Shown: positions 1 to 64,000 of the stretch, piece by piece
How positions within the stretch are numbered: the first letter of the stretch is position 1
How the letters are laid out: every line of letters begins with the position of its first letter
Origin: Cognatishimia sp. 1_MG-2023
GTDB taxonomy: Bacteria > Pseudomonadota > Alphaproteobacteria > Rhodobacterales > Rhodobacteraceae
DNA length: 64,000 nucleotides
Reading direction: 5' to 3'
Assembly: GCF_030548175.1 (NCBI RefSeq)
Contig: NZ_JAUORX010000012.1
Location: 1-64,000, forward strand
The notes under the pieces: model-generated
Database searches by the model: none
Told to the model about the DNA's origin: nothing
What the model saw: the letters and a program-made list of their open reading frames with translations, nothing else
Translations under genes and position numbers: made by a program

Positions 1-951
1 GGAAAAACGACTCTGCTTCGTATGATTGCAGGGCTCGAGATGCCCACTGAAGGAGACATAATTTTGGGAGGCGAGAATATCGCCTCCCAAAGCGCAGAAC
101 AACGCAAGTTCGGCATGGTGTTTCAAAGCTTCGCGTTGTTCCCGCATCTGAATGTACAGCGCAACGTGTCGTATTCGCTGCGTATTGCTGGAGTGGATGC
201 CGCAACGCGACGTGCCAAAGCGCAAGAGCTGCTAGAGCTTGTGCAGCTTGGCGATAAAGGCGAGCGTAAGATTGGGCAACTGTCCGGTGGTCAACGCCAA
301 CGTGTTGCCATTGCACGCGCCTTGGCGCAGCAACCCGAAGTATTCCTGTTAGATGAGCCAATGTCTGCGCTGGATGCGCAGTTGCGCGGTGATTTGCAGA
401 TGCAGTTGCGCCTGTTGCAGCAGAAATTAGGCATTACCACTATTGTTGTGACCCACGATCAACGTGAAGCGATGACAATGGCTGATCAAATCGTGGTTAT
501 GTCACAGGGGCGCATCGAGCAGATCGGTACGCCGCAGGAAATTTACCATAAACCAGCTAACGCTTTTGTGGCGAACTTTATCGGCAACGCGAATTTGTTT
601 GATGGCGTAGCGACGGATACTGGTGTGCGCCTTGGCGATACCGAAATCTCTGTTGTTGATCGAGGTGGGTTTACAGCTGGGCAACAGGCGACATTGTTCT
701 GTCGCCCAGAGGTCGTTTCGCTGACAGACACGGCTGTTCCAAACTCGATACCGGGGACAGTGACGTTTGTACGTGACGAAGGGCCAGCCCGAGAAATTCA
801 CTTAGAAACCCCAGTCGGGGCGATGACAGCAGAAATTCCCGGCTCATTTGAGGCGACTGTAAAGGTCGGTGATACATTCCACGCAGAGTTGCCTGAGAGC
901 TTCCTACACTTGCTGCCAGAGCGGTCGCATGAAAGCGAAGAGGCGGCGTAA
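1..951 (+). CDS. ABC importer ATPase, PotA/FbpC type (5' end cut off by window)
   Basis: The reading frame is open from base 1, so the N-terminus lies outside the window; 316 residues remain, beginning inside the Walker A motif (GKTTLLR). The rest of the nucleotide-binding domain is intact: Q-loop (MVFQSFALFPHL), signature LSGGQRQRVAIARAL, Walker B VFLLDEPMSALD and H-loop VVTHDQ. The last roughly 100 residues form a TOBE-like regulatory domain typical of spermidine/putrescine, iron and 2-aminoethylphosphonate importers. It energises the two permeases that follow, the first of which overlaps it by one base (TAATG). The binding protein is not downstream and presumably lies upstream of the window. 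The substrate cannot be read from the sequence; a polyamine or related amine is the family's usual choice. Confidence 0.93.
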   Translation, partial: GKTTLLRMIAGLEMPTEGDIILGGENIASQSAEQRKFGMVFQSFALFPHLNVQRNVSYSLRIAGVDAATRRAKAQELLELVQLGDKGERKIGQLSGGQRQRVAIARALAQQPEVFLLDEPMSALDAQLRGDLQMQLRLLQQKLGITTIVVTHDQREAMTMADQIVVMSQGRIEQIGTPQEIYHKPANAFVANFIGNANLFDGVATDTGVRLGDTEISVVDRGGFTAGQQATLFCRPEVVSLTDTAVPNSIPGTVTFVRDEGPAREIHLETPVGAMTAEIPGSFEATVKVGDTFHAELPESFLHLLPERSHESEEAA

Positions 952-1898
952 TGGCAGATACTCTTTCATCACAACCACTGCCGATGCGCTTAACCCGATT
1001 GGCGTATATCGCGGGCATTCTCATTCTATGCATCACGCCATTTTTGTTGGTCTTTGCTATTTCCTTTGGCGAAAAGATCGAAGGTGCGGCATGGGTATGG
1101 GGATTTGAGCTGGATAACTACAAGCGCTTTTTCGTTGGCGCTGATTATCCGAATACCACATCGTTTCTCTACCTAAAGTTTCTTTGGTACTCTTTGTACT
1201 ACGCTATGGTTGCATCGATTTTGGCAGTCGCGACAAGTTTTCCTTTTGTTTGGCTGATGACGCGTTTGTCACGCCGGGCGCAGACTTGCTGGTTGATCTT
1301 CTTTTTGGCCAGTTTGACTCTCTCAGAGGTCTTTGTAGTCATGGGCTGGGATATCCTATTGTCCAACCGCTCTGGCTTGCCTGCTTTGTTCAAGGAAACC
1401 GGGGTCACGGAATGGCTGAAGGTTACAGGCTGGTTGGACGTCTTGCGCGACTGGGGATTGGCGAGCCCACGTAATGTGCGGTTTAAGCCGACTGAATTTG
1501 CAACGATTTTGACCATGACCTATCTGGTTTGGCCTTATGCTGTGATCCTATTGTATCCACCATTGTCTAAAATCAACAATGAGGTGGTAGAAGCAGCGCG
1601 CACGATGGGCGCAGGGCCGATTACGGTTGTGCGTACGGTTGTTTTGCCAATGGTTCGTACACCGCTGATTGGCACAGTCATGTTGCTGTTTGTGTTCCTG
1701 CTGGGAGCTTATGTGACCATCGCAGTTTTTGCCGCGCCGGATAAACACACACTTTCCATATCAGTTTACGAAGCGGTGCGTGGGGCCACGTTGAATGCGC
1801 CCTTTGGATCGGCACAGGCGGTTATTCTGTTGATTGCAGCGACCATTGTATTGGTCTTGGGCCGGGTTGCCTTGGGCAATGATGAGGGGACCAAATAA
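951..1898 (+). CDS. ABC importer permease, PotB type
   Basis: Inner-membrane permease of 315 residues with about six to seven hydrophobic segments. The EAA loop that docks on the ATPase is visible near residue 210 (EAARTMGAGP, then VVLP). The start ATG shares its A with the stop codon of the ATPase gene, and the stop overlaps the next permease start, so the three genes are translationally coupled. PotB/CysU-like proteins work as a heterodimer with a PotC-type partner, which is the next gene. Nothing in the sequence identifies the substrate. Confidence 0.92.
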   Translation: MADTLSSQPLPMRLTRLAYIAGILILCITPFLLVFAISFGEKIEGAAWVWGFELDNYKRFFVGADYPNTTSFLYLKFLWYSLYYAMVASILAVATSFPFVWLMTRLSRRAQTCWLIFFLASLTLSEVFVVMGWDILLSNRSGLPALFKETGVTEWLKVTGWLDVLRDWGLASPRNVRFKPTEFATILTMTYLVWPYAVILLYPPLSKINNEVVEAARTMGAGPITVVRTVVLPMVRTPLIGTVMLLFVFLLGAYVTIAVFAAPDKHTLSISVYEAVRGATLNAPFGSAQAVILLIAATIVLVLGRVALGNDEGTK

Positions 1899-2695
1899 TG
1901 GGTAAGCTTATTTCACGGATATTCATGGGCACGATGGCCTTGTGGATCGCATTGCCAATTCTGGTAGTTTGCGCTGCTGCATTGAATGGCGGGCGTACTA
2001 TGTTTTTCCCTCCAGAAGATCCGACGTTGCAACGGTTTGTTGAGTTCTTCGTCACCGAAGAGATCTGGATTCGGTCCTTGCAGAACTCGTTGATCATCGC
2101 CTTTGGCAGCGCATCGCTGGCTGTGCTGGCGGCGTGGCCGATTGCGTATTGGTTGTGGCGGAAGGCCGATAGGTTTTCGAAGCTTTTGGCGGGTTTGGCC
2201 TCTATGCCATTTGCATTGCCGCCGATTATCTTTGGTGTTGGTCTGGTTTTCTTTTGGGGGTTTTCCGGCTCTCTTGGGGAAATCTGGTCAGGTATCGTGA
2301 GCCATGCCGCGCTGTTCATTGCTTTGCCGCTGACAACCTTGTCCATCGGGCTACAAAGCCTTGACCGCTCGCATCTTGATGCTGCCGCAACGATGGGAGC
2401 CACAGAAAGCACAGCCTTTCGGACGGTTATCTTGCCGCAAATGCTGCCATTTACCGCGTCGGGCTTCTTCTTTGCCGTGGTGCTGAGTTTCAATGAGTTC
2501 ATCGTGGTCTTTTTCGTTTCAGCGTCAGCTTATTCGACGGTGACCGTGCAGATTTTCAACTCTCTGCGGAACGGCTTCACACCTACGATGGCTGTTGGTG
2601 CCATCACCTTTATCTCAGCGTCGATACTGATTTTCTCATTGATCGCGCGTTTTGGAAACTTGCCCCAACTTTTGGGCGCAGACAAAAGTAAATAA
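1898..2695 (+). CDS. ABC importer permease, PotC type
   Basis: Second inner-membrane permease, 265 residues, with six predicted membrane segments. The EAA motif lies around residues 155-175 (LDAAATMGATES followed by VILPQML). It overlaps the upstream permease by one base, completing an ATPase-permease-permease module. Twelve bases separate it from the cysteine hydrolase, so that enzyme probably belongs to the same transcript and may act on the imported compound. Confidence 0.92.
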   Translation: MGKLISRIFMGTMALWIALPILVVCAAALNGGRTMFFPPEDPTLQRFVEFFVTEEIWIRSLQNSLIIAFGSASLAVLAAWPIAYWLWRKADRFSKLLAGLASMPFALPPIIFGVGLVFFWGFSGSLGEIWSGIVSHAALFIALPLTTLSIGLQSLDRSHLDAAATMGATESTAFRTVILPQMLPFTASGFFFAVVLSFNEFIVVFFVSASAYSTVTVQIFNSLRNGFTPTMAVGAITFISASILIFSLIARFGNLPQLLGADKSK

Positions 2696-2706
2696 GGAAA
2701 TTCTTA

Positions 2707-3330
2707 ATGGCTAATTTCAACAAGAAAGACCGTGCGCTGATCGAAGGCAAAGCCGCTTTGATCGTGATTGATATTCAAGCAAGCACGTTTGTTGATCAGA
2801 GTGCGGTGCGTGTGATTGATCACATGCAGGGCTATGCAGATCGTATGGCTTTGGCGAAAGTGGCAATCGACGCTGCGCGTGAAAACGACATACCTGTGAT
2901 CTTCATTCAGGAGATTCACCGTGCGAACCTGATTGATTTCGGGCGTGAGCTGGATGGCGACGAGGATGTACATTGCCTGGATAGCAATCCGAACACTGCT
3001 TTGGCGGTGGAGCAATTGGGCATTCGGGATGATGATTATGTGATCCAAAAGCGCCGTTATTCCGCGTTTTATGGCACTGATTTGGAAATCCTTTTGAAGG
3101 GCCTAAAGGCAGAAACACTAATCCTAGTGGGCGGTTTGACTGATGTCTGTGTGCATTACACATTCGTTGATGCGCACCAGGGTGACTATTTCTGCCGTGT
3201 GATTGAGGACTGTGTTGCCGGTTCCGGTCAAGAGGCGCACGATTCGGCGCTGAAGGCTGTGGAATATTTGCAGACAGGTGCTGTTCGCACATTGGATGAA
3301 ACGGTTACAGCTATGAAAAACGCAGGTTAA
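2707..3330 (+). CDS. Cysteine hydrolase, isochorismatase-like family
   Basis: 207-residue cytoplasmic enzyme of the isochorismatase-like hydrolase superfamily, whose members split amides, ureides or vinyl ethers through a cysteine nucleophile. The catalytic triad is readable: Asp22 (VIDIQ), Lys115 (IQKRRYSAF) and Cys148 (LTDVCVHYTF). Because Cys is present it is more likely an amidohydrolase (nicotinamidase, ureidoacrylate or carbamoylsarcosine type) than a true isochorismatase. It follows the importer by 11 bases and precedes an EamA transporter by one base, so it probably processes the imported substrate. A second, divergent family member lies at 24417-25097. Confidence 0.88.
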   Translation: MANFNKKDRALIEGKAALIVIDIQASTFVDQSAVRVIDHMQGYADRMALAKVAIDAARENDIPVIFIQEIHRANLIDFGRELDGDEDVHCLDSNPNTALAVEQLGIRDDDYVIQKRRYSAFYGTDLEILLKGLKAETLILVGGLTDVCVHYTFVDAHQGDYFCRVIEDCVAGSGQEAHDSALKAVEYLQTGAVRTLDETVTAMKNAG

Positions 3331-3331
3331 G

Positions 3332-4246
3332 ATGACACTATCGGCAGATGTTCGTTCGGCCCTACTCGCTTTGCTGGCGTCTGCCGTTTTAAGTTTCATT
3401 GATAATTTTGTTGCTTTGGTCGCGGAAGAGGCCGGGGTTTGGCAGTTTCAGGTGTTTCGTGCCTTGATGGCCATTCCGATCTTAGTCTTGATTGGTCGCG
3501 TGTTTGGCCAAAGTTTGCGACCAAAGAAGTTTAAAAACCTTGCCATGCGCAGCGTGACCGTTGCGATTGGCTTGCTAATGTATTTTGCATCTTTGGGTGT
3601 GCTTCCGGTCGCGCAGGCCGGTGCTGGATTGTTTAGTGCGCCTATCTGGGTTTTGCTCTTTTCAGCTGTTTTATTCGGTGTTCGGATTACAGCCCTGCAA
3701 TTCAGTTTGATTGGGGCTGGGTTTACCGGCGTGTTGCTGCTGTTGCAGCCTGATTTAGCGACGCTTACAGCCCTGTCCGTTTTGCCGTTGGTGGCGGGTG
3801 CTTTTTATGGGCTTGGCATGTTGCTGACGCCACAATTGTGTGGGGACGAAAGCCCGGCGCTGTTGGCGATTGGTGTGTTTGCGTCCATTGGGTGCATTAG
3901 TCTGGTTATGTTGATCTATTTCTCAATGATGCCCGTAGAGTCACCCACTTTCTTGACCGCAGGTTGGACTGTACCGACTAGCCGGTTCATGGGTTTAACG
4001 CTGTTTCAGGCTATCGGTGCGGTTGTCGCCGTGATGGCCATTGCTCAAGCTTACCGCATCGGGCAATCGGCCTTTGTGGCGGTGGTTGAATATTCATTCC
4101 TGATTTTCGCGTGCATCTGGAGCTTTTTGCTGTGGAATACGACAACCAATCTGGTTGGATTGCTGGGCATTGGGATCATCGTGGTGTCGGGCTGTCTGTT
4201 GGTTTTTGCCCAATCAGGAAAGGCCAAGGACACGGCGACTTCCTGA
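3332..4246 (+). CDS. EamA/DMT-family transporter
   Basis: 304-residue integral membrane protein with about ten hydrophobic segments and the two-repeat build of the drug/metabolite transporter superfamily (EamA). These are commonly exporters of amino acids or small metabolites. It is clearly paralogous to the transporter at 20862-21785: both carry FDN-like FIDNF/FTDNF, VWQFQ/LWQFQ, then RSVTVA/RSVTIA and a PVAQAGAGL stretch. It starts one base after the cysteine hydrolase, hence the same operon, and is followed by a GcvA-like LysR gene, an order partly repeated around 20.9-24.3 kb. Confidence 0.88.
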   Translation: MTLSADVRSALLALLASAVLSFIDNFVALVAEEAGVWQFQVFRALMAIPILVLIGRVFGQSLRPKKFKNLAMRSVTVAIGLLMYFASLGVLPVAQAGAGLFSAPIWVLLFSAVLFGVRITALQFSLIGAGFTGVLLLLQPDLATLTALSVLPLVAGAFYGLGMLLTPQLCGDESPALLAIGVFASIGCISLVMLIYFSMMPVESPTFLTAGWTVPTSRFMGLTLFQAIGAVVAVMAIAQAYRIGQSAFVAVVEYSFLIFACIWSFLLWNTTTNLVGLLGIGIIVVSGCLLVFAQSGKAKDTATS

Positions 4247-4364
4247 TCGGTGGGTTCAGAAGATCGAAAGTCTGTCGTTGGCCAGTTCAAAAGCAAAATA
4301 GTGAGACGGGTATCACCTTTGCTTCGCTGTTTTGAGAAACTGAGCAAGATACAGAGGTGATCGA

Positions 4365-5282
4365 ATGAAAAACAACTTACAGTATCTAAATGCAATGCGA
4401 GCATTTGAGGCGGCGGCGCGTCACGTCAGTTTTGCGGCCGCTTCGAGTGAGTTGAATGTGAGCCATAGCGTGATTAGCCGTCATGTTCGCAACCTAGAGC
4501 TTTGGTATGAAGTGGATCTCTTTGTCCGATCAGGCAACCATGTGGAGTTGAGCGAAGAAGGCCATGTGTTGTTTTCGGAAATTCGTAAACCCTTTCAGGT
4601 GCTCAGGGATGCCAGCGAGAAGTTCACGGCTCGGACGCGCAACAATAAAGTGAGTTTAACCGTTAGTGCCGAACCGGCTGTCGCCGCACGGTGGCTTCGT
4701 CGTCAAATTACAGCCTATTGCGACGAAGTTAAGAACGTCGAAGTCGACTTGCTGCCCACTTGGCGCCCACAGGGGGCGGAGGGTACAAAAACGGATTTGG
4801 CCGTGCATTTTGCAGGCCGATTGCCGGGGGCTGAAAATGCCGAGGAAAGCCTGTTTCCTGTTTTGGGGTATCCGGCCTGTTCTCCTAAACTGATAGAAGG
4901 TCTGGAAAGCGACTGTGACTTTGACACGTTGGCTGAGCAGTTACCCTTGGTGCACGACAATGGGCGCCGCATCTGGCAAAATTGGTTTGCGCAGCACCGC
5001 CCGGGCAGTGATCTTTGGGAAGAGGGGAAGGTCTATACGGATTTCTCATTGGCGATTGGCGCGGCTGTTGACGGCGAGGGGATTATTCTTGCGGATGATA
5101 TTATTTGTGCGTCTGAGTTTCGTAATGGCAGCTTGGTTCGGATTGATGAACGCGGAACGAAATGTACCGAATATGTCATCAGTCAGCTTGCGGATAAATC
5201 CACGCAGTCAGCGGCTGAGGCGTTAAAGAACTGGTTGATCAAAATGGCTTTGCGGGACCGGCATTCCAGTTTTCGCACTTAA
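4365..5282 (+). CDS. LysR-family regulator, GcvA-like
   Basis: 305-residue LysR-type transcription factor. The N-terminal winged helix-turn-helix occupies about residues 8-65 (AFEAAARH, SELNVSHSVISRHVRNLE), followed by the effector-binding domain. It belongs to the GcvA-like branch and is paralogous to the protein at 23441-24349, sharing the recognition helix and, in the effector domain, HDNGRR/HDNGRH-IW and AAVDGEG-LAD. It lies in the same direction as the EamA gene, 118 bases downstream, and probably controls the upstream importer operon or the RidA/peptide-transporter block that runs towards it. Confidence 0.9.
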   Translation: MKNNLQYLNAMRAFEAAARHVSFAAASSELNVSHSVISRHVRNLELWYEVDLFVRSGNHVELSEEGHVLFSEIRKPFQVLRDASEKFTARTRNNKVSLTVSAEPAVAARWLRRQITAYCDEVKNVEVDLLPTWRPQGAEGTKTDLAVHFAGRLPGAENAEESLFPVLGYPACSPKLIEGLESDCDFDTLAEQLPLVHDNGRRIWQNWFAQHRPGSDLWEEGKVYTDFSLAIGAAVDGEGIILADDIICASEFRNGSLVRIDERGTKCTEYVISQLADKSTQSAAEALKNWLIKMALRDRHSSFRT

Positions 5283-5283
5283 A

Positions 5284-5318
5284 GCGAACGCCCCAACAGG
5301 AAGGTTCGGAGCGTTCGC
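5284..5318. terminator. Hairpin between convergent genes
   Basis: Perfect 8-bp arms GCGAACGC (5284-5291) and GCGTTCGC (5311-5318) lie directly after the LysR stop and before the RidA stop on the other strand. There is no strong T-run on either side, so it is a plausible but weak bidirectional terminator. Confidence 0.5.
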
Positions 5319-5332
5319 ATCTGGTGTGAGGA

Positions 5333-5686
5333 TTAGGCTTTTTTAGCAGCGATAATCGTGATCTCTACACTCAGAACCGGTAGTGCAAGTTTTGCCTCAC
5401 CGCAGGCGCGGGCAGGCGTTTTTCCTTCGGGAACCCATGCGTCCCAAACAGCATTCATTTCGTCAAAATCTTTCATGTCTGCCATCCAGATGATGGCCTG
5501 AAGGATGTGCTCTTTGTCAGAGCCAGCTTCGGCAAGCAGGCGATCAATTTCTGCTAGAGTTGCTTTGGTTTGGTTGGTGACGCTTTCGCCATCTGCACCA
5601 ACTTGGCCGGACAAGTAAATTGTGTCGCCGTGGGTTACGATTTGGCTCATGCGTGGGCCGACTTCTTTGCGGGTAATCGTCGTCAT
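5333..5686 (-). CDS. RidA/YjgF-family protein
   Basis: 117-residue cytoplasmic RidA-family protein. Typical members hydrolyse reactive enamine/imine intermediates made by PLP enzymes or amino-acid oxidases. The C-terminal PARACGEAKLALPVLSVEI block keeps the conserved arginine that binds the imino-acid carboxylate. The start at 5686 has an AAGGA ribosome site six bases upstream. It is the last gene of the minus-strand peptide-transporter block, 17 bases after the fused ATPase, suggesting that the imported compound is deaminated or is an imine former. A second RidA-type gene sits at 25116-25511 next to another cysteine hydrolase. Confidence 0.87.
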   Translation of the reverse strand: MTTITRKEVGPRMSQIVTHGDTIYLSGQVGADGESVTNQTKATLAEIDRLLAEAGSDKEHILQAIIWMADMKDFDEMNAVWDAWVPEGKTPARACGEAKLALPVLSVEITIIAAKKA

Positions 5687-5703
5687 TGTATTTCCTTTTT
5701 GAC

Positions 5704-7557
5704 TTAGATTTGGTGTGACTCTGGTGAAACTGTTTCAACGGCCAATGCGTTAACGTCGTGGTGACATGCAAAACCGTGGTTAGAGCCCGGGTTTGCCTGC
5801 CGACGTGGTGGTGTCACGCGTGAACAAACATTGTCGATGACCATTGGGCATCTGGGCATAAATGGACAACCACTGGCCGTTGAAAATTTATTATCTGACG
5901 TTCCAGTTGGTGTGATACGTGCTTTGGCAGCGTCTTCTAACCAACCGATCCGCATTTCGGGCACGGAAGCGATGAGCAAACGGGTATATGGATGCTGAGG
6001 ATTGGATAAAACTTGGTGCGTTAGGCCGCTTTCAACAACACGCCCTGCATATAGAACCACGAGATGTTCAGCATAGGATGCCACAGTTGAGAGATCATGG
6101 CTGATAAAGACCGAGGCAATTCCTGTACGTTCGCGTAGATCTTTTAGCAGTGCAATGACATTCGCCCCGACGATACTGTCAAGTGCAGAGGTAACCTCGT
6201 CGCACAGGATGACATCCGGGCTGGCGGCCAATGCGCGTGCTAAATTTACGCGCTGTTTTTGGCCACCGGATAATTCGTGTGGATATCGACCTGCGAAGGA
6301 TTTGGGTAAATCAACCATTTCCAGAAGTTCGTCGATTTTATCCTTTTTCTCGCGGCCGGAAACGCCTGTGTAAAATTCTAACGGACGCCCAAGAATATCA
6401 CGGATGCGTTGGCGTGGATTGAGCGCGGTATCTGCCATTTGATACACGAATTGAATGCGGCGCAGCTGATCGCGGTTGCGTTGAGCAAGGGCAGGGGGCA
6501 GGGTTTCATCCGCCAAAACCACAGAACCGGATGCCGGGGGCAATAGCCCGGCAACAACCCGTGCAAGGGTTGATTTTCCTGAGCCAGATTCACCGATGAC
6601 TCCAACTGTTTGGCCCCTTTGAACGCTTAGGTCGACATCATGTAAAATTTGTACAAGTGGGCGACCATCTTTGGTTGGGCCATAACCGGCGTCAATCTGT
6701 GTAGTCGTCAGCGCAGGTGGTTCTATTTCGGCAGGTTGTTCTTGGGCACTGTGTTGTGTTTGCGGTTCTAGGCGACTCGCAGCGATCAAGCGTTTGGTAT
6801 AAGGGTGTTGTGGATTGTTGATGATGACATCAGTGGGACCTTTTTCTTTGATCTCGCCATTGTACAGAACCACAATGTAATCTGCGATTTGTGCGACCAA
6901 TGCCAAATCATGCGTGACATAGATGGCAGCGGCACCTTCATCGCGAATGACCTTTTTAAACGCCTTTAGAACCTCGATTTGTGTTGTAACATCCAGCGCT
7001 GTTGTGGGCTCATCTAAAACCAATAAATCGGGATCTCCGCAAAGCGCCATTGCTGCCATCAAGCGCTGTAGCTGCCCGCCTGACACTTGGTGTGGATAGC
7101 GGTCTCCGATGGTGTCTGCGTTTGGTAATTCTAGTGCGCGGTAGAGTTCCAACGCCCGGAGATTTGCGTCGTTCTGGGTTTTTGTTCCATGGATTACGGG
7201 GGCTTCGGTTACCTGTTCATTGATCTTTAGGGCCGGGTTAAATGTAGCGGCCGCGCTTTGCGCAAGATAGGCAACCCGTTGCCCACGCAAGGGACGCAAG
7301 GCGTCTGTTGTCATGTTGGTTAGATCTTGGCCTAACAGCTCTGCCTGTCCGCCGGCGAATTTTAGACCGGGTTTGCAATACCCTAATGCCGAAAGCGAAA
7401 TGGTTGTTTTGCCAGATCCAGATTCGCCGATCAGTGCGACGACTTCGCCGCGGTGCACTTTGAAATCCACACCTTTGACGATGGGTAATTCGCTGCCATC
7501 ATCGCGCATCGCGTGGATTTGTAGGTTCTTTGCTTGGAAAACGATGTCGTCCATCAT
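5704..7557 (-). CDS. Dipeptide/oligopeptide-type ABC ATPase, two fused nucleotide-binding domains
   Basis: 617 residues when started at the ATG at 7557, one base beyond the permease stop; the longer open frame only reads back through the permease gene. It is a DppD-DppF fusion: first Walker A near residue 44 (GESGSGKTT), signature VSGGQLQR, Walker B LLVLDEPTTALD; second Walker A GESGSGKST, signature LSGGQKQRVNLARAL, Walker B VILCDEVTSALD. An oligopeptide-transporter C-terminal extension with a Cys-rich stretch (CPFMPRCPM) ends the second half. It powers the permeases at 7559-9456. The ATPase at 11201-12850 is a paralogue. Confidence 0.93.
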   Translation of the reverse strand: MMDDIVFQAKNLQIHAMRDDGSELPIVKGVDFKVHRGEVVALIGESGSGKTTISLSALGYCKPGLKFAGGQAELLGQDLTNMTTDALRPLRGQRVAYLAQSAAATFNPALKINEQVTEAPVIHGTKTQNDANLRALELYRALELPNADTIGDRYPHQVSGGQLQRLMAAMALCGDPDLLVLDEPTTALDVTTQIEVLKAFKKVIRDEGAAAIYVTHDLALVAQIADYIVVLYNGEIKEKGPTDVIINNPQHPYTKRLIAASRLEPQTQHSAQEQPAEIEPPALTTTQIDAGYGPTKDGRPLVQILHDVDLSVQRGQTVGVIGESGSGKSTLARVVAGLLPPASGSVVLADETLPPALAQRNRDQLRRIQFVYQMADTALNPRQRIRDILGRPLEFYTGVSGREKKDKIDELLEMVDLPKSFAGRYPHELSGGQKQRVNLARALAASPDVILCDEVTSALDSIVGANVIALLKDLRERTGIASVFISHDLSTVASYAEHLVVLYAGRVVESGLTHQVLSNPQHPYTRLLIASVPEMRIGWLEDAAKARITPTGTSDNKFSTASGCPFMPRCPMVIDNVCSRVTPPRRQANPGSNHGFACHHDVNALAVETVSPESHQI

Positions 7558-7558
7558 G

Positions 7559-8491
7559 TTACATCCGTCCTGATAGTTTGCGACCCGCGTGGGACGAGAT
7601 GTCATCAACAACCAAGTTGATCCCGACGGTGAGCGTTGCAATGGCAACGGCTGGGGCAATTACTGGTAAATAGCTTTCGCCATATTGCAGCGCTCCGAGG
7701 TTTTCGCGCACCATACTGCCCCAGTCGGCCTGGGGGGGCTGCACACCAAGGCCAAGGAAGCCAAGGCTAGAGATGAATAAGATCACGATGATTAAACGCA
7801 GGCCAAAGTCTGAGATCAATGGCATCGCGGCATTTGGCCAGATTTCGCGGGTAACGATCCACCAGATGCCATCGCCGCGCACTTTGGCGGCTTCGACATA
7901 ATCCATAACGATGATGTCCATACCGATGCCACGGGCCAAACGGAATACGACCGTTGTATAGATGAACCCTGCGGTGAGGATCAGAATTGGAATAGATGAC
8001 CCAACAGCGGCCACCACGACAAGGCCAAGCATGATTGTGGGTAGGCTCATGAACGCGTCGTTAATGCGGCTGACCACTAGGTCGACTTTCGGCCCAGCTA
8101 CAATGGCACCGATGCCGAGAATTACGCCAAAAAAGTAAGCGATGATGGTAGCTGCAAAAGCAATGCCTAGGGTGCGGCTGGCGCCAAACATGAGGCGTGA
8201 CAGTACATCGCGATCGTCTACATCTGTGCCCAGCCACGCGCCGGGTTGCGGCGCTTGGAATTCGCTATAGGCGTCGGGGAAAGGCAATTCGTTTTCGCCG
8301 AGGGGCGCGATGAAGGGACCTAAGAGGGCGATTAACACCCAAAAGGTAACGACGACAGCTCCGATTTTGCCCATGAACGTTAACTTAAACTTCGCCGGGG
8401 GAGGGGCGTCTTTCAGCTCCTCGAATGAGGTGACGTCATCAAAGGGGGCAACATAGTGTTCTTGTGTTGAGGGGCGGGAGTGATGGGTCAT
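7559..8491 (-). CDS. Peptide-type ABC permease, DppC type
   Basis: Inner-membrane permease, 310 residues from the ATG at 8491 (MTHHSRPSTQ). That start overlaps the upstream permease stop as ATGA, so the longer open frame is rejected. It has an N-terminal membrane segment after about 50 residues, an OppC-type N-terminal region, and an EAA loop near YVEAAKVRGDG. A GVQPPQADWGSM motif near the C-terminus is typical of DppC/OppC proteins and recurs as GVQPPAADWGGI in the paralogue at 12843-13661. It pairs with the DppB-type permease just upstream. Confidence 0.92.
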   Translation of the reverse strand: MTHHSRPSTQEHYVAPFDDVTSFEELKDAPPPAKFKLTFMGKIGAVVVTFWVLIALLGPFIAPLGENELPFPDAYSEFQAPQPGAWLGTDVDDRDVLSRLMFGASRTLGIAFAATIIAYFFGVILGIGAIVAGPKVDLVVSRINDAFMSLPTIMLGLVVVAAVGSSIPILILTAGFIYTTVVFRLARGIGMDIIVMDYVEAAKVRGDGIWWIVTREIWPNAAMPLISDFGLRLIIVILFISSLGFLGLGVQPPQADWGSMVRENLGALQYGESYLPVIAPAVAIATLTVGINLVVDDISSHAGRKLSGRM

Positions 8492-9456
8492 TTTGGATGC
8501 CTTTGACGAGGGTTGGCCAAGATGGCAGCAATGTCGGCGATCAACATGATCACCACATACGTTGCACAAAAAATCATGCCTAAGCTCTGGACCAATACAA
8601 AATCGCGGGTTTGCACACCTTGAACGATTAGGGTCGCAAGGCCTTGGTAGCTAAAGTAGATTTCGACCACGATCACACCTGTGATTAGGTAAGCCAAATT
8701 CAGGGCGATCACGTTTACGATCGGCCCAATGGCATTCAGTAAGGCGTGACGTAGAATGATGCGGCGACGGGGGATGCCCTTGAGTATGGCCATCTCGATA
8801 TAGGGCGAAGCCATGACGTTGAGCACGGCTGCGCGGCTCATACGGATGAGCTGCGAAGCGATCACAAAGCACAGCGTGGTGATAGGCAACGCGAAATGTT
8901 GGATCAGTTCAAATAACCCCATGCCGTCGGTGCTGCCGGAGACAATTGTGCTGCCCATGCCTAAGAACAGTACAAAGAACAGAACGAGTAATGTTGCGGT
9001 AAAAAATTCTGGGGCGGCTACTAATGTGACCGAAGTAAAGGTGAGTACGCGATCATAGGTGCTGCCAGGGAACATGGCGGCCATCACACCAAGGGCTACG
9101 GAAATTGGGACACCAATCAAAGCGGTCAACCCGCTGACGATCAAGGTGTTTTGGTACCGATCAGCGATCAACCCTGAAATTGGAGTATCACCAGACAGGG
9201 AATTGCCCATGTCGCCTTGGACGAAATTTACAAGCCAAGAAAGATATTGCTGCCAATATGGTTTATCTAATCCCAAGCGCTCTCTGAGGACGGCAAGGTT
9301 TTCGGCAGATGCTGATTGACCAAGCCGTAGCTCAGCGGCATCGCCGGGTAAGATTTTGGTGCCTAGGAAGATGATGATCGACACGGCGAGTACCGTGATC
9401 AAACCAATTCCTAAACGTTTTGCGATTAAAGACAGCAAGGCGAGCCTCCGGATCAT
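8488..9456 (-). CDS. Peptide-type ABC permease, DppB type
   Basis: 322-residue inner-membrane permease with six predicted membrane segments and the DppB/OppB hallmark TKILPGDAAELRLGQ near residue 35, part of the periplasmic scoop region. The EAA-type docking loop is around residue 230 (EMAILKGIPRRRI). It is translated with the following DppC-type gene through an ATGA overlap. It lies 60 bases after the binding-protein gene, with a hairpin in the gap. Confidence 0.92.
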   Translation of the reverse strand: MIRRLALLSLIAKRLGIGLITVLAVSIIIFLGTKILPGDAAELRLGQSASAENLAVLRERLGLDKPYWQQYLSWLVNFVQGDMGNSLSGDTPISGLIADRYQNTLIVSGLTALIGVPISVALGVMAAMFPGSTYDRVLTFTSVTLVAAPEFFTATLLVLFFVLFLGMGSTIVSGSTDGMGLFELIQHFALPITTLCFVIASQLIRMSRAAVLNVMASPYIEMAILKGIPRRRIILRHALLNAIGPIVNVIALNLAYLITGVIVVEIYFSYQGLATLIVQGVQTRDFVLVQSLGMIFCATYVVIMLIADIAAILANPRQRHPK

Positions 9457-9471
9457 TATGTGGTGGCATCA

Positions 9472-9504
9472 TTTGCCCCCGCGTACAGATGACACGGGGA
9501 CAAA
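9472..9504 (-). promoter_or_regulatory. Hairpin after binding-protein gene
   Basis: Between the binding-protein stop (9517) and the permease start (9456) lies an imperfect inverted repeat: TTTG and CCCCG at the left pair with CGGGG and CAAA at the right, with two mismatches. Intercistronic hairpins after binding-protein genes are known to stabilise the upstream mRNA and let the binding protein be made in excess. Confidence 0.45.
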
Positions 9505-9516
9505 GAAGTCGGCTAT

Positions 9517-11148
9517 TTAGGCGTCGTCACGCCACAGAGTTGGCGCGCATTCAGATCCGCCAAAGTTGTTGATTGGCACATGAGCCAAACCTTTGACGTA
9601 AGACGCATTCGCATCCACATAGTTGCGGTGTGCTGGAGCAACACAGCCGTTTTCGTTGTGAATTTTTTCTTGCAGAGTGCAGTACATTTCTTTGCGTTTC
9701 GCAGGATCCGTTACGCCGCGCACTTCAACAAGAATTTTGTCGAACTCTGGGTCTTGATGGAATGTTTCGTTCCATGCTGCGTCAGATTTAAACGCAAGTG
9801 ACATCATGATGTTTGCTGTCGGACGCATGTTCCAGCTTTGCGCACTGATTGGGGCTTTCATCCAAACGGTGCTGAACCAGCCATCGGTTGTGACCTTTTG
9901 TACGTCGATGTTCATACCGATTTTCTTGGCTTCACGTTGCAAGAATAGACACTGTTCAACGCAGCCTGGCCCAATTTCGGACGCAACGATTGGAATCGTT
10001 GTGCTGCCGATGCCGGATTTCTTAAAGTGATAGGCCGCTTTGTCTGGGTCCAATTCGCGTTGTGGTATATCAGGGCAATGGTCAAAATATGCCGGGCCGA
10101 TTGGATGGTCGTTGCCCAATGAGCCTTCGCCTTTGAAGACACCTTTGACGATACGTTCACGATCCATCAGGTGTTTCATTGCCATGATCATGTCGCGGTT
10201 GTTGGATTCTGCAAGATCCATGCGGCAGGCTAAGTTGATATAGGCACCAGATTTGACAGACCAAACTTCTTTGCCAGCTGCGGCTTGGACTTTGGCGATT
10301 GCTTTAGGTGGCAGATTGGCCATGACGTCCACATCGCCGTTTAGAAACGCGTTTAGACGCGCAACAGAGTCGCCGATGCCAAAGTGCTCGATCTCATCCA
10401 GATAGGCACCATCGGTCCAATAGTTTTCATTGCGGACACCGATTGTGCGTACGCCTGGCGTAAATTCAGCCACTTTATAAGGACCGGTACCGACTGGGTT
10501 AGAGAAGTCGGTTGCGCCGTCTTGGACGATTTTAAAGTGGAACGTTCCCAAAGCGATCGGAAGGTCGGCATTGGGTGAGCTTAGGACCGCCTTGACTTCG
10601 TAGTCGTTTACTTTGACCCACTCAGACACCATATCAACCAGCGATTTTGCTTTTGAAACGGTGTTTTCGCCGAGGTGACGGTTCATAGAATAGATGACGT
10701 CATCTGCAGTAAGCGTTTTGCCATCGTGGAATTCGACACCGCGGCGGATTTTGAATGTCCATTCGGTTGCGTCGGCGTTGGAAATGACTTCTTCGGCCAG
10801 TTCTGGTTCGTAGCTTAGGTCGTTCGTTAGGCGCGTCAGAGAGCCAAAGAACATACGGCCACGGAAATAGTCGTTGGAAGATGCGTAAAGCGCTGGGTCA
10901 AGGGTATCTGCAGGACCATGTTGGTCGTCTGCAATGACCAGCCGTCCGCCTTTTTTCGGGGTATTGGCCCAGGCCGCTGTGGCTGATCCAAAAACGGATC
11001 CGGATGCGATAGCGGTTGCGCCAAGACCCATCATCCATGACATGACGTCTCGCCGTGTTGCCCCTTTGGACACCATGCCGAGTGCTTTTTGGCGATCTTC
11101 GAGGCTCATGCTCTCAAAGTCGGGTTCGTTGAGTTTGTATTTAGTCAT
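9517..11148 (-). CDS. Peptide-type ABC substrate-binding protein (SBP family 5)
   Basis: 543-residue periplasmic binding protein of the DppA/OppA family. The N-terminus has a Tat-like signal: a long leader, twin arginine in TRRDVMSWM near residue 32, a hydrophobic stretch and a likely cleavage after ATAAWA. Mature family features include GGRLVIADD and the hydrophobic-rich DGKTLTADDVIYSMNRH segment (WTFKIRRGVEFHDG before it). The start has a perfect AAGGAG site. It is the first gene of the block running to 5333. Ligands of the family are di/oligopeptides, opines or nickel chelates; the sequence alone does not decide. Confidence 0.92.
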   Translation of the reverse strand: MTKYKLNEPDFESMSLEDRQKALGMVSKGATRRDVMSWMMGLGATAIASGSVFGSATAAWANTPKKGGRLVIADDQHGPADTLDPALYASSNDYFRGRMFFGSLTRLTNDLSYEPELAEEVISNADATEWTFKIRRGVEFHDGKTLTADDVIYSMNRHLGENTVSKAKSLVDMVSEWVKVNDYEVKAVLSSPNADLPIALGTFHFKIVQDGATDFSNPVGTGPYKVAEFTPGVRTIGVRNENYWTDGAYLDEIEHFGIGDSVARLNAFLNGDVDVMANLPPKAIAKVQAAAGKEVWSVKSGAYINLACRMDLAESNNRDMIMAMKHLMDRERIVKGVFKGEGSLGNDHPIGPAYFDHCPDIPQRELDPDKAAYHFKKSGIGSTTIPIVASEIGPGCVEQCLFLQREAKKIGMNIDVQKVTTDGWFSTVWMKAPISAQSWNMRPTANIMMSLAFKSDAAWNETFHQDPEFDKILVEVRGVTDPAKRKEMYCTLQEKIHNENGCVAPAHRNYVDANASYVKGLAHVPINNFGGSECAPTLWRDDA

Positions 11149-11200
11149 TTTACTCTCCTTGTTGGTTCAGCGGCTTGGGCCGCTTTTGTTATGAGTTGGG

Positions 11201-12850
11201 TTAGTTTCCGGCTGCCTGCATTTTCGCATTTGCGATGACTTCTTCGAGCCATCCCAAACGCATCTCTGGGACCGATGACAAAAGCAGATCGGTGTAATCA
11301 TCGAAGGGAGGGGTGAGGACTTGGGATTTCGGGCCGTAGCGCACGATTTTTCCCTTGTGCATCACGGCGATTTTGTCAGCGATAGCGCGCACAGTTGCTA
11401 AGTCATGTGTGATAAACAGATAGGCCACGTTTTCTTGGGCCTGAAGGTCAAGCAAGAGACGCAGGATACCATCTGCGACCAATGGATCGAGTGCGGAAGT
11501 GACCTCGTCACATATGATTAATTTGGGCTTTGCGGCTAACGCTCGGGCGATGCAGACACGTTGCTTTTGCCCACCTGATAGTTCAGCAGGATACCGATCC
11601 TCGAAACCGCGGCCCATTTCGATTTGATCGAGCAATTCGCGAATGCGGGCTTTACGTGCGCTGCCGCGTAGTCCGAAGTAAAAGGTTAGTGGTCGCCCAA
11701 TAATCTGGCCGACGGTTTGCCGCGGGTTCATCGCAACATCCGCCATTTGAAAGATCATTTGGAGATCACGTAATTCATCTTTGCTGCGATCTTGCATCGC
11801 AGGGGGAAGAGGCTGGTCATTGAAACTGATCTGACCTGCAATGGGGGGCAATAATCCGGTGATTGCGCGGGCGAGTGTCGATTTTCCAGAGCCGCTTTCG
11901 CCAACAACCGCTAATGTATGGCCGGCCTCAAGCGTGACAGAGATGTCTTTTAACACGTTAATGGGTACTGATTTATAACGCGCAGTGACGTTCTCGATCT
12001 TGAGGATCGGGGTCCCGTTTTCTTGTTTTTCCGAGTGCAATTCGGAACGGATGTTAACCAAATCTTGCGTATATGCTTGGGCAGGGGCGGTGATGATTTG
12101 CGACGTTGCGCCGTACTCCACCATTTTGCCGTGACGCAGCACCATGATGTCATCGCTGACCTGAGCCACAACTGCCAGGTCGTGCGTGATATAAAGCGCG
12201 GCGACACCGGTTTCACGGATTGCTTCCTTGATGGCTTTCAGCACGTCGATTTGAGTGGTTACATCTAAGGCTGTTGTTGGTTCGTCAAAGACCACCAAAG
12301 AAGGCTTAGGGCAAAGGGCCATCGCCGTCATGACGCGTTGCAATTGGCCACCAGAAACTTGATGTGGGTAGCGGTCACCAATGGTTTCAGGTGAGGGCAG
12401 GCCGAGTTTTCGAAAGAGCTCGATCGCACGGGTCTTGGCTTCGTTTTTGGAAAGAATACCGTGGCGCAGGGTTGCTTCGATGACCTGGTCCATCAAACGC
12501 TTGCTTGGATTGAAAGAGGCTGCGGCAGACTGCGAAACATAGGTGACATCTTGTCCCCGAAGGGAGCGCAGTTGGCTTTGAGAATCCTTTAGAATGTCAC
12601 GACCATTCACTAAGATTTCGCCGCCCGTTATACGCACGCCACCTCGGCCAAAGGCCATCGAGGTCAAACCAATCGTAGACTTTCCGGCGCCGGACTCGCC
12701 GATTAGGCCTAGAACTTTGCCCCTTTGCACCGTGAAAGACACGTCCTCAACAATGGTGATGTCTTTTGGTTTTTCACCGGGCGGATAGCTGGTCGCCTGA
12801 ATTTTCAGGTTCTTGACGGACAATACTGGTGTCGTTGTTTGATCAAGCAC
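11201..12850 (-). CDS. Second peptide-type ABC ATPase, two fused domains
   Basis: 549 residues from a GTG at 12850; a GTG three bases earlier is possible, but the AAGGAGG site is then only two bases away. The ribosome site lies inside the end of the permease gene, which this gene overlaps. Two complete nucleotide-binding domains: Walker A GESGAGKST with VSGGQLQR and VVFDEPTTALD, then GESGSGKST with LSGGQKQRVCIARAL and IICDEVTSALD. Same architecture as the ATPase at 5704-7557 but lacking the long C-terminal Cys-rich extension. It serves the permeases at 12843-14638. Confidence 0.92.
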   Translation of the reverse strand: MLDQTTTPVLSVKNLKIQATSYPPGEKPKDITIVEDVSFTVQRGKVLGLIGESGAGKSTIGLTSMAFGRGGVRITGGEILVNGRDILKDSQSQLRSLRGQDVTYVSQSAAASFNPSKRLMDQVIEATLRHGILSKNEAKTRAIELFRKLGLPSPETIGDRYPHQVSGGQLQRVMTAMALCPKPSLVVFDEPTTALDVTTQIDVLKAIKEAIRETGVAALYITHDLAVVAQVSDDIMVLRHGKMVEYGATSQIITAPAQAYTQDLVNIRSELHSEKQENGTPILKIENVTARYKSVPINVLKDISVTLEAGHTLAVVGESGSGKSTLARAITGLLPPIAGQISFNDQPLPPAMQDRSKDELRDLQMIFQMADVAMNPRQTVGQIIGRPLTFYFGLRGSARKARIRELLDQIEMGRGFEDRYPAELSGGQKQRVCIARALAAKPKLIICDEVTSALDPLVADGILRLLLDLQAQENVAYLFITHDLATVRAIADKIAVMHKGKIVRYGPKSQVLTPPFDDYTDLLLSSVPEMRLGWLEEVIANAKMQAAGN

Positions 12851-13661
12851 CACGACCTCCTTTCAAGCTGGAAGTGCGATTGAGCGCCCAATCTGCGACC
12901 AGATTTACGGAAATGGCCAAGACGGCTATGGCGATGGTTGGCATCAACGCAGCTGAGATACCGTAGACAAGTCCATCTTTGTTTTCTTTGACGATTCCAC
13001 CCCAATCTGCGGCTGGGGGCTGAACACCTAAGCCTAAGAATGACAGCGTGGAAATAAAGAGAACGGCAAAGATGAAACGCAGGCCAAGCTCGGCGATTAA
13101 CAGTGATAATGCGTTTGGAAGGATTTCGCGGAAAACGATCCAAACAGTGCCTTCTCCTCTAAGTCTCGCTGCTTCGACATAATCCATAACGGTGATGTCT
13201 ACTGCGACAGCGCGAGACAGGCGGAAGACTCTGGTTGAATCAAGTAAACCCATGACAACGATGAGCACGACGATTGTGGTTGGCATCACCGAAAGGATCA
13301 CAAGGGCTAAGATCAAAGGCGGGATAGACATCACTAAATCGACGAAACGAGATAGGATTTGATCAAACCAACCGCCGACCACTGCAGCTGTAAAGCCCAA
13401 TATAGAGCCTGTTAAAAAGCTAACGGCCGTCGCGGCGGCGGCGACGAGGATTGTCGTGCGTCCTCCGTAGATCATACGGCTTAACAGATCTCGCCCGATG
13501 GAATCTGTTCCTAACAGAAACTCTGATGATGAAGGCTCCCATGCGTCACCTACAATTTCGGCAAGGCCATAGGGCGCTAAAACGTTGGCAAAGATTGCCG
13601 CTAGTATGAACAGGCTTGTGATGATCATGCCAACAAGCGTGGCAAAGGACGGTCGGGTCAT
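12843..13661 (-). CDS. Second peptide-type permease, DppC type
   Basis: 272 residues from the ATG at 13661, which overlaps the upstream permease stop as ATGA exactly as in the neighbouring system. DppC-like with an EAA loop (YVEAARLRGEGT) and the GVQPPAADWGGI motif near the C-terminus. It is shorter at the N-terminus than its paralogue at 7559-8491, which carries about 35 extra cytoplasmic residues. The last codons carry the ribosome site of the ATPase gene. Confidence 0.91.
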   Translation of the reverse strand: MTRPSFATLVGMIITSLFILAAIFANVLAPYGLAEIVGDAWEPSSSEFLLGTDSIGRDLLSRMIYGGRTTILVAAAATAVSFLTGSILGFTAAVVGGWFDQILSRFVDLVMSIPPLILALVILSVMPTTIVVLIVVMGLLDSTRVFRLSRAVAVDITVMDYVEAARLRGEGTVWIVFREILPNALSLLIAELGLRFIFAVLFISTLSFLGLGVQPPAADWGGIVKENKDGLVYGISAALMPTIAIAVLAISVNLVADWALNRTSSLKGGRGA

Positions 13662-14638
13662 TTTGGATGCCTTAACTTGGGATTTGCAAGGATCGAAATG
13701 ACGTCGGCAATAATGTTGACGCCAATATAGACAGCTGCAAAAACAAGCCCGCAAGCTTGTACAACCGGCACATCACGCTTGGACACGTGGTCAACCAAAT
13801 ATTGGCCCATACCGGGATAGACAAAGACCACCTCGACAACGACTACGCCAACGACGAGATAGGCCAAATTCAGCATGACTACATTCACCACAGGTGCGAT
13901 TGCGTTAGGCACTGCGTGTTTGGTGATAACGGCAAGGGGCGACATCCCTTTTAGAACCGCCGTTTCGATATAGGCGGATTCCATGACATTTAGGATTGCC
14001 GCGCGGGTCATGCGCATCATATGCGCAAGCACGACCATCACCAAAACCATGACTGGTAGCGCGATGGTATTCAGTTTTTGGGCAAGGGACATTCCGTCAA
14101 ACATCAGGGAAACAGGTGAGAACAGCTGTAGTTTCACGGTCAGTAGATAAGTCAGAATATAGCCGATCACGAACTCTGGCAGTGAAATGGTGGCCAGTGT
14201 CACACCTGAGATCAATTTATCGGGCCAACGATCACAGTAGCGCACAGCGATTAAGCCTAAGCCAATCGCAAGAGGAACCGCGATAATGGCAGCCCAAAAG
14301 GCCAAGAATAATGTGTTATACAACCGACCTGAAATGGCCGTTGCAATATCTTTTTGAGTTGTCAGTGACGTGCCGAGATCGCCGTGTAAGATGCCCCAAA
14401 GCCAGCTTAGATAACGAGACAAAGCTGGTTCGTTTAGGCCCATTTCCAAACGAAGGTTTGCGACTGCTTGCGGGGTTGCCGCCTGACCAAGAATGGCTTG
14501 GGCAACGTCACCGGGCAGCATCTCTGTGCCAACAAAAATCAGAATCGAAACTGCAAAAAGCAGCAACATTCCGATAGTAAGCCGTTGCGAAATTAGTAGA
14601 ACAACAGGGTGCATAAACACGCTTTCTGCATGTGACAT
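13658..14638 (-). CDS. Second peptide-type permease, DppB type
   Basis: 326 residues from the ATG at 14638, which has an AGGG site upstream; the earlier ATG at 14653 is rejected because it lies inside the stem of a hairpin. DppB-type membrane protein with TEMLPGDVAQAILGQ near residue 40 and a docking loop ETAVLKGMSPLAV, matching the paralogue at 8488-9456. It lies 66 bases after its binding-protein gene. Confidence 0.91.
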   Translation of the reverse strand: MSHAESVFMHPVVLLISQRLTIGMLLLFAVSILIFVGTEMLPGDVAQAILGQAATPQAVANLRLEMGLNEPALSRYLSWLWGILHGDLGTSLTTQKDIATAISGRLYNTLFLAFWAAIIAVPLAIGLGLIAVRYCDRWPDKLISGVTLATISLPEFVIGYILTYLLTVKLQLFSPVSLMFDGMSLAQKLNTIALPVMVLVMVVLAHMMRMTRAAILNVMESAYIETAVLKGMSPLAVITKHAVPNAIAPVVNVVMLNLAYLVVGVVVVEVVFVYPGMGQYLVDHVSKRDVPVVQACGLVFAAVYIGVNIIADVISILANPKLRHPK

Positions 14639-14649
14639 GTGACCGCCCT

Positions 14650-14685
14650 GCATTCAGCCAGTCCACGAGTGAAGAGGCTGAATGC
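14650..14685 (-). promoter_or_regulatory. Hairpin after binding-protein gene
   Basis: Perfect 10-bp arms GCATTCAGCC (14650-14659) and GGCTGAATGC (14676-14685) with a 16-base loop, located between the binding-protein stop and the permease start. No T-run follows on the minus strand, so a stabilising or attenuating role fits better than full termination. Confidence 0.6.
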
Positions 14686-14704
14686 ATGATTTGAGCCGAT
14701 TAAA

Positions 14705-16291
14705 TTAGGCCATCCAAGTTTTGAGTGGGGCGTAACCAGCCATCAGTTCAAAGTTTGGATCTGGCTCCCAACCCGCGATGGCATCGGTATGCGCGTCGAT
14801 CAGATCGTTGAACATCGGAACAACGGCCCCGCCTTCTTCCCACAACAGATGAGCGATTTTTGAATAAAGCTCTGCGCGTTTTTCTTGGTCCAACTCGGCA
14901 CGCGCTTGGACGATAAGTGCGTCAAATTCTTCGTTGTAGAAATGTGTGTCGTTCCAAGCACTAGAGGATGTGTAAGCTGTGGAATACATTTGATCCTGGA
15001 CAGGACGGCCACTCCAGTAGTTGGCGCAGAATGGCATTTTCTGCCATACGTTGTCCCAATAACCATCATCCGGAACCTTTTTAACGGTCAGTGGAATGCC
15101 TGCTTGCTGACAGGTTTGCTGCCAAAGCGCGGCGGCATCTGTTGCACCAGGGAAGGCGGCTTCGGCTACGATTAGCTCGATAGGGCTGCCATCATGGCCA
15201 GATTTTTTGTAATGTTCGGCTGCTTTTTCTAGATCAAAGTCGCGCTGTGGCAACGACTCATCAAACAACGGGTAAGCCGCGTTAATCGGAATATCGTTAC
15301 CGACGCTGCCATAGCCGTTCAGAATTTTCTCGACCATTTCTTGGCGGTTGATCGCATATTTCAACGCCAGACGCAGATCTTTATTATCAAAGGGTGCTGT
15401 GTCTACGAGCATCACGAATTCATAGTGTGCCCGACCGGATGTATTGCGCACGGTTACGTTTGGCGATCTGCCCAATAGGTCCGCAACTTTAGGAGAGACC
15501 CTGTTGATCATATGCACTTGACCAGCTTGCAACGCAGAGTTCCGCGCGGTGGCGTCGTTGATCACAATCATTTCGATGCTGTCATAGTGACCGCGTGTTG
15601 TGTCCCAGTAGTCTGCATTCTTTTCAAAGACGTAACGCACGCCCGGGTCAGATGACACGACCTTGTAGGCGCCAGTGCCGACACCTGCGGCTGGTGCATC
15701 AAAGCCACCGTTCGGTTGGATCAATAGGTTGTAGCCTGACAATAGGAACGGCAAATCGGCATTGCCGCTTTCTAGTGTAAAGATGACGTTCTGACCGTCG
15801 GCGACGATGCTAGAGATGCCTTTGAGGCTGCCCAATGCGCCTGATTTTGAATTTTCATCAGAATGGCGTTTGAAAGTGGCAATCACGTCTTCAACGGTCA
15901 TTTCCGAACCGTCATGGAACTTTACACCTTCGCGAATTTTGAAAGTCCAAACCGTGGCGTCTGGATTCGATGAATGTGTTTCGGCAATACGGTTTTCGAT
16001 CTGACCGTCTGGCGTAACTCCCAACAAGGAGTCGCCCCAAAGTCGGGTGGCCATAAACTGCGCAGAGTTGTCTGCCAATGCTGGGTCCAGCGTATCAGTG
16101 GTTTCACCACCGCCAATACCTAGCTTAAGTACACCACCCTTTTTGGGTTCCTGTGCGAAGGCAGCGGTGCTGGAAATAGATGTTCCAACTGCGACGGCAG
16201 CCCCGAATGCGGCTGTCCCACCAAGAAAACCACGGCGCGTAAATTCTCCGCTGTCGATGGCATCCAACAGTTTTGCGAGATTGTCTTTCAT
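14705..16291 (-). CDS. Second peptide-type ABC substrate-binding protein (SBP family 5)
   Basis: 528 residues from the ATG at 16291, preceded by GGGGA at good spacing; the ATG four codons earlier has no ribosome site. The signal peptide is Tat-like (TRRGFLGGTAAFG around residue 20, cleavage near AFA). The mature part matches SBP family 5: GGVLKLGIGGG, then WTFKIREGVKFHDGSEMT, a segment nearly identical in layout to the neighbour at 9517-11148. It heads the second importer operon, which runs into the first one with only about 50 bases between the ATPase stop and the next binding-protein start. Confidence 0.92.
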   Translation of the reverse strand: MKDNLAKLLDAIDSGEFTRRGFLGGTAAFGAAVAVGTSISSTAAFAQEPKKGGVLKLGIGGGETTDTLDPALADNSAQFMATRLWGDSLLGVTPDGQIENRIAETHSSNPDATVWTFKIREGVKFHDGSEMTVEDVIATFKRHSDENSKSGALGSLKGISSIVADGQNVIFTLESGNADLPFLLSGYNLLIQPNGGFDAPAAGVGTGAYKVVSSDPGVRYVFEKNADYWDTTRGHYDSIEMIVINDATARNSALQAGQVHMINRVSPKVADLLGRSPNVTVRNTSGRAHYEFVMLVDTAPFDNKDLRLALKYAINRQEMVEKILNGYGSVGNDIPINAAYPLFDESLPQRDFDLEKAAEHYKKSGHDGSPIELIVAEAAFPGATDAAALWQQTCQQAGIPLTVKKVPDDGYWDNVWQKMPFCANYWSGRPVQDQMYSTAYTSSSAWNDTHFYNEEFDALIVQARAELDQEKRAELYSKIAHLLWEEGGAVVPMFNDLIDAHTDAIAGWEPDPNFELMAGYAPLKTWMA

Positions 16292-16619
16292 GAAGTTCCC
16301 CATTTTTGTTGATGGCCAACGTCTGTTTCGAAGTCGGCTCTTTTGTCCTCGAAGCGTTTCTGAGCTGCTGAAGCCACGCTTCGGCGCGTTGTTAGAACTG
16401 CTTCCAGCTTTGATTGATGCTATGGCTTTCAGTGGATTTGCGTTATTTCCTTAAAGCGTTGCTCAGCGTTCGTTTTTGGCACCGCTTGAACAATTCCCCT
16501 GTGAAATAAGGTTTTTTGTGCAAGAAAAACGTAAAAAATCTGCCCGTACAGACGGTCAGTGAAGCGCTTTGGCACGCAAGGTTTCTGTAATGTTGAGCCT
16601 GAAATCTAGGTCACAGCTT
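16292..16619 (-). promoter_or_regulatory. Promoter gap with inverted repeat
   Basis: 328 bases without a gene, upstream of the minus-strand transporter operons. At 16540-16559 there is an interrupted inverted repeat: CTG-n-CCGT, four bases, ACGG-n-CAG, beside an A/T-rich run at about 16510-16538. This could be an operator and promoter for the binding-protein gene. No open frame in it looks like a gene. Confidence 0.35.
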
Positions 16620-17555
16620 TTATGGAACGCGGATCAGAGAGGCGGCCGCCAGATCCTCAAGCGCCATGCCAACCGATTTGAAAACCGTGTATTCGGTATT
16701 TGATTTTCGACCTTTTGAGGAACCTTGGCAGAGATCGGTTAAGGTCGCTGAAATGTGGCTTTCTTGGATGGCACCCTCGGTAAGCGGGGTTGCAAGGTCG
16801 CCTGCTTGTAGCGCGCCAACTGGGTTATCAACAAAGAGATTGGCTTGCGTGATCGCCTTTGTGTCGCTTTCGCGCATGTTGGGTTGAAAGGCACCAATCA
16901 AATCCAGGTGGGTGCCTGGTTTTAGCCATTCTCCGTGAATAATCGGGCGAGTTGATGCGGTCACTGTACTGATGACATCTGCACCTCTACATGCGGTTTG
17001 TAAGTCGGTGGTTGCGGCTGCGGGCAACCCAAGGGCTTGTAAATCTTCGGCAACAGTTTGGGCTTTGCTACTTGTGCGTCCCCATATGTGAATAGAGTCA
17101 TAGGACCGTACTGCGGCATGAGCCGTTGCGACGCTGCGCGCCAGTTGCCCGGTGCCAACGACCAAAAGTCGTTTTGCGTTTTTGCGGGCTAGGTAACTGG
17201 CCGCAAGGGCTGATGCGGCAGCGGTGCGCTGTTCCGTTAATGCGTCACCTTCCATAACAGCGCGCAGCTGTCCTGTTTGACCGTCAAAGCTCAGATAGCC
17301 AGCATTAATGGTCGATAATCCCTGTGATGCATTTTGCGGAAAAAAGGTAACGACTTTTACCCCGATGGCCTGTCCAGGGATCCATGCAGGCATGATTAAG
17401 AGAGAGGCCGTTGATCCATCTGGTTGTTCAATCGTGCAGATTTGTCGCTCGGGGGCCTGAACCTTTGAAGCGGTAAACCAGTCTTTTAATTGCGCGATAA
17501 GGCTTGGCCAATCGAGTTGTTGATTGATTTCTGTGCCATCTAAAAATTGTGTCAC
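16620..17555 (-). CDS. Ornithine cyclodeaminase/mu-crystallin-family reductase
   Basis: 311-residue cytoplasmic protein of the OCD/mu-crystallin family. A Rossmann NAD(P) site is seen near residues 130-140 (LLVVGTGQLARSVA), and the family block HLDLIGAFQPNMRE follows near residue 225. Relatives include ornithine cyclodeaminase, delta1-pyrroline-2-carboxylate reductase and other imine reductases. It is distant from the other family member in this window (19810-20850), so it is more likely an imine reductase than a second true ornithine cyclodeaminase. It is separated by about 215 bases, including a hairpin, from the arginine block upstream. Confidence 0.82.
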   Translation of the reverse strand: MTQFLDGTEINQQLDWPSLIAQLKDWFTASKVQAPERQICTIEQPDGSTASLLIMPAWIPGQAIGVKVVTFFPQNASQGLSTINAGYLSFDGQTGQLRAVMEGDALTEQRTAAASALAASYLARKNAKRLLVVGTGQLARSVATAHAAVRSYDSIHIWGRTSSKAQTVAEDLQALGLPAAATTDLQTACRGADVISTVTASTRPIIHGEWLKPGTHLDLIGAFQPNMRESDTKAITQANLFVDNPVGALQAGDLATPLTEGAIQESHISATLTDLCQGSSKGRKSNTEYTVFKSVGMALEDLAAASLIRVP

Positions 17556-17720
17556 GGATCGTCCTGTTTGTAAAAGTGACCCGGTGGTGATGGGTCGTTT
17601 ACATATGAGGATAAAGGAGGGTGCCGGTGTGCGTAGCGTTTCAAAAGGGTACGCTGAGATTGTGAAAATGCTTTGATAAATTGTACAAGATAAGGCGAGT
17701 GAGAGCCGTACTTAGTGTCT

Positions 17721-17752
17721 AATCGGCGACCAAGGTTATTGGGTCGCCGATT
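17721..17752 (-). terminator. Hairpin after the M20 hydrolase gene
   Basis: Perfect 11-bp arms AATCGGCGACC (17721-17731) and GGTCGCCGATT (17742-17752), 18 bases beyond the M20 stop on the minus strand. A T-run is lacking, but the position at the end of the arginine block fits a terminator or mRNA end. Confidence 0.6.
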
Positions 17753-17769
17753 GATGTTACATGCCGAGA

Positions 17770-18927
17770 TCAGGTCTTGGCTGGGCCTAAGATATCGCGT
17801 GTGATTTGTTCAAAGATTGAAACGCCGACTGGGATCAGATCATCTGGGAAATCGTAATCCGGATTATGCAAAGCGGCATAGTCTTCTCCTGGACCCATGC
17901 ATAACATTGCGGCTTTTGCGCCCCAGCCAAACACGCCGAAATCTTCGGACGCGCGCATGGGCAAGCCAAAGTCACCGTTTGGGATGCCTAATGTATTCAT
18001 GGCGGTTGTGGCCAGATCTGTAGCTTCGGTATCGTTTATGGAGGCAGCAAAGTCATCAAACACGTCGAATTCCACCGCCAACCCATGTTTCGCGGCGGCT
18101 TCAGTGGCCAACATGCGGGCGTCGGAGGCGATGCCTTCCATCGCTTCATCGTGGGCTGTTCGAAGAGTGGCGTAGATAACACCATCTCCCGGCGCGATGC
18201 CAAATGTTGGTTCACCGACATGCACATGGGTGACGGTGACCAGCCGGAAATCGTTGTCAAGTTTGCCCCCATTGCCCAACGCATCCAGTACGGGAATGAG
18301 TTCGGCCACTGCTTGAGCCGGTGAAATACCATCTTCGGGATCAGCGGCATGGGCGGTTTTACCGGTTAATTTAATGCGTAGCCCTTGTGAGGCGCAGTTT
18401 ATCAATCCTGAACGTGTTGACACATAGGACCACGGACGGCCGGGTTCGATGTGAATGGCAAATGCCCAGTCTGGGCGAATGTCTGCAAAGGCCGGATCGG
18501 CCACAACTGCGCGTGCGCCGCTGCCGTCTTCTTCGGCAGGTTGAAACATTAAAATCACGCGGCCTTTGTTCACGGGAGCGCGTGATAGGATATGACCTAA
18601 GCCCATTAAGAACATCATATGTCCATCATGGCCGCAGAGATGACCCTTACCGTCGATTTCAGATTTCCATGGATTATCGGAAATTTCTTGGATGGGTAGG
18701 GCGTCTAATTCTGCACGAAACAGCACTGTTGGGCCGGCCTCGCCGCTGTCAAATACTGCCGCAACGCCATGACCGCCGAGACCTGTCATGATTTTAGTTG
18801 GGGCAAGAGGTGTTAGCGCGTTGACAATGGTCTTGGCTGTTTCCGCTTCTTCACCAGACACTTCAGGGCGTTTGTGTAATGTACGCCGCAACTCCGTTAG
18901 TGTTGCGATGTCAGAGTTGGTTAGCAT
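17770..18927 (-). CDS. M20-family amidohydrolase (HipO/AbgB-like)
   Basis: 385-residue metal-dependent amidohydrolase of peptidase family M20D. Zinc/manganese ligands are visible in HLCGHDGH near residue 100 and FQPAEEDGSG near residue 132, with the dimerisation-domain motif GKTAHAADPEDG around residue 190. Relatives hydrolyse N-acyl or aminobenzoyl amino acids and indole-acetyl conjugates. It is 51 bases from the arginase gene in the same direction, so the likely substrate is an N-acylated arginine or ornithine type compound that would release the free amino acid for the next enzymes. Confidence 0.85.
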   Translation of the reverse strand: MLTNSDIATLTELRRTLHKRPEVSGEEAETAKTIVNALTPLAPTKIMTGLGGHGVAAVFDSGEAGPTVLFRAELDALPIQEISDNPWKSEIDGKGHLCGHDGHMMFLMGLGHILSRAPVNKGRVILMFQPAEEDGSGARAVVADPAFADIRPDWAFAIHIEPGRPWSYVSTRSGLINCASQGLRIKLTGKTAHAADPEDGISPAQAVAELIPVLDALGNGGKLDNDFRLVTVTHVHVGEPTFGIAPGDGVIYATLRTAHDEAMEGIASDARMLATEAAAKHGLAVEFDVFDDFAASINDTEATDLATTAMNTLGIPNGDFGLPMRASEDFGVFGWGAKAAMLCMGPGEDYAALHNPDYDFPDDLIPVGVSIFEQITRDILGPAKT

Positions 18928-18978
18928 GAAAAGTCCTTTTCAGATATTTGGACCCTAAAGATAGGAGCTGGAATGGAA

Positions 18979-19797
18979 TTAACGGTCTGAGGCGTCTTGA
19001 TCGGCAACAAGACGTGCGATCAATTCTTTGGCTAATTTGGCAGCAACCATTGCTGTCATACCGTTTGCATCGCGCAGCGGGTTTAGTTCAACCACATCAG
19101 CTCCGACCAATTGACCCTTGAAGTTTTGGATGATGTCCAAGCCCTGTCTGGTGCTAAGCCCGCCTGGTTCAAAATGTGAAACGCCTGGGGCAAAGGCCGG
19201 ATCTAAGGCATCTAGGTCAAAGCTTAGGTAAACGGGGCCTTCAAATTGCAGATCAGCCAGTTTGCTAAGATCGCGCATTTCATGGGTTTCGACACCAAAT
19301 TTCTCAGCTTGCGCCTTTTGATGGGCGTTTTGGGTGCGAATGCCGACTTGGACCAGACGCGCGATTTTGCCGGTTTCCATTAGGCGCGCAAAGGGCGAGG
19401 CGTGGCTGAACTTGTTATCCAGCATATTATCATAGAGGTCAGGGTGGGCATCTATGTGTAATATGTTCAAACCTTCATAGGCATTCGCGTGGGCATGAAT
19501 GACTGGGAAGGCAATCGAATGATCGCCTCCCAAGCTGACGAGACGGTGACCTTGTGCAATACGCTGTGTCACCGCCGAATAAATTGCATCATAAGCCGAC
19601 TGCCCTGTCAGGCCCTCTAGCGCTACGTTCCCGCTATCGGTCCAGATCGTGGGATCCCCCAGATCAAGACCTGTTTCGGTGAACATATTGGCGCTATCAC
19701 TCCACAGGGCCTCTCGGATGCGTTGAGGCGCCAGGGCGGGACCTGAAAGATAGCTGGCGTTGTTATCTTGGGGCAGGCCAAGTAATGCAATTGTCAT
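18979..19797 (-). CDS. rocF: Arginase family protein (arginase)
   Basis: 272-residue enzyme of the ureohydrolase fold. The binuclear manganese ligands are in GGDHSIAFPV, HIDAHPDLYD and SFDLDALDPAFAPGV. Arginase cleaves arginine to ornithine and urea; agmatinase or guanidinobutyrase are alternatives. The direct neighbour 12 bases upstream is ornithine cyclodeaminase, which consumes ornithine, so arginase is by far the best reading. Length is slightly below the usual 300, but all metal motifs are present. The start has an AAGGA site. Confidence 0.88.
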   Translation of the reverse strand: MTIALLGLPQDNNASYLSGPALAPQRIREALWSDSANMFTETGLDLGDPTIWTDSGNVALEGLTGQSAYDAIYSAVTQRIAQGHRLVSLGGDHSIAFPVIHAHANAYEGLNILHIDAHPDLYDNMLDNKFSHASPFARLMETGKIARLVQVGIRTQNAHQKAQAEKFGVETHEMRDLSKLADLQFEGPVYLSFDLDALDPAFAPGVSHFEPGGLSTRQGLDIIQNFKGQLVGADVVELNPLRDANGMTAMVAAKLAKELIARLVADQDASDR

Positions 19798-19809
19798 CGA
19801 GTTTCGTCC

Positions 19810-20850
19810 TTAGTACTTGAACATGCCATATAGGTTGCGCGGATTGGATGGGTCCGCAAGCATGTCGAGATTGTCGTAGAAATCAGTGTCTTTAATTTTG
19901 GCATGAACATAGTTCAAAGCACTGAAGTCTTCGACTGCAAAACCCACACTGTCAAACATTGTAATTTGACTATCGCTTGTCCGGCCGGGAGCGTCGCCGC
20001 GCATGACTTGCCATAATTCGGTGATAGGGTAATCGTCGGGCAATTGTTGAATGTCGCCTTCAATACGTGTCTGTGGTGGGAATTCCACAAAGACGTCTGA
20101 ACGTTTGATAACATCGGTGCTGATTTCGGTTTTACCAGGGCAATCGCCGCCAATCGCGTTGATATGAACGCCGTCGCCGACCATGTTGCCGGTTAAAATT
20201 GTGGCATTCCGTTTGTCAGCGGTGCAAGTGGTGATGATTTGCGCACCTTCCATGCTTTCTTCGGGTGAGGTGCAAGACACAACGTTGATGCCCGCTTTGA
20301 TCAGGTTTTGCGCGCATTTTTTTGTTGCTTCAGGATCCGTATCGTAAAGGCGTACGTTTTTGATGCCGCAAATTTCAGCAAATGCTAGACATTGAAACTC
20401 TGATTGTGCGCCATTGCCGATCATAGCCATGGTGTCCGCGCCTTTTGGGGCCAAATGACGACCAACAAGGCCAGACATGGCGGCGGTGCGCAGCGCCGTC
20501 AGCAATGTCATTTCTGTCAATAGAATGGGGTAGCCAGTATCAACGCGTGCCAAAAGGCCAAAGGCGGTTACCGTCTGTAATCCTTCGTTTGCGTTTTTTG
20601 GATGGCCGTTCACATATTTGAACCCATAGCTTTCGCCGTCTGATGTTGGCATCAGTTCAATAACACCAACGTCAGAATGACTTGCGAGGCGCGGGGTTTT
20701 ATCAAATAGCTCCCAACGTTTGAAGTCAGCTTCGATGATGTCGGCGAGTTCGGCCATGAACTTGCGTGGGCCGATATGTTTGACGAGACGGATCATATTC
20801 TCGACAGAGACAAACGGCACATATGCGTTGGCAGAAAACTTTAATTCCAT
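19810..20850 (-). CDS. ocd: Ornithine cyclodeaminase
   Basis: 346 residues from the ATG at 20850, which has an AAAGG site; an upstream ATG at 20865 overlaps the EamA stop (ATGA) and would add five residues. The enzyme converts ornithine directly to proline and ammonia using bound NAD+. Visible features are the NAD-binding stretch TMAMIGNGAQSEFQ near residues 118-132 and INAIGGDCPGKTEI further on, both typical of bacterial ornithine cyclodeaminase and unlike the shorter homologue at 16620-17555. Together with arginase it makes a two-step arginine to proline route. Confidence 0.92.
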   Translation of the reverse strand: MELKFSANAYVPFVSVENMIRLVKHIGPRKFMAELADIIEADFKRWELFDKTPRLASHSDVGVIELMPTSDGESYGFKYVNGHPKNANEGLQTVTAFGLLARVDTGYPILLTEMTLLTALRTAAMSGLVGRHLAPKGADTMAMIGNGAQSEFQCLAFAEICGIKNVRLYDTDPEATKKCAQNLIKAGINVVSCTSPEESMEGAQIITTCTADKRNATILTGNMVGDGVHINAIGGDCPGKTEISTDVIKRSDVFVEFPPQTRIEGDIQQLPDDYPITELWQVMRGDAPGRTSDSQITMFDSVGFAVEDFSALNYVHAKIKDTDFYDNLDMLADPSNPRNLYGMFKY

Positions 20851-20861
20851 TTCTGGACCTT

Positions 20862-21785
20862 TCATGAGTGTTTAGAACGTGAGGGTTCTGGCTGGCGGTC
20901 AAGGAAATACATCCAAACGCCTGACAAAATGATGGTGAGAATGCCAAATTGGGCCATGAGGTTGGTGGGGATGCTCCAAAGAACCAGCGCCCAAATCGCA
21001 GCAAATATGAGGAAGGAGTATTCGCAAACCGACACGAAATCGGGTTCGCCAAATCGATAGGCATTGGCCAATAGCGCGATGGCTAGGGCAGCTCCGATAG
21101 CTTGGCCTAAGGTGAGCCATAAGAAGCGTGCGCTGAGGTCTTCCCAGCCACGAGAATGAAAGGCGACAGATTCAGCTGGTGACGGAAATAGTGTAAAATA
21201 CAGCAGCAACCCGGCTGCAATGACAGCAATTGCGGTAAATACGCCGATGGCCAAAACCACTGGGTTTTCATCTTGGCACAGCAATTTTGTTGCGATGCCG
21301 CCGAGCCCATAAAATGCGCCAGCGAGCAGCGGGATAGCGGAAAGTAGAGTGAGATTATTTATATCCGGTTGTAACAACGCCAAAACGCCGGAAAACCCAA
21401 TAATCATTGCAAGAATACGCCGAATTCCGATGTGTTTTCCGAGAAAAATTACGGAAAATAACATGATCCAAATAGGGGCGCTGTATAGACCTGCACCGGC
21501 TTGAGCGACGGGCAAAAAGCCCAAAGTTGCGAAGTAGATGAGAAAGCTAACTGCGATCGTAACGCTGCGAATTGCCCAGCGACCTACATGGACTGGGCGA
21601 CAAGAAATGTTTTTCCAGTAGGCAGCGGCCAACAAAATGGGCAAAGCGATCGACGCTTTGACCAATTGAAATTGCCATAACCCTGCGGTTTGTTGCACGG
21701 CATGTACGAAATTGTCTGTAAAGCTCAGGATCGCTGATGCGAAAAGAGCCAAAATACAGGCAAACAAAGGACGGTTGAGGGGCAC
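20862..21785 (-). CDS. EamA/DMT-family transporter
   Basis: 307-residue ten-segment membrane protein, paralogue of the transporter at 3332-4246 (shared WQFQ, RSVTIA, PVAQAGAGLYSAPIW). It sits between NhaC and ornithine cyclodeaminase in one direction and overlaps the latter's possible first start codon, so it is probably the uptake or efflux carrier of the arginine block. Transport direction and substrate are not readable; family precedent favours export of amino acids or metabolites. Confidence 0.87.
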   Translation of the reverse strand: MPLNRPLFACILALFASAILSFTDNFVHAVQQTAGLWQFQLVKASIALPILLAAAYWKNISCRPVHVGRWAIRSVTIAVSFLIYFATLGFLPVAQAGAGLYSAPIWIMLFSVIFLGKHIGIRRILAMIIGFSGVLALLQPDINNLTLLSAIPLLAGAFYGLGGIATKLLCQDENPVVLAIGVFTAIAVIAAGLLLYFTLFPSPAESVAFHSRGWEDLSARFLWLTLGQAIGAALAIALLANAYRFGEPDFVSVCEYSFLIFAAIWALVLWSIPTNLMAQFGILTIILSGVWMYFLDRQPEPSRSKHS

Positions 21786-21807
21786 AGAGATTTCCAGTCA
21801 AGGCCAT

Positions 21808-21830
21808 GATGCCCCCATGAAGGGGGCATC
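21808..21830 (-). terminator. Hairpin between NhaC and EamA genes
   Basis: Perfect 9-bp arms GATGCCCCC (21808-21816) and GGGGGCATC (21822-21830) with a 5-base loop, a few bases past the NhaC stop on the minus strand. Very stable; no T-run. Either an intra-operon attenuator that lowers expression of the downstream arginine genes, or the 3' end of the NhaC message. Confidence 0.65.
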
Positions 21831-21835
21831 GTTGA

Positions 21836-23272
21836 TTATTCAGCGGCTGCTTGTTGTGCCGTTTGCGGAGCTTTGTCGTCCTCTCGGAGTGGGGTGATTG
21901 TCCATCCCATGTATCCGAACAGGATTGTGACTAAAGGCGACAACCAGCAGAAGAAGTTGAACGGTAGATACAGAATTGTAGGCACGCCCAAGGTTGCGAA
22001 TTGATATGCACCACCTGCGTTCCAAGGAACTAGGTTGGCAGTCACAGTTGCTGAATCTTCGACAGCACGGCTGAGGTTTTCAGGGGCCAATCCACGTTCG
22101 CGGAAAGCTGGCGCAAAGCTACGTGCGCCCATAACAATCGCCATATATTGGTCGGCTAGAACAATATTTGCCATGATTGAGGTCAGGACTGTGGACAAAA
22201 TTAACGAGCCGGTAGACTTTGCGTAGCTTAGGATTTTCTCTGCTACGACTTTCAATTGGTTGGTGCGCTCCATCACGCCGCCAAACATCATGCCGGCAAA
22301 GATCAGTGCAATTGTGTACATCATTGAATTCAAGCCGCCGCGAGACAGTAGAGAATCTACATCTTCGACACCGGTGGAGGATTCAAAACCCCACATTGCG
22401 ACAGAGGAAATGGTTTCAAAGTTTGCGCCTTGCATACCAACAGCACAGATCACACCAGCGATGGCACCCATGGTGATACCCGGAATGGCCGGAACCTTTT
22501 TATAAGACACAACCAAGACAACCAAAATTGGCAACAACAAGACTGGGTTTAACGTAAAGTTTGCCTCGAGCGTGCGAAGAATAGTGTCGATGCGCTCTAG
22601 GTTACCTTCGGTCGCCGCATATTTCATGCCGATGATGATTTCGATCACCATGGTTAAACCAAAAGACACTGAGGTCGTATAAGACATGTGTTTGATGTGT
22701 GTGAATACATCTGTACCAACCATAGCAGGTGCCATGTTAGTTGTGTCAGAGAGTGGCGATAACTTGTCACCGAAATACGCACCTGACAGAACTGCGCCAG
22801 CGACAAGAGGAGCAGGAAAGCCAAGCCCAGCACCGATGCCCATTAGAGCGACACCAATTGTACCTGTGGTGCCCCAGCTTGTGCCAGTTGCGAGGGACGT
22901 AATCGCGCAGATGATCAGAGTTGTTGGCAAAAAGACCGATGGGGAAATAATTTGCAGGCCATAGTAAATTAATGTCGGGACGACACCCGCCAAAATCCAG
23001 ACGCCAATCAAGATACCCACAACAAGCAAAATGATTGTCGCTGGGATGGCGGCAGTGATGCCGCGTACCATGCCGTTTTGGATATTTGTCCAAGTAAAAC
23101 CGCAACGCAGAGCAACAAGACTGGCAATACAGACACCCAGTAGCATGGGAATATGCGCGTCCAAACCGTAGAGGACGATGGAGATAAAAATACCAGTGAC
23201 TAATGAGAGCAGCGAAATGATCGCTTCCCATAAATGGGGTCTTCTTGCCCCTTCGGGGATCGTTGTTTTCAT
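21836..23272 (-). CDS. nhaC: Na+/H+ antiporter NhaC-family protein
   Basis: 478-residue polytopic membrane protein with about eleven hydrophobic segments. Family hallmarks include the GTSWGTTGTIGVALMG stretch, GAYFGDKLSPLSDTTNMAP and LADQYMAIVMGARSF. NhaC-family carriers exchange Na+ for protons or, in some members, for organic acids or amino acids. Its place at the head of an arginase/ornithine cyclodeaminase block suggests an amino-acid or cation exchange role, which is inference. A close paralogue is at 48344-49777; the two share the N-terminal TTIPEGAR-PH-WEA and most later motifs. Confidence 0.9.
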   Translation of the reverse strand: MKTTIPEGARRPHLWEAIISLLSLVTGIFISIVLYGLDAHIPMLLGVCIASLVALRCGFTWTNIQNGMVRGITAAIPATIILLVVGILIGVWILAGVVPTLIYYGLQIISPSVFLPTTLIICAITSLATGTSWGTTGTIGVALMGIGAGLGFPAPLVAGAVLSGAYFGDKLSPLSDTTNMAPAMVGTDVFTHIKHMSYTTSVSFGLTMVIEIIIGMKYAATEGNLERIDTILRTLEANFTLNPVLLLPILVVLVVSYKKVPAIPGITMGAIAGVICAVGMQGANFETISSVAMWGFESSTGVEDVDSLLSRGGLNSMMYTIALIFAGMMFGGVMERTNQLKVVAEKILSYAKSTGSLILSTVLTSIMANIVLADQYMAIVMGARSFAPAFRERGLAPENLSRAVEDSATVTANLVPWNAGGAYQFATLGVPTILYLPFNFFCWLSPLVTILFGYMGWTITPLREDDKAPQTAQQAAAE

Positions 23273-23336
23273 GGTGGTCTCTTTCCCTGTTTGTTTCAGC
23301 CGGGTCGCTAAGCCAGCAACTATACGGCTATTGTTT

Positions 23337-23353
23337 GAACTCGGGGAGAGTTC
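23337..23353. promoter_or_regulatory. Candidate LysR operator (perfect inverted repeat)
   Basis: GAACTC, five bases, GAGTTC: a perfect 17-bp palindrome in the divergent gap between nhaC (start 23272) and the LysR gene (start 23441). Position and symmetry fit an autoregulatory LysR site. Confidence 0.45.
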
Positions 23354-23440
23354 TTAGTTGTCTCATGAGTAACAGTTGGAAAGCTGTAAAAATATTAGGT
23401 TTATATTGCCCTCAGCGACGGTTTTGCCTACGCTGGCGGT

Positions 23441-24349
23441 ATGCATAGTTCTCTTCGTCATCTTAATGCGTTACGTGCCTTTGAAGCCGCGGCACGTCAT
23501 TCCAGCATTTCCAAAGCAGCAGCTGACCTAAACGTAAGCCATAGTGTTGTTAGTCAGCATGTGCGCAATTTAGAAGCATGGTTTGGCTTGAAACTGTTCA
23601 TCCGTTCTGGGAATCGGATTGAGTTAACGGATGAGGGGCGGCGTTTCGAAAGCCAAGTTGCGCATGGCTTGCAAATTCTCAGCGATGCCTGCGAAAGTTT
23701 GCTGCAAGCGTCGCAGGTTGGCACTGTAATGATCAGTGCCGAGCCTGCTTTTGCTTCGCGATGGCTGCGCCGAAAAATCACTAAGTTCAGTGAGCAGTTT
23801 CCAAAAATTGAATGCTTCCTGCGTTCAGATTGGCAGGTGCCTGATATTGTCGAAGATAAAGTTGATATTGTGATTCATTTTGACGAGCGCATTCAACGGA
23901 TGCAGGCAGAGAAAACGCATTTGTTTCCGATTGATGGGTTTCCCGCGTGCGCGCCTAGTCTGTATGATAAAATCGACTTTTCAAACGGACCGAATGATTT
24001 TCTGAAGTTACCCATCATACACGACAATGGCCGTCATATTTGGCACCAATGGCTGACAGAATATGCCGATGGTGTAGATAAATGGAGCGATGGCAAGGTT
24101 TTATCTGATTTGGCCCTGACCATTGATGCTGCTGTTGATGGTGAAGGTGTGTTTTTAGCGGATAAAATTATTTGCAAGCGTGAATTAGAAAACGGGTTAC
24201 TGAAGCCGATTGATCATCGGACCAGCCGCTGTACTTGGTATAGCGTTGCCACCCAGGATAACGTCGACCAAAATTCGCCAACGATGACCTTTCGGAATTG
24301 GCTTTTGGCCGAGGTGAAACATCGGTTTCCAGATATTGAGAAAGTTTAG
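23441..24349 (+). CDS. LysR-family regulator, GcvA-like
   Basis: 302-residue LysR regulator, paralogue of the protein at 4365-5282 (NALRAFEAAARH, DLNVSHSVVSQHVRNLE; effector-domain HDNGRHIW and AAVDGEGVFLADKIIC). It is divergent from the nhaC-EamA-ocd-arginase block, with 168 bases between, which hold a perfect palindrome. It is therefore the likely regulator of that block, with arginine, ornithine or a related compound as effector by inference. Confidence 0.9.
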   Translation: MHSSLRHLNALRAFEAAARHSSISKAAADLNVSHSVVSQHVRNLEAWFGLKLFIRSGNRIELTDEGRRFESQVAHGLQILSDACESLLQASQVGTVMISAEPAFASRWLRRKITKFSEQFPKIECFLRSDWQVPDIVEDKVDIVIHFDERIQRMQAEKTHLFPIDGFPACAPSLYDKIDFSNGPNDFLKLPIIHDNGRHIWHQWLTEYADGVDKWSDGKVLSDLALTIDAAVDGEGVFLADKIICKRELENGLLKPIDHRTSRCTWYSVATQDNVDQNSPTMTFRNWLLAEVKHRFPDIEKV

Positions 24350-24365
24350 CAGCGTATCTGTTTGA

Positions 24366-24393
24366 GGCTGGCCATGTGTGATCACCGCCAGCC
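24366..24393. terminator. Hairpin between convergent genes
   Basis: Perfect 7-bp arms GGCTGGC (24366-24372) and GCCAGCC (24387-24393) between the LysR stop and the cysteine-hydrolase stop. Likely bidirectional terminator; T-run weak. Confidence 0.5.
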
Positions 24394-24416
24394 CCGAAAG
24401 TATGAGTGGTTTTGGC

Positions 24417-25097
24417 CTAGGCTGTGGCCTCTGCCGAGGATTGGATCAGGGCATCGCTGTCTGCGATCCAGCCAAACAGATGGGCTTCACTTTGGATGGC
24501 GGTCAATGTGCCCTGGTGCAAGTGCTCTTCGAACGCACCACAGCAATCTGCAAGTGTCAGCACATAATAGCCGCGATCCACGGCTTCGCGCAGGGTGCCT
24601 TCGACGCAGCATTGTGTGGTCACACCACAAACGACAACATGCGTAATCCCTTTGCCGCGCAGGATGGTATCCAGCTCAGTGTAGGTAAAGGCTCCAAAGG
24701 TGGACTTATCAATGATGGTTTCGCCTGTTTTAGGCTCTAGTTCAGGGATAATCTGAAAACCGGGTTCGCCCTGTGTGAGGATACGGCCCAAGGGTCCGGG
24801 TGTCCCGTATTCACCACCTGCTTCGCGGCTTTGTTGGCGCATGGGGGCCGACAGATCGGACATATCCGGTTTGAAACCATAGCGGGTATGAACCACGGCT
24901 GCATTGTTCTGGCGGAATAGAGCCAATGTTGACTGGATGCGTGGAATGACATCCTGAAGTGGATCGACATTCAAACCACCAGCGCCGCATGCGCCATTGG
25001 TTTCAACAAAGTCGCGCTGCATATCAACGATGATCAGGGCAGTGTTTTCCCACTCAAAGTTAAATTCGCGTTGGCTAACGGAAGGTACTGTAGGCAT
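24417..25097 (-). CDS. Cysteine hydrolase, isochorismatase-like family
   Basis: 226-residue cytoplasmic amidohydrolase. Catalytic triad: Asp25 (IIVDMQRDF), Lys131 (IIDKSTFGAF) and Cys164 (GVTTQCCVEGT). Among the superfamily the long insert around residues 75-110 and the double Cys recall biuret, ureidoacrylate and carbamoylsarcosine hydrolases. It is 18 bases downstream of a RidA-type gene; the same enzyme pairing occurs in the pyrimidine rut pathway (RutB/RutC), but no other rut gene is here. The adjoining N-carbamoyl and oxoproline genes make a ureide or cyclic amide substrate reasonable. Confidence 0.86.
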   Translation of the reverse strand: MPTVPSVSQREFNFEWENTALIIVDMQRDFVETNGACGAGGLNVDPLQDVIPRIQSTLALFRQNNAAVVHTRYGFKPDMSDLSAPMRQQSREAGGEYGTPGPLGRILTQGEPGFQIIPELEPKTGETIIDKSTFGAFTYTELDTILRGKGITHVVVCGVTTQCCVEGTLREAVDRGYYVLTLADCCGAFEEHLHQGTLTAIQSEAHLFGWIADSDALIQSSAEATA

Positions 25098-25115
25098 GTG
25101 AAAAATCCCCTGAGT

Positions 25116-25511
25116 TTAGGCGGGTGCCATTGCGATTGCGTCAATCTCGATGAGCCAAGATGGTTCAATCAATGCAGGCACAGTGATCGCCACGGATGCG
25201 GTGCGGTGATCGCCCAAAAACTTGGCGCGCACGGCATTTGCATCTGGATACATGGAGGCATCTGTTAGATATTGGGTTGTGCGCACAAGGTGCTCAATAC
25301 CAAGACCGGCTGATTTCAGAATACCTTCGATGTTTTGCCAACAGATTGTGGCCTGTTCTTCCATTGTGGTTGGGACCGTTCCGTCAAGGGCAACCGGAAT
25401 CTGACCGGAAAGGAAAACCATACGAGAGCCTGCTGGCGGTTCAATCCCGTGAACATAGGTGCCATAGGGATCAGATACCCCTTCGGGTTTGTACGTTTTG
25501 TAGGCAGTCAT
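25116..25511 (-). CDS. RidA/YjgF-family protein
   Basis: 131-residue RidA-family protein with the C-terminal block HRTASVAITVPALIEPSWLIEIDAIA, which keeps the conserved arginine. Residues 20-45 carry GSRMVFLSGQIPVALDG, the family's core strand. It lies between a LysR gene and the cysteine hydrolase and is probably co-transcribed with the latter. It could deaminate an enamine or aminoacrylate intermediate produced by the hydrolase partner. Confidence 0.86.
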   Translation of the reverse strand: MTAYKTYKPEGVSDPYGTYVHGIEPPAGSRMVFLSGQIPVALDGTVPTTMEEQATICWQNIEGILKSAGLGIEHLVRTTQYLTDASMYPDANAVRAKFLGDHRTASVAITVPALIEPSWLIEIDAIAMAPA

Positions 25512-25618
25512 AAGAGCATCTCCGATTTCTGATTTCGGAGCAAGTTGACCTCACTTGGGGATGCTATGACAAATTCAAACTTCTTAGGTCATTGCATAAA
25601 AAATACTTATGCCAAAGG

Positions 25619-26533
25619 TCACCGCGCCCCGCTGCGATATGCGCTTTGCAAGAAGGTGTGGAACTCGCGGAGGATCGGCGGCATCGTCAGGCCTAGGCGC
25701 CAAGCAAGCCCAATATCCATCGAAGGTACAGGGTCTTTGATGTCGCGCATTTCGATCCGGTCCCCTTCTAGCGACCACGTTCTGTAGACCATGTCGGATA
25801 GAATTGTGATACCTAAACCGCTGGCTACGGCGGTGCGGACCGCTTCAACATTGGCGCTTTTCATAACAATGTTTGGCTGCAAATCTGAGTGCTGCCAATA
25901 GTTGACTGCGGTGTCTGCAGCTTCATCAACGGTCAGCATAATCAATGGTTCTTTTGCAATATCGCGCAGCCTGATGCTTTGGCGGGCGAGCAGGGGGTGA
26001 CGAGATGGCAGCCAAAGTCGACGTTGGGATGGCAGCAGAATTGACGAGGCCAATTCGCCTGTGCGTTGCATGTTAGAGACCAGTAAAACAGCAATATCTA
26101 ATGATCCGTCGATCAGGCGTGCTTCGATTTTTGGGCGTGCCATTTCAACGGTTTCGACTTGAATGCCGGGATAGCGATGTTTGAAACGTGCAAGGTGGGG
26201 CATCAGAAAATACCCCATGACCGTATCTGTTGCCGCAACCCTGATCGTACCTGAAAAGTTCTCTCCGACGGCCGGGCCTAAGGGCTCTTTGGTGGCAGAA
26301 GACACCAGCGATAAAATCTCGCGGGCTTTGGCAAGAAACCGTTGGCCTTCTAAACTTAGAATGACCCCGCTTGAGGTGCGTTCAAACAATTCAAAGCCAA
26401 TTTGGTCTTCTAATCCTTTGATCGCGAGCGTGATGGCTGACTGCGTCACATTACAATCTGTTGCCGCGGTCGACAGCTTGCCGGTTTCAGCTGCGCTGAC
26501 GAAATAGCGTAATTGTCGGAGTGTGAAAGACAT
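25619..26533 (-). CDS. LysR-family regulator
   Basis: 304-residue LysR protein with DNA-binding domain at residues 1-62 (LRQLRYFVSAAETGKLSTAA, VTQSAITLAIKGLED) and a CbbR/CysB-like effector domain. It is upstream of the RidA-hydrolase pair in the same direction and divergent from the pxpA-Liv operon with a 109-base gap, so it can control both. Not closely similar to the two GcvA-like LysR proteins. Confidence 0.9.
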   Translation of the reverse strand: MSFTLRQLRYFVSAAETGKLSTAATDCNVTQSAITLAIKGLEDQIGFELFERTSSGVILSLEGQRFLAKAREILSLVSSATKEPLGPAVGENFSGTIRVAATDTVMGYFLMPHLARFKHRYPGIQVETVEMARPKIEARLIDGSLDIAVLLVSNMQRTGELASSILLPSQRRLWLPSRHPLLARQSIRLRDIAKEPLIMLTVDEAADTAVNYWQHSDLQPNIVMKSANVEAVRTAVASGLGITILSDMVYRTWSLEGDRIEMRDIKDPVPSMDIGLAWRLGLTMPPILREFHTFLQSAYRSGAR

Positions 26534-26566
26534 AAGATTTTCTCAACTGTGGCTTAGAGTATAATA

Positions 26567-26577
26567 AATTTGAAATT
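26567..26577. promoter_or_regulatory. Candidate operator in LysR/pxpA gap
   Basis: AATTT-G-AAATT, an 11-bp perfect palindrome in an A/T-rich stretch of the divergent gap. Short, so chance is possible. Confidence 0.25.
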
Positions 26578-26642
26578 AGGTAGAAGTCAAAGCTAGCCTG
26601 ATTGCAAGCCGCCAATGGTGTGCAAATAGCCGGGGGAAAGCT

Positions 26643-27377
26643 GTGCGTGTGAAGATTAACTGCGATATGGGCGAGGGCTTTGGGAAGTATCGAATAGCAG
26701 ACGATGCTTCAATTATGCCGCTGATTGATCAGGCGAACATTGCCTGTGGTTTTCATGCGTCAGACCCTGTCATCATGCGCGATACAGTTGCAATGGCGGC
26801 CGATCACGGTGTCGCTATCGGTGCGCATCCGTCTTTGCCAGACCTTCAGGGGTTTGGGCGTCGCGAGATGAAAATACCGGCCTCTGATTTATTTGCGATG
26901 ATCTGTTATCAGGTTGGTGCGTTGGCAGGTATGTTGATCCCCTATGGGGTTTCTTTATCGCACCTCAAACCACATGGCGCGCTTTATGGCATGGCGTGCC
27001 GTGACGCCGACGTGGCGCAAGTCATTGCAGATGTGGCAAAGCAATTTGATCTGCCGGTTCTGGGCCTTCCCAATACTTTGCAAGAAAAAACCTATGTTGA
27101 GGCAGGAGTTTCTTTTGTCGGAGAGTTTTTTGCTGATCTTGAGTATCAGCCGAATGGCCATCTGGCGATTGTGAAAAACCCGGCTTCCATTAATGCCAAG
27201 AGTGCAGCGACCCGCGCGATAAACGCGATTAAAACAGGCACTACACCTGCAATAGATGGCTCTTTGGTGCCAGTGAATGCCCAATCCATTTGCGTCCATT
27301 CTGACAATCCCGGGGGGCTTGATCTTATCAAAGAGCTGCGCGTCCGGTTGGGTGCTATCGAAAGAGTTTCGTCATGA
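26643..27377 (+). CDS. pxpA: 5-oxoprolinase subunit A-type protein (LamB/YcsF family)
   Basis: 244-residue LamB/YcsF-family protein (INCDMGEGFGKY at the start, ANIACGFHASDP near residue 35, GAHPSLPDLQGFGRREM near residue 60), of full family length. PxpA works with PxpB and PxpC to cleave 5-oxoproline to glutamate with ATP; neither partner is in the window. Translation starts at GTG with a GGGGGA site. It overlaps the transporter gene by four bases (ATGA), so it is tied to the importer. The substrate may be oxoproline or another cyclic amide. Confidence 0.9.
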   Translation: MRVKINCDMGEGFGKYRIADDASIMPLIDQANIACGFHASDPVIMRDTVAMAADHGVAIGAHPSLPDLQGFGRREMKIPASDLFAMICYQVGALAGMLIPYGVSLSHLKPHGALYGMACRDADVAQVIADVAKQFDLPVLGLPNTLQEKTYVEAGVSFVGEFFADLEYQPNGHLAIVKNPASINAKSAATRAINAIKTGTTPAIDGSLVPVNAQSICVHSDNPGGLDLIKELRVRLGAIERVSS

Positions 27378-29182
27378 GGGGTGGTTTGGTCATATTAGCA
27401 CTGTTGTGCTTAGGGGCGGCTGGCTTGGCTGCAATTGTTGGAGCACCTGCGGTTGCGAATACAATCAGTTACTTCTTGATTGTTGTGGTGCTGGTTACCG
27501 GTCTTGGCATTTATGTGGGGAACACGGGTATTGTCAGCTTTGGACACCCCAGTTTTATGGGCATTGGTGCCTATCTCACCGCCATTCTGGTGATGCCAGA
27601 CGCCCGCAAAGGGGCATTGTTTCCGAACCTGCCAGATGTCTTAGCAGGCATTAGTTTGCATCCGCTGGTGGGGCTTTTGGTGGCCGCTGTCTTTGTGGGG
27701 CTTGTCGGTTTGATACTTGGCATGGCTTTGTCTCGGCTCAACGGGGCCTCTGCAACTATCGCGACATTGGGTGTTTTGATTGTTGTGCATAGCCTTATGG
27801 TTGGCGGCACGACATTTACCCGCGGGGCGCAGGCTGTTTATGGTGTGCCGAAAGTGGTCACGCCCTTTTATGCCGCGCTTGCGGCGACGGCTGTGATTAT
27901 TCTGGCCAATTGGTTCAAATTCAGCAAATGGGGACTGTTGGCACGGGCAGGGCGCGAGGATGAGGCGGCTGCCTCTGCCTCGGGCATTTCGATTTTTCTG
28001 AGCAGGACACTTGCCTTTTCGGTCAGTACATTTGTCATGGCTTTGGGCGGCGGTTTGTTTGCCTTGCAAATTGGCGTCTTTTCCCCGTCAGAGTTTTATT
28101 TCGGAATTACGTTCTCATTGCTTGCGATGTTGATTGTCGGTGGGGCCAACAGCACGACGGGCGCGGTTTCTGGCGCATTGTTGATCACTTTGTTGACCGA
28201 AGTTTTACGTCGGGTGGAACCGGGGTTTGAGCTGGGCGGCATCAGCGTGCCAGCCTTGTTTGGCTTGACGACCATTGGGACAAGTCTGGCGTTGATTGCG
28301 ACGTTGTATCTGCGCCCTGAGGGTTTATTCGGCGCCAGCGAGTTGGATGATGTTTTACCGTTCAAAAAACACCGCGTTGCGCAAACCTATCCTGCGTCAG
28401 AGGTTACGAAGGCGACCGAAGGCGCGCTGGCGGTGCGTAACCTGACCAAGACCTATGGTGGTGTGACTGCGGTAAGTGATGCCACGTTAGAGTTAAAACG
28501 CGGTGAGATTTTGGGGCTTATTGGTCCGAACGGATCAGGGAAATCGACCTTTTTATCCTGTGCCTCTGGTGTGCAACGGTTTGATCGTGGCGAGGTTGCT
28601 ATTGGTGACAAAACCATGCCTCAGGCCAAACCGAATGCCTTTGCCCATGCAGGGGTAGGGCGCACGTTTCAGAACATCCGCTTGTTTGGCCGTCTGAGCG
28701 TTGAAGAAAACGTGGCTGCTGCCATGGCCGCTGTTCCAAGCAATCGTGCGCGTCAGGTGCATGAGGTGCTGGCTCGGGTGAACCTAGAGGATCTGGCGAC
28801 CCGCACGGCGGATACCCTGTCTTATGGCCAGCAACGGCGGCTAGAGATTGCCCGGGCTCTGGCCATTGATCCTGCGTTTTTGCTGTTGGACGAGCCGGCG
28901 GCGGGGATGAACGACACGGAAACAGCGGAGCTTGCTGGGATTATTGCATCGCTGCGGAACATCGAAGGGCTGGGGATTCTGATCGTTGACCACGATTTGC
29001 CCATGATCCTGAAGCTGTCGGACAGGATCGCTGTCTTGAACGAAGGGCGGTTGATCGCCGTCGAAACGCCAGAAGAGATCAAGCGAAACCCAGAAGTGGC
29101 GCAAGCTTATTTTGGGGAGCGAAGAAATACCGGGGCGGACAATCAGACTCCGGAATTCCAACCAACAACTGTGGAGACTTAA
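27374..29182 (+). CDS. Liv-type ABC importer, permease-ATPase fusion (LivM-LivG)
   Basis: 602-residue fusion. Residues 1-310 are a LivM-type permease (SFGHPSFMGIGAYLTAIL, then AGREDEAAASASGI docking loop); residues about 345-595 are a LivG-type ATPase with Walker A GPNGSGKST, signature LSYGQQRRLEIARAL and Walker B FLLLDEPAAGMND. In most bacteria these are separate genes; the fusion is a known but less common form. With binding protein, LivF and LivH downstream it makes a complete hydrophobic amino-acid/amide-type importer. Confidence 0.93.
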   Translation: MRGGLVILALLCLGAAGLAAIVGAPAVANTISYFLIVVVLVTGLGIYVGNTGIVSFGHPSFMGIGAYLTAILVMPDARKGALFPNLPDVLAGISLHPLVGLLVAAVFVGLVGLILGMALSRLNGASATIATLGVLIVVHSLMVGGTTFTRGAQAVYGVPKVVTPFYAALAATAVIILANWFKFSKWGLLARAGREDEAAASASGISIFLSRTLAFSVSTFVMALGGGLFALQIGVFSPSEFYFGITFSLLAMLIVGGANSTTGAVSGALLITLLTEVLRRVEPGFELGGISVPALFGLTTIGTSLALIATLYLRPEGLFGASELDDVLPFKKHRVAQTYPASEVTKATEGALAVRNLTKTYGGVTAVSDATLELKRGEILGLIGPNGSGKSTFLSCASGVQRFDRGEVAIGDKTMPQAKPNAFAHAGVGRTFQNIRLFGRLSVEENVAAAMAAVPSNRARQVHEVLARVNLEDLATRTADTLSYGQQRRLEIARALAIDPAFLLLDEPAAGMNDTETAELAGIIASLRNIEGLGILIVDHDLPMILKLSDRIAVLNEGRLIAVETPEEIKRNPEVAQAYFGERRNTGADNQTPEFQPTTVET

Positions 29183-29186
29183 TGCA

Positions 29187-30359
29187 ATGAAACTTTTCCA
29201 AAAGAACAATAGGGCGGCCGCTGCTCTTGCGACTGTTGCAATGATCGGTACGCCTGCTTTGGCGCAGGATAACGATTTGAAGATCGGCTTTGCGGTTTCT
29301 CTGACCGGATACCTTGCGCCATATGATACGCCAACGGTGGAAGGCGCGCAGATTGCCATTAAAGAACTGAATGAAAATGGCGGTGCGGCTGGTCAGTTTG
29401 CGATTGAAGCTATGGTGCGCGACGTGCGCTCTGACACGGTTCAAACCTCAATTGTGGTTCAGGAACTGATTGATGCCGGCGCAGATGTGATTGTGCTGCC
29501 GTGTGATGATGATCCGGCGATTGCGGGCGGATTGGTTGCTCAGGACGCAGGTATTCCGATGTTTTCGACCTGCGCGACGAACGCAAGTTTGACAGCGGCG
29601 ATCGGTGATTTTTACTTTGTGAACTATGTGGCCGACATCGTGCAGGGCGCGACATTGGCGCAGTTTGCACGTGAAGAGGGGCTGTCTAATGCGTACCTCC
29701 TAGTGTCGCCTGAAACGACATATACCGGCAATCTGCCTCTGTACTTTGGGGAAGTTTTTGAAACGCTGGGCGGCTCTGTTGTGGACACAGGGACCTATTC
29801 ATTTGGTCAGCAGGATTTCTCTGCTGAAGTGACGCAGATTGCATCGCTGAACCCACAGCCTGATGTGATTATGACCTCTGCTTACGAGCCGGACTTTCCT
29901 GCGTTTCTTCGCCAACTGCGGGCTGCGGGTGTGACAGCTGCGGTATACGGAAGTGATGGGATCGACAGCCCGACAACATCTGGACTGGGTGATGTGTCTG
30001 AAGGTGTTGTGTTCACAAACGCGGGTTTCCCGGTTGAAGGTACGCGCCTGGCTGCGTTTTTTGATGCTTATGCCGCACATTATGACAGACCGTTGTCCAA
30101 CAGCTTTGCGGCAACCGGATATGACATGATGCTGGTGATTTCCGAAGCGATCCGCGTTGCGGGTGGAACAGACGGTGCCGCGTTGCGTGATGCGATTGCC
30201 AACACAGATGGGTTGGAAGTTTCAACCGGTGAGATCAGCTATCTTGATCGAAATCGCGTACCTGCACGCTCTGTTTCGCTGAACCGGATCACGGGTGGTG
30301 CAATCACGCATGTGGATACACGTGTGATTGCAAGCGACCTTTTGCCGGAAAGCAAATAA
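29187..30359 (+). CDS. Liv-type ABC substrate-binding protein
   Basis: 390 residues from the ATG at 29187, five bases after the fusion gene's stop, with a GGAG site; the longer open frame is rejected. Sec-type signal peptide (basic start, AAALATVAMIGTPALAQ). The mature part is a type I periplasmic binding fold: LKIGFAVSLTGYLAPYD, GAQIAIKELNENGG, then DADVIVLPCDDDP-like ligand loops. Family ligands include branched amino acids, amides and urea; given pxpA in front, oxoproline or a cyclic amide is a fair guess only. Confidence 0.91.
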   Translation: MKLFQKNNRAAAALATVAMIGTPALAQDNDLKIGFAVSLTGYLAPYDTPTVEGAQIAIKELNENGGAAGQFAIEAMVRDVRSDTVQTSIVVQELIDAGADVIVLPCDDDPAIAGGLVAQDAGIPMFSTCATNASLTAAIGDFYFVNYVADIVQGATLAQFAREEGLSNAYLLVSPETTYTGNLPLYFGEVFETLGGSVVDTGTYSFGQQDFSAEVTQIASLNPQPDVIMTSAYEPDFPAFLRQLRAAGVTAAVYGSDGIDSPTTSGLGDVSEGVVFTNAGFPVEGTRLAAFFDAYAAHYDRPLSNSFAATGYDMMLVISEAIRVAGGTDGAALRDAIANTDGLEVSTGEISYLDRNRVPARSVSLNRITGGAITHVDTRVIASDLLPESK

Positions 30360-31094
30360 GTGTCCGCGTCAGAAAAACACACGACCGATCCCGCGCTTGA
30401 ATTGCGCGGGGTCACCATCAGTTACGGAGCTATCCGTGCTGCGCGGTCTGTGGATTTAACAGTCGGAGCTGGAGAGATTGTTACGCTTATCGGACCCAAC
30501 GGCGCGGGAAAAAGTTCTACGCTGATGGGAACGGTGGGGTTGGCCCCTCGGGGGGGAGCCGTATTGATGTATGGCGAGGATGTTTCAAATGCCTCGACAG
30601 AACAATTGGTCCGTAAGGGATTGACCCTGAGTCCTGAAGGCCGGCGCATTTTCGGCAATCTCAGCGTCGCTGAAAACTTGCGTTTGGGTGGTGCAACGGC
30701 ACGGAAGACGGCGGGTGAAACCGAAGAGCGATTGCTGGATGCCTTTCCGAAATTGCGGGCGCGTTATGGGCAGCAAGCGGGTACGCTATCGGGTGGCGAA
30801 CAGCAGATGTTGGCGATTGCCCGTGCGTTGATGTCAAACCCATCCATTGTGCTGTTGGATGAGCCGTCGCTGGGATTGGCGCCGAAGATCGTGGACACGA
30901 TATTTGAAACGATTGAGCAACTGCGCACTTGGAAAATTTCGGTGTTGTTGGTTGAGCAAGATATCGAACGCGCCCTTGAGGTGTCGGATCGCGGTTATGT
31001 CATGAGCCATGGTGAAATTCAGATGACGGGTACGTCTAACGAATTACTGACAAACGCAAATCTCAAAGAGATGTTTTTTGGAGAAAACGCATGA
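30360..31094 (+). CDS. Liv-type ABC ATPase, LivF type
   Basis: 244-residue ATPase starting at GTG directly after the binding-protein stop. Walker A GPNGAGKSS, signature LSGGEQQMLAIARAL, Walker B IVLLDEPSLGLAP. The LivF subclass is shown by the SPEGRRIFGNLSVAENLRLG Q-loop region. It ends in a four-base overlap with the LivH gene. Confidence 0.92.
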   Translation: MSASEKHTTDPALELRGVTISYGAIRAARSVDLTVGAGEIVTLIGPNGAGKSSTLMGTVGLAPRGGAVLMYGEDVSNASTEQLVRKGLTLSPEGRRIFGNLSVAENLRLGGATARKTAGETEERLLDAFPKLRARYGQQAGTLSGGEQQMLAIARALMSNPSIVLLDEPSLGLAPKIVDTIFETIEQLRTWKISVLLVEQDIERALEVSDRGYVMSHGEIQMTGTSNELLTNANLKEMFFGENA

Positions 31095-31981
31095 GCGAAC
31101 TCGTTGCGCAGCAAGTCCTGAATGCCTTGGCTTTGGGCGGTGTCTATGCCTTGTTGGGCTTGGGGCTGGCTATGGTGTTTTCCGTATTAGGGATGATCAA
31201 CTTTGCTCATGGCGAGTTGATGACCTTTACGGGATACGCTTTGATCTTTCTGTCCGCCACTTTGGGTTGGCCTTTCTTTTTGGCTGTTTTTGCGGCTTTT
31301 GCGGTGGCTGCGGCAAGCGCTGCCTTGATCGAACGTGTCGCGTTTCGGCCTGTGCGGGGGGCCTCTTTGACAACGATGTTGCTGACCACTTTTGCGATCA
31401 GTTCAATTTTACACGTTGTGTTCCAGAACTTTATCTCACCGCGTCCGATTGCTGTGGCCATCCCTGACTGGCTGACTTCGACAGCGCAGTTTTCTGGGCT
31501 GCGGATTGGGATGCTGCAATGTATTTCATTGGGGGTCACTGTTGTGGCCTTGATTGGATTGACGGTGTTTTTACGGTTCTCCATCACAGGGTTGGCGATG
31601 CGTGCGGCGGCTCAGGATTTTTCGATCACGCGGTTGATGGGGATCCCTGCGAACCGGGTGATTGTGACCGCCTTTGCGATTTCGGGCCTATTGGCGGGGC
31701 TCTCTGGGTTTCTGTGGGTCGCTCAACGTGGATCTGTTGATCCTTTGATGGGGTTTGTACCGGTTCTCAAAGCCTTTATCGCGGTTGTTCTGGGAGGGCT
31801 TGGTAGCCTGCCGGGCGCAGTATTGGGCGGCTTTTTACTTGGATTTCTTGAAGTATTGCTGCGTGCGATGCTGCCAAGCGAGTTACTGCCGTTCCGTGAT
31901 GCGATTTCTTTGTCGATCATCATCACCATATTGGTTCTACGTCCGAATGGCCTGTTGGGACGTGCCGAAGCGGTTCGATAA
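31091..31981 (+). CDS. Liv-type ABC permease, LivH type
   Basis: 296-residue inner-membrane permease with eight hydrophobic segments and typical LivH features: GGVYALLGLGLAMVFSVLGMINFAHGE at the N-terminus (residues 13-39) and AVVLGGLGSLPGAVLGG near residue 235. Last gene of the pxpA operon, followed by a strong terminator. Confidence 0.92.
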   Translation: MSELVAQQVLNALALGGVYALLGLGLAMVFSVLGMINFAHGELMTFTGYALIFLSATLGWPFFLAVFAAFAVAAASAALIERVAFRPVRGASLTTMLLTTFAISSILHVVFQNFISPRPIAVAIPDWLTSTAQFSGLRIGMLQCISLGVTVVALIGLTVFLRFSITGLAMRAAAQDFSITRLMGIPANRVIVTAFAISGLLAGLSGFLWVAQRGSVDPLMGFVPVLKAFIAVVLGGLGSLPGAVLGGFLLGFLEVLLRAMLPSELLPFRDAISLSIIITILVLRPNGLLGRAEAVR

Positions 31982-32027
31982 AGTATGCCGATACAATGAG
32001 GCTGCTTGAGAATGCCCAAATGTAAGT

Positions 32028-32060
32028 AAGGCGGGTCGTAATGGAATTGCGACCCGCCTT
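32028..32060. terminator. Strong bidirectional terminator
   Basis: Perfect 11-bp arms AAGGCGGGTCG (32028-32038) and CGACCCGCCTT (32050-32060) with an 11-base loop, followed by CTTTC on the plus strand, between convergent livH and the M20 hydrolase. Confidence 0.85.
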
Positions 32061-32088
32061 CTTTCGTCAGACTGTGCCTGTGGTGCCT

Positions 32089-33336
32089 TTAAGCGTTTGC
32101 GCGTTGTAGCACTGCGTTCAAAAGCACATTCACGCCGGGCATCGTATATCCCGGTTCAATGTGTTCATTTTCGTTGTGGGTGATGCCGTCTTTGCAAGGG
32201 GTAAAGATCATTGCTGTCGGCGCGATGGTTGCCAGATGATATGCGTCATGGCCTGCGGCGCTTAGGATGTCTTGGTGGGAAATGCCCAGATCAACTGCGG
32301 TGGACCGGATAAGGTGGATCAATTCCGGGTCAAAGGCCACATCCCCAAATGACCATTCCTTGAGAACTTCGATGTCGACATTGGCTTGTTTTGCGGCAAT
32401 CGGAATGAGGCCGAGTGCTTTTTGATACATCTCTGCGGCTTTGGCCGCATTTGGGTGACGGACATCAATTGTGACTTCGGCATGATCCGCGATGATGCCG
32501 TATTCGTTTGGCGAAACGTCAATGCGCGCACAGGTAGTGCGGCCGTCTGGTTCATAGTCCCAGCCGATTTCATTCACTTTGGCAATGATGACCGCAGCTC
32601 CAACAAGTGCATCTTTGCGCTTCTTCATTGGGGTTGGGCCAGAATGGGCATGTTCGCCTTTGATCACAACCTGCGCCCCAAAGGAGGTAAAGCCGCCTGT
32701 GACCACACCAACATGAATTCCCTCAGCGTCTAAAATGGAACCTTGTTCAATGTGCAGTTCGAAATAGGCATCAATCTCTTTGTTCTTTCGATCTGCGGTG
32801 CCTGCATATCCAATCCGCTGCAGTTCCTCGCCAAAAAGGGCACCGTTTTTATCGGTTTGGGCCAGCACCCAGTCAATTGGGTGGATTCCTGCAAAGGCGC
32901 CGGCGCCCATCATTGGGGGTTGAAACCGAACACCTTCTTCGTTGGTCCAGCAGACGGCCTCGATTGAGCGTCTGGTTTCAATGCCATGATCATTCAGGGT
33001 GCGAATGACTTCTAAGCCGGATAACACGCCTAAAATGCCGTCATACTTTCCGCCTGCAATCTGGGTATCAAGATGGCTGCCGACAAGAATGGGCGCAAGC
33101 GTGGGATCGGTGCCTTCGCGTCTGGCAAAGATATTGCCGACTGGGTCGGTCGTAACTGTACACCTAGCGTCTTGGCTCCAGCGTATGAACTGATCGCGCA
33201 TTTCTTTGTCATCATCGCTTAGGGTCAACCGGCTAAGGCCAACAGTTTTGCCCGGACCAATTGACGCCGAAACCATCAGTGTTTCCCAAAGCCGATCCAT
33301 GTTGATTTCAAGCGTATTGGATTTTTTCGAAGGCAT
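32089..33336 (-). CDS. M20-family N-carbamoyl-amino-acid hydrolase (AmaB/hydantoinase-carbamoylase type)
   Basis: 415-residue zinc-dependent amidase. The hydantoinase/carbamoylase subfamily is identified by GSHLDTQIAGGKYDGILG near residue 82, CWTNEEGVRF near residue 128 and FELHIEQGSILD near residue 190, with the final ligand His in ITHNENEHI. Family reactions are N-carbamoyl amino acid, ureidoglycolate, allantoate and beta-ureidopropionate hydrolysis; the sequence does not separate them. It stands alone, convergent with the Liv operon and divergent from a LysR gene. Confidence 0.88.
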   Translation of the reverse strand: MPSKKSNTLEINMDRLWETLMVSASIGPGKTVGLSRLTLSDDDKEMRDQFIRWSQDARCTVTTDPVGNIFARREGTDPTLAPILVGSHLDTQIAGGKYDGILGVLSGLEVIRTLNDHGIETRRSIEAVCWTNEEGVRFQPPMMGAGAFAGIHPIDWVLAQTDKNGALFGEELQRIGYAGTADRKNKEIDAYFELHIEQGSILDAEGIHVGVVTGGFTSFGAQVVIKGEHAHSGPTPMKKRKDALVGAAVIIAKVNEIGWDYEPDGRTTCARIDVSPNEYGIIADHAEVTIDVRHPNAAKAAEMYQKALGLIPIAAKQANVDIEVLKEWSFGDVAFDPELIHLIRSTAVDLGISHQDILSAAGHDAYHLATIAPTAMIFTPCKDGITHNENEHIEPGYTMPGVNVLLNAVLQRANA

Positions 33337-33434
33337 GATAACTCCCGTTGCAATGTCTTTTGGCCAATTGAAATTGGCCCCTGCTTATCTCAGGAGTAAC
33401 AAAGGGTGACGTAGAAAGGTATTTTGATGTAACA

Positions 33435-33450
33435 ATCTTTAGTTAGAGAT
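33435..33450. promoter_or_regulatory. Candidate LysR operator
   Basis: Near-perfect 16-bp palindrome ATCT-t-TA-gt-TA-g-AGAT, 20 bases before the LysR start codon and in the divergent gap with the M20 hydrolase. Confidence 0.35.
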
Positions 33451-33469
33451 TAATCAAAGTGGGAACGAC

Positions 33470-34411
33470 ATGGCACTTCCATCCATCAACAACGTAGATT
33501 TGAAATTGCTGGACGTGTTTCGGACGATTGCGCGGTGCGGCGGTTTTTCTTTGGCGCAGGCTGAGTTGAACGTCAGCCAAGCGACAATCAGTATCCATGT
33601 TAAAAACTTAGAGACCAGATTGGGTCTGACGCTGTGTCAACGTGGACGAAGTGGATTTGCTCTGACCGAAGATGGTCAGCGGGTTTATGATGCGTCAAAT
33701 GCTTTGTTTAATCACATCGAGGATTTTCGCAGCCTTGTTTTAGGATATGAGCAACTGGTTGGGGAGTTGCAGATTGCAATGATCGACAATTCTGTTTTTC
33801 ATCCCCGATTTCAGCTTGGCAATGTGATAAAACGCTTTGGTGAACTGGATCATCAGGTTGATATTACCGTACATGTGGGCCCGCCCAATCAGTTGGAAAC
33901 TATGGTTCTCAGCGGTCAGGCGCATATTGGGGTGGGTTATTTTCCGCGGCGTATTTCGCAGCTGGATTACGAACCGCTTTATATGTCCGAAATGCGATTG
34001 TTCTGCGGGCAAGGGCATCCCTTGTTTGAAAAAGAGGGCAAAGACATCACGGTGCAAGATGTTGAAATGTATCCGCATGCACAGCGTGGATATGTGTCAT
34101 TTGACCAGCTTCCTGAGAACGAGCGGTCTTTTACATATTCGGCCAGAGCGCCCAACATTGAAGGTTTGGCGCATCTGGTATTATCGGGCCAATATCTTGC
34201 CTTTTTGCCTATTCACTATGCAGAAACATTTGTGGAGCAGGGCAAAGTGCGCGCGCTTATGACCGAAGAATATGGTTATGTGTCTTGTTATGAAATCATC
34301 CGCCGAAAGTCGGCAGCACGGACCCCTGCTGAGAAGAAGTTTCATGAATTGCTTATGTTGGAGTCCCGCGAGTTGGACCTGGTGACGGGTGATCCAAGCA
34401 CAATGCGATAG
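33470..34411 (+). CDS. LysR-family regulator
   Basis: 313-residue LysR protein (DNA-binding domain about residues 8-66: DVFRTIARCGGFSLAQAELNV, SQATISIHVKNLETRLG). Paralogous to the protein at 50060-50962, sharing the helix-turn-helix layout and CQRG/CNRG-xxGF-LTEDG. It is divergent from the M20 hydrolase and precedes the nitrile/amide block in the same direction by 248 bases, so it could regulate either. Confidence 0.9.
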   Translation: MALPSINNVDLKLLDVFRTIARCGGFSLAQAELNVSQATISIHVKNLETRLGLTLCQRGRSGFALTEDGQRVYDASNALFNHIEDFRSLVLGYEQLVGELQIAMIDNSVFHPRFQLGNVIKRFGELDHQVDITVHVGPPNQLETMVLSGQAHIGVGYFPRRISQLDYEPLYMSEMRLFCGQGHPLFEKEGKDITVQDVEMYPHAQRGYVSFDQLPENERSFTYSARAPNIEGLAHLVLSGQYLAFLPIHYAETFVEQGKVRALMTEEYGYVSCYEIIRRKSAARTPAEKKFHELLMLESRELDLVTGDPSTMR

Positions 34412-34418
34412 GTAAAGT

Positions 34419-34439
34419 GCCATTCTGCAAGGCAATGGC
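34419..34439 (+). terminator. Weak hairpin after LysR gene
   Basis: 6-bp arms GCCATT (34419-34424) and AATGGC (34434-34439), followed by an A/T-rich stretch. May end the LysR message before the transporter promoter. Confidence 0.4.
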
Positions 34440-34515
34440 TAATTAATATACGCTTCTGCTCATTACATAGATAATTATCTAATTAAATATTATTATATTT
34501 AGATATTTCGATCAT
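34440..34515 (+). promoter_or_regulatory. A/T-rich promoter region of nitrile/amide operon
   Basis: About 75 bases almost free of G and C (TAATTAATATA..., ATTATCTAATTAAATATTA) lie upstream of the binding-protein gene. This is far more A/T-rich than anything nearby and is a likely promoter with UP-element or nucleoid-protein binding. Exact -35/-10 boxes cannot be set by eye. Confidence 0.4.
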
Positions 34516-34659
34516 AGTTTGTCTGCCAATCTTTGAGACAAGCGGCGCCGATCTGTGTCGGTGTGTCGGAAGCTGCATCCGAAAGAATAAGTCGGAGCAG
34601 CGTTAACTGCCGCGTCAATGAAAACAGACTTCGAGGTCTGCATACATGGGAGTATGAAT

Positions 34660-35985
34660 ATGACGGAAAATTCAAAAACTAATAAATTGGCTTCGCGCCG
34701 TGGATTCCTGAAAACTGCAGGATTAGGGTCTATTGGTGGCGTTGCGGCTGCAAGTTTGGGTACTGCGGCTTCTGCTCAGTCGGGTGAGCCGATTGTTATC
34801 GGTGGCCCTATTCAGATGACTGGTGGCGGTGCTGCGGATGGCATCGAATTTAAGCAAGGCCTTGAGATGGCGGCTGAGGAAATCAATGCGGCTGGCGGTA
34901 TTTTGGGGCGTCCTGTTAAGATCGTTGTGGCTGATACGGAATCTGGCGGCGACGACAAAATCACCAGTGCAGGCCAACGCCTGATTGACCGCGACGGCGC
35001 AAGCGCCTTGATCACGGGTTATAACTTTGGCTCTCAGGTGGCGTTGCAGAACGTGGCGGCGGACGCGTCCGTTATCTATATGCATGCTGACACCGCACGT
35101 GCGCATACATCGCTGGTTGGTGGCGACCCAGAAAAATACTGGTCGTCGTTCATGTATTGCCCATCCGAAGTGTTCTATGGCTTTGCCTATTTGAACTTTA
35201 TCAAGAACCTCGAAGAAACAGGCCAATTTACCGGTGCGAATAAAAAGATCGCTTTGGTGACAGGTCCGATTCAGTACTCCATCAACATTGCCAATTCGAT
35301 CAAAGAAGAAGCGGCGAAGTATGGGTATGAAATTTCGTTGTACGAGACAGTTGAGGCACCAACAAATGATTGGGGCCCAACTCTGGCGAAAATTCGCGAA
35401 GATGAGCCGGGCTTTATTGTGATTACGCACTTCTTCCCTGGCGACCAAGCGCAATTCATGAAGCAGTTCCTGACAAATCCGACCAACTCTTTGGTCTATT
35501 TGCAATACGGTGCGTCTTTGGCGGCGTTCCGTGACATCGCCGAAGAGGCTTCGGAAGATGTGCTGTATGCGACAAACATCGGTGTTTTGTCTGGTGATGT
35601 TGGCACTGATTTCACCGCACGGTATCTTGCGAAATATGGTGAAAAAGCATCGGCAAATGGTGGGGCGCAAACCTATGAAGCGCTGCATATGTTTGCCCAG
35701 GCTGCGGCAATGGCCGGCGGTGTTGGTGAAGCATATGATGATGTGCAGAACAAGAAAATCGCTGATCGTTTGCGGACTATGATCTATCGTGGCCCAACGG
35801 GAACAATCCGGTTTAACCCGGAAACCCAGCAGGCATATTCCTATCCGGTTGAAACGAATGACCCGTCTTTGGGCATGTCTCATATCTTTAGCCAGATCGA
35901 GAAAAAGGAAGAAAACGGCAAGATCATTTCACCTACGCCATATGGTGTGACCGAGTTCCGGACGCCCAAATGGATTAAGTCATAA
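34660..35985 (+). CDS. Liv/urea/amide-type ABC substrate-binding protein
   Basis: 441 residues from the ATG at 34660, which has GGGAG seven bases upstream. Tat signal (SRRGFLKTAGLGSIGG, cleavage near ASAQ). Type I periplasmic fold: IVIGGPIQMTGGGAADGIEF, AAEEINAAGGILGRPVKIV, then DRDGASALITGYNFGSQ. This resembles the amide/urea-binding subgroup more than classical LivJ. As first gene of a cluster ending in amidase and nitrile hydratase it probably binds a nitrile, amide or related small molecule (inference). Confidence 0.9.
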   Translation: MTENSKTNKLASRRGFLKTAGLGSIGGVAAASLGTAASAQSGEPIVIGGPIQMTGGGAADGIEFKQGLEMAAEEINAAGGILGRPVKIVVADTESGGDDKITSAGQRLIDRDGASALITGYNFGSQVALQNVAADASVIYMHADTARAHTSLVGGDPEKYWSSFMYCPSEVFYGFAYLNFIKNLEETGQFTGANKKIALVTGPIQYSINIANSIKEEAAKYGYEISLYETVEAPTNDWGPTLAKIREDEPGFIVITHFFPGDQAQFMKQFLTNPTNSLVYLQYGASLAAFRDIAEEASEDVLYATNIGVLSGDVGTDFTARYLAKYGEKASANGGAQTYEALHMFAQAAAMAGGVGEAYDDVQNKKIADRLRTMIYRGPTGTIRFNPETQQAYSYPVETNDPSLGMSHIFSQIEKKEENGKIISPTPYGVTEFRTPKWIKS

Positions 35986-36004
35986 TACGGGTGAAAGACT
36001 AAAA

Positions 36005-36781
36005 ATGGACAATCCCGCCCCACATATCCTTGAATGTCGACAGGTTGAACGGCGCTACGGTGCGTTGGCTGCTGTTGATGGCATTGACCTCAAAGTATCC
36101 GCTGGTGAAACCATCGGCATTGGAGGACCAAACGGGGCGGGAAAAACGACCTTTTTTGATCTGATATCAGGCTTGACCGCCGTTAGTGGTGGTCAGGTTC
36201 TATACAACGGTAAGAGCATTACGGGCGTGCCGCCACATAAGTTGTTTCATATGGGCATGGCGCGAACCTTTCAGGTGACTGACGGTTTCGGCAGCCTGAC
36301 GGTTTTGCAAAATATTATGGCCTCTGTCGTAAATGGCAGTGGAAAATCGCGACCCGGTTTGCGATTGACCCGGGCCCACCGTGATAAGTCGATGGCCGTT
36401 CTAGAAGATTACAATCTGGCACATTTAGCAGGGGATCTGGTATCAGATATATCTGCTTTGGATCGCAAAAAGCTGATGGTCGCGACTGCAGTGGTGCATG
36501 ATCCGCAGATATTGCTGCTGGACGAACCAGTGGGTGGTTTGGTGCCCGCAGAAATTGATGAATTTATCGAGCTAATGTTCAGCCTACGCAAGCGTGGCAT
36601 TTCAATTGTGTTTATCGAGCATGTGATGCGCTTTCTTATGACGGTCGCAGACAGGGCGCTGATCATGCATCAAGGTAAGCTGATTTATGATGGGACACCG
36701 CAGGGTATCGCCAGCGATCCAACAGTGAAATCTGTTTACTTAGGATCCGAAGCTGACGCGATTGCAGGAGGTGCAGCATGA
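36005..36781 (+). CDS. Liv-type ABC ATPase, LivG type
   Basis: 258-residue ATPase: Walker A GPNGAGKTT near residue 40, Walker B ILLLDEPVGGLVP. The expected LSGGQ signature is altered to a DISALDRKKLMVATAV segment, i.e. the usual S-G-G-Q is not recognisable; this drift occurs in some LivG-like subunits, where the partner supplies a good signature. It follows the binding-protein gene by 19 bases and overlaps LivF by four. Confidence 0.9.
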   Translation: MDNPAPHILECRQVERRYGALAAVDGIDLKVSAGETIGIGGPNGAGKTTFFDLISGLTAVSGGQVLYNGKSITGVPPHKLFHMGMARTFQVTDGFGSLTVLQNIMASVVNGSGKSRPGLRLTRAHRDKSMAVLEDYNLAHLAGDLVSDISALDRKKLMVATAVVHDPQILLLDEPVGGLVPAEIDEFIELMFSLRKRGISIVFIEHVMRFLMTVADRALIMHQGKLIYDGTPQGIASDPTVKSVYLGSEADAIAGGAA

Positions 36782-37488
36782 CAGCTTTGCTTTCTGTGAC
36801 AGGCCTAAGTTCTGGCTATCGGCAACAACGGGTCTTGCATGAAATTGATCTCGAGGTTCCGCAAGGCAGTGTATCGGCCATCATCGGGCCTAACGGCCAT
36901 GGTAAGTCCACTTTACTCAAAGCGATTTCGGGGTTGCTGCCGAGCTGGTCAGGTGAAACCGTTTTTGACGGTGAGGCCATGCCAAATGGTGCGCCCGAAC
37001 GCGCGCGCAGAGGATTGGTATTGGTGCCACAGGGCGATCAACTGTTCATGGGGATGACGGTTGAGGAAAATCTGATGATGGGCGCATTTGCCCGTAAGGA
37101 TTCTGGTGCGATCAAAGCCAGCCTAGAAGAGGTATACACGCTATTCCCGCGTCTTTTAGAGCGGCGTACGCAACGCGCCGAAAGCCTTTCTGGCGGAGAG
37201 CGGCGCATGGTTGGTATCGGGCGCGGCATGATGGCGAATGGCAAGTTAATGATGATTGATGAGCCATCCCTAGGTTTAGCGCCATTGATCATTGAGCAAA
37301 TCTACGAGGCTTTGAACGTTCTTGCCACGGGGTCGCGGTCTATCATGGTTGTCGAAGAGAACCCAAGCCGCGTCGCCAATGTCGCCAGCACTTTCCATCT
37401 GATGGATGGTGGCCGGTTTACTTGGTCAGGAGATGCCGACGCCTTGGCGGGTTCAGGTGACATTCTAAAAACATATCTGGGGGGCTAG
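36778..37488 (+). CDS. Liv-type ABC ATPase, LivF type
   Basis: 236-residue ATPase with Walker A GPNGHGKST (His replacing the usual Ala/Ser), signature LSGGERRMVGIGRGM and Walker B LMMIDEPSLGLAP. The intact signature complements the degenerate one in the LivG partner just upstream. Confidence 0.91.
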   Translation: MTALLSVTGLSSGYRQQRVLHEIDLEVPQGSVSAIIGPNGHGKSTLLKAISGLLPSWSGETVFDGEAMPNGAPERARRGLVLVPQGDQLFMGMTVEENLMMGAFARKDSGAIKASLEEVYTLFPRLLERRTQRAESLSGGERRMVGIGRGMMANGKLMMIDEPSLGLAPLIIEQIYEALNVLATGSRSIMVVEENPSRVANVASTFHLMDGGRFTWSGDADALAGSGDILKTYLGG

Positions 37489-37492
37489 GGCA

Positions 37493-38371
37493 GTGGATGC
37501 AATCTTACAAATAGTGATCACTGGCCTGACGCTGGGGTCGATGTATGCCTTGGGCTCTGTCGGGCTTGCTCTGACATATGGCACGATGGGCATGTTTAAT
37601 ATGGCACATGGCGTCTTTATGACCTTTGGCGCCTATGCCTCTTATACTGCGGCCACGCTTTGGGGTGTGCCATTGCCTTTTGCCATCTTGTTGGGCGTTA
37701 TGGCTGGCGGATTTATCGGTGCGTCAATGCATCTGTTTATTGTGCGGTTCATGCTGCACCGTGAAGACTTTCAAACAACAATCATGGTGGCAACGGCCGG
37801 TGTCGCGATCTTGTTCCAAGATTTGATATTAAAGCAATTCGGTGCCTATCCGTTTAAACAGCCCGCGCAGATTGAGGGGCTGTATCGGATCGGCAATACG
37901 GTTGTGACGTATCAATCCCTTGCCATTATGGCGACGGCGGCTGTGTTGATCAGTGCCATGGCTTGGCTGTTAACCAAGACACGGTTTGGTTTGGCCATCC
38001 GCGCTACCGCGATGAACCAAGATGCGGCCAAACTGATGGGTGTTAAAACAGAGCTGACCTATCTGCAGGTCATGATTATTGCAGGCACTTTGGCGGCGGC
38101 GGCTGGTATTTTGATTTCGTCTTTAGCCAGCCTTTCCCCTGCGATGGGCACCAATCCTTTGATCCGAGCGTTTGTGATCTGTGTTGTTGCCGGATTGGGC
38201 AGCGTGACGGGTGCGGGTTTGGCAGCGATTGCCCTTGGGGTGATGGAAGCTGCGATCGGGTATTACTTTGGTGTGCGATACGGCTTTCCGGTCATGCTGG
38301 GGCTGGTGATCTTGGTGTTGATTTTCAAACCGGCAGGATTGTTCGGAAAACAAGGAGTGGTCCGCGCATGA
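37493..38371 (+). CDS. Liv-type ABC permease, LivH type
   Basis: 292-residue membrane protein starting at GTG. LivH signature near the N-terminus (GLTLGSMYALGSVGLALTYG, then MFNMAHGVFMTFGAY). The loop TKTRFGLAIRATAMNQDAA is the ATPase contact. It overlaps the LivM gene by four bases (ATGA). Confidence 0.91.
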   Translation: MDAILQIVITGLTLGSMYALGSVGLALTYGTMGMFNMAHGVFMTFGAYASYTAATLWGVPLPFAILLGVMAGGFIGASMHLFIVRFMLHREDFQTTIMVATAGVAILFQDLILKQFGAYPFKQPAQIEGLYRIGNTVVTYQSLAIMATAAVLISAMAWLLTKTRFGLAIRATAMNQDAAKLMGVKTELTYLQVMIIAGTLAAAAGILISSLASLSPAMGTNPLIRAFVICVVAGLGSVTGAGLAAIALGVMEAAIGYYFGVRYGFPVMLGLVILVLIFKPAGLFGKQGVVRA

Positions 38372-39363
38372 GCCGTCTTACCGATCTACAAAAGAACCTG
38401 TTGATCTTGGTTGCAGTGCTGTCAGCGATTGCCATGCTGCCGCTGTTCGTGACCCAGCGCTATTTTCTGGGCGAAATCGTTTTGTTCATGATCTGGGCCT
38501 CTGTTGCCGTGCAATGGAATGTATTGTTGGGGCACGCGGGAGTCTTTTCGCTGGGGCAGATGTTGTTCTTTGCGATTGGAGCCTATGCCGTGGGCATGAT
38601 GGGTGTCTTTTTGGATATGTCGCCCTGGATGTCTATGCCGATCGGGGCAGTTATTGCAGCCGTGGCAGCATTGGTGATTGGTCTGGCTTGCTTGCGCCTA
38701 GAAACCGCTTATGTGGCGCTGCTCACTTTTGCGATTGTCTTTATGGTCAGTTCATTGATTAGCACGGATGCTGAATGTTTTCTAACCGAGGGCGGGCTGT
38801 GTACCCCGCTATTCGGTGGCGGCAATGGGTTTTCTGGGTTTGATGATCTTGGCTTTCGCAAGATGCTAAAAGGCAAATGGATCTTGGGGAACTACTTTGT
38901 CGTTTTGGCGGTTCTTGCGGTGTCTTTATGTGCATCTATCTTGGTCATCCATGGGCGGCTTGGTCTTGCGTTCCGCTCGTTAGGAGACAGTCGGATTTAT
39001 GCCGCTGCACGGGGCATCAACCGCACTCAGTTTCACATCATCGCATTTGTGATTACTGCGTTTTTCACCGGTCTGACGGGGGCTGTGTATGCCGCACATT
39101 TTCGATTTGCGGGGCCAAGTTTGTTTGAGTTTTCCAATCTGGTTTTCATCCTTGCGATGATTGTTGTGGGTGGTCTGAAAACGACTTGGGGTCCTGTTTT
39201 AGGTGCCGCTTTGATGATGGTCGTGGTCGAGATCGCCAAGGGCTGGGGTGATGTTCAGAACACGTTAATTGGCATCATATTGATTTTGTTTGTGCTGCTT
39301 CTGCCGAAAGGGATCGCAGGAACAGGGGCAAACTTGCTGAGGAAAGTAACGTCAAAAAGTTGA
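38368..39363 (+). CDS. Liv-type ABC permease, LivM type
   Basis: 331-residue membrane protein with LivM features: LLGHAGVFSLGQMLFFAIGAY near residue 53, contact loop GLAFRSLGDSRIYAAARGI and GLTGAVYAAHFRFAGP. It contains an unusual 30-residue outer loop with two Cys and Gly-rich stretches (ECFLTEGGLCTPLFGGGNG). Last transporter gene; 230 bases separate it from the amidase. Confidence 0.9.
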   Translation: MSRLTDLQKNLLILVAVLSAIAMLPLFVTQRYFLGEIVLFMIWASVAVQWNVLLGHAGVFSLGQMLFFAIGAYAVGMMGVFLDMSPWMSMPIGAVIAAVAALVIGLACLRLETAYVALLTFAIVFMVSSLISTDAECFLTEGGLCTPLFGGGNGFSGFDDLGFRKMLKGKWILGNYFVVLAVLAVSLCASILVIHGRLGLAFRSLGDSRIYAAARGINRTQFHIIAFVITAFFTGLTGAVYAAHFRFAGPSLFEFSNLVFILAMIVVGGLKTTWGPVLGAALMMVVVEIAKGWGDVQNTLIGIILILFVLLLPKGIAGTGANLLRKVTSKS

Positions 39364-39593
39364 CGGTCTAGCACCCAAATACCCTGCCAAAACAACCGTT
39401 TTATGATCTGGCCGTTGCCAGTGATCGCCATAGTCACATCTCGATGAAAGTATCTCACGACATGATAAACCGATGTTTTTCATACCGACGGGTTCGTATG
39501 AGCCGACCTTTGGAAAATGTGTCTGATGTACTCGATTCATTACGAAATCTGGGCGTATTGCGCCGCGCCGTTTCCAAGCGGGAGGCCCCGTAA

Positions 39594-40979
39594 ATGTCGG
39601 ACTTTGACACTCTTGCAGCAATGGCGGCCAAGTTGGCACGCGGTGAAAGCCGTGCGCGTGATTTATGTGCCCATATGCTGGATCGTATCGCGCGTTTGAA
39701 CCCAGCCATTAACGCGTTCAGTGATGTGACCGCGCAAACAGCCATGGCAGAGGCCGCGGCATCAGATCGGCGTCGGGAGGAAAACGCTGTGTTGGGGCCA
39801 TTGGATGGGATCCCCATTGCGGTCAAGGATTTGATCGATACGACACCCGCAGTTTGTAAGGCGGGGCTTGAGCATCGGGCGACATATCGCCCGCAACAAG
39901 ATGCGCCTGTGGTGCAGCGATTAAGAGCAGCGGGTGCTGTGATTTTGGGTGTCACCGAAACTGATCCGGGTGCGTTTTCTACGGATACGCCACAGGTCAT
40001 TAATCCACTGGATACCCACCGCAGTGTTGGTGGGTCGAGCGGCGGGTCTGGTGCGTCTGTTGCAGCGGGCATGGCCTTTGGCGCGATTGGTACGGACACC
40101 GGTGGTAGTGTGCGTATTCCTGCAGCGTGTTGTTCCACATACGGATTTAAACCGACTTGGGGCAGAATTAGTGCAAGAGGCGTAATGCCATTGGCCCATT
40201 CGTTGGACCATGTGGGGTCATTGGCCCGTTGCGTTGAAGATTTGCAAATCCTTCAATCCGTGCTGGACCCGAATTTGGCAACCGAGGTCGAGGGATCTGT
40301 TAATAAGAAGGTCAGCCTTGGCGTTGCGCATGATTATTTTGGGGATGCAGAGATTGAAATCGCGCGTGCGATGGCTCAGGTGTTAGAGGTCTTAGACGCG
40401 GGGCAAATCGAGTTACGTGGCGTGACCTTGCCCGAGCCCGATGCCGTGATGAAATTTCACATGGTGAACCTGCCAAAAGAAGCCGCTGATTTTCACCTGC
40501 AGGCTTATCCAGAACATTGGTCATCCTATCCAGACTTAGCGCGTGCAACCGTTAAAAAAGGGCAGGGGGTTCGCCCAGCAGACTATGAAACGGCCGAGCG
40601 CCTTAGAGCCAAGGCGCAGGCGCAGGTCGACCAAGCGTTGGAAGATGTTGATGCCATCCTTGTTCCCGTTATGCCAATTGATGCTCCATTACGGGATGCC
40701 GTGACATTTGATTTGGATGGAAACACCGTTACTAAATTAGAAGCAACTATTCGGTACACTGCATTGTTCAATCAAACCGGCCATCCGGTTGTTTCAATGC
40801 CAGCGGTGATATTGGACGATGGTCGCTCGGTAAACGTGCAGTTGGTCGGACGGTTGCACAGCGATGCTGATTTATTGGCGCTTGCGCAGGAATTACAGCA
40901 GGTGTTTTCTGTACAAATCGACTACCCTTCGATCATGGAGACACAAGCATTGAGCGCCGGGTCCGTCAGATCAAACTGA
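39594..40979 (+). CDS. Amidase (amidase-signature family)
   Basis: 461-residue cytoplasmic amidase. The Ser-cisSer-Lys triad can be placed: Lys78 (IAVKDLID), cis-Ser148 (GGSSGGSG) and nucleophile Ser172 (GTDTGGSVRIPAA), with the usual 24-residue spacing. It hydrolyses an amide to acid and ammonia. Because nitrile hydratase follows 18 bases later, its natural substrate is probably the amide that nitrile hydratase makes. Start chosen at 39594 for its GGGAGG site. Confidence 0.92.
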   Translation: MSDFDTLAAMAAKLARGESRARDLCAHMLDRIARLNPAINAFSDVTAQTAMAEAAASDRRREENAVLGPLDGIPIAVKDLIDTTPAVCKAGLEHRATYRPQQDAPVVQRLRAAGAVILGVTETDPGAFSTDTPQVINPLDTHRSVGGSSGGSGASVAAGMAFGAIGTDTGGSVRIPAACCSTYGFKPTWGRISARGVMPLAHSLDHVGSLARCVEDLQILQSVLDPNLATEVEGSVNKKVSLGVAHDYFGDAEIEIARAMAQVLEVLDAGQIELRGVTLPEPDAVMKFHMVNLPKEAADFHLQAYPEHWSSYPDLARATVKKGQGVRPADYETAERLRAKAQAQVDQALEDVDAILVPVMPIDAPLRDAVTFDLDGNTVTKLEATIRYTALFNQTGHPVVSMPAVILDDGRSVNVQLVGRLHSDADLLALAQELQQVFSVQIDYPSIMETQALSAGSVRSN

Positions 40980-40997
40980 TGTCAAAAGGGGACATGT

Positions 40998-41618
40998 ATG
41001 AGCGACCATAATCATCATAAAGATCACACGCACGGGCATACGCATGATCCTGTCGAAGACGGTGCGGCGTTGCGGGTGCGGGCCCTCGAAGAACTGGTCA
41101 TTGCCAAAGGGCTTGTTGATCCGGCGGCTTTAGACAGTGTCGTTGAATACTATGAGCGTGAAACCGGTCCCCGAAATGGTGCGAGCGTTGTGGCAAAGGC
41201 TTGGGTCGATCCAGAGTTTAAGGCATGGCTGCTCAAAGACGGAACGGCTGCGATCCATTCGATGGGATTCAAAGGGTATCAGGGCGAGCATATGCGGGTG
41301 GTCGAGAACACCGCGGATGTTCATAATGTTATCGTGTGTACCCTATGCTCTTGTTATCCTTGGCCAGTGCTAGGATTACCGCCGGCTTGGTATAAAGGCC
41401 CGGCCTATCGGTCGCGCGTTGTACGTGAACCGCGTGCGGTTTTGGCGGAGTTTGGGCTAACCCTATCTCAGGATATGAAAGTGCAGGTGTGGGATAGCAC
41501 GGCTGAAATCCGGTTTATGGTATTACCGCGACGCCCAGAAAACACCGAGGGGCTGAGCGAGGCTGAGTTGGCAGATATGGTCACGCGTGACGGTATGATT
41601 GGGACAGCAGTCGTCTGA
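40998..41618 (+). CDS. nthA: Nitrile hydratase alpha subunit, cobalt type
   Basis: 206-residue subunit carrying the metal claw at residues 114-119: Cys-Thr-Leu-Cys-Ser-Cys. Thr in the second place marks the cobalt class (iron enzymes have Ser). In the mature enzyme Cys117 and Cys119 equivalents are oxidised. Residues 1-16 contain seven His in a Asp/Lys-rich run, a possible metal-collecting tail. Hydrates nitriles to amides with the beta subunit downstream. Confidence 0.95.
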
Positions 41619-41650
41619 TTGACAGCAGCAAGCCGAGAGAGGGGCAGGGA

Positions 41651-42319
41651 ATGGATAACATTCATGATTTGGGCGGGATGCATGGCTTTGGTCCGGTTCC
41701 GATTGAAAGCGAGGGCTATACGTTCAAACATGAATGGCAACGCCGTGCCTTTGGTTTGACCCAATCGCTTGCAGGTAACACGCCATTTTGTGCGGATATG
41801 CACCGTCATAAGATCGAGCAGCTCTCTGCCGTTGATTACTTGCAGATGGATTATTTCGAGAAATGGACTGTCGCGACTTCTGAGTTGATGAAAGACGCGG
41901 GTTTGGTCGATGCGAATGAGTTGGCAACTGGGGTTAAAAGCTTTGCGGTTGACCTGACAAAGCATCCAGCTGTTCGCCCGGATGATTTGGTTAATGCTAT
42001 GAAAGTGGGTGGGGACTACACTTTTCCAGCTGAGAGTCGTGTGGCTGCATTTCAGGTGAATGACACTGTGCGCGTGCTTAGCAATTGCCCAAGCGGTCAC
42101 ACCCGCGTGCCCCGTTATGTGCGTGGTAAAATCGGAACGGTTTGCAACGTTGAGGACGTTTTTCAATTTGCGGATGCAGTTGCAAAAGGGGAGGGCCCAG
42201 CACCGCAGCATTGCTATTTGGTTTTATTTAAAGCCACCGATTTATGGGGCGAAGATGCAGAAGCCCCGGACGATGTTATCTATCTTGATTTAGCGGAGGC
42301 CTACCTTGAGCGCGCCTGA
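41651..42319 (+). CDS. nthB: Nitrile hydratase beta subunit
   Basis: 222-residue beta subunit, typical length. N-terminus MDNIHDLGGMHGFGPV is the conserved opening of the family, and GHTRVPRYVRGKIGTV near residue 152 is in the SH3-like barrel that covers the active site. It starts 32 bases after the alpha subunit and overlaps the activator gene by 14 bases. Confidence 0.95.
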   Translation: MDNIHDLGGMHGFGPVPIESEGYTFKHEWQRRAFGLTQSLAGNTPFCADMHRHKIEQLSAVDYLQMDYFEKWTVATSELMKDAGLVDANELATGVKSFAVDLTKHPAVRPDDLVNAMKVGGDYTFPAESRVAAFQVNDTVRVLSNCPSGHTRVPRYVRGKIGTVCNVEDVFQFADAVAKGEGPAPQHCYLVLFKATDLWGEDAEAPDDVIYLDLAEAYLERA

Positions 42320-42671
42320 GATCAGCCCCCAAGTTCGGTGCATGGCCGAAGCAACTTTACCCCAACGTGATGAGGGTGAACCGCTCTTTCGTCGGGCGTG
42401 GCATGCGCGTGTTTTTACCTTGATCGTGACACTGGTACACAATGGAAAAATCCCTTGGTTATCGTTTCAGGAACGGCTTGCGACGACGTTAAAAACTCAA
42501 CAGGACAAGCGGGAACCGTTAACCAACGAAGAGATTGATTTGCAATATTTCGATTGTTGGCTTGAAGCCGCTGAGGCGACGTTGTTGGCGGAAGGTTTTG
42601 TTGGCGCCAAAGATATTGCATCGCAAATTGACACAATCAGGCAGTCAGTCTCTGAAATTCGCGCAGGCTGA
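42306..42671 (+). CDS. Nitrile hydratase activator/accessory protein
   Basis: 121-residue homologue of the nitrile hydratase accessory family, which resembles the N-terminal half of the beta subunit (PLFRRAWHARVFTLIVTL). These proteins bind apo-alpha and insert cobalt by subunit swapping. Start is TTG at 42306 with a GGAGG site inside the beta gene. Last gene before a strong terminator. No cobalt transporter is in the cluster. Confidence 0.88.
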   Translation: MSAPEISPQVRCMAEATLPQRDEGEPLFRRAWHARVFTLIVTLVHNGKIPWLSFQERLATTLKTQQDKREPLTNEEIDLQYFDCWLEAAEATLLAEGFVGAKDIASQIDTIRQSVSEIRAG

Positions 42672-42742
42672 GATCATCAGGGGCAGCGGTTTGGCCTAGC
42701 ATTCCTACAGGGTGGTAAACGACCAAAATGTCGGGGAGGTCC

Positions 42743-42781
42743 GCATGATCAACCTGTGCGCAATGCCTAGGTTGATCATGC
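42743..42781 (+). terminator. Rho-independent terminator of nitrile operon
   Basis: Perfect 13-bp arms GCATGATCAACCT (42743-42755) and AGGTTGATCATGC (42769-42781), then CGTTTT on the plus strand. Confidence 0.85.
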
Positions 42782-42844
42782 CGTTTTAATGCGCGCTTGT
42801 GAGCATGCATGACATTTATGTGGAACTCCCCGTTTGGGCAGTGC

Positions 42845-43231
42845 TTATGTCAGGTTTGGTAGACCGTTCGGGCAATCAATTAGATACCCCCAACCACCAT
42901 TTTCCAGCTTTTTGGCCACTTCGGTCGATTGACCTTCTGCCATGACGCTGCCGTCCGGCGCGATAACGCTCCAATTTGCACGAATGAGGGCAATGTCGCC
43001 AACAATAACTTCGCTGAAGACTTCGCTTTTGATCTCTGGGCGTAATGCCAAGAACCCTTCAAAGGTTGCGCGCGCGCCTTCGATCCCGACGAAAGGTGGC
43101 TCTTCAGGAGGAAAGAAAATGTGACAATCTGGGTGGAACATAGATGTAATGCCGTCCAGATCACCTTCTTGCAAATATGCACCGACGCAATCGGCGATTT
43201 CTCGGGGTTGGTGAGCTATTCGTTTGGTCAT
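42845..43231 (-). CDS. NTF2/SnoaL-fold protein, function unknown
   Basis: 128-residue small protein of the nuclear-transport-factor-2-like superfamily (SnoaL/YybH style): a helix with YLQEGDLDGITSMFHPDCHIFFP, then alternating strands GDIALIRANWSV. Members are isomerases, cyclases, hydrolases or non-catalytic ligand binders, so function cannot be named. It is the last of four small genes running 44472 to 42845. Confidence 0.75.
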   Translation of the reverse strand: MTKRIAHQPREIADCVGAYLQEGDLDGITSMFHPDCHIFFPPEEPPFVGIEGARATFEGFLALRPEIKSEVFSEVIVGDIALIRANWSVIAPDGSVMAEGQSTEVAKKLENGGWGYLIDCPNGLPNLT

Positions 43232-43265
43232 TTCAGCCTCGTCTTAGATTAGGGGTTTTAGAGTT

Positions 43266-43700
43266 TTAGAAATCGAAGGAACCGGCTGCGCGGACCGCTT
43301 CTGGTAACCATGTTTCTTGAAGGTGCAGCCAGGTGATAGGCGAGGTCATTTCCATCAACACGGTGGTCACGCGCGCGTTGTTGGCATGTGCTGACAGGGC
43401 TGCTCCGGTCTGCCATTCCGTATAGGTGGCAAGCACCAAGCCGTCCCGTTCGTGCCGGATATCGACATCGCGGATTTGGATGCGAAAATCTGGATTTGAC
43501 CCATAACCTTGTTCAAAGCCGTTCTTTAGTGCGCTGCCAGACATGACAAAGCCTTCTGGCGGAATAAACTGAAGATCTTTGTGCAATCGGGATAAAAAGC
43601 GCGGCTCCAACTGATCGCGATTAACGCTTCCATTAAACCATTCGGTGAAAAAGTCGTGCAGATCCACGATTTCGTTCGTGACACGTTCCAAGGTCGTCAT
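43266..43700 (-). CDS. NTF2-like (DUF4440-type) protein, function unknown
   Basis: 144 residues from the ATG at 43700; the longer frame uses a TTG whose own GGAG is better placed for this ATG. The pattern of an N-terminal helical part (DLHDFFTEWFNGSVNRDQL), then LQFIPPEGFVMSG and RIQIRDVDIRHERDGLVLATYTEWQTG strands fits the NTF2 fold. It has only weak visible similarity to its two neighbours. Confidence 0.7.
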   Translation of the reverse strand: MTTLERVTNEIVDLHDFFTEWFNGSVNRDQLEPRFLSRLHKDLQFIPPEGFVMSGSALKNGFEQGYGSNPDFRIQIRDVDIRHERDGLVLATYTEWQTGAALSAHANNARVTTVLMEMTSPITWLHLQETWLPEAVRAAGSFDF

Positions 43701-43772
43701 GTCGGTCTCCAATTTCTGGGATGCTTTGCCAGCAAGGTGGGTGGCCGTGCAAAATACACGGCCATTCAGGCC

Positions 43773-44159
43773 TTAGGCAGGGCCGTTGTTGTCCATGTCT
43801 AGGATCATCTTCCAAGCACCGTTTTCATCGCGCTTGTAAACGAGAACCAATCGACCCTCTGGTGTGCGTACATCGCCTGTGTCGCGCATTTTCATGGTGC
43901 CATAAAAACGGCCACAGACCACGGCGGTGTCGCCAAAGAACTGTAGTTGTTCAATGTCGAAGCCAGATGTAATTTCGGCAGCTGCAATCCGTGGGATGTA
44001 TTTATCGCGAATGGACTGCGCGCCGACTGTTACAGGCTGACGTTCGTTCACTGTGACCACATCAGCGTGGCAAGTGCTGACCATCTGTTCGATGTCGCCA
44101 CCGTCTAGGCCGCTGGTCCAAGCTTGAATAATTGCTTCAATTTCTGCACGTTCTGTCAT
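43773..44159 (-). CDS. NTF2/SnoaL-fold protein, function unknown
   Basis: 128-residue SnoaL-like protein (EIEAIIQAWTSGLDGGDIEQ, MVSTCHADVVTVNER, then VVCGRFYGTMKM and RLVLVYKRDENGAWKMILD). The closing segment is characteristic of ketosteroid-isomerase-like domains. It begins four bases after the ABM-domain gene. Confidence 0.77.
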   Translation of the reverse strand: MTERAEIEAIIQAWTSGLDGGDIEQMVSTCHADVVTVNERQPVTVGAQSIRDKYIPRIAAAEITSGFDIEQLQFFGDTAVVCGRFYGTMKMRDTGDVRTPEGRLVLVYKRDENGAWKMILDMDNNGPA

Positions 44160-44163
44160 GATC

Positions 44164-44472
44164 TTATTCCTCTACTTTTGGAGTGTGAGTGGTAAAAAAC
44201 TGGCCGACGATGATTTCATCAATCTGGCCTAGGAAGGCTTGTGTTGCAGGTCGTTCTGCAAACATTGGCGTTACTTTCTTGGCCGTGGCGTGGTCCGGGA
44301 AAGTAAAGATTTCCGTATATAGTGTTGGGCGTGACGTATCCGTGGAAACCAGGGTTTCCCAAGAGGACACGCCTTCGATGCTGACGAAATCTTTGCGCGC
44401 CGTCTCGCGGATGGCATCAAGTTGATCAGTATCTTTCATTTTCAGGACGAATATTTCTGAGATTTTGGACAT
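44164..44472 (-). CDS. Antibiotic biosynthesis monooxygenase (ABM) domain protein
   Basis: 102 residues from the ATG at 44472, with GAGG well placed upstream. The ferredoxin-like ABM fold is indicated by EIFVLKMKDTDQLDAIRE, the SWETLVSTDTSRPTLYTEIFTFPDHATAKKV core and a following helix. ABM proteins act as cofactor-free oxygenases on quinone-like aromatics or degrade heme; others are uncharacterised. First gene of the four-gene minus cluster and divergent from a LysR gene 98 bases away. Confidence 0.76.
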   Translation of the reverse strand: MSKISEIFVLKMKDTDQLDAIRETARKDFVSIEGVSSWETLVSTDTSRPTLYTEIFTFPDHATAKKVTPMFAERPATQAFLGQIDEIIVGQFFTTHTPKVEE

Positions 44473-44569
44473 TGGCATTTCCTCGGTTGCGGCTTGCCTT
44501 AACAATATGGCAATGCTATCGTAAGGATAAGCCAACAAATTCCGTTCACACTGATCGAAAACACGAACA

Positions 44570-45472
44570 ATGAGTCGCAACCACTTCGGAGACATTAAGA
44601 TCTTTGTTGAAGTCGCCCGCTTGGGTGGATTTCGCGCGGCCGCGGAGCATTTGAAAATGGCGCCGGCCTCTGTCAGTGAGGCGGTTCAGCGGTTTGAAGA
44701 TCGTTTAGATGTTAGGTTATTTGAACGCTCTACACGCTCTGTCGTCCTAACACCCCTTGGTGAATCCTTCTTTGAAAAGAGCTTACCGGCTGTCAAAGAT
44801 TTAGAGTTGGCCATGCGCGATATCGATGATCAGAAAGATCAAGTGTCTGGCGTTTTAAGACTGTCCGCACCTTATAGCGCTGGCCCATTTTTTCTTGATG
44901 AACTGGTGGCACGATTTGCATCGCAACATACCAACGTGGATGTCGAAGTGATTTTCGACGACAAAAAAGTGGATTTACTGAACTCTGGTATTGATGCTGC
45001 AATTCGGTCTAGCTCTTTTCTTGAACCAGACACGCATGCCATTCCTGTGGGCCCTGAACTGAATATGTGCGTTGTCGCATCTCAGGACTATCTTCAGGCT
45101 AAGGGAACACCTTTGGTACCCCGCGACATCTTACATCATGATACGATTTGCTATGCCTTTGGTCGTGGTGACAAAATCGCGCCTTGGGGATTTACGGGTG
45201 CAGAAGGGGCATTCACCATTCAGCCCAAGCCGCGGATGGTCGCAAATGACATGCGCTCGTTGCTTAATTACGCACAGCATGGGCTAGGGCTTGCATATGT
45301 GTATGCAGAAATCGCAGCGCCTTATATCCAGAATGGTAGCGTAACCGAAGTATTGGCAGAGCATTTGATGGCGCTGCCGCGGTATTCCCTCAATTATCGC
45401 AGCAAAAAACTGATGGCACGGCGTTTACGCGCGTTTATTGATTTGGCGAGAACCGGCGAAACTCAGGATTAA
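44570..45472 (+). CDS. LysR-family regulator
   Basis: 300-residue LysR protein of the large DmlR/PtxR-like branch (IKIFVEVARLGGFRAAAEHL, PASVSEAVQRFEDRLDVRLFERSTRSVVLTPLG). It is divergent from the ABM/NTF2 cluster, the classical arrangement for a regulator of those genes. Confidence 0.9.
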   Translation: MSRNHFGDIKIFVEVARLGGFRAAAEHLKMAPASVSEAVQRFEDRLDVRLFERSTRSVVLTPLGESFFEKSLPAVKDLELAMRDIDDQKDQVSGVLRLSAPYSAGPFFLDELVARFASQHTNVDVEVIFDDKKVDLLNSGIDAAIRSSSFLEPDTHAIPVGPELNMCVVASQDYLQAKGTPLVPRDILHHDTICYAFGRGDKIAPWGFTGAEGAFTIQPKPRMVANDMRSLLNYAQHGLGLAYVYAEIAAPYIQNGSVTEVLAEHLMALPRYSLNYRSKKLMARRLRAFIDLARTGETQD

Positions 45473-45529
45473 GAAACTGGCGCATTGGCTTTGCGTTTAG
45501 CCAGGCTTGAGCGCGTTCACCACAGGTGG

Positions 45530-45547
45530 CTTTTGTTTATACAAAAG
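45530..45547. promoter_or_regulatory. Inverted repeat upstream of pruA
   Basis: CTTTTGT, four bases (TTAT), ACAAAAG: perfect 7-bp arms, 112 bases before the pruA start. Operator or weak hairpin ending the LysR message. Confidence 0.35.
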
Positions 45548-45658
45548 TTCACATCATAGCTTCTAAATTTACAGCAGGCCCATGGGGTCCGATGATCATG
45601 CGAAAGAGTTTGCGGCAACACCGGAACTCAGAACTTTGTATGCCCAAAAGGACACAAG

Positions 45659-47284
45659 ATGCAGCCTGTTATAAATGAACCTATATTTGAATACCGGCCA
45701 GGCTCTCCTGAACGCCAAGACTTGCAGCGCGCGATTGAGGAACTGAAACAACTTAAAGTGGACATCCCACTTCGCATCGGCGGAGAGCGTGTTAGTTCAA
45801 AGCGCACATATAATTGCGTGATGCCCCACAACCATTCTCATGTCCTGGGGCAGTTTCATTGCGCAGACGCGGAACATGCGACTTCCGCAGTTGAAGCCGC
45901 TGCAAAGGCCCATCCTATCTGGAGCAAGATGCCGCTAGAAGATCGCGCTCGTGTGTTTCTGAAAGCCGCTGATCTACTCGCCGGACCTTGGCGGGCAAAG
46001 CTAAATGCAGCAACAATGTTGGGGCAGGGTAAAACAGCGCATCAGGCAGAGATCGACTCCGCCTGTGAACTGATTGATTTTCTGCGCTTCAATGTTCAAT
46101 TCGCGCGGGATATCTACGCAAATCAGCCGATCTCAGGTCCGGGTTGTCAAAACCGCTCAGAATATCGCGCTCTTGAAGGGTTCATTTTTGCCCTAACACC
46201 GTTCAATTTTACAGCAATTGCCGGGAACCTCTGTGTCGCGCCTGCGATTATGGGAAATACAATCGTTTGGAAGCCGTCTGAACGTGCGGTGTACAGTGCA
46301 AACCTCCTTATGGATCTCTTCGAAGAGGCAGGTCTTCCACCGGGGGTGATCAATATGATCCCTTCTGATGTTCCAGAGCCTATCAGTAATGTGCTGCTCT
46401 CTCATCCTGACTTTGCTGGTCTGCATTTCACAGGTAGTACCCGTGTTTTCCAACTGTTGTGGCAGCAAATCAGCGAAAACATCGGAAACTACCGCAACTA
46501 TCCACGCATTGTTGGGGAAACAGGTGGGAAAGATTTCATATTTGCCCATTCCTCGGCACATGTTGATGCGTTGGTTACATCTATGGTGCGTGGCGCGTTT
46601 GAATATCAGGGGCAGAAATGTTCGGCAGCGAGCCGTGCATATGTTCCCGCAAGCTTGTGGGACGAAGTCGTTACTAAGTTAAAGTCTCAGGTTGAATCGA
46701 TAAAAATCGGCGCTGTCACTGACTTTTCCAACTTTATGTCGGCGGTTATTGATGACCGTTCATTTGCCAACATCGCCTCATATATCGACCATGCGAAGAA
46801 TTCAGAAGATCATGACATTCTGGTAGGTGGGACATACGATGACTCAGAGGGTTATTTTGTTCAGCCTACAGTCGTGATTGCGCATAAACCGAACACAAAG
46901 CTAATGACCGAAGAAATTTTCGGGCCAGTTCTGACAATTCATAAATATGATGATGATAAGTTGGATGAAGCGTTAACTGCGTGTGATACTGCGACGCCAT
47001 ACGGCCTAACAGGGGCGATTTTTGCGACAGATCGGACCACGATTTGTGAGCTTACTGAGCGCTTGAAGCATTCCGCTGGAAATTTCTATGTAAACGACAA
47101 GCCGACAGGTGCGGTGGTTGGTCAGCAGCCTTTTGGCGGCGGGCGTGCTAGCGGTACAAACGATAAAGCCGGCAGCATGTGGAATCTTATTCGTTGGGTC
47201 ACACCGCGGACTATTAAGGAAACATATGATCCGGCAACGGATTATCGTTATCCTTCTATGCTTCCGGATAACACAAGCGAATAA
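45659..47284 (+). CDS. pruA: L-glutamate gamma-semialdehyde (P5C) dehydrogenase, stand-alone
   Basis: 541-residue aldehyde dehydrogenase of the stand-alone P5C dehydrogenase type (length and N-terminus resemble the mitochondrial ALDH4A1 form, with no proline-dehydrogenase domain). Catalytic Glu287 (GETGGKDF) and nucleophile Cys321 (GQKCSAASR) are present; the C-terminal dimer tail GAVVGQQPFGGGRASGTNDKAG is typical. It oxidises glutamate semialdehyde to glutamate with NAD+. The stretch links ornithine/proline breakdown to glutamate, though a proline dehydrogenase or ornithine aminotransferase is not in the window. Confidence 0.93.
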   Translation: MQPVINEPIFEYRPGSPERQDLQRAIEELKQLKVDIPLRIGGERVSSKRTYNCVMPHNHSHVLGQFHCADAEHATSAVEAAAKAHPIWSKMPLEDRARVFLKAADLLAGPWRAKLNAATMLGQGKTAHQAEIDSACELIDFLRFNVQFARDIYANQPISGPGCQNRSEYRALEGFIFALTPFNFTAIAGNLCVAPAIMGNTIVWKPSERAVYSANLLMDLFEEAGLPPGVINMIPSDVPEPISNVLLSHPDFAGLHFTGSTRVFQLLWQQISENIGNYRNYPRIVGETGGKDFIFAHSSAHVDALVTSMVRGAFEYQGQKCSAASRAYVPASLWDEVVTKLKSQVESIKIGAVTDFSNFMSAVIDDRSFANIASYIDHAKNSEDHDILVGGTYDDSEGYFVQPTVVIAHKPNTKLMTEEIFGPVLTIHKYDDDKLDEALTACDTATPYGLTGAIFATDRTTICELTERLKHSAGNFYVNDKPTGAVVGQQPFGGGRASGTNDKAGSMWNLIRWVTPRTIKETYDPATDYRYPSMLPDNTSE

Positions 47285-47348
47285 CATCTTGTGAATACCA
47301 GCATGCACCCCGTAGCATGCACTGTCTGATCGCATAAAGGTCAGCTTT

Positions 47349-47373
47349 GGCGATCCCTGAACAGGGGGTCGCC
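47349..47373 (+). terminator. Hairpin after pruA
   Basis: GGCGATCCC (47349-47357) pairs with GGGGTCGCC (47365-47373) with one G-U pair. Ends the pruA message or precedes the broken aminotransferase. Confidence 0.45.
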
Positions 47374-47406
47374 ATACGCAACACCAAACCTTGTAAGGGA
47401 CGTCTC

Positions 47407-47834
47407 ATGCATATCCACCCATTCGCCGTCGAAATTTGGATGAATGAATGGGAGTTAAAGTGTGAATCAAATCTTGCAGAAACCTGTGTTGAAAGTCTGA
47501 CAATTGGTGAGCTGTTACAGCTTGCAGAGAAGGACACCGGCTATATCTCGGATCTGACCGAGATGAAGCTAACCTACGGCGAAATCCGCGGTTCGAAACG
47601 GTTGTTGAACGCAATTTCTGGTCTCTATCAGGCACAACAACGTTGCTGAAATATGATCTACCGATGGCTTCACGAGATCTTTGTGTAAAGCTCATTGAAG
47701 AGACTGGCGTGATGTTCACGCCAGGCTCTGCATTTGACATGGAAGGTTACATCCGGATTGGTTTTGCCAATTCCCCAGATGTCCTCAGAAACGGCTTGAG
47801 GCTTGTTTCTAAGTGGCTTGCCGGCCAACCTTAA
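47407..47834 (+). pseudogene. Aminotransferase class I relic with the middle deleted
   Basis: The ATG at 47407 with an AAGGGA site starts about 77 residues of a fold-type I aminotransferase N-terminus (IHPFAVEIWMNEWELKCE, LTEMKLTYGEIRGSKRLLNAI). From about 47,640 the sequence jumps, in another frame, to the C-terminal end of the same family (LLKYDLPMASRDLC, EETGVMFTPGSAFDMEGYIRIGFAN), ending at 47834. The roughly 240-260 residues between, including the PLP lysine, are missing, so it cannot be active. The junction lies between about 47,620 and 47,645. It is next to pruA, suggesting a former ornithine or arginine-linked aminotransferase. Confidence 0.88.
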
Positions 47835-48241
47835 ACTTGTGCTGAAACTGAGGCTGCGATTTCTTTAAGAACACGCAATGCATCATCTTCACGACCGTCT
47901 GGAATAAAGATGTGATCGTGAAAGAACGCTGAAACAGGGTTAACACCCATGTTTTCTTTGGCCAGATCCGTTGCAATACGTGCCATGAATCCAACCGCAT
48001 CTAGTGAGGAATGGATTTCTAAGGTGATCATACGGCTGGGAAATTCATACGAAATGCCTGCGGCATCCGCATCTTCTTTAAGTAGGATATAAGTCGTGCC
48101 TTCGGCCTCTTCGAACATCATGCGGGGCCGAATATCGCTCGGCAATGATTGATCCTTTAAAGTGGCAAAGACATATACTCCGTCTACCAACGCACCTGTC
48201 ATCGAGGACAGTAGGATATCTAAATTCTTTTCACCCGCCAT
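47831..48241 (-). CDS. ACT-domain protein (COG3602/DUF2241-like)
   Basis: 136 residues from the ATG at 48241 (MAGEKNLDILLSSM) with GGAG upstream; the longer frame is rejected. Two ACT-like units: GVYVFATLKDQSLPSDI in the first half and RMITLEIHSSLDAVGFMARIATDLAKE in the second. Such proteins are thought to bind amino acids as sensors, but function is unproven. Its last bases overlap the end of the aminotransferase relic on the other strand. It follows NhaC in the same direction. Confidence 0.82.
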   Translation of the reverse strand: MAGEKNLDILLSSMTGALVDGVYVFATLKDQSLPSDIRPRMMFEEAEGTTYILLKEDADAAGISYEFPSRMITLEIHSSLDAVGFMARIATDLAKENMGVNPVSAFFHDHIFIPDGREDDALRVLKEIAASVSAQV

Positions 48242-48278
48242 CGTGGGGTCTCCATTTTTGTTGTATCGTCTTGTTGTT

Positions 48279-48336
48279 TCTAGGGCCTCTGAAATGCAGT
48301 CGCTATAGAACACGCTATGGTTTCAAAAGCCCTAGA
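48279..48336 (-). terminator. Long-loop hairpin after second nhaC
   Basis: TCTAGGGC (48279-48286) and GCCCTAGA (48329-48336) are perfect 8-bp arms, with a further GAAA/TTTC pairing inside. Weak terminator candidate. Confidence 0.35.
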
Positions 48337-48343
48337 GTTTTAT

Positions 48344-49777
48344 TTATTCAGCCGGAGCCGTCGCAGCCGTTTGCTGTTCTGTCTGTGGCTCAATGCGGTT
48401 GATTGTCCATCCCATATAGCCAAATAGGATTGTAACAATCGGGGACAGCCAGCAGAAGAACGCGAATGGCAAATACGCTAGCGTCATAACACCTAATGTC
48501 GCTGTCTGATATGCACCACCTGAGTTCCATGGAACCAAATTCGCGGTAACCGTTGCGGAATCTTCAACTGCACGAGATAGGTTTTCCGGGGCGAGGCCAC
48601 GTTCACGATACGCTGCAGAATATGTGCGAGCGCCCATAACAATCGACATGTACTGATCGCAAAGAACCATATTCGAACCGATACCCGTAAAGGCAGTCGC
48701 TGCGATAAGGCCGCCGTCAGATTTAACCATGGACAGGATTTTATCGGCTAGAGCCTTGAGCTGGTTCGTGCGCTCCATTACCCCACCAAACATCATCGCG
48801 ACGATCACAAGCGAGATCGTGTACATCATGGAGTCCATGCCACCACGAGACAGCAGGTCGTCAACGTCAGCATTGCCAGTTTCAGCGGCATAGCCACCAA
48901 AGGCAACGTTTGCCAAAGCATCATAATCAGCGCCCTGCAAACCGACTGCAATCAAAGCAGCGGCGACAACGCCCAGAGTGATCCCGGGAATCGCAGGCAT
49001 CTTGCGATAAGAAACGAATAGAACCACAAGTGGTGGCATCAACATTACGATGTTAATCGTAAAGTTCTCGTCTAGGATTTTAAGCATTGTCGCAATCCGC
49101 TCAATATCGCCTTCACCGCCACCATATTGTAAACCCAGTACAATTTCGATGATCAGTGTCAGGCCGAAGGAGACGCCAGTTGTGTATGACATGTGGCGGA
49201 TGTGTGTAAACAAATCCGTGCCAGCAAGAGCTGGTGCCATGTTTGTTGTATCCGACAAAGGTGACATCTTATCACCGAAATAGGCGCCAGAAATTACGGC
49301 GCCTGCAACGATTGGAAGAGGAAAGCCCAGGCCTGCACCGACACCCATCAGAGCGACACCAATGGTCCCGGTGGTTCCCCAGCTTGTGCCTGTCGCAAGT
49401 GACGTTACTGCGCAAATCAGCAATGTTGCCGGTAGGAAAACAGATGTCGAAATGAACGATAAGCCATAATAGATAAGCGTCGGAACAACACCGGCCAAAA
49501 TCCACACGCCGATCAAGATACCAACGACAATCAAAATAATGGTTGCGGGCAGGGCGTTGGTAATGCCTCTAACCATTCCGTTTTGAATGTTCTGCCAGGT
49601 AAAGCCGCATCGCATTGCTACAAGTGAGGCGACGAAAACGCCCAGCAACATGGGAATGTGCGGATCCAGTCCGTAAAATACGATAGAAATCGAAATCCCT
49701 ATCACCAGTGACATAAGCGAGATCATCGCTTCCCAAAAATGGGGCGCACGTGCCCCCTCAGGTATTGTTGTTTTCAC
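48344..49777 (-). CDS. nhaC: Na+/H+ antiporter NhaC-family protein (second copy)
   Basis: 477 residues from a GTG at 49777 with a GGAGGG site; the upstream TTG frame is rejected because it overlaps that site. Paralogue of 21836-23272 over its full length (TTIPEGARAPHFWEAMISLMS, GTSWGTTGTIGVALMG, GAYFGDKMSPLSDTTNMAPA). Same family role as above. Here its neighbours are an ACT-domain protein, pruA and a LysR gene rather than arginase, so the two copies may move related but different solutes. Confidence 0.9.
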   Translation of the reverse strand: MKTTIPEGARAPHFWEAMISLMSLVIGISISIVFYGLDPHIPMLLGVFVASLVAMRCGFTWQNIQNGMVRGITNALPATIILIVVGILIGVWILAGVVPTLIYYGLSFISTSVFLPATLLICAVTSLATGTSWGTTGTIGVALMGVGAGLGFPLPIVAGAVISGAYFGDKMSPLSDTTNMAPALAGTDLFTHIRHMSYTTGVSFGLTLIIEIVLGLQYGGGEGDIERIATMLKILDENFTINIVMLMPPLVVLFVSYRKMPAIPGITLGVVAAALIAVGLQGADYDALANVAFGGYAAETGNADVDDLLSRGGMDSMMYTISLVIVAMMFGGVMERTNQLKALADKILSMVKSDGGLIAATAFTGIGSNMVLCDQYMSIVMGARTYSAAYRERGLAPENLSRAVEDSATVTANLVPWNSGGAYQTATLGVMTLAYLPFAFFCWLSPIVTILFGYMGWTINRIEPQTEQQTAATAPAE

Positions 49778-50059
49778 AGTTCCCTCCAAGCTTTTCTATT
49801 TGCGCTTTTGTATCTGTATCGCGCCTATTTTGCTGAGAGAGGCCCGTCCGTCCATTTTCATTCGCCAAAGTTAGCATCAGTACTTTGAAATATGCTGCTA
49901 GAGTTTAGGCTGGTAGTGATTTTCAAGGGGAGCTCGGTGGCGTCTTTGAGAAGTGATGGTCTTCTTGTAGAGCAAAGCTTCAAATGATTTCGTATCGCGT
50001 GCTGACTCAATGTGAAGATAGAGTTTAGTGCAGATTCACCGGGTAGGTAGGAAAGTAAA

Positions 50060-50962
50060 ATGGTTAGATCTTGGGTCCAAGATAAAGACATCAAACTGTT
50101 TCGTGTATTTTTCGAACTTACGCGGGCGGGCGGTTTTCAGCAGGCTCAAGTGAGTCTGAACATCAGCCAGTCAAGTTTGAGCACCTCTATTTCCCAACTT
50201 GAAACACGTGTTGGCATGCGCTTGTGCAATCGCGGCCATGCTGGCTTTAGTCTAACTGAAGATGGCGAAAGCCTATTTTCCGAAATTTCCATCTTGTTTG
50301 CCGCAATGGAGAAATTCTCCACAAATCTGGCGAGCAAAAAGGCAGAAATCTCGGGTCAGTTGTCCATTGGTATTCTGGAAAACAGCGTAACACACCCAGA
50401 TCAACGTCTTATTCGCGCTTTGTCTGAGTTACAGGAGCTCGCACCGGGTGTTGGATTGTCGGTGTATACAGCGGGCGCATTAGAGCTGGAAATCAGGGTC
50501 TTGGATGGGCGTTTGGACGGGGCTGTTGGCCTGTTTCCACATCGCATTGACAGCTTAGAGTACCTACCGCTCTTTGAGGAGGAACACCGGCTTTATTGCT
50601 CTGTTAAACACCCGCTGGCAGACGGAAGTGTCAGTATTGAAGACCTCAAAAAGCATCCCTACGTTGGACGAGAATATGTTGATCTTATCGAGGGGCTGGA
50701 GCCACCCGAGGGCTTTGACGTTGGTGCAACAGCACGCCACATGGAAGGGTTGATTTTACTCTTAAGAACCCAAAAGTACTTTGGATACCTTCCGGATCAT
50801 ACCGCCCGTCCTTGGATCGAGCGGGGGCTACTTACTGAAATTAACGCACCCGGTACAATTAGAACCGGGAAATTTTTACTCGCGCTGCGCCGGGAAAAAC
50901 ATCGGTCGAGGCCTTTGTCGGCTCTCGTCAATCTGCTCTCACTATACCGCAACGCAGAATGA
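50060..50962 (+). CDS. LysR-family regulator
   Basis: 300-residue LysR protein, paralogue of 33470-34411 (FFELTRAGGFQQAQ, ISQSSLSTSISQLETRVG, CNRGHAGFSLTEDG). Divergent from nhaC across a 282-base gap, so it probably regulates the nhaC-ACT pair. Confidence 0.9.
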   Translation: MVRSWVQDKDIKLFRVFFELTRAGGFQQAQVSLNISQSSLSTSISQLETRVGMRLCNRGHAGFSLTEDGESLFSEISILFAAMEKFSTNLASKKAEISGQLSIGILENSVTHPDQRLIRALSELQELAPGVGLSVYTAGALELEIRVLDGRLDGAVGLFPHRIDSLEYLPLFEEEHRLYCSVKHPLADGSVSIEDLKKHPYVGREYVDLIEGLEPPEGFDVGATARHMEGLILLLRTQKYFGYLPDHTARPWIERGLLTEINAPGTIRTGKFLLALRREKHRSRPLSALVNLLSLYRNAE

Positions 50963-50973
50963 CTGCCTTAAAT

Positions 50974-50987
50974 GCCCCTAATGGGGC
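50974..50987 (+). terminator. Short hairpin after LysR gene
   Basis: GCCCC-TAAT-GGGGC followed by GCTTTC. Five-bp stem only. Confidence 0.35.
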
Positions 50988-51023
50988 GCTTTCTGAAAAT
51001 CGGGATCTCATCAAGGATGAAAA

Positions 51024-51281
51024 ATGAACAGCATCACTACCCCTGACATCTTAGGATCACTCGGCGCTGCGATTATTGTCGCCACTTACATGTTGCTGCA
51101 AATGGACCGGGTCCGCAGTGATCAAATTTGGTATTCAATTTTAAACTTTATTGGCGCGTCGCTAATTCTGTTTTCCCTTTACTTCAAATTCAATTTGTCC
51201 GCGTTCCTGATCGAGATTTTTTGGGTCTTTATTAGTCTATACGGTATCTGGAAAAAACGACGCGAGATATCACAAAGCTAA
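51024..51281 (+). CDS. Small membrane protein, CBU_0592-like
   Basis: 85-residue protein with about three hydrophobic segments (LGSLGAAIIVATYMLLQ, IWYSILNFIGASLILFSLY, FLIEIFWVFISLYGIW) ending in a basic tail KKRREISQS. This matches a widespread small inner-membrane family of unknown function. It precedes the amino-acid importer by 222 bases but is cut off from it by a hairpin, so a link is uncertain. Confidence 0.75.
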   Translation: MNSITTPDILGSLGAAIIVATYMLLQMDRVRSDQIWYSILNFIGASLILFSLYFKFNLSAFLIEIFWVFISLYGIWKKRREISQS

Positions 51282-51325
51282 ATAGTTTGGGGGATTCCCT
51301 GAGGCCATATTCTTATCGTGCGACT

Positions 51326-51359
51326 GCCGCTGCTTTGAAGGTATCTAATAAGCAGCGGC
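51326..51359 (+). terminator. Hairpin upstream of amino-acid importer
   Basis: Perfect 10-bp arms GCCGCTGCTT (51326-51335) and AAGCAGCGGC (51350-51359). Likely ends the small membrane-protein message. Confidence 0.6.
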
Positions 51360-51503
51360 CTATATTATGTTGATCACCGCTAAGTCAGGAAACGTGGCTA
51401 AGGCGCTTCCAAGATTAAATTTATCTAAACCGCACTTCTTAAATTCGAAATGCTGTTTGCCCCCATTTCAGATTAATAAACTTGAGGTAAGGGGGATAAA
51501 CGC

Positions 51504-52286
51504 TTGAAACATTCAAACGCGTTACTCAACGTGACAGATATTCATAAATCTTTCGGTTCGCTCGAAGTGCTTAAAGGCATTTCACTTGAAGCAAATGCGG
51601 GAGAGGTCGTGGCGCTACTAGGGTCTTCAGGTTCTGGGAAAAGCACTTTTCTGCGTTGCATCAATTTACTTGAAGCACCAACCGAAGGTTCGATTGCCCT
51701 AGACGGAGAAGAGCTTCTTCTTAAGCGCAAGAAAGATGGGCAGCTGCATTCCGCAGATTCCAAACAGCTGACACGCTTTAGGTCAAAAATTGGCATGGTC
51801 TTTCAAGGTTTCAACCTTTGGCCCCATTTGACTGTTTTAGAAAACGTGATCGAAGCGCCCATTCACGTCAGTGGTATCTCTAAGAAAGAAGCCATCGAAC
51901 GCGCAGAGGCATACCTCCATCGTGTAGGCATGTTCGAACGCAAAGATTACACCCCCTCCCAGTTATCCGGCGGCCAACAGCAACGGGCAGCGATTGCTCG
52001 TACTTTGGCAATGGAACCTGAGGTCATGCTATTTGACGAACCAACGTCTGCATTGGACCCAGAACTGGTAGGCGAAGTTTTGAAAGTTATGAAAGGCTTG
52101 GCTGAAGAGGGTCGAACGATGCTCGTAGTAACGCACGAGATGGGTTTTGCACGTGATGTCAGCTCTCGGGTGATTTTCCTGAATAAAGGCGAAATTGAAG
52201 TCGATAGCGCCCCTGACCCAATCTTCAAGAACCCCAATGAATACTCAGATCGTTGGGCAGAGTTTCTTTCGAACACACGCGACTAA
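51504..52286 (+). CDS. Polar amino-acid ABC ATPase, HisP/GlnQ type
   Basis: 260-residue ATPase starting at TTG with a GGGGGA site. Walker [10 protein letters not shown], signature [15 protein letters not shown], Walker [15 protein letters not shown] 15-residue insert after the Q-loop approach ([19 protein letters not shown]) is of the HisP kind. First gene of a four-gene importer with binding protein and two permeases. Confidence 0.93.
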
Positions 52287-52311
52287 AATATACCAACCTT
52301 GGGAGAGAGTT

Positions 52312-53079
52312 ATGAAAAGTGTAAAAATGGTCATCAGCGCATTGGTGCTCGCGACAGCGACAAGCGCGGCGGCAGAGGATCTTGTTATTCGGTGGGGTAC
52401 TGAAGCAGGGTACCGTCCCTTTATCTATAAAACATCTGAAGGCGAATTGACTGGCCTTGATGTCGAAATCGGCAACGCAATTTGTGAAGAGCTACAAGCA
52501 AAGTGCGAATGGGTTGAGCAAGACTGGGACGGCATTATCCCAGGCCTTCTAGGCAAGCGTTATGACGGTATTCTGTCCTCTATGACGATCACAGAAGAAC
52601 GTCGTCGTGTGATTGAATTCTCTGACCCATATTATGCAACACCTGCTGGTTTTGTTGGCAAGCTTGATATGGGACTGAACGACGACGAGACCCTTGCAGG
52701 TAAGACCATTGGTGTTCTACGTGGTAGCACCCACGCTAGCTTTATCATCAACGAGCGCCCGGATGTGACTGTACGGGAATACCCGACACAGGATGAAGTC
52801 TGGTTGGACCTTACAGCTGGTCGTATTGATGCAAGCTTTGTGAACCAAATCGCCGCTCAAGAAGGTTTCTTGGGAACTGAGAACGGCGAAGGTTTTGGTT
52901 TATTCGGTAAGTCTTACATTGATCCAGCTGTCACAGGTTCAGGCATTGGTGTCGGCTTCCGCAAGGCGGATGTTGAGCTGCGTGAAAAGGTGAACGGTGC
53001 CATCAAAGCAATTTATGAAAATGGCACGTTTAGAGCGCTCAATGAGAAGTACGTCCCGTTCTACATCGGCATGGAATAA
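52312..53079 (+). CDS. Polar amino-acid ABC substrate-binding protein (SBP family 3)
   Basis: 255 residues from the ATG at 52312 with GGGAGAG. Sec signal peptide (VKMVISALVLATATSAAA). Mature HisJ-like fold: VIRWGTEAGYRPFIYKTSEG, LTGLDVEIGNAICEEL, KRYDGILSSMTITEERR. The LTGLDVE-IG-A motif is the amino-acid-binding lobe of family 3; lysine/arginine/ornithine or an opine is likely but not decided. Confidence 0.92.
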   Translation: MKSVKMVISALVLATATSAAAEDLVIRWGTEAGYRPFIYKTSEGELTGLDVEIGNAICEELQAKCEWVEQDWDGIIPGLLGKRYDGILSSMTITEERRRVIEFSDPYYATPAGFVGKLDMGLNDDETLAGKTIGVLRGSTHASFIINERPDVTVREYPTQDEVWLDLTAGRIDASFVNQIAAQEGFLGTENGEGFGLFGKSYIDPAVTGSGIGVGFRKADVELREKVNGAIKAIYENGTFRALNEKYVPFYIGME

Positions 53080-53086
53080 TAGAACC

Positions 53087-53114
53087 GCGGATTAGGGCTG
53101 AGGCTCTAATCCGC
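53087..53114 (+). promoter_or_regulatory. Hairpin after binding-protein gene
   Basis: GCGGATTAGGGC (53087-53098) and GCTCTAATCCGC (53103-53114) form a 12-bp stem with one G-U pair and a 4-base loop, between binding-protein stop and permease start. Confidence 0.65.
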
Positions 53115-53137
53115 AAACTTTGCCGGGGAGGCAGCAC

Positions 53138-53821
53138 TTGGAAACCATGCTAGAATTTTTGCCGCTTGTTTTAAGTGGGGTCACTCTGACAATTAGCTTG
53201 GCGCTTACGTCAGTTGTCGTTGCAATTGTTTGCGGTCTTATCGGCGCAGCAATGAAGCTCTCTTCGGTAGGCATCCTACGCATTTTGGGAGGGACATATA
53301 CAACTGTTGTCCGCGGTATTCCTGATCTCGTCTTAATGCTGTTGGTGTTCTTCGGAGGTCAAATTCTAATCAATTCCATTGGCGATAAAACCGGTCTCTG
53401 GACATACGTCGAGGTTAGCCCGTTTTGGGCTGGTAGCTTATCCATCGGCTTCATTTTCGGCGCTTATATGACTGAAACCTTTCGGGGCGCCTTTTTGGCA
53501 GTGCCAAATGGCCAAATCGAAGCTGCAAAGGCTGTTGGCCTTGCTCCGCGTCGTTATCTTCTCCGCGTCGTTTGGCCACAAATGGTCCCTCACGCGCTTC
53601 CAAACTTTACAAATAACTGGCTTGTCCTGATGAAGACCACGGCGTTGGTTTCAATTATTGGCCTCCAAGATGTTGTGTACAATGCAAACCAGGCTGGGCG
53701 GACGTCTCAGGAACCGCTTACTTTTCTGGTGCTCACATTTTTTATCTTCTTGGGCCTAACCCTACTTTCAGACATCGGGCTGCGCAAAATTGGGCGTGTC
53801 TACGCCATTCGGGAGAACTAA
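53138..53821 (+). CDS. Polar amino-acid ABC permease, HisQ type
   Basis: 227 residues if started at TTG 53138 (GGGGAGG six bases upstream); an ATG at 53147 is further from the site. HisQ-like five-segment permease with docking loop QIEAAKAVGLAPRRYL near residue 130 and VVWPQMVPHALPNFTN following. Pairs with the next permease, three bases downstream. Confidence 0.91.
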   Translation: METMLEFLPLVLSGVTLTISLALTSVVVAIVCGLIGAAMKLSSVGILRILGGTYTTVVRGIPDLVLMLLVFFGGQILINSIGDKTGLWTYVEVSPFWAGSLSIGFIFGAYMTETFRGAFLAVPNGQIEAAKAVGLAPRRYLLRVVWPQMVPHALPNFTNNWLVLMKTTALVSIIGLQDVVYNANQAGRTSQEPLTFLVLTFFIFLGLTLLSDIGLRKIGRVYAIREN

Positions 53822-53824
53822 AAC

Positions 53825-54499
53825 ATGGATTTTTCTCTCATTTTCGACAACTGGGAATTGTTCCTAACAGGCCTAGGAAACACTGTCTGGTTGGTGAGTC
53901 TTGCGTTGATTATTGGCGGTATTCTGGCAGTCCCACTCGCACTAAGCCAAGCTTACAATGTTCCATATTTTGGCAAGCTATCGTTGTGGTATTCTTATGC
54001 CTTGCGCGGCACACCCCTGCTTGTCCAAGTTTACATTATTTATTACGGCCTTGGGCAGTTCGAAAGTGTACGGAATTCTGTATTTTGGGTTTTGCTAAAA
54101 GACCCCTATTTCTGCGCGCTTCTGGGTTTCTCTTTGAACAGCGCTGCATACGCGAGTGAAATTCTGCGCGGTGCAATCGTTAATTTGCCGAAGGGGTTGA
54201 TTGAAACCGCATATGCTTGCGGTATGACGCGGTGGAAAGTCATTCGTCGTATTGCTTTACCGATTGCATGTCGTAGATCGATTTTTGCCTATAGCAACGA
54301 AGTTATCTTTATGCTCCATGGGAGCGTGATCGCCTCTACAATCACAATTGTTGATTTATTGGGGGCAGGGCGTCGTCTAAACTCACAATACTACGTAACC
54401 TTTGAAGGCTTTATCACGGTCGCGTTTCTATACATGGCGATTGTCGCTGTTATCAGTTTGGCCTTCAGGCAGATCGAAAAAAGATATGCGTTAACCTAA
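53825..54499 (+). CDS. Polar amino-acid ABC permease, HisM type
   Basis: 224-residue permease with RGTPLLVQVYIIYYGLGQ and EAA-type loop LIETAYACGMTRWKVIRRIALP. HisM/ArtM-like. Last gene of the importer operon, followed by a bidirectional hairpin. Confidence 0.92.
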   Translation: MDFSLIFDNWELFLTGLGNTVWLVSLALIIGGILAVPLALSQAYNVPYFGKLSLWYSYALRGTPLLVQVYIIYYGLGQFESVRNSVFWVLLKDPYFCALLGFSLNSAAYASEILRGAIVNLPKGLIETAYACGMTRWKVIRRIALPIACRRSIFAYSNEVIFMLHGSVIASTITIVDLLGAGRRLNSQYYVTFEGFITVAFLYMAIVAVISLAFRQIEKRYALT

Positions 54500-54582
54500 C
54501 TTGCTTAACTAAAGTTGGTCCGAAAAGATGATCAATTTGATTTTGATTGAACACCTTAGCAAACCCAAGATTTTCCGAATTT

Positions 54583-54610
54583 CCTAATACGTTCATACAA
54601 GCGTATTAGG
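54583..54610. terminator. Bidirectional terminator over sulfatase stop
   Basis: Perfect 9-bp arms CCTAATACG (54583-54591) and CGTATTAGG (54602-54610), followed by ATTTTCC on the plus strand. The right arm contains the sulfatase stop codon. Confidence 0.65.
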
Positions 54611-56048
54611 ATTTTCCATATTGAACGGCTTCGCCCGGTGGCGGGGTTGCACCAAACCCCCCCTTTGACACAATAAATTCTTGTCCGCCGTGCGTCGCAA
54701 TAATTCGCGCCTGATCTTCGCGGGCATGTTGATCCACTTGCTCTGGTGTGCAGATCTGGCGCAACTCTTGTTCTAGTTCCAAGCAAATTTTGGAATAGGC
54801 GGGGTCTACCCCCAAATTGTTCAATTCATCTGGGTCAGCATACAGGTCATACAGTTCTGGGTTCATGCCCAAATAATGCACGTATTTCCAACGTCCTTTG
54901 CGGATCATAAAGGCGCCTGCGATGGCGCCCATGGCTTGGTACTCGGCAAAAACCACCCGGTCGAGATCATCTTCGGCATTGGCCATATCAACCAAAGACT
55001 GGCCAGGGCGATCTCCGATAGTTCCCGCAATACCAGCTGTTTGCAACACTGTCGGGGCCACATCAACTAGGCTGACAGGTGTACGGCAAACCTTGCCTTT
55101 TGGCACATTGGGTCCTGCAATGATGCAGGGAATACCAACGGATTCTTCAAACATATTGGACTTTCCCCATAGGTCCCGTTCACCTACTTGATCCCCATGG
55201 TCACTCACGTAGATGACCTGTGTCCGATCTTGTAGGCCGGCGTCATCCAACGCATCTAAGATCAGGCCGATGCGACTGTCGATAAACGTGACCAAGGCGT
55301 AATAGGATGCCAATGCGATGCGGGTGCGTTCTGGGGTGAAATTGTCCATCACGATGCACTCGCGCATCGCCGCATGCCACGGGTGCTCTGGATTAGGACG
55401 TGCCTTTGTCGGCATCAGTCCAGCCTCGGCATATTGATCGTAGAATTCTTGTGGGGCGATCAATGGGAAATGCGGCGCAATCATAGAGACGAATAAAACC
55501 CAAGGGTCTGTCTCATCTTGTTGAGATGTGATCCATTCCGCAGCTCGGGTGGAAATGTCACGATCGTATGACGTATAGCTGGTTTCTCCTGGGCCAATTT
55601 TTTCGGCCATGTTTCGGGATTTCCAGCGTTTGGGAAGCGGTTCTCTTACGCAGCCCAACACGTCACCAACGCCGTTTACTATGTGCATTGGGATTTGTTG
55701 AAAATCTAAACCAACAGAGTCGCTTTCATTTCGATAATGAAGTTTTCCAATCGAACCAACCGAAATTCCGGCACCTTGCAATTCATGTGCCCATGAATTG
55801 GGCGTGCCGCAATATGGCGTTGCATTATCCCAATGCCGCGTTTGGTGGCCGTATCGGCCTGTCGCAAAACTTGCACGTGAGGGCACGCAGATCGGGACGT
55901 TACAGTAGGCATCAGTAAACAATGTGCCTCGCGCTGCGAGTCGATCCAAGTTTGGTGTTTTGACAAGATGATTTCCATAACAACCCAAGACCTTACGGGT
56001 GTGTTCGTCAGTCATGATCAAAAGTTGGTTGATCGAATTTCGTGTCAT
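54606..56048 (-). CDS. Sulfatase-family hydrolase, cysteine type
   Basis: 480-residue enzyme of the sulfatase/alkaline-phosphatase superfamily. The formylglycine site is Cys54 in CVPSRASFATG, so an FGE-type maturase is needed. Metal ligands are in MTDEHTRK (residues 12-19) and VSDHGDQVGE. No signal peptide is seen, so the enzyme should act in the cytoplasm on an imported sulfate ester or, as in some relatives, a phosphonate monoester. The gap upstream holds a copy of the LysR-site motif shared with the TTT operon. Confidence 0.9.
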   Translation of the reverse strand: MTRNSINQLLIMTDEHTRKVLGCYGNHLVKTPNLDRLAARGTLFTDAYCNVPICVPSRASFATGRYGHQTRHWDNATPYCGTPNSWAHELQGAGISVGSIGKLHYRNESDSVGLDFQQIPMHIVNGVGDVLGCVREPLPKRWKSRNMAEKIGPGETSYTSYDRDISTRAAEWITSQQDETDPWVLFVSMIAPHFPLIAPQEFYDQYAEAGLMPTKARPNPEHPWHAAMRECIVMDNFTPERTRIALASYYALVTFIDSRIGLILDALDDAGLQDRTQVIYVSDHGDQVGERDLWGKSNMFEESVGIPCIIAGPNVPKGKVCRTPVSLVDVAPTVLQTAGIAGTIGDRPGQSLVDMANAEDDLDRVVFAEYQAMGAIAGAFMIRKGRWKYVHYLGMNPELYDLYADPDELNNLGVDPAYSKICLELEQELRQICTPEQVDQHAREDQARIIATHGGQEFIVSKGGFGATPPPGEAVQYGKS

Positions 56049-56112
56049 CTATGCCTCCAGATGCCGCGAATACGCAGCTAAAGGCACATTAGCTTGCGTC
56101 GATGTATTAATG

Positions 56113-56130
56113 AAAATAGAATTAATAGAT
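56113..56130. promoter_or_regulatory. Candidate LysR site upstream of sulfatase
   Basis: AAAATAGAATTAAT at 56113-56126 is the exact reverse complement of 57072-57085. It lies 65-82 bases before the sulfatase start and just past the LysR stop. Confidence 0.5.
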
Positions 56131-56157
56131 CGTAAGTTCGGAAAATCTGATGATGTG

Positions 56158-57045
56158 TTAAATTTTTTCCTCACAGATTTCCCGCAGTGCTTCAAGGTAA
56201 GCCACTGCACGTTCATCTTTGGTCGCATTTTGCGGCACATAAAAACCGGCATCAATTTCGGCGACGGGGGATAATGGGATCAATCGTCCTTGATCCAGCA
56301 ATTCAACTTCCATTGCTAAGGTATCTGTCAGCGTAAATCCCATACCACTTAGGGCCATACGGTGCGCCGCGCTGGCTGATGACACTTCGTGTGACACATT
56401 CAGATGATCACCATGTTGCATCAAGAGTCGATCAATGGATTGCCGAATAATCAGCTCACGATTCAGCGCAATATAAGGGAACTGTCGCAAATCATCGGCG
56501 CGCACTACATCTTGGCTGGCCAACGGATGTTGTTTAGACACAAAGGCGCATAACTTTGTGCGGTGCATAGACACCAGTTCAACCTGATCAACATGAATCG
56601 GAACGGTGAAAACGCCTACATCAAACCCGTCATTCACAATCCGCCGCCCTAGTTCGCGGCGCGGGTGCACATCGAGTTTAATTTGAATATCTGGTGTCTT
56701 TTCGAGCAGGCGATTGATGGCTGGGACAACAAGGCCATTCACCATGCGCGGATGGCAGATAATGCGCAACGGATAGTCAGCATTGGTTTTGAGCTGTGCA
56801 AAGACATTTGGAAATTCATTAACGGCAGAGACAACGCGAAATGCTTCGGAGTAAAACCGCTCGGCCTCGGGAGTGGGCTGCAAACTTTTGCGGTCTCTGT
56901 AGAACAGTTGGACCTTAAACTCCTCCTCCAGCAGTTGGATCAAACGACTAACCGCTGGTTGGCTTAAGTTCATCTTCTGGGAAGCGGCAATCAACGATCC
57001 CTCATCCATCACAAAAAGAAACGCGCGTAAACTTTTGAGGTTCAT
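56158..57045 (-). CDS. LysR-family regulator
   Basis: 295-residue LysR protein (LRAFLFVMDEGSLIAASQKM, SQPAVSRLIQLLEEEF; effector domain follows), of a branch often paired with TTT or Bug transporters. It sits between the sulfatase (same direction) and the divergent TTT operon. Both flanks hold the same palindromic element, so it probably controls both and itself. Confidence 0.9.
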   Translation of the reverse strand: MNLKSLRAFLFVMDEGSLIAASQKMNLSQPAVSRLIQLLEEEFKVQLFYRDRKSLQPTPEAERFYSEAFRVVSAVNEFPNVFAQLKTNADYPLRIICHPRMVNGLVVPAINRLLEKTPDIQIKLDVHPRRELGRRIVNDGFDVGVFTVPIHVDQVELVSMHRTKLCAFVSKQHPLASQDVVRADDLRQFPYIALNRELIIRQSIDRLLMQHGDHLNVSHEVSSASAAHRMALSGMGFTLTDTLAMEVELLDQGRLIPLSPVAEIDAGFYVPQNATKDERAVAYLEALREICEEKI

Positions 57046-57067
57046 CTTTGAAAATCCTGATACTGTG

Positions 57068-57085
57068 ATAGATTAATTCTATTTT
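57068..57085. promoter_or_regulatory. Candidate LysR operator, divergent LysR/TTT gap
   Basis: ATAGA-TTAAT-TCTAT (57068-57082) is a perfect palindrome with the T-N11-A layout of LysR boxes; with the following TTT it contains the 14-base element also found at 56113-56126. Confidence 0.55.
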
Positions 57086-57158
57086 TTTTATTTGTGGTTG
57101 TCGAGTAGCGTGACATCAGCAAGCGGCGAGGCTTGTGAACCTATGTTGGGAGGACACA

Positions 57159-58124
57159 ATGCATAGACGGACTTTTCTTAATACGTTTGCGGTTGCAACA
57201 GCATCGCTGTCGCTTGGTACTGCGGCTCTGGCTGATTGGAAGCCACGTCGCCCTCTAAATGTCATCGTTCCATACAGCGCGGGCGGTGGGGTTGATTCCT
57301 TTGCGCGTGCCTTTGCGGCTGCAGCAGAAAAACTGCTTCCTGTACCTGTCGTTATTGTAAATCGCCCCGGCTCTGCAGGCTTGGTTGGCGCACAAGAGGC
57401 CGCATCGGCGCGCCCAGACGGCAATACAATCATGATCACCTCTGCCGGCTCATTCCTTATGGCGTCGACTTTGCGCAAAGCAGATGTGAATCCATTCGAT
57501 AGCTTTCAAACGGTTAGCCAAATCGGCAATCTGGTACCGGGGCTCTTTGTTCCTGCGAATAGCCCATATCAAACGGCCAATGAATTAGCCGAAGATATCA
57601 AAGCCCGCCCGGGCGCATTGCGTTGGGCACATACCGGTCGCGGCAGCTTTTTGCACGTCGCGGGTCAAGGCTTTTTGAATGCCAATGACTTAGAAGTTGG
57701 CGATGTACCGTTTAAGGGTGGTGCAAATGTACGCGCCGCGATCATTGGCGAACAAGTTGATTTCGGCTTTGTCGGCGTTAACGTAGGTCGCGGCTTTGAG
57801 AGCGAAATGCGTGCATTGGCCGTGTCTTCACCTCAGCGCGATGGCATCATGAGCGAAGTACCAACTTTCGCAGAGCTCGGATTAAACTTCCTTGATGTCA
57901 GCTCACCAATCGTAACCTTCGCACCAAACGGTGTGGATGCAGAAATCGTTTCTGGTATCGAAGCCTTGTTAGCTCAAGTTACGCAGACTGAAGAATTCGC
58001 GGAACTTATGTTGGTGAAGGGCAACGCACCTGCTTATCTAAACGGTGCAGATGCCGAAGCAAAACTACAAGCAATGTTAGAAGCAGCTGGTCCAATTTTG
58101 GAAAATATTTCTGAATCTAAATAA
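57159..58124 (+). CDS. TTT-system substrate-binding protein (Bug/TctC family)
   Basis: 321 residues from the ATG at 57159 with GGGAGGA. Short leader HRRTFLNTFAVATASLSLG with twin arginine, cleavage near ALA. The Bug fold is shown by RPLNVIVPYSAGGGVDSFAR, VVIVNRPGSAGLVGAQEAA and GNLVPGLFVPANSPYQT. It binds carboxylates or related solutes for a TctAB-type secondary transporter; tctB follows but is broken and tctA is not in the window. Confidence 0.92.
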   Translation: MHRRTFLNTFAVATASLSLGTAALADWKPRRPLNVIVPYSAGGGVDSFARAFAAAAEKLLPVPVVIVNRPGSAGLVGAQEAASARPDGNTIMITSAGSFLMASTLRKADVNPFDSFQTVSQIGNLVPGLFVPANSPYQTANELAEDIKARPGALRWAHTGRGSFLHVAGQGFLNANDLEVGDVPFKGGANVRAAIIGEQVDFGFVGVNVGRGFESEMRALAVSSPQRDGIMSEVPTFAELGLNFLDVSSPIVTFAPNGVDAEIVSGIEALLAQVTQTEEFAELMLVKGNAPAYLNGADAEAKLQAMLEAAGPILENISESK

Positions 58125-58130
58125 GTCTAT

Positions 58131-58159
58131 TGTGGCATCCCGAAAGATGGGGTGCCACA
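58131..58159 (+). promoter_or_regulatory. Hairpin after Bug binding-protein gene
   Basis: TGTGGCATCCC (58131-58141) and GGGGTGCCACA (58149-58159), 11-bp stem with one G-U pair and a 7-base loop. Same position as hairpins at 9472, 14650 and 53087. Confidence 0.6.
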
Positions 58160-58202
58160 CATATACCCTCCCTTACATTTTATCCCTTAAGGAGCCAGGA
58201 TC

Positions 58203-58544
58203 ATGCCGCATCTTGATCTGAAATACTCGTCTGACATCGAGATCGACGCCATTGCATTTTTCGAAGAAGTCGAAGCAACGTTGCAGGCTCACGACGATGA
58301 CACCGGCCCATGCAAATGCCGGGCTTACCCCACCGAAATTTACCGCTATTCTCAATGTGTGGTCGAAATTCGCATGTTCGCAAAACGCGAGCGCAATGCC
58401 CAGTTCACCGCCGATTTGGTTGCCGCCATCGAAGCGTTGCTGGTCAAACATCTGAGCCAAGATTGCAGCATCTCTGTTATGCTGACCTTCAGCCCGCCGG
58501 CATATATAACGCGAAAGTTCCATGTAAGCGAAAAGTCTGCATAA
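58203..58544 (+). CDS. 5-carboxymethyl-2-hydroxymuconate isomerase-like (tautomerase) protein
   Basis: 113-residue protein starting Met-Pro (MPHLDLKYSSDI), as in the CHMI/tautomerase superfamily, where the exposed Pro1 is the catalytic base. Later strands YRYSQCVVEIRMFAKRERN and the trimer segment SISVMLTFSPPAYITRK fit the family. True CHMI works in homoprotocatechuate breakdown; the rest of that pathway is not here. It lies between the Bug protein and tctB, hence probably acts on the imported compound. Confidence 0.78.
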   Translation: MPHLDLKYSSDIEIDAIAFFEEVEATLQAHDDDTGPCKCRAYPTEIYRYSQCVVEIRMFAKRERNAQFTADLVAAIEALLVKHLSQDCSISVMLTFSPPAYITRKFHVSEKSA

Positions 58545-58573
58545 GGCACGTCGTTCAGGAAGGGAGCAAACTG

Positions 58574-58879
58574 ATGAGAACTCTAAATGCCGCAGTGCTT
58601 GTCGGTTTAGTGCTTACCCTGTTCGGTGCCGCAGCCATAGTTGCTACGCTGCAAATCCCTCTTACATCCGAAGGGGGCAGGGGCGCGCAAGTCTTCCCTG
58701 CGATAGGGTCCATTTCTATCGTGATATTAGGTTTGTTAGAGACCTTGCGCGGGCTTCATCTGCCACGATTGGCACCAAACGTGGGCCAAAGGCTTTGTCT
58801 TTCAACAAACCACCCATCATCCGCACTGCAGCCATGGTGGTCGACATTTCTTTACCGTCCGCTTGAACCGCAAAATTAG
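58574..58879 (+). pseudogene. tctB: tctB 5' remnant running into antisense aceE
   Basis: The ATG at 58574 with an AGGGAG site begins about 58 residues typical of a TctB N-terminus (AAVLVGLVLTLFGAAAIVA, VFPAIGSISIVILGLLETLRG). After about 58,750 the frame is the antisense of aceE and ends at 58879, giving 101 residues in total. TctB normally has about 150 residues and four membrane segments, so this copy is broken. Confidence 0.8.
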
Positions 58880-60335
58880 CATATTTTTCAAATGCAGGAC
58901 GCTCAGGCATCGGGCGATCAGCCACTTTTGCACGCTTAGGTAGGTAGCCTCCCAATGCGGCGCGTCGTTCTTGCAAGTATTTGATTTCAGCGCTGTCTTC
59001 TTTTGGCTGATAGAACTCAAGGTTCTCAACCGCTTTGTCGTCAAGCGGCAGATCAAAGCGATCACGGAAGGCTAGCAAGGCGTCAACATCCAGCTTTTTC
59101 GCCTGGTGTGCGATCATGCGAGATTCGCCTGCACCACCCATGCCAAAGCCTTTCTTGGTTTTTGCCAAGATGACTGTCGGTTTCCCTTTGTGCGCTTTTG
59201 CAGCAGCAAAGGCTGCATAAACTTTACGCAGATCATGACCACCACGTTTCAGCTGATGAATTTCCTCATCGCTCATGTGGGCAACCAATGCAGCTGTTGC
59301 TGGGTCGGCGTCAAAGAACTTGGAACGGTTGTAGTCGCCGTCTTTTGAGCCAAGGTTTTGGTATTCGCCATCAACGGTTTCTGCGAAACGGCGCAGCAGG
59401 ACGTTATCAGTGTCGCGGGCAAAAATGTTGTCCCACTCAGAGCCCCAAAGCACTTTGATGACGTTCCAGCCGGCACCAACAAACAAGGATTCTAGTTCTT
59501 GAATGATCTGACCATTACCACGCACAGGCCCGTCGAGACGTTGCAAGTTGCAGTTCACGATAAAGGTCAGGTTGTCCAAACCTTCACGGGCAGCGAGGGT
59601 CAATGCACCGATAGATTCCGGCTCGTCCATTTCACCATCACCAAAGACACCCCAAACGTGGCGCTCTTGTGTGTCGGCCAAATCGCGCGCGTGTAGATAA
59701 CGCATAAAGCGGGCCTGATAGACTGCGGACATTGGGCCAATACCCATTGAACCTGTAGGCAGCTGCCAGAAGTCATCCATCAACCATGGGTGAGGATAAG
59801 AGCATAGACCTTTGCCCGGCACTTCTTGACGGTAATTTGCCAGGTCAGTTTCAGTCAAGCGACCCTCAAGCATCGCACGGGCATAAACGCCTGGCGCAGA
59901 GTGAGGCTGGAAGTAAACAAGGTCACCGCCGAAATCTGGAGTCTTTGCACGGAAGAAGTGGTTGAAACCAACTTCGAAGATTTCAGCAACAGAAGCATAA
60001 GACGCAATGTGCCCACCCAATTCGCCATAGGCTTTATTGGCACGAACAACCATGGCCAACGCATTCCAACGCATAATAGAGGTGATGCGTTCTTCTAGCT
60101 CAAGATCACCCGGGTATGCCGGTTGCTGAGCCAAAGGAATTGAGTTGCGATAATCAGAATAGGGCAAACCAGCAGTGGTGACACCCAAACGACGCGCGCG
60201 ATCTTGTAATGTTCTAAGAACATATTGCGCACGATCTACGCCTGTTTCGCGTGTCATTGCCTCTAGGGCGTCGACCCATTCGGAGGTTTCAATAGGGTCG
60301 ATATCGCTTGGAATAATTGATTCTGGCAGGGTCAT
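58716..60335 (-). pseudogene. aceE: aceE, homodimeric pyruvate dehydrogenase E1, truncated
   Basis: 539-residue open frame of which the first 528 or so match AceE (full length about 885): IASYASVAEIFEVGFNHFFRAK, GDGEMDEPESIGALTLAAREGLDN with the ThDP-binding GDGEMDEP...N motif, and GPRLVPIVADEAR. It then breaks into ARSLTNLISR and stops, inside antisense tctB. The pyrimidine-binding and C-terminal domains are absent, so it cannot form an active E1. The start has AGGAGA and the gene is divergent from an Lrp gene. Confidence 0.88.
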
Positions 60336-60392
60336 ATACTTCTCCTCGTGTGCGCAGAAGATAGCAGCGACCTATTGGTTAATGGTTGTTAT

Positions 60393-60463
60393 TTGTGTTA
60401 AATTACGCACCACAGTTAGCGCATCTTGCTAAAGAAACTTGAAGCAAGCGCAAATTGTGTTAA
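60393..60463. promoter_or_regulatory. Repeated TTGTGTTAA elements in aceE/lrp gap
   Basis: TTGTGTTAA occurs at 60393-60401 and 60455-60463, each followed within ten bases by TTACGC. Start-to-start spacing is 62 bases, close to six helical turns. Candidate Lrp sites. Confidence 0.4.
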
Positions 60464-60473
60464 CAACTTACGC

Positions 60474-60938
60474 ATGACACATCATTTAGACGATACCGAT
60501 ATTAAGATTCTAAAGGCGCTTCAACGCGACGCACGGCAGTCCCATCAACAGGTGGGGGACACTGTTGGATTGTCACCGTCACCTTGCTCGCGTCGCATTA
60601 GATTAATGGAACAAAATGGTATCATCGAAGGATACACAGCAAAAGTAGATTCTCGCCGTATTGGATTTGGCCTGAACGTTTTTGTCTCGGTTAAGCTCGA
60701 TACACAAATTGACAGCCGCTTGGTGAACTTCGAACGAGAAATCGCCCGGTTCCCCGAGGTTGTGGACTGTTGGCTGATGACAGGAAACCGCGACTACTTG
60801 ATGCGCGTCGTCGTTACTGACCTTGAAGAATTTGAACGCTTTTTGACCAGCCACTTGACCAAGACCATTGGTGTTGCATCCATTGAATCTTCTATTCCTG
60901 TGCGTCGGGTCAAAGATGCCGGTGCCAGAGTTTCTTAA
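60474..60938 (+). CDS. Lrp/AsnC-family regulator
   Basis: 154 residues from the ATG at 60474; the frame upstream starts at TTG and is rejected. Winged-helix domain residues about 5-60 (LDDTDIKILKALQRDARQSHQQV, GLSPSPCSRRIRLME), then the RAM ligand domain (VDCWLMTGNRDYLMRVVV). Divergent from aceE, and pyruvate-linked regulation of aceE by such proteins is known in other bacteria, so aceE is its probable target. Confidence 0.9.
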   Translation: MTHHLDDTDIKILKALQRDARQSHQQVGDTVGLSPSPCSRRIRLMEQNGIIEGYTAKVDSRRIGFGLNVFVSVKLDTQIDSRLVNFEREIARFPEVVDCWLMTGNRDYLMRVVVTDLEEFERFLTSHLTKTIGVASIESSIPVRRVKDAGARVS

Positions 60939-60998
60939 TACTTTGATCGCATCGCCCAAAGTATGCCCCTAATACACCGCGGCTCTTAGAGTGACACA

Positions 60999-61039
60999 TT
61001 AAGGGTTGCTGAATACGTTCAAAATTCAGCAACCCTTAA
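60999..61039. terminator. Strong bidirectional terminator, lrp/hisC
   Basis: Perfect 16-bp arms TTAAGGGTTGCTGAAT (60999-61014) and ATTCAGCAACCCTTAA (61024-61039), 9-base loop, between convergent genes. Confidence 0.85.
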
Positions 61040-61081
61040 TCCAATTACATCCAAACCCTACAACCACAGTAGTGGCTTCAG

Positions 61082-62185
61082 TTATGCAACGCTATCCAGC
61101 GCCGCAAGAAACGCATCTGTGTGTTCTGGTCGACCAATCGACACCCGGAGCCATCCAAGATAGGGCTCTTCAAACCATCCTTTGGTTAGCACACCCCGGC
61201 GCCTTAAACGCTCGGCAAGCTCATTGCCGTTTTCTTTGCAATCAAAGAACACGAAATTCGTTTGAGAGGGCGCAACGGTATAACCGCGCTTAGTCAGCTC
61301 ATCTTGCAAACGTTCGCGCTCTAACCTGATGTTTTCGACACACATTGCCAGATGGCCCACATCCTCAAGTGCGGCTGCCGCCGCAGCAACCGCCACCGCA
61401 TTCACGGCAAACGGAGAGCGGATTTTCATCAATGCGCCACTAATGTCATCATGCGAACAAACAGCAAATCCAATGCGTGACCCTGCCAGCCCATAGGCCT
61501 TTGAAAAGGTCCGCAAAGAAATCCACGGCAGATCCGTTTTACTGAGCTTCTCAATTGCATCAAACCGCAACGATGGCTCAATAAAGTCCACATAGGCTTC
61601 ATCAAAAACAAACAACGTTTCTGGTGTCAGCGCCTGAACGATGCGGTCAAAATCAGCTTCTGTGATCGCAGTTCCGGCCGGGTTGTTCGGCGAAGCGAAC
61701 ATCAACACTTTCGGTTTTGCGCTTAATGCCTTTTCGACATCATCAATTGGGAACAACCAATCCGCCGGATATAGAATTTTTTCGGCAGTCGCCCCGCAGA
61801 CTTCAGCACCTGTCTCATGTGGGCCAAAGCTTGGGCATGTTGTGACAACATGCTCGCCCGGCGAAAGAACCGCTGTAAAGATCAGCGCAATCAGATCTTC
61901 CGACCCGTTACCCGTCACAACTTGCTCCGCTTTGACGCCCAGCTTTTCACTAATCGCCAACCGCAACGCCGAGGTTGCAGCATCAGGGTAGGAGGCCAGA
62001 TTTGAACTTACAGATTCAGCAGCCTTAATCGCAGCTGGACTTGGCCCATATGGATTTTCGTTACTATCCAGCTTTGCCAGACAGTCCACGCCATAAGCCT
62101 CCCGGAAACGGTCCGCGGCGATTCCAGCATTATAAGCCGTCTGCGCGATGACTTCTTCACGGAACAGTTTCGAATAGCCCACCAT
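61082..62185 (-). CDS. hisC: Histidinol-phosphate aminotransferase-type enzyme
   Basis: 367-residue fold-type I PLP enzyme. HisC-family motifs: DSNENPYGPSPAAIKA near residue 39, VVTGNGSEDLI near residue 90, FASPNNPAGTAI near residue 162, and the PLP lysine in SLRTFSKAYGLAGSRIGF. It transfers an amino group between histidinol phosphate and 2-oxoglutarate; some members act on aromatic amino acids. It stands alone between two Lrp genes, not in a his operon, so an aromatic-aminotransferase role is possible. Confidence 0.88.
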   Translation of the reverse strand: MVGYSKLFREEVIAQTAYNAGIAADRFREAYGVDCLAKLDSNENPYGPSPAAIKAAESVSSNLASYPDAATSALRLAISEKLGVKAEQVVTGNGSEDLIALIFTAVLSPGEHVVTTCPSFGPHETGAEVCGATAEKILYPADWLFPIDDVEKALSAKPKVLMFASPNNPAGTAITEADFDRIVQALTPETLFVFDEAYVDFIEPSLRFDAIEKLSKTDLPWISLRTFSKAYGLAGSRIGFAVCSHDDISGALMKIRSPFAVNAVAVAAAAAALEDVGHLAMCVENIRLERERLQDELTKRGYTVAPSQTNFVFFDCKENGNELAERLRRRGVLTKGWFEEPYLGWLRVSIGRPEHTDAFLAALDSVA

Positions 62186-62367
62186 TAAAGTGACACTCCT
62201 GATTCAATATTAAAACAACACGGACAATAGCGACCGATGTATTCCACTGCGTCACAAATATGCAATACGGACTTCATGGTTTTCTAAAACGATGACACTA
62301 AGCACCAGACTACTTGGTAATCGCGCCCCATTCTTCAAGCTCGTTCAGCAGTTGGTTCCGACACAAA

Positions 62368-62395
62368 GATTCCGATAATGAACATTATGTCATTA
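62368..62395. other. dif-like 28-base sequence (weak)
   Basis: Gap between hisC and lrp. Read as XerC arm GATTCCGATAA, centre TGAACA, XerD arm TTATGTCATTA; by eye 19 of 28 positions match the E. coli dif sequence. It includes a perfect palindrome ATAATG-AA-CATTAT at 62375-62388. May equally be an A/T-rich operator. Confidence 0.22.
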
Positions 62396-62396
62396 T

Positions 62397-62882
62397 TTAT
62401 GTCCGATTTTCGATATCCGGGAACACATGTGCATTTTTAACCACACCATAAACAAAGCTCGTATCAATGGAGCGAATATGCCCAATCGTATGCAAACGTT
62501 CCCGCACGAAACGCTCGTAATCTTCAAGGTCCGCCGAAAGGACACGCAATAGGTAATCAGCACCGCCAGTCATCACATAGCATTCCAAAATCTCAGGAAT
62601 GTTGTTCACCTCTTCTTCGAATTGGCCAACGACATCACCAGTGTGACCATTCAGCGTGATCCGAACAAAAACGGTGATCGGCAGCCCATAGGCCGTTGCA
62701 TCAACATCCACATTATAACCGCGAATGACACCTTCCTTTTCAAGGATGCGTAATCGGCGCAGACACGGCGACGGAGACAGGTTCACGCTCTCAGCGAGTT
62801 CCAGATTCGTCATGCGCCCATTTTTTTGCAGGGCTCTGATCATCTTGCGATCAGTTGTGTCTAATTTAGGTAATTTTGGCAT
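62397..62882 (-). CDS. Lrp/AsnC-family regulator
   Basis: 161-residue Lrp-type protein (LDTTDRKMIRALQKNGRMTNLELA, NLSPSPCLRRLRILEKEGV; RAM domain ECYVMTGGADYLLRVL). It is divergent from megL with a 100-base gap containing phased repeats; Lrp-type proteins commonly control amino-acid lyases next to them, so it is probably the megL regulator. Confidence 0.91.
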   Translation of the reverse strand: MPKLPKLDTTDRKMIRALQKNGRMTNLELAESVNLSPSPCLRRLRILEKEGVIRGYNVDVDATAYGLPITVFVRITLNGHTGDVVGQFEEEVNNIPEILECYVMTGGADYLLRVLSADLEDYERFVRERLHTIGHIRSIDTSFVYGVVKNAHVFPDIENRT

Positions 62883-62888
62883 TTCATT

Positions 62889-62918
62889 CTAACTTATTTA
62901 AGTTTTGTAGCTAACTTA
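62889..62918. promoter_or_regulatory. Phased CTAACTTA repeats in lrp/megL gap
   Basis: CTAACTTA at 62889-62896 and again at 62911-62918, exactly 22 bases apart (two helical turns), the first extending into AACTT-ATTT-AAGTT. Candidate Lrp-type binding sites. Confidence 0.5.
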
Positions 62919-62982
62919 GCAACTAAATGCCTGTCGATCTACCCTAATTTACTCATAGGAGATGATGAAGGGGAGAATAAAG

Positions 62983-64000
62983 ATGACGAAGGAAACTGAC
63001 GGCTTTTCCACACGCGCAATCCACCACGGATACGATGCGAAAGATCATCAAGGCTCTCTAAACCCACCTGTCTATATGACATCTACCTTTACCTTTGAAA
63101 CCGCAGAATCCGGCGGTGCCATGTTCGCAGGTGAACAGGCAGGTCATTTTTACAGCCGCATCTCTAACCCAACGCTCGATCAGCTTGAACAGCGCATTGC
63201 AAATCTCGAAGGCGCAGAAGCCGGCCTTGCAACCGCATCAGGCATGGGCGCGATCAGCTCTGTCTTCTGGACCTTCGTCAAAGCAGGCGACGAGGTTATC
63301 ATCGACAAAACGCTCTATGGCTGCACCTTTGCATTCCTGAGCCACGGCCTCACAAAGTTCGATGTAACCGTAAAGCCCGTCGATATGACGGACCCCAAAA
63401 ACGTCCAAGAGGCGATCACGGATCGCACCAAGGTCGTTTATTTCGAAACGCCGGCCAACCCCAACAATCGCCTCGTGGATATCACAGCCATTTCTGAGAT
63501 TGCTCACAAAGTTGGCGCGCGCGTGGTCGTCGATAACACCTATGCCACACCGGTGCTGACCCGCCCTATCGAACATGGCGCAGACATCGTCTTGCACTCA
63601 GCTACGAAATACCTCGGGGGTCACGGTGATCTGATCGCCGGCCTTGTCGTTGGGTCCGCCGAAGACATGATGCAAGTCCGCCTCATTGGCGTGAAAGACA
63701 TGACTGGTGCGGTTATGGCCCCGCTCACAGCCATGCTTATCCTACGAGGCCTTAAAACCCTTGAGCTACGCGTTGAGCGCCATTGCCAATCAGCCCGCAA
63801 AATTGCCGAAGCCTTGCAGGCCCACCCGGCCGTTTTGAACGTCGCCTATCCAGGCCTCGATAGCTTCCCCCAAGCAGAGCTAGCCCAACGGCAAATGGCA
63901 AACTTCGGGGGCATGGTCCCGTTTGAAGTAAAAGGCGGGAAAGCCGGCGGCATCGCCATGATGAACCGCCTCAAACTCATTCAGCGGGCCGTGAGCCTGG
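62983..64000 (+). CDS. megL: Methionine gamma-lyase (3' end cut off by window)
   Basis: Open from the ATG at 62983 (GGGGAG site) to the window end, 339 residues of about 400. Cys/Met-metabolism PLP enzyme: YSRISNPTLDQLEQRIANLEGAE near residue 50, PLP lysine Lys209 (HSATKYLGGHGD) and Cys114 in TLYGCTFAFLSHG. This cysteine distinguishes methionine gamma-lyase from cystathionine enzymes, which makes the assignment firm. It splits methionine to methanethiol, 2-oxobutyrate and ammonia. Sense-strand third positions are rich in C, unlike the plus-strand genes in the first half of the window. Confidence 0.93.
   Translation, partial: MTKETDGFSTRAIHHGYDAKDHQGSLNPPVYMTSTFTFETAESGGAMFAGEQAGHFYSRISNPTLDQLEQRIANLEGAEAGLATASGMGAISSVFWTFVKAGDEVIIDKTLYGCTFAFLSHGLTKFDVTVKPVDMTDPKNVQEAITDRTKVVYFETPANPNNRLVDITAISEIAHKVGARVVVDNTYATPVLTRPIEHGADIVLHSATKYLGGHGDLIAGLVVGSAEDMMQVRLIGVKDMTGAVMAPLTAMLILRGLKTLELRVERHCQSARKIAEALQAHPAVLNVAYPGLDSFPQAELAQRQMANFGGMVPFEVKGGKAGGIAMMNRLKLIQRAVSL

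Follow-up and report, generated by a model that had tools for sequence, protein, structure and literature searches.

The mde operon of Pseudomonas putida reportedly has the gene order mdeR-mdeA-mdeB, the original study being said to be that of Inoue in 1997; its gene names mdeA and mdeB are used for the relatives of these genes. The Lrp-type regulator of this system is described as divergent from its target (PMC8707732), an arrangement that the locus analysed here shares. A literature search on mdeB together with methionine gamma-lyase returned no paper. The substrate of the mdeB product is indicated by annotation only: the family model points to alpha-ketoglutarate and the gene symbol to methionine degradation.

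Full-length mdeB genes are carried by three roseobacter plasmids (Mameliella alba pKUB257, Phaeobacter inhibens pDOK1-1-2 and Ponticoccus alexandrii p-SCP4), on which they are annotated as 'alpha-ketoglutarate dehydrogenase'. There, mdeB is followed by an E2 gene in all three cases and by lpd in two, and a Lrp/AsnC regulator gene lies next to it in divergent orientation. The window (the whole stretch of DNA analysed, 64,000 bases) holds an E1 gene that is 79.5-81.8% identical to these over its retained part and has the same divergent neighbour, but it stops at codon 529 and is accompanied by neither E2 nor lpd. Roseobacter sp. SK209-2-6 (locus L029) offers a different likeness. It shares with the contig of the window a run of four genes in the same order: Lrp regulator, methionine gamma-lyase (78% identical), second lyase (79%) and OsmC-like protein (82%). 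In SK209-2-6, an intact mdeB-E2-lpd set follows the OsmC-like gene, whereas the window has its mdeB remnant on the opposite side of the four genes, next to a different Lrp gene.

The second gene at the junction belongs to a tripartite transporter operon, for which six related stretches (L115-L120) provide the comparison. All six have the order LysR / tctC-tctB-tctA, with the LysR gene divergent from tctC and tctA following tctB; tctC and tctB are side by side within about 90 bases, with no open reading frame (ORF) between them. Their TctB frames span 152-166 aa, and their tctA genes are 72-81% identical to a common reference tctA. The window resembles them in TctC (50-60% identical), LysR (35-44%) and the TctB N-terminus (up to 47%); it differs in having an extra ORF, a cut tctB and no tctA. 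A search with the TctC of the window at E 1e-60 found a match in 5 of 197 other family genomes.

The tctB and mdeB truncations

On the tct side, a LysR-type regulator gene (56158-57045, minus strand; PF03466 and PF00126) diverges from tctC (57135-58124, plus strand; PF03401, E 1.6e-36), which encodes the substrate-binding protein of the transporter. A 113-aa ORF follows (58203-58544, plus strand); it has no Pfam hit and is absent from the related operons. Next comes tctB, of which about the first 60 codons are kept (58574-58753, plus strand). Over residues 2-60 this stub is 47% identical to the 163-aa TctB of L116 (tblastn E 5e-14), which is itself encoded behind a TctC with about 56% identity to that of the window. 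The tblastn match extends to 58,759 with L116 and to 58,750 with a second TctB, L115; we place the end of TctB similarity at about 58,753-58,756, beyond which the frame continues through the antisense strand of mdeB. Taken by itself, the 58-aa stub gives no Pfam hit, and no full-length TctB (PF07331) stands between tctC and an adjoining tctA here. A short tctB of another kind occurs in L116 itself (L116:4875-6012), where a duplicated tctC has behind it no more than the first 27 codons of tctB, which are identical to those of the full copy at a distance of 4.6 kb; this second stub is the product of a partial duplication.

On the opposite strand, the mdeB-type E1 remnant occupies 58716-60335 (minus strand, 539 aa). 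Its homologous part covers 58749-60335 (529 codons), and its last 10 codons are antisense tctB. In an alignment with 10 full-length relatives, the match extends as far as ...VPIVADEAR, at residue 529 of 539 and base 58,749. All 10 continue with TFGM, whereas in the window the frame carries on for ten residues of unrelated sequence before a stop; the conservation of the sequence past the cut is judged from this alignment. In the numbering of E. coli AceE (1l8a), the cut falls after R524 of 886 and deprives the enzyme of its second part. The lost part includes Glu571, which we take to have a catalytic role. Intact length is the rule among related E1 loci: in 77 of 79 loci, counted from the best 80 of 572 relatives, the frame is at least 878 aa long. 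The two short exceptions are L084 (508 aa, cut by a contig end) and L081 (792 aa).

Both truncations are thus present in the sequence, tail to tail, where the preliminary description had placed them (about 58,745-58,754). Its estimate that TctB ends near codon 58 agrees with the roughly 60 codons found, and, where it noted the expected tctA and aceF as missing on either side, no tctA lies beside tctB and no E2 on the tctB side of the junction. The junction spans 58749-58756: with E1 homology ending at 58,749, the two genes can both lay claim to 5-8 bases at the most (58,749-58,753 or 58,749-58,756). This microhomology is drawn from one TctB relative, L116, and its last bases are without support from L115.

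The junction itself was not found in any other genome searched. A 701-base query spanning it matched none of 59 other relatives (0/59). A 301-base DNA query matched 2 of 294 other family genomes, both solely from 58,750 onward, that is, in the E1 half, which leaves the junction at 0/294. A repeat scan of 56,000-61,500 detected seven direct families and eight inverted pairs, none of them at the junction; some way off, on either side of it, lie the arms of two imperfect inverted pairs (71% and 74%), which look fortuitous. The window contains no tRNA and no Rfam match.

The E1 paralogue and its replicon

By profile scores and tree position, the E1 gene is an mdeB-type paralogue and not the housekeeping aceE. 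The window protein scores 933 bits against TIGR03186 (AKGDH_not_PDH) and 843 against the aceE model (TIGR00759), whereas the corresponding part of the AceE encoded on contig C14 of the same genome gives the reverse order (740 and 850). Since 933 bits lies under the curated TIGR03186 cut-off of 1408 and homology extends no further than residue 529 of about 890, the gene is to be read as a remnant and not as a working member of that family. In an E1 tree of 27 rows trimmed to the retained part, 18 mdeB and 9 AceE rows are split with 100/100 support, and the window gene falls in the mdeB clade. The tree used 17 of the 79 mdeB loci, and its AceE rows are C14 (L145) together with eight of the 14 loci from L004 to L017.

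The housekeeping pyruvate dehydrogenase is encoded elsewhere. Contig C14 carries consecutive frames for aceE (894 aa), an aceF-like gene (417 aa) and an lpd-like gene (580 aa), and its AceE is 54-55% identical to the window E1. An aceE at 54% to the window query is present in all eight same-genus genomes. The best match to the window E1 in any of 59 other relatives is 55%, so none of them carries a close relative of this gene. A broken housekeeping aceE is ruled out by the complete aceE-aceF-lpd set on C14, the TIGR scores and the tree; with the C14 operon complete, the window E1 is neither the only nor the main homodimeric pyruvate dehydrogenase E1 (TIGR00759) of the genome. The preliminary description had taken the gene for AceE ending near residue 528 of about 885 and proposed a search for a second intact E1: the position is borne out, the name has to change to mdeB-like, and the second E1 exists.

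The window makes up bases 1-64,000 of contig C4, which is 80,605 bases long. The ends of C4 overlap exactly over 77 bases (1-77 and C4:80529-80605), a sequence that occurs nowhere else in the genome. Beyond the window, C4 carries genes for a Rep_3 initiator, ParA, ParB and a ParD-like antitoxin, the last with a ParE-like neighbour below cut-off. Rep3_N/Rep3_C and ParB score above their cut-offs, and the ParA-type ATPase is present. Because the exact end overlap coincides with Rep_3, ParA and ParB genes, it is very likely that C4 is a closed plasmid, some 80.5 kb in size. The two sides of the junction are not set apart in character. G+C content changes without a marked step, from 48.5% in 50,000-58,749 to 51.2% in the 8 kb that follow, and frames read by eye include transport and amino-acid catabolism genes on both sides. 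The division once drawn between an accessory left and a housekeeping right arm gives way to a single plasmid-like contig.

To the right of the mdeB remnant, the divergent Lrp/AsnC regulator (60426-60938, plus strand; PF01037) is listed from its first TTG, and its true start may lie further in; besides the three mdeB plasmids, 8 of the 11 closest E1 loci have such an adjacent divergent gene. A HisC-like aminotransferase gene (61082-62185, minus strand) above the TIGR01141 cut-off lies between this regulator and a second Lrp/AsnC gene. Where the Lrp and HisC-like genes converge, a perfect inverted repeat of 17 bases encloses a 9-base loop (60998-61040) and is probably a terminator. The second Lrp/AsnC regulator (62397-62882, minus strand; 55% identical to the one beside mdeA in L029) is divergent from the gene of an mdeA-like methionine gamma-lyase (62962-64000, plus strand, continuing to C4:64185), which lies 2.6 kb from the mdeB remnant. 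The best models for this lyase are those of methionine gamma-lyase; its score is below cut-off because just part of the protein was scored. The shared order with SK209-2-6 covers C4:62397-66078, where the second lyase is a Cys/Met lyase.

A probable single deletion and its alternatives

The missing parts were sought throughout the 20-contig genome. With the mdeB C-terminal half as query, only AceE was found, at 55%. A plasmid E2 as query retrieved AceF at 54% and weaker E2s, and no dedicated E2; the best E2 in the genome is thus the AceF beside aceE. The two TctA proteins of the genome are just 32-33% identical to the expected one. The TctA on contig C20 was considered as a moved tctA and rejected on this identity and on the 250-aa ORF of its own in front. 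The TctB C-terminal part had no match in the whole genome, in a search without a positive control in this genome, and a PF07331 profile search found one TctB and missed the stub of the window itself, so that small TctB fragments could escape both searches.

We infer that the junction is, with high probability, the scar of a single deletion on the plasmid of about 80.5 kb, in which the 3' parts of both genes and the interval between them were lost. Before it, two convergent operons would have faced each other: one on the plus strand, tctC-(113-aa ORF)-tctB-tctA, next to its divergent LysR gene, the other on the minus strand, mdeB-E2-(lpd), next to its divergent Lrp gene. End points within tctB and mdeB would have removed both 3' parts and everything between. 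This reading is supported by the homology of both genes ending within the same few bases, and by the missing gene ends and all partners falling exactly between the two cut points. The E2 partner is expected from the three plasmids. Counting against this reading, a strict rule detects E2 directly after mdeB in only 31 and lpd in 24 of the 79 E1 loci (from the best 80 of 572 relatives), with E2 in 7 of the 11 closest. No relative was found in which complete tctB-tctA and mdeB operons are adjacent, so the gene order before the event is a reconstruction. Gene lengths in relatives would give a minimum loss of about 4.2 kb (without lpd) to 5.9 kb. With no more than 5-8 bases common to the two end points, homologous recombination would be less likely than end joining or replication slippage. 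The deletion is probably recent, to judge from a terminal E1 branch (0.16) no longer than those of intact neighbours (L024, 0.11; L026, 0.17) and from the lack of a stop in 529 codons.

Three other histories have to be weighed against a single deletion. One arm might have arrived by horizontal transfer already truncated, or have broken on insertion, so that the full operons were never adjacent. In line with this, neither arm is found as a block in relatives: a near-mode plasmid search matched 6 of 72,556 records, each over 8-9% of the query and none sharing the region, and 7 of the 8 other same-genus genomes match the right arm by DNA only in stretches of 52-715 bases. However, such an acquisition requires the DNA to have broken twice at the same site, the genes adjoining the junction include no recognised transposase or integrase (part of the contig's genes was scanned), and the junction has no repeat; we regard it as unlikely. 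A misjoin of two unlinked pieces of DNA at about 58,750 during assembly is unlikely. The junction is known here from the assembly alone, being absent from all other genomes searched (0/59; 0/294), but the contig closes on itself through a 77-base overlap unique in the genome, and the 8 or fewer bases common to both sides are too short for an overlap-based misjoin. The contig contains no N, the junction region occurs once in the genome, none of the missing parts was found on another contig, and genome completeness is 99.62 with a contamination of 0.01.

An inversion or translocation, in which the other halves of mdeB and tctB would be joined together or moved elsewhere, could account for the opposite orientation of the two genes; a deletion between convergent operons would leave just this opposite orientation, and neither the mdeB C-terminal half nor tctA nor the TctB C-terminal part was found elsewhere in the genome. 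We consider this history very improbable. Among the causes listed in the preliminary description, a deletion is therefore favoured, and the joined missing halves by which an inversion was to be recognised did not turn up.

A single deletion would have left an E1 without its catalytic second half and its dedicated E2, and a TctB without most of its length and its TctA partner. Both truncated products are almost certainly non-functional, as predicted from what their frames retain. That the 539-residue ThDP-domain protein, with the E1 N-terminus retained, is stable, docks on the remaining pyruvate dehydrogenase E2 and modulates that complex, the deletion having been selected rather than neutral, is very improbable.

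The junction has the look of ordinary gene decay: a deletion on a catabolic plasmid has left its scar in a transporter gene and in a paralogue of the mdeB type. It thereby corrects a more worrying reading: the broken E1 gene is not that of central metabolism, and a chimeric assembly is unlikely. By itself the finding is of little weight, being one more deletion on a catabolic plasmid. For the methionine-degradation cluster of this plasmid, it means that the lyase was kept and the neighbouring 2-oxo acid dehydrogenase lost; judging from the gene names, the handling of 2-oxobutyrate would then fall to the cell's other enzymes.
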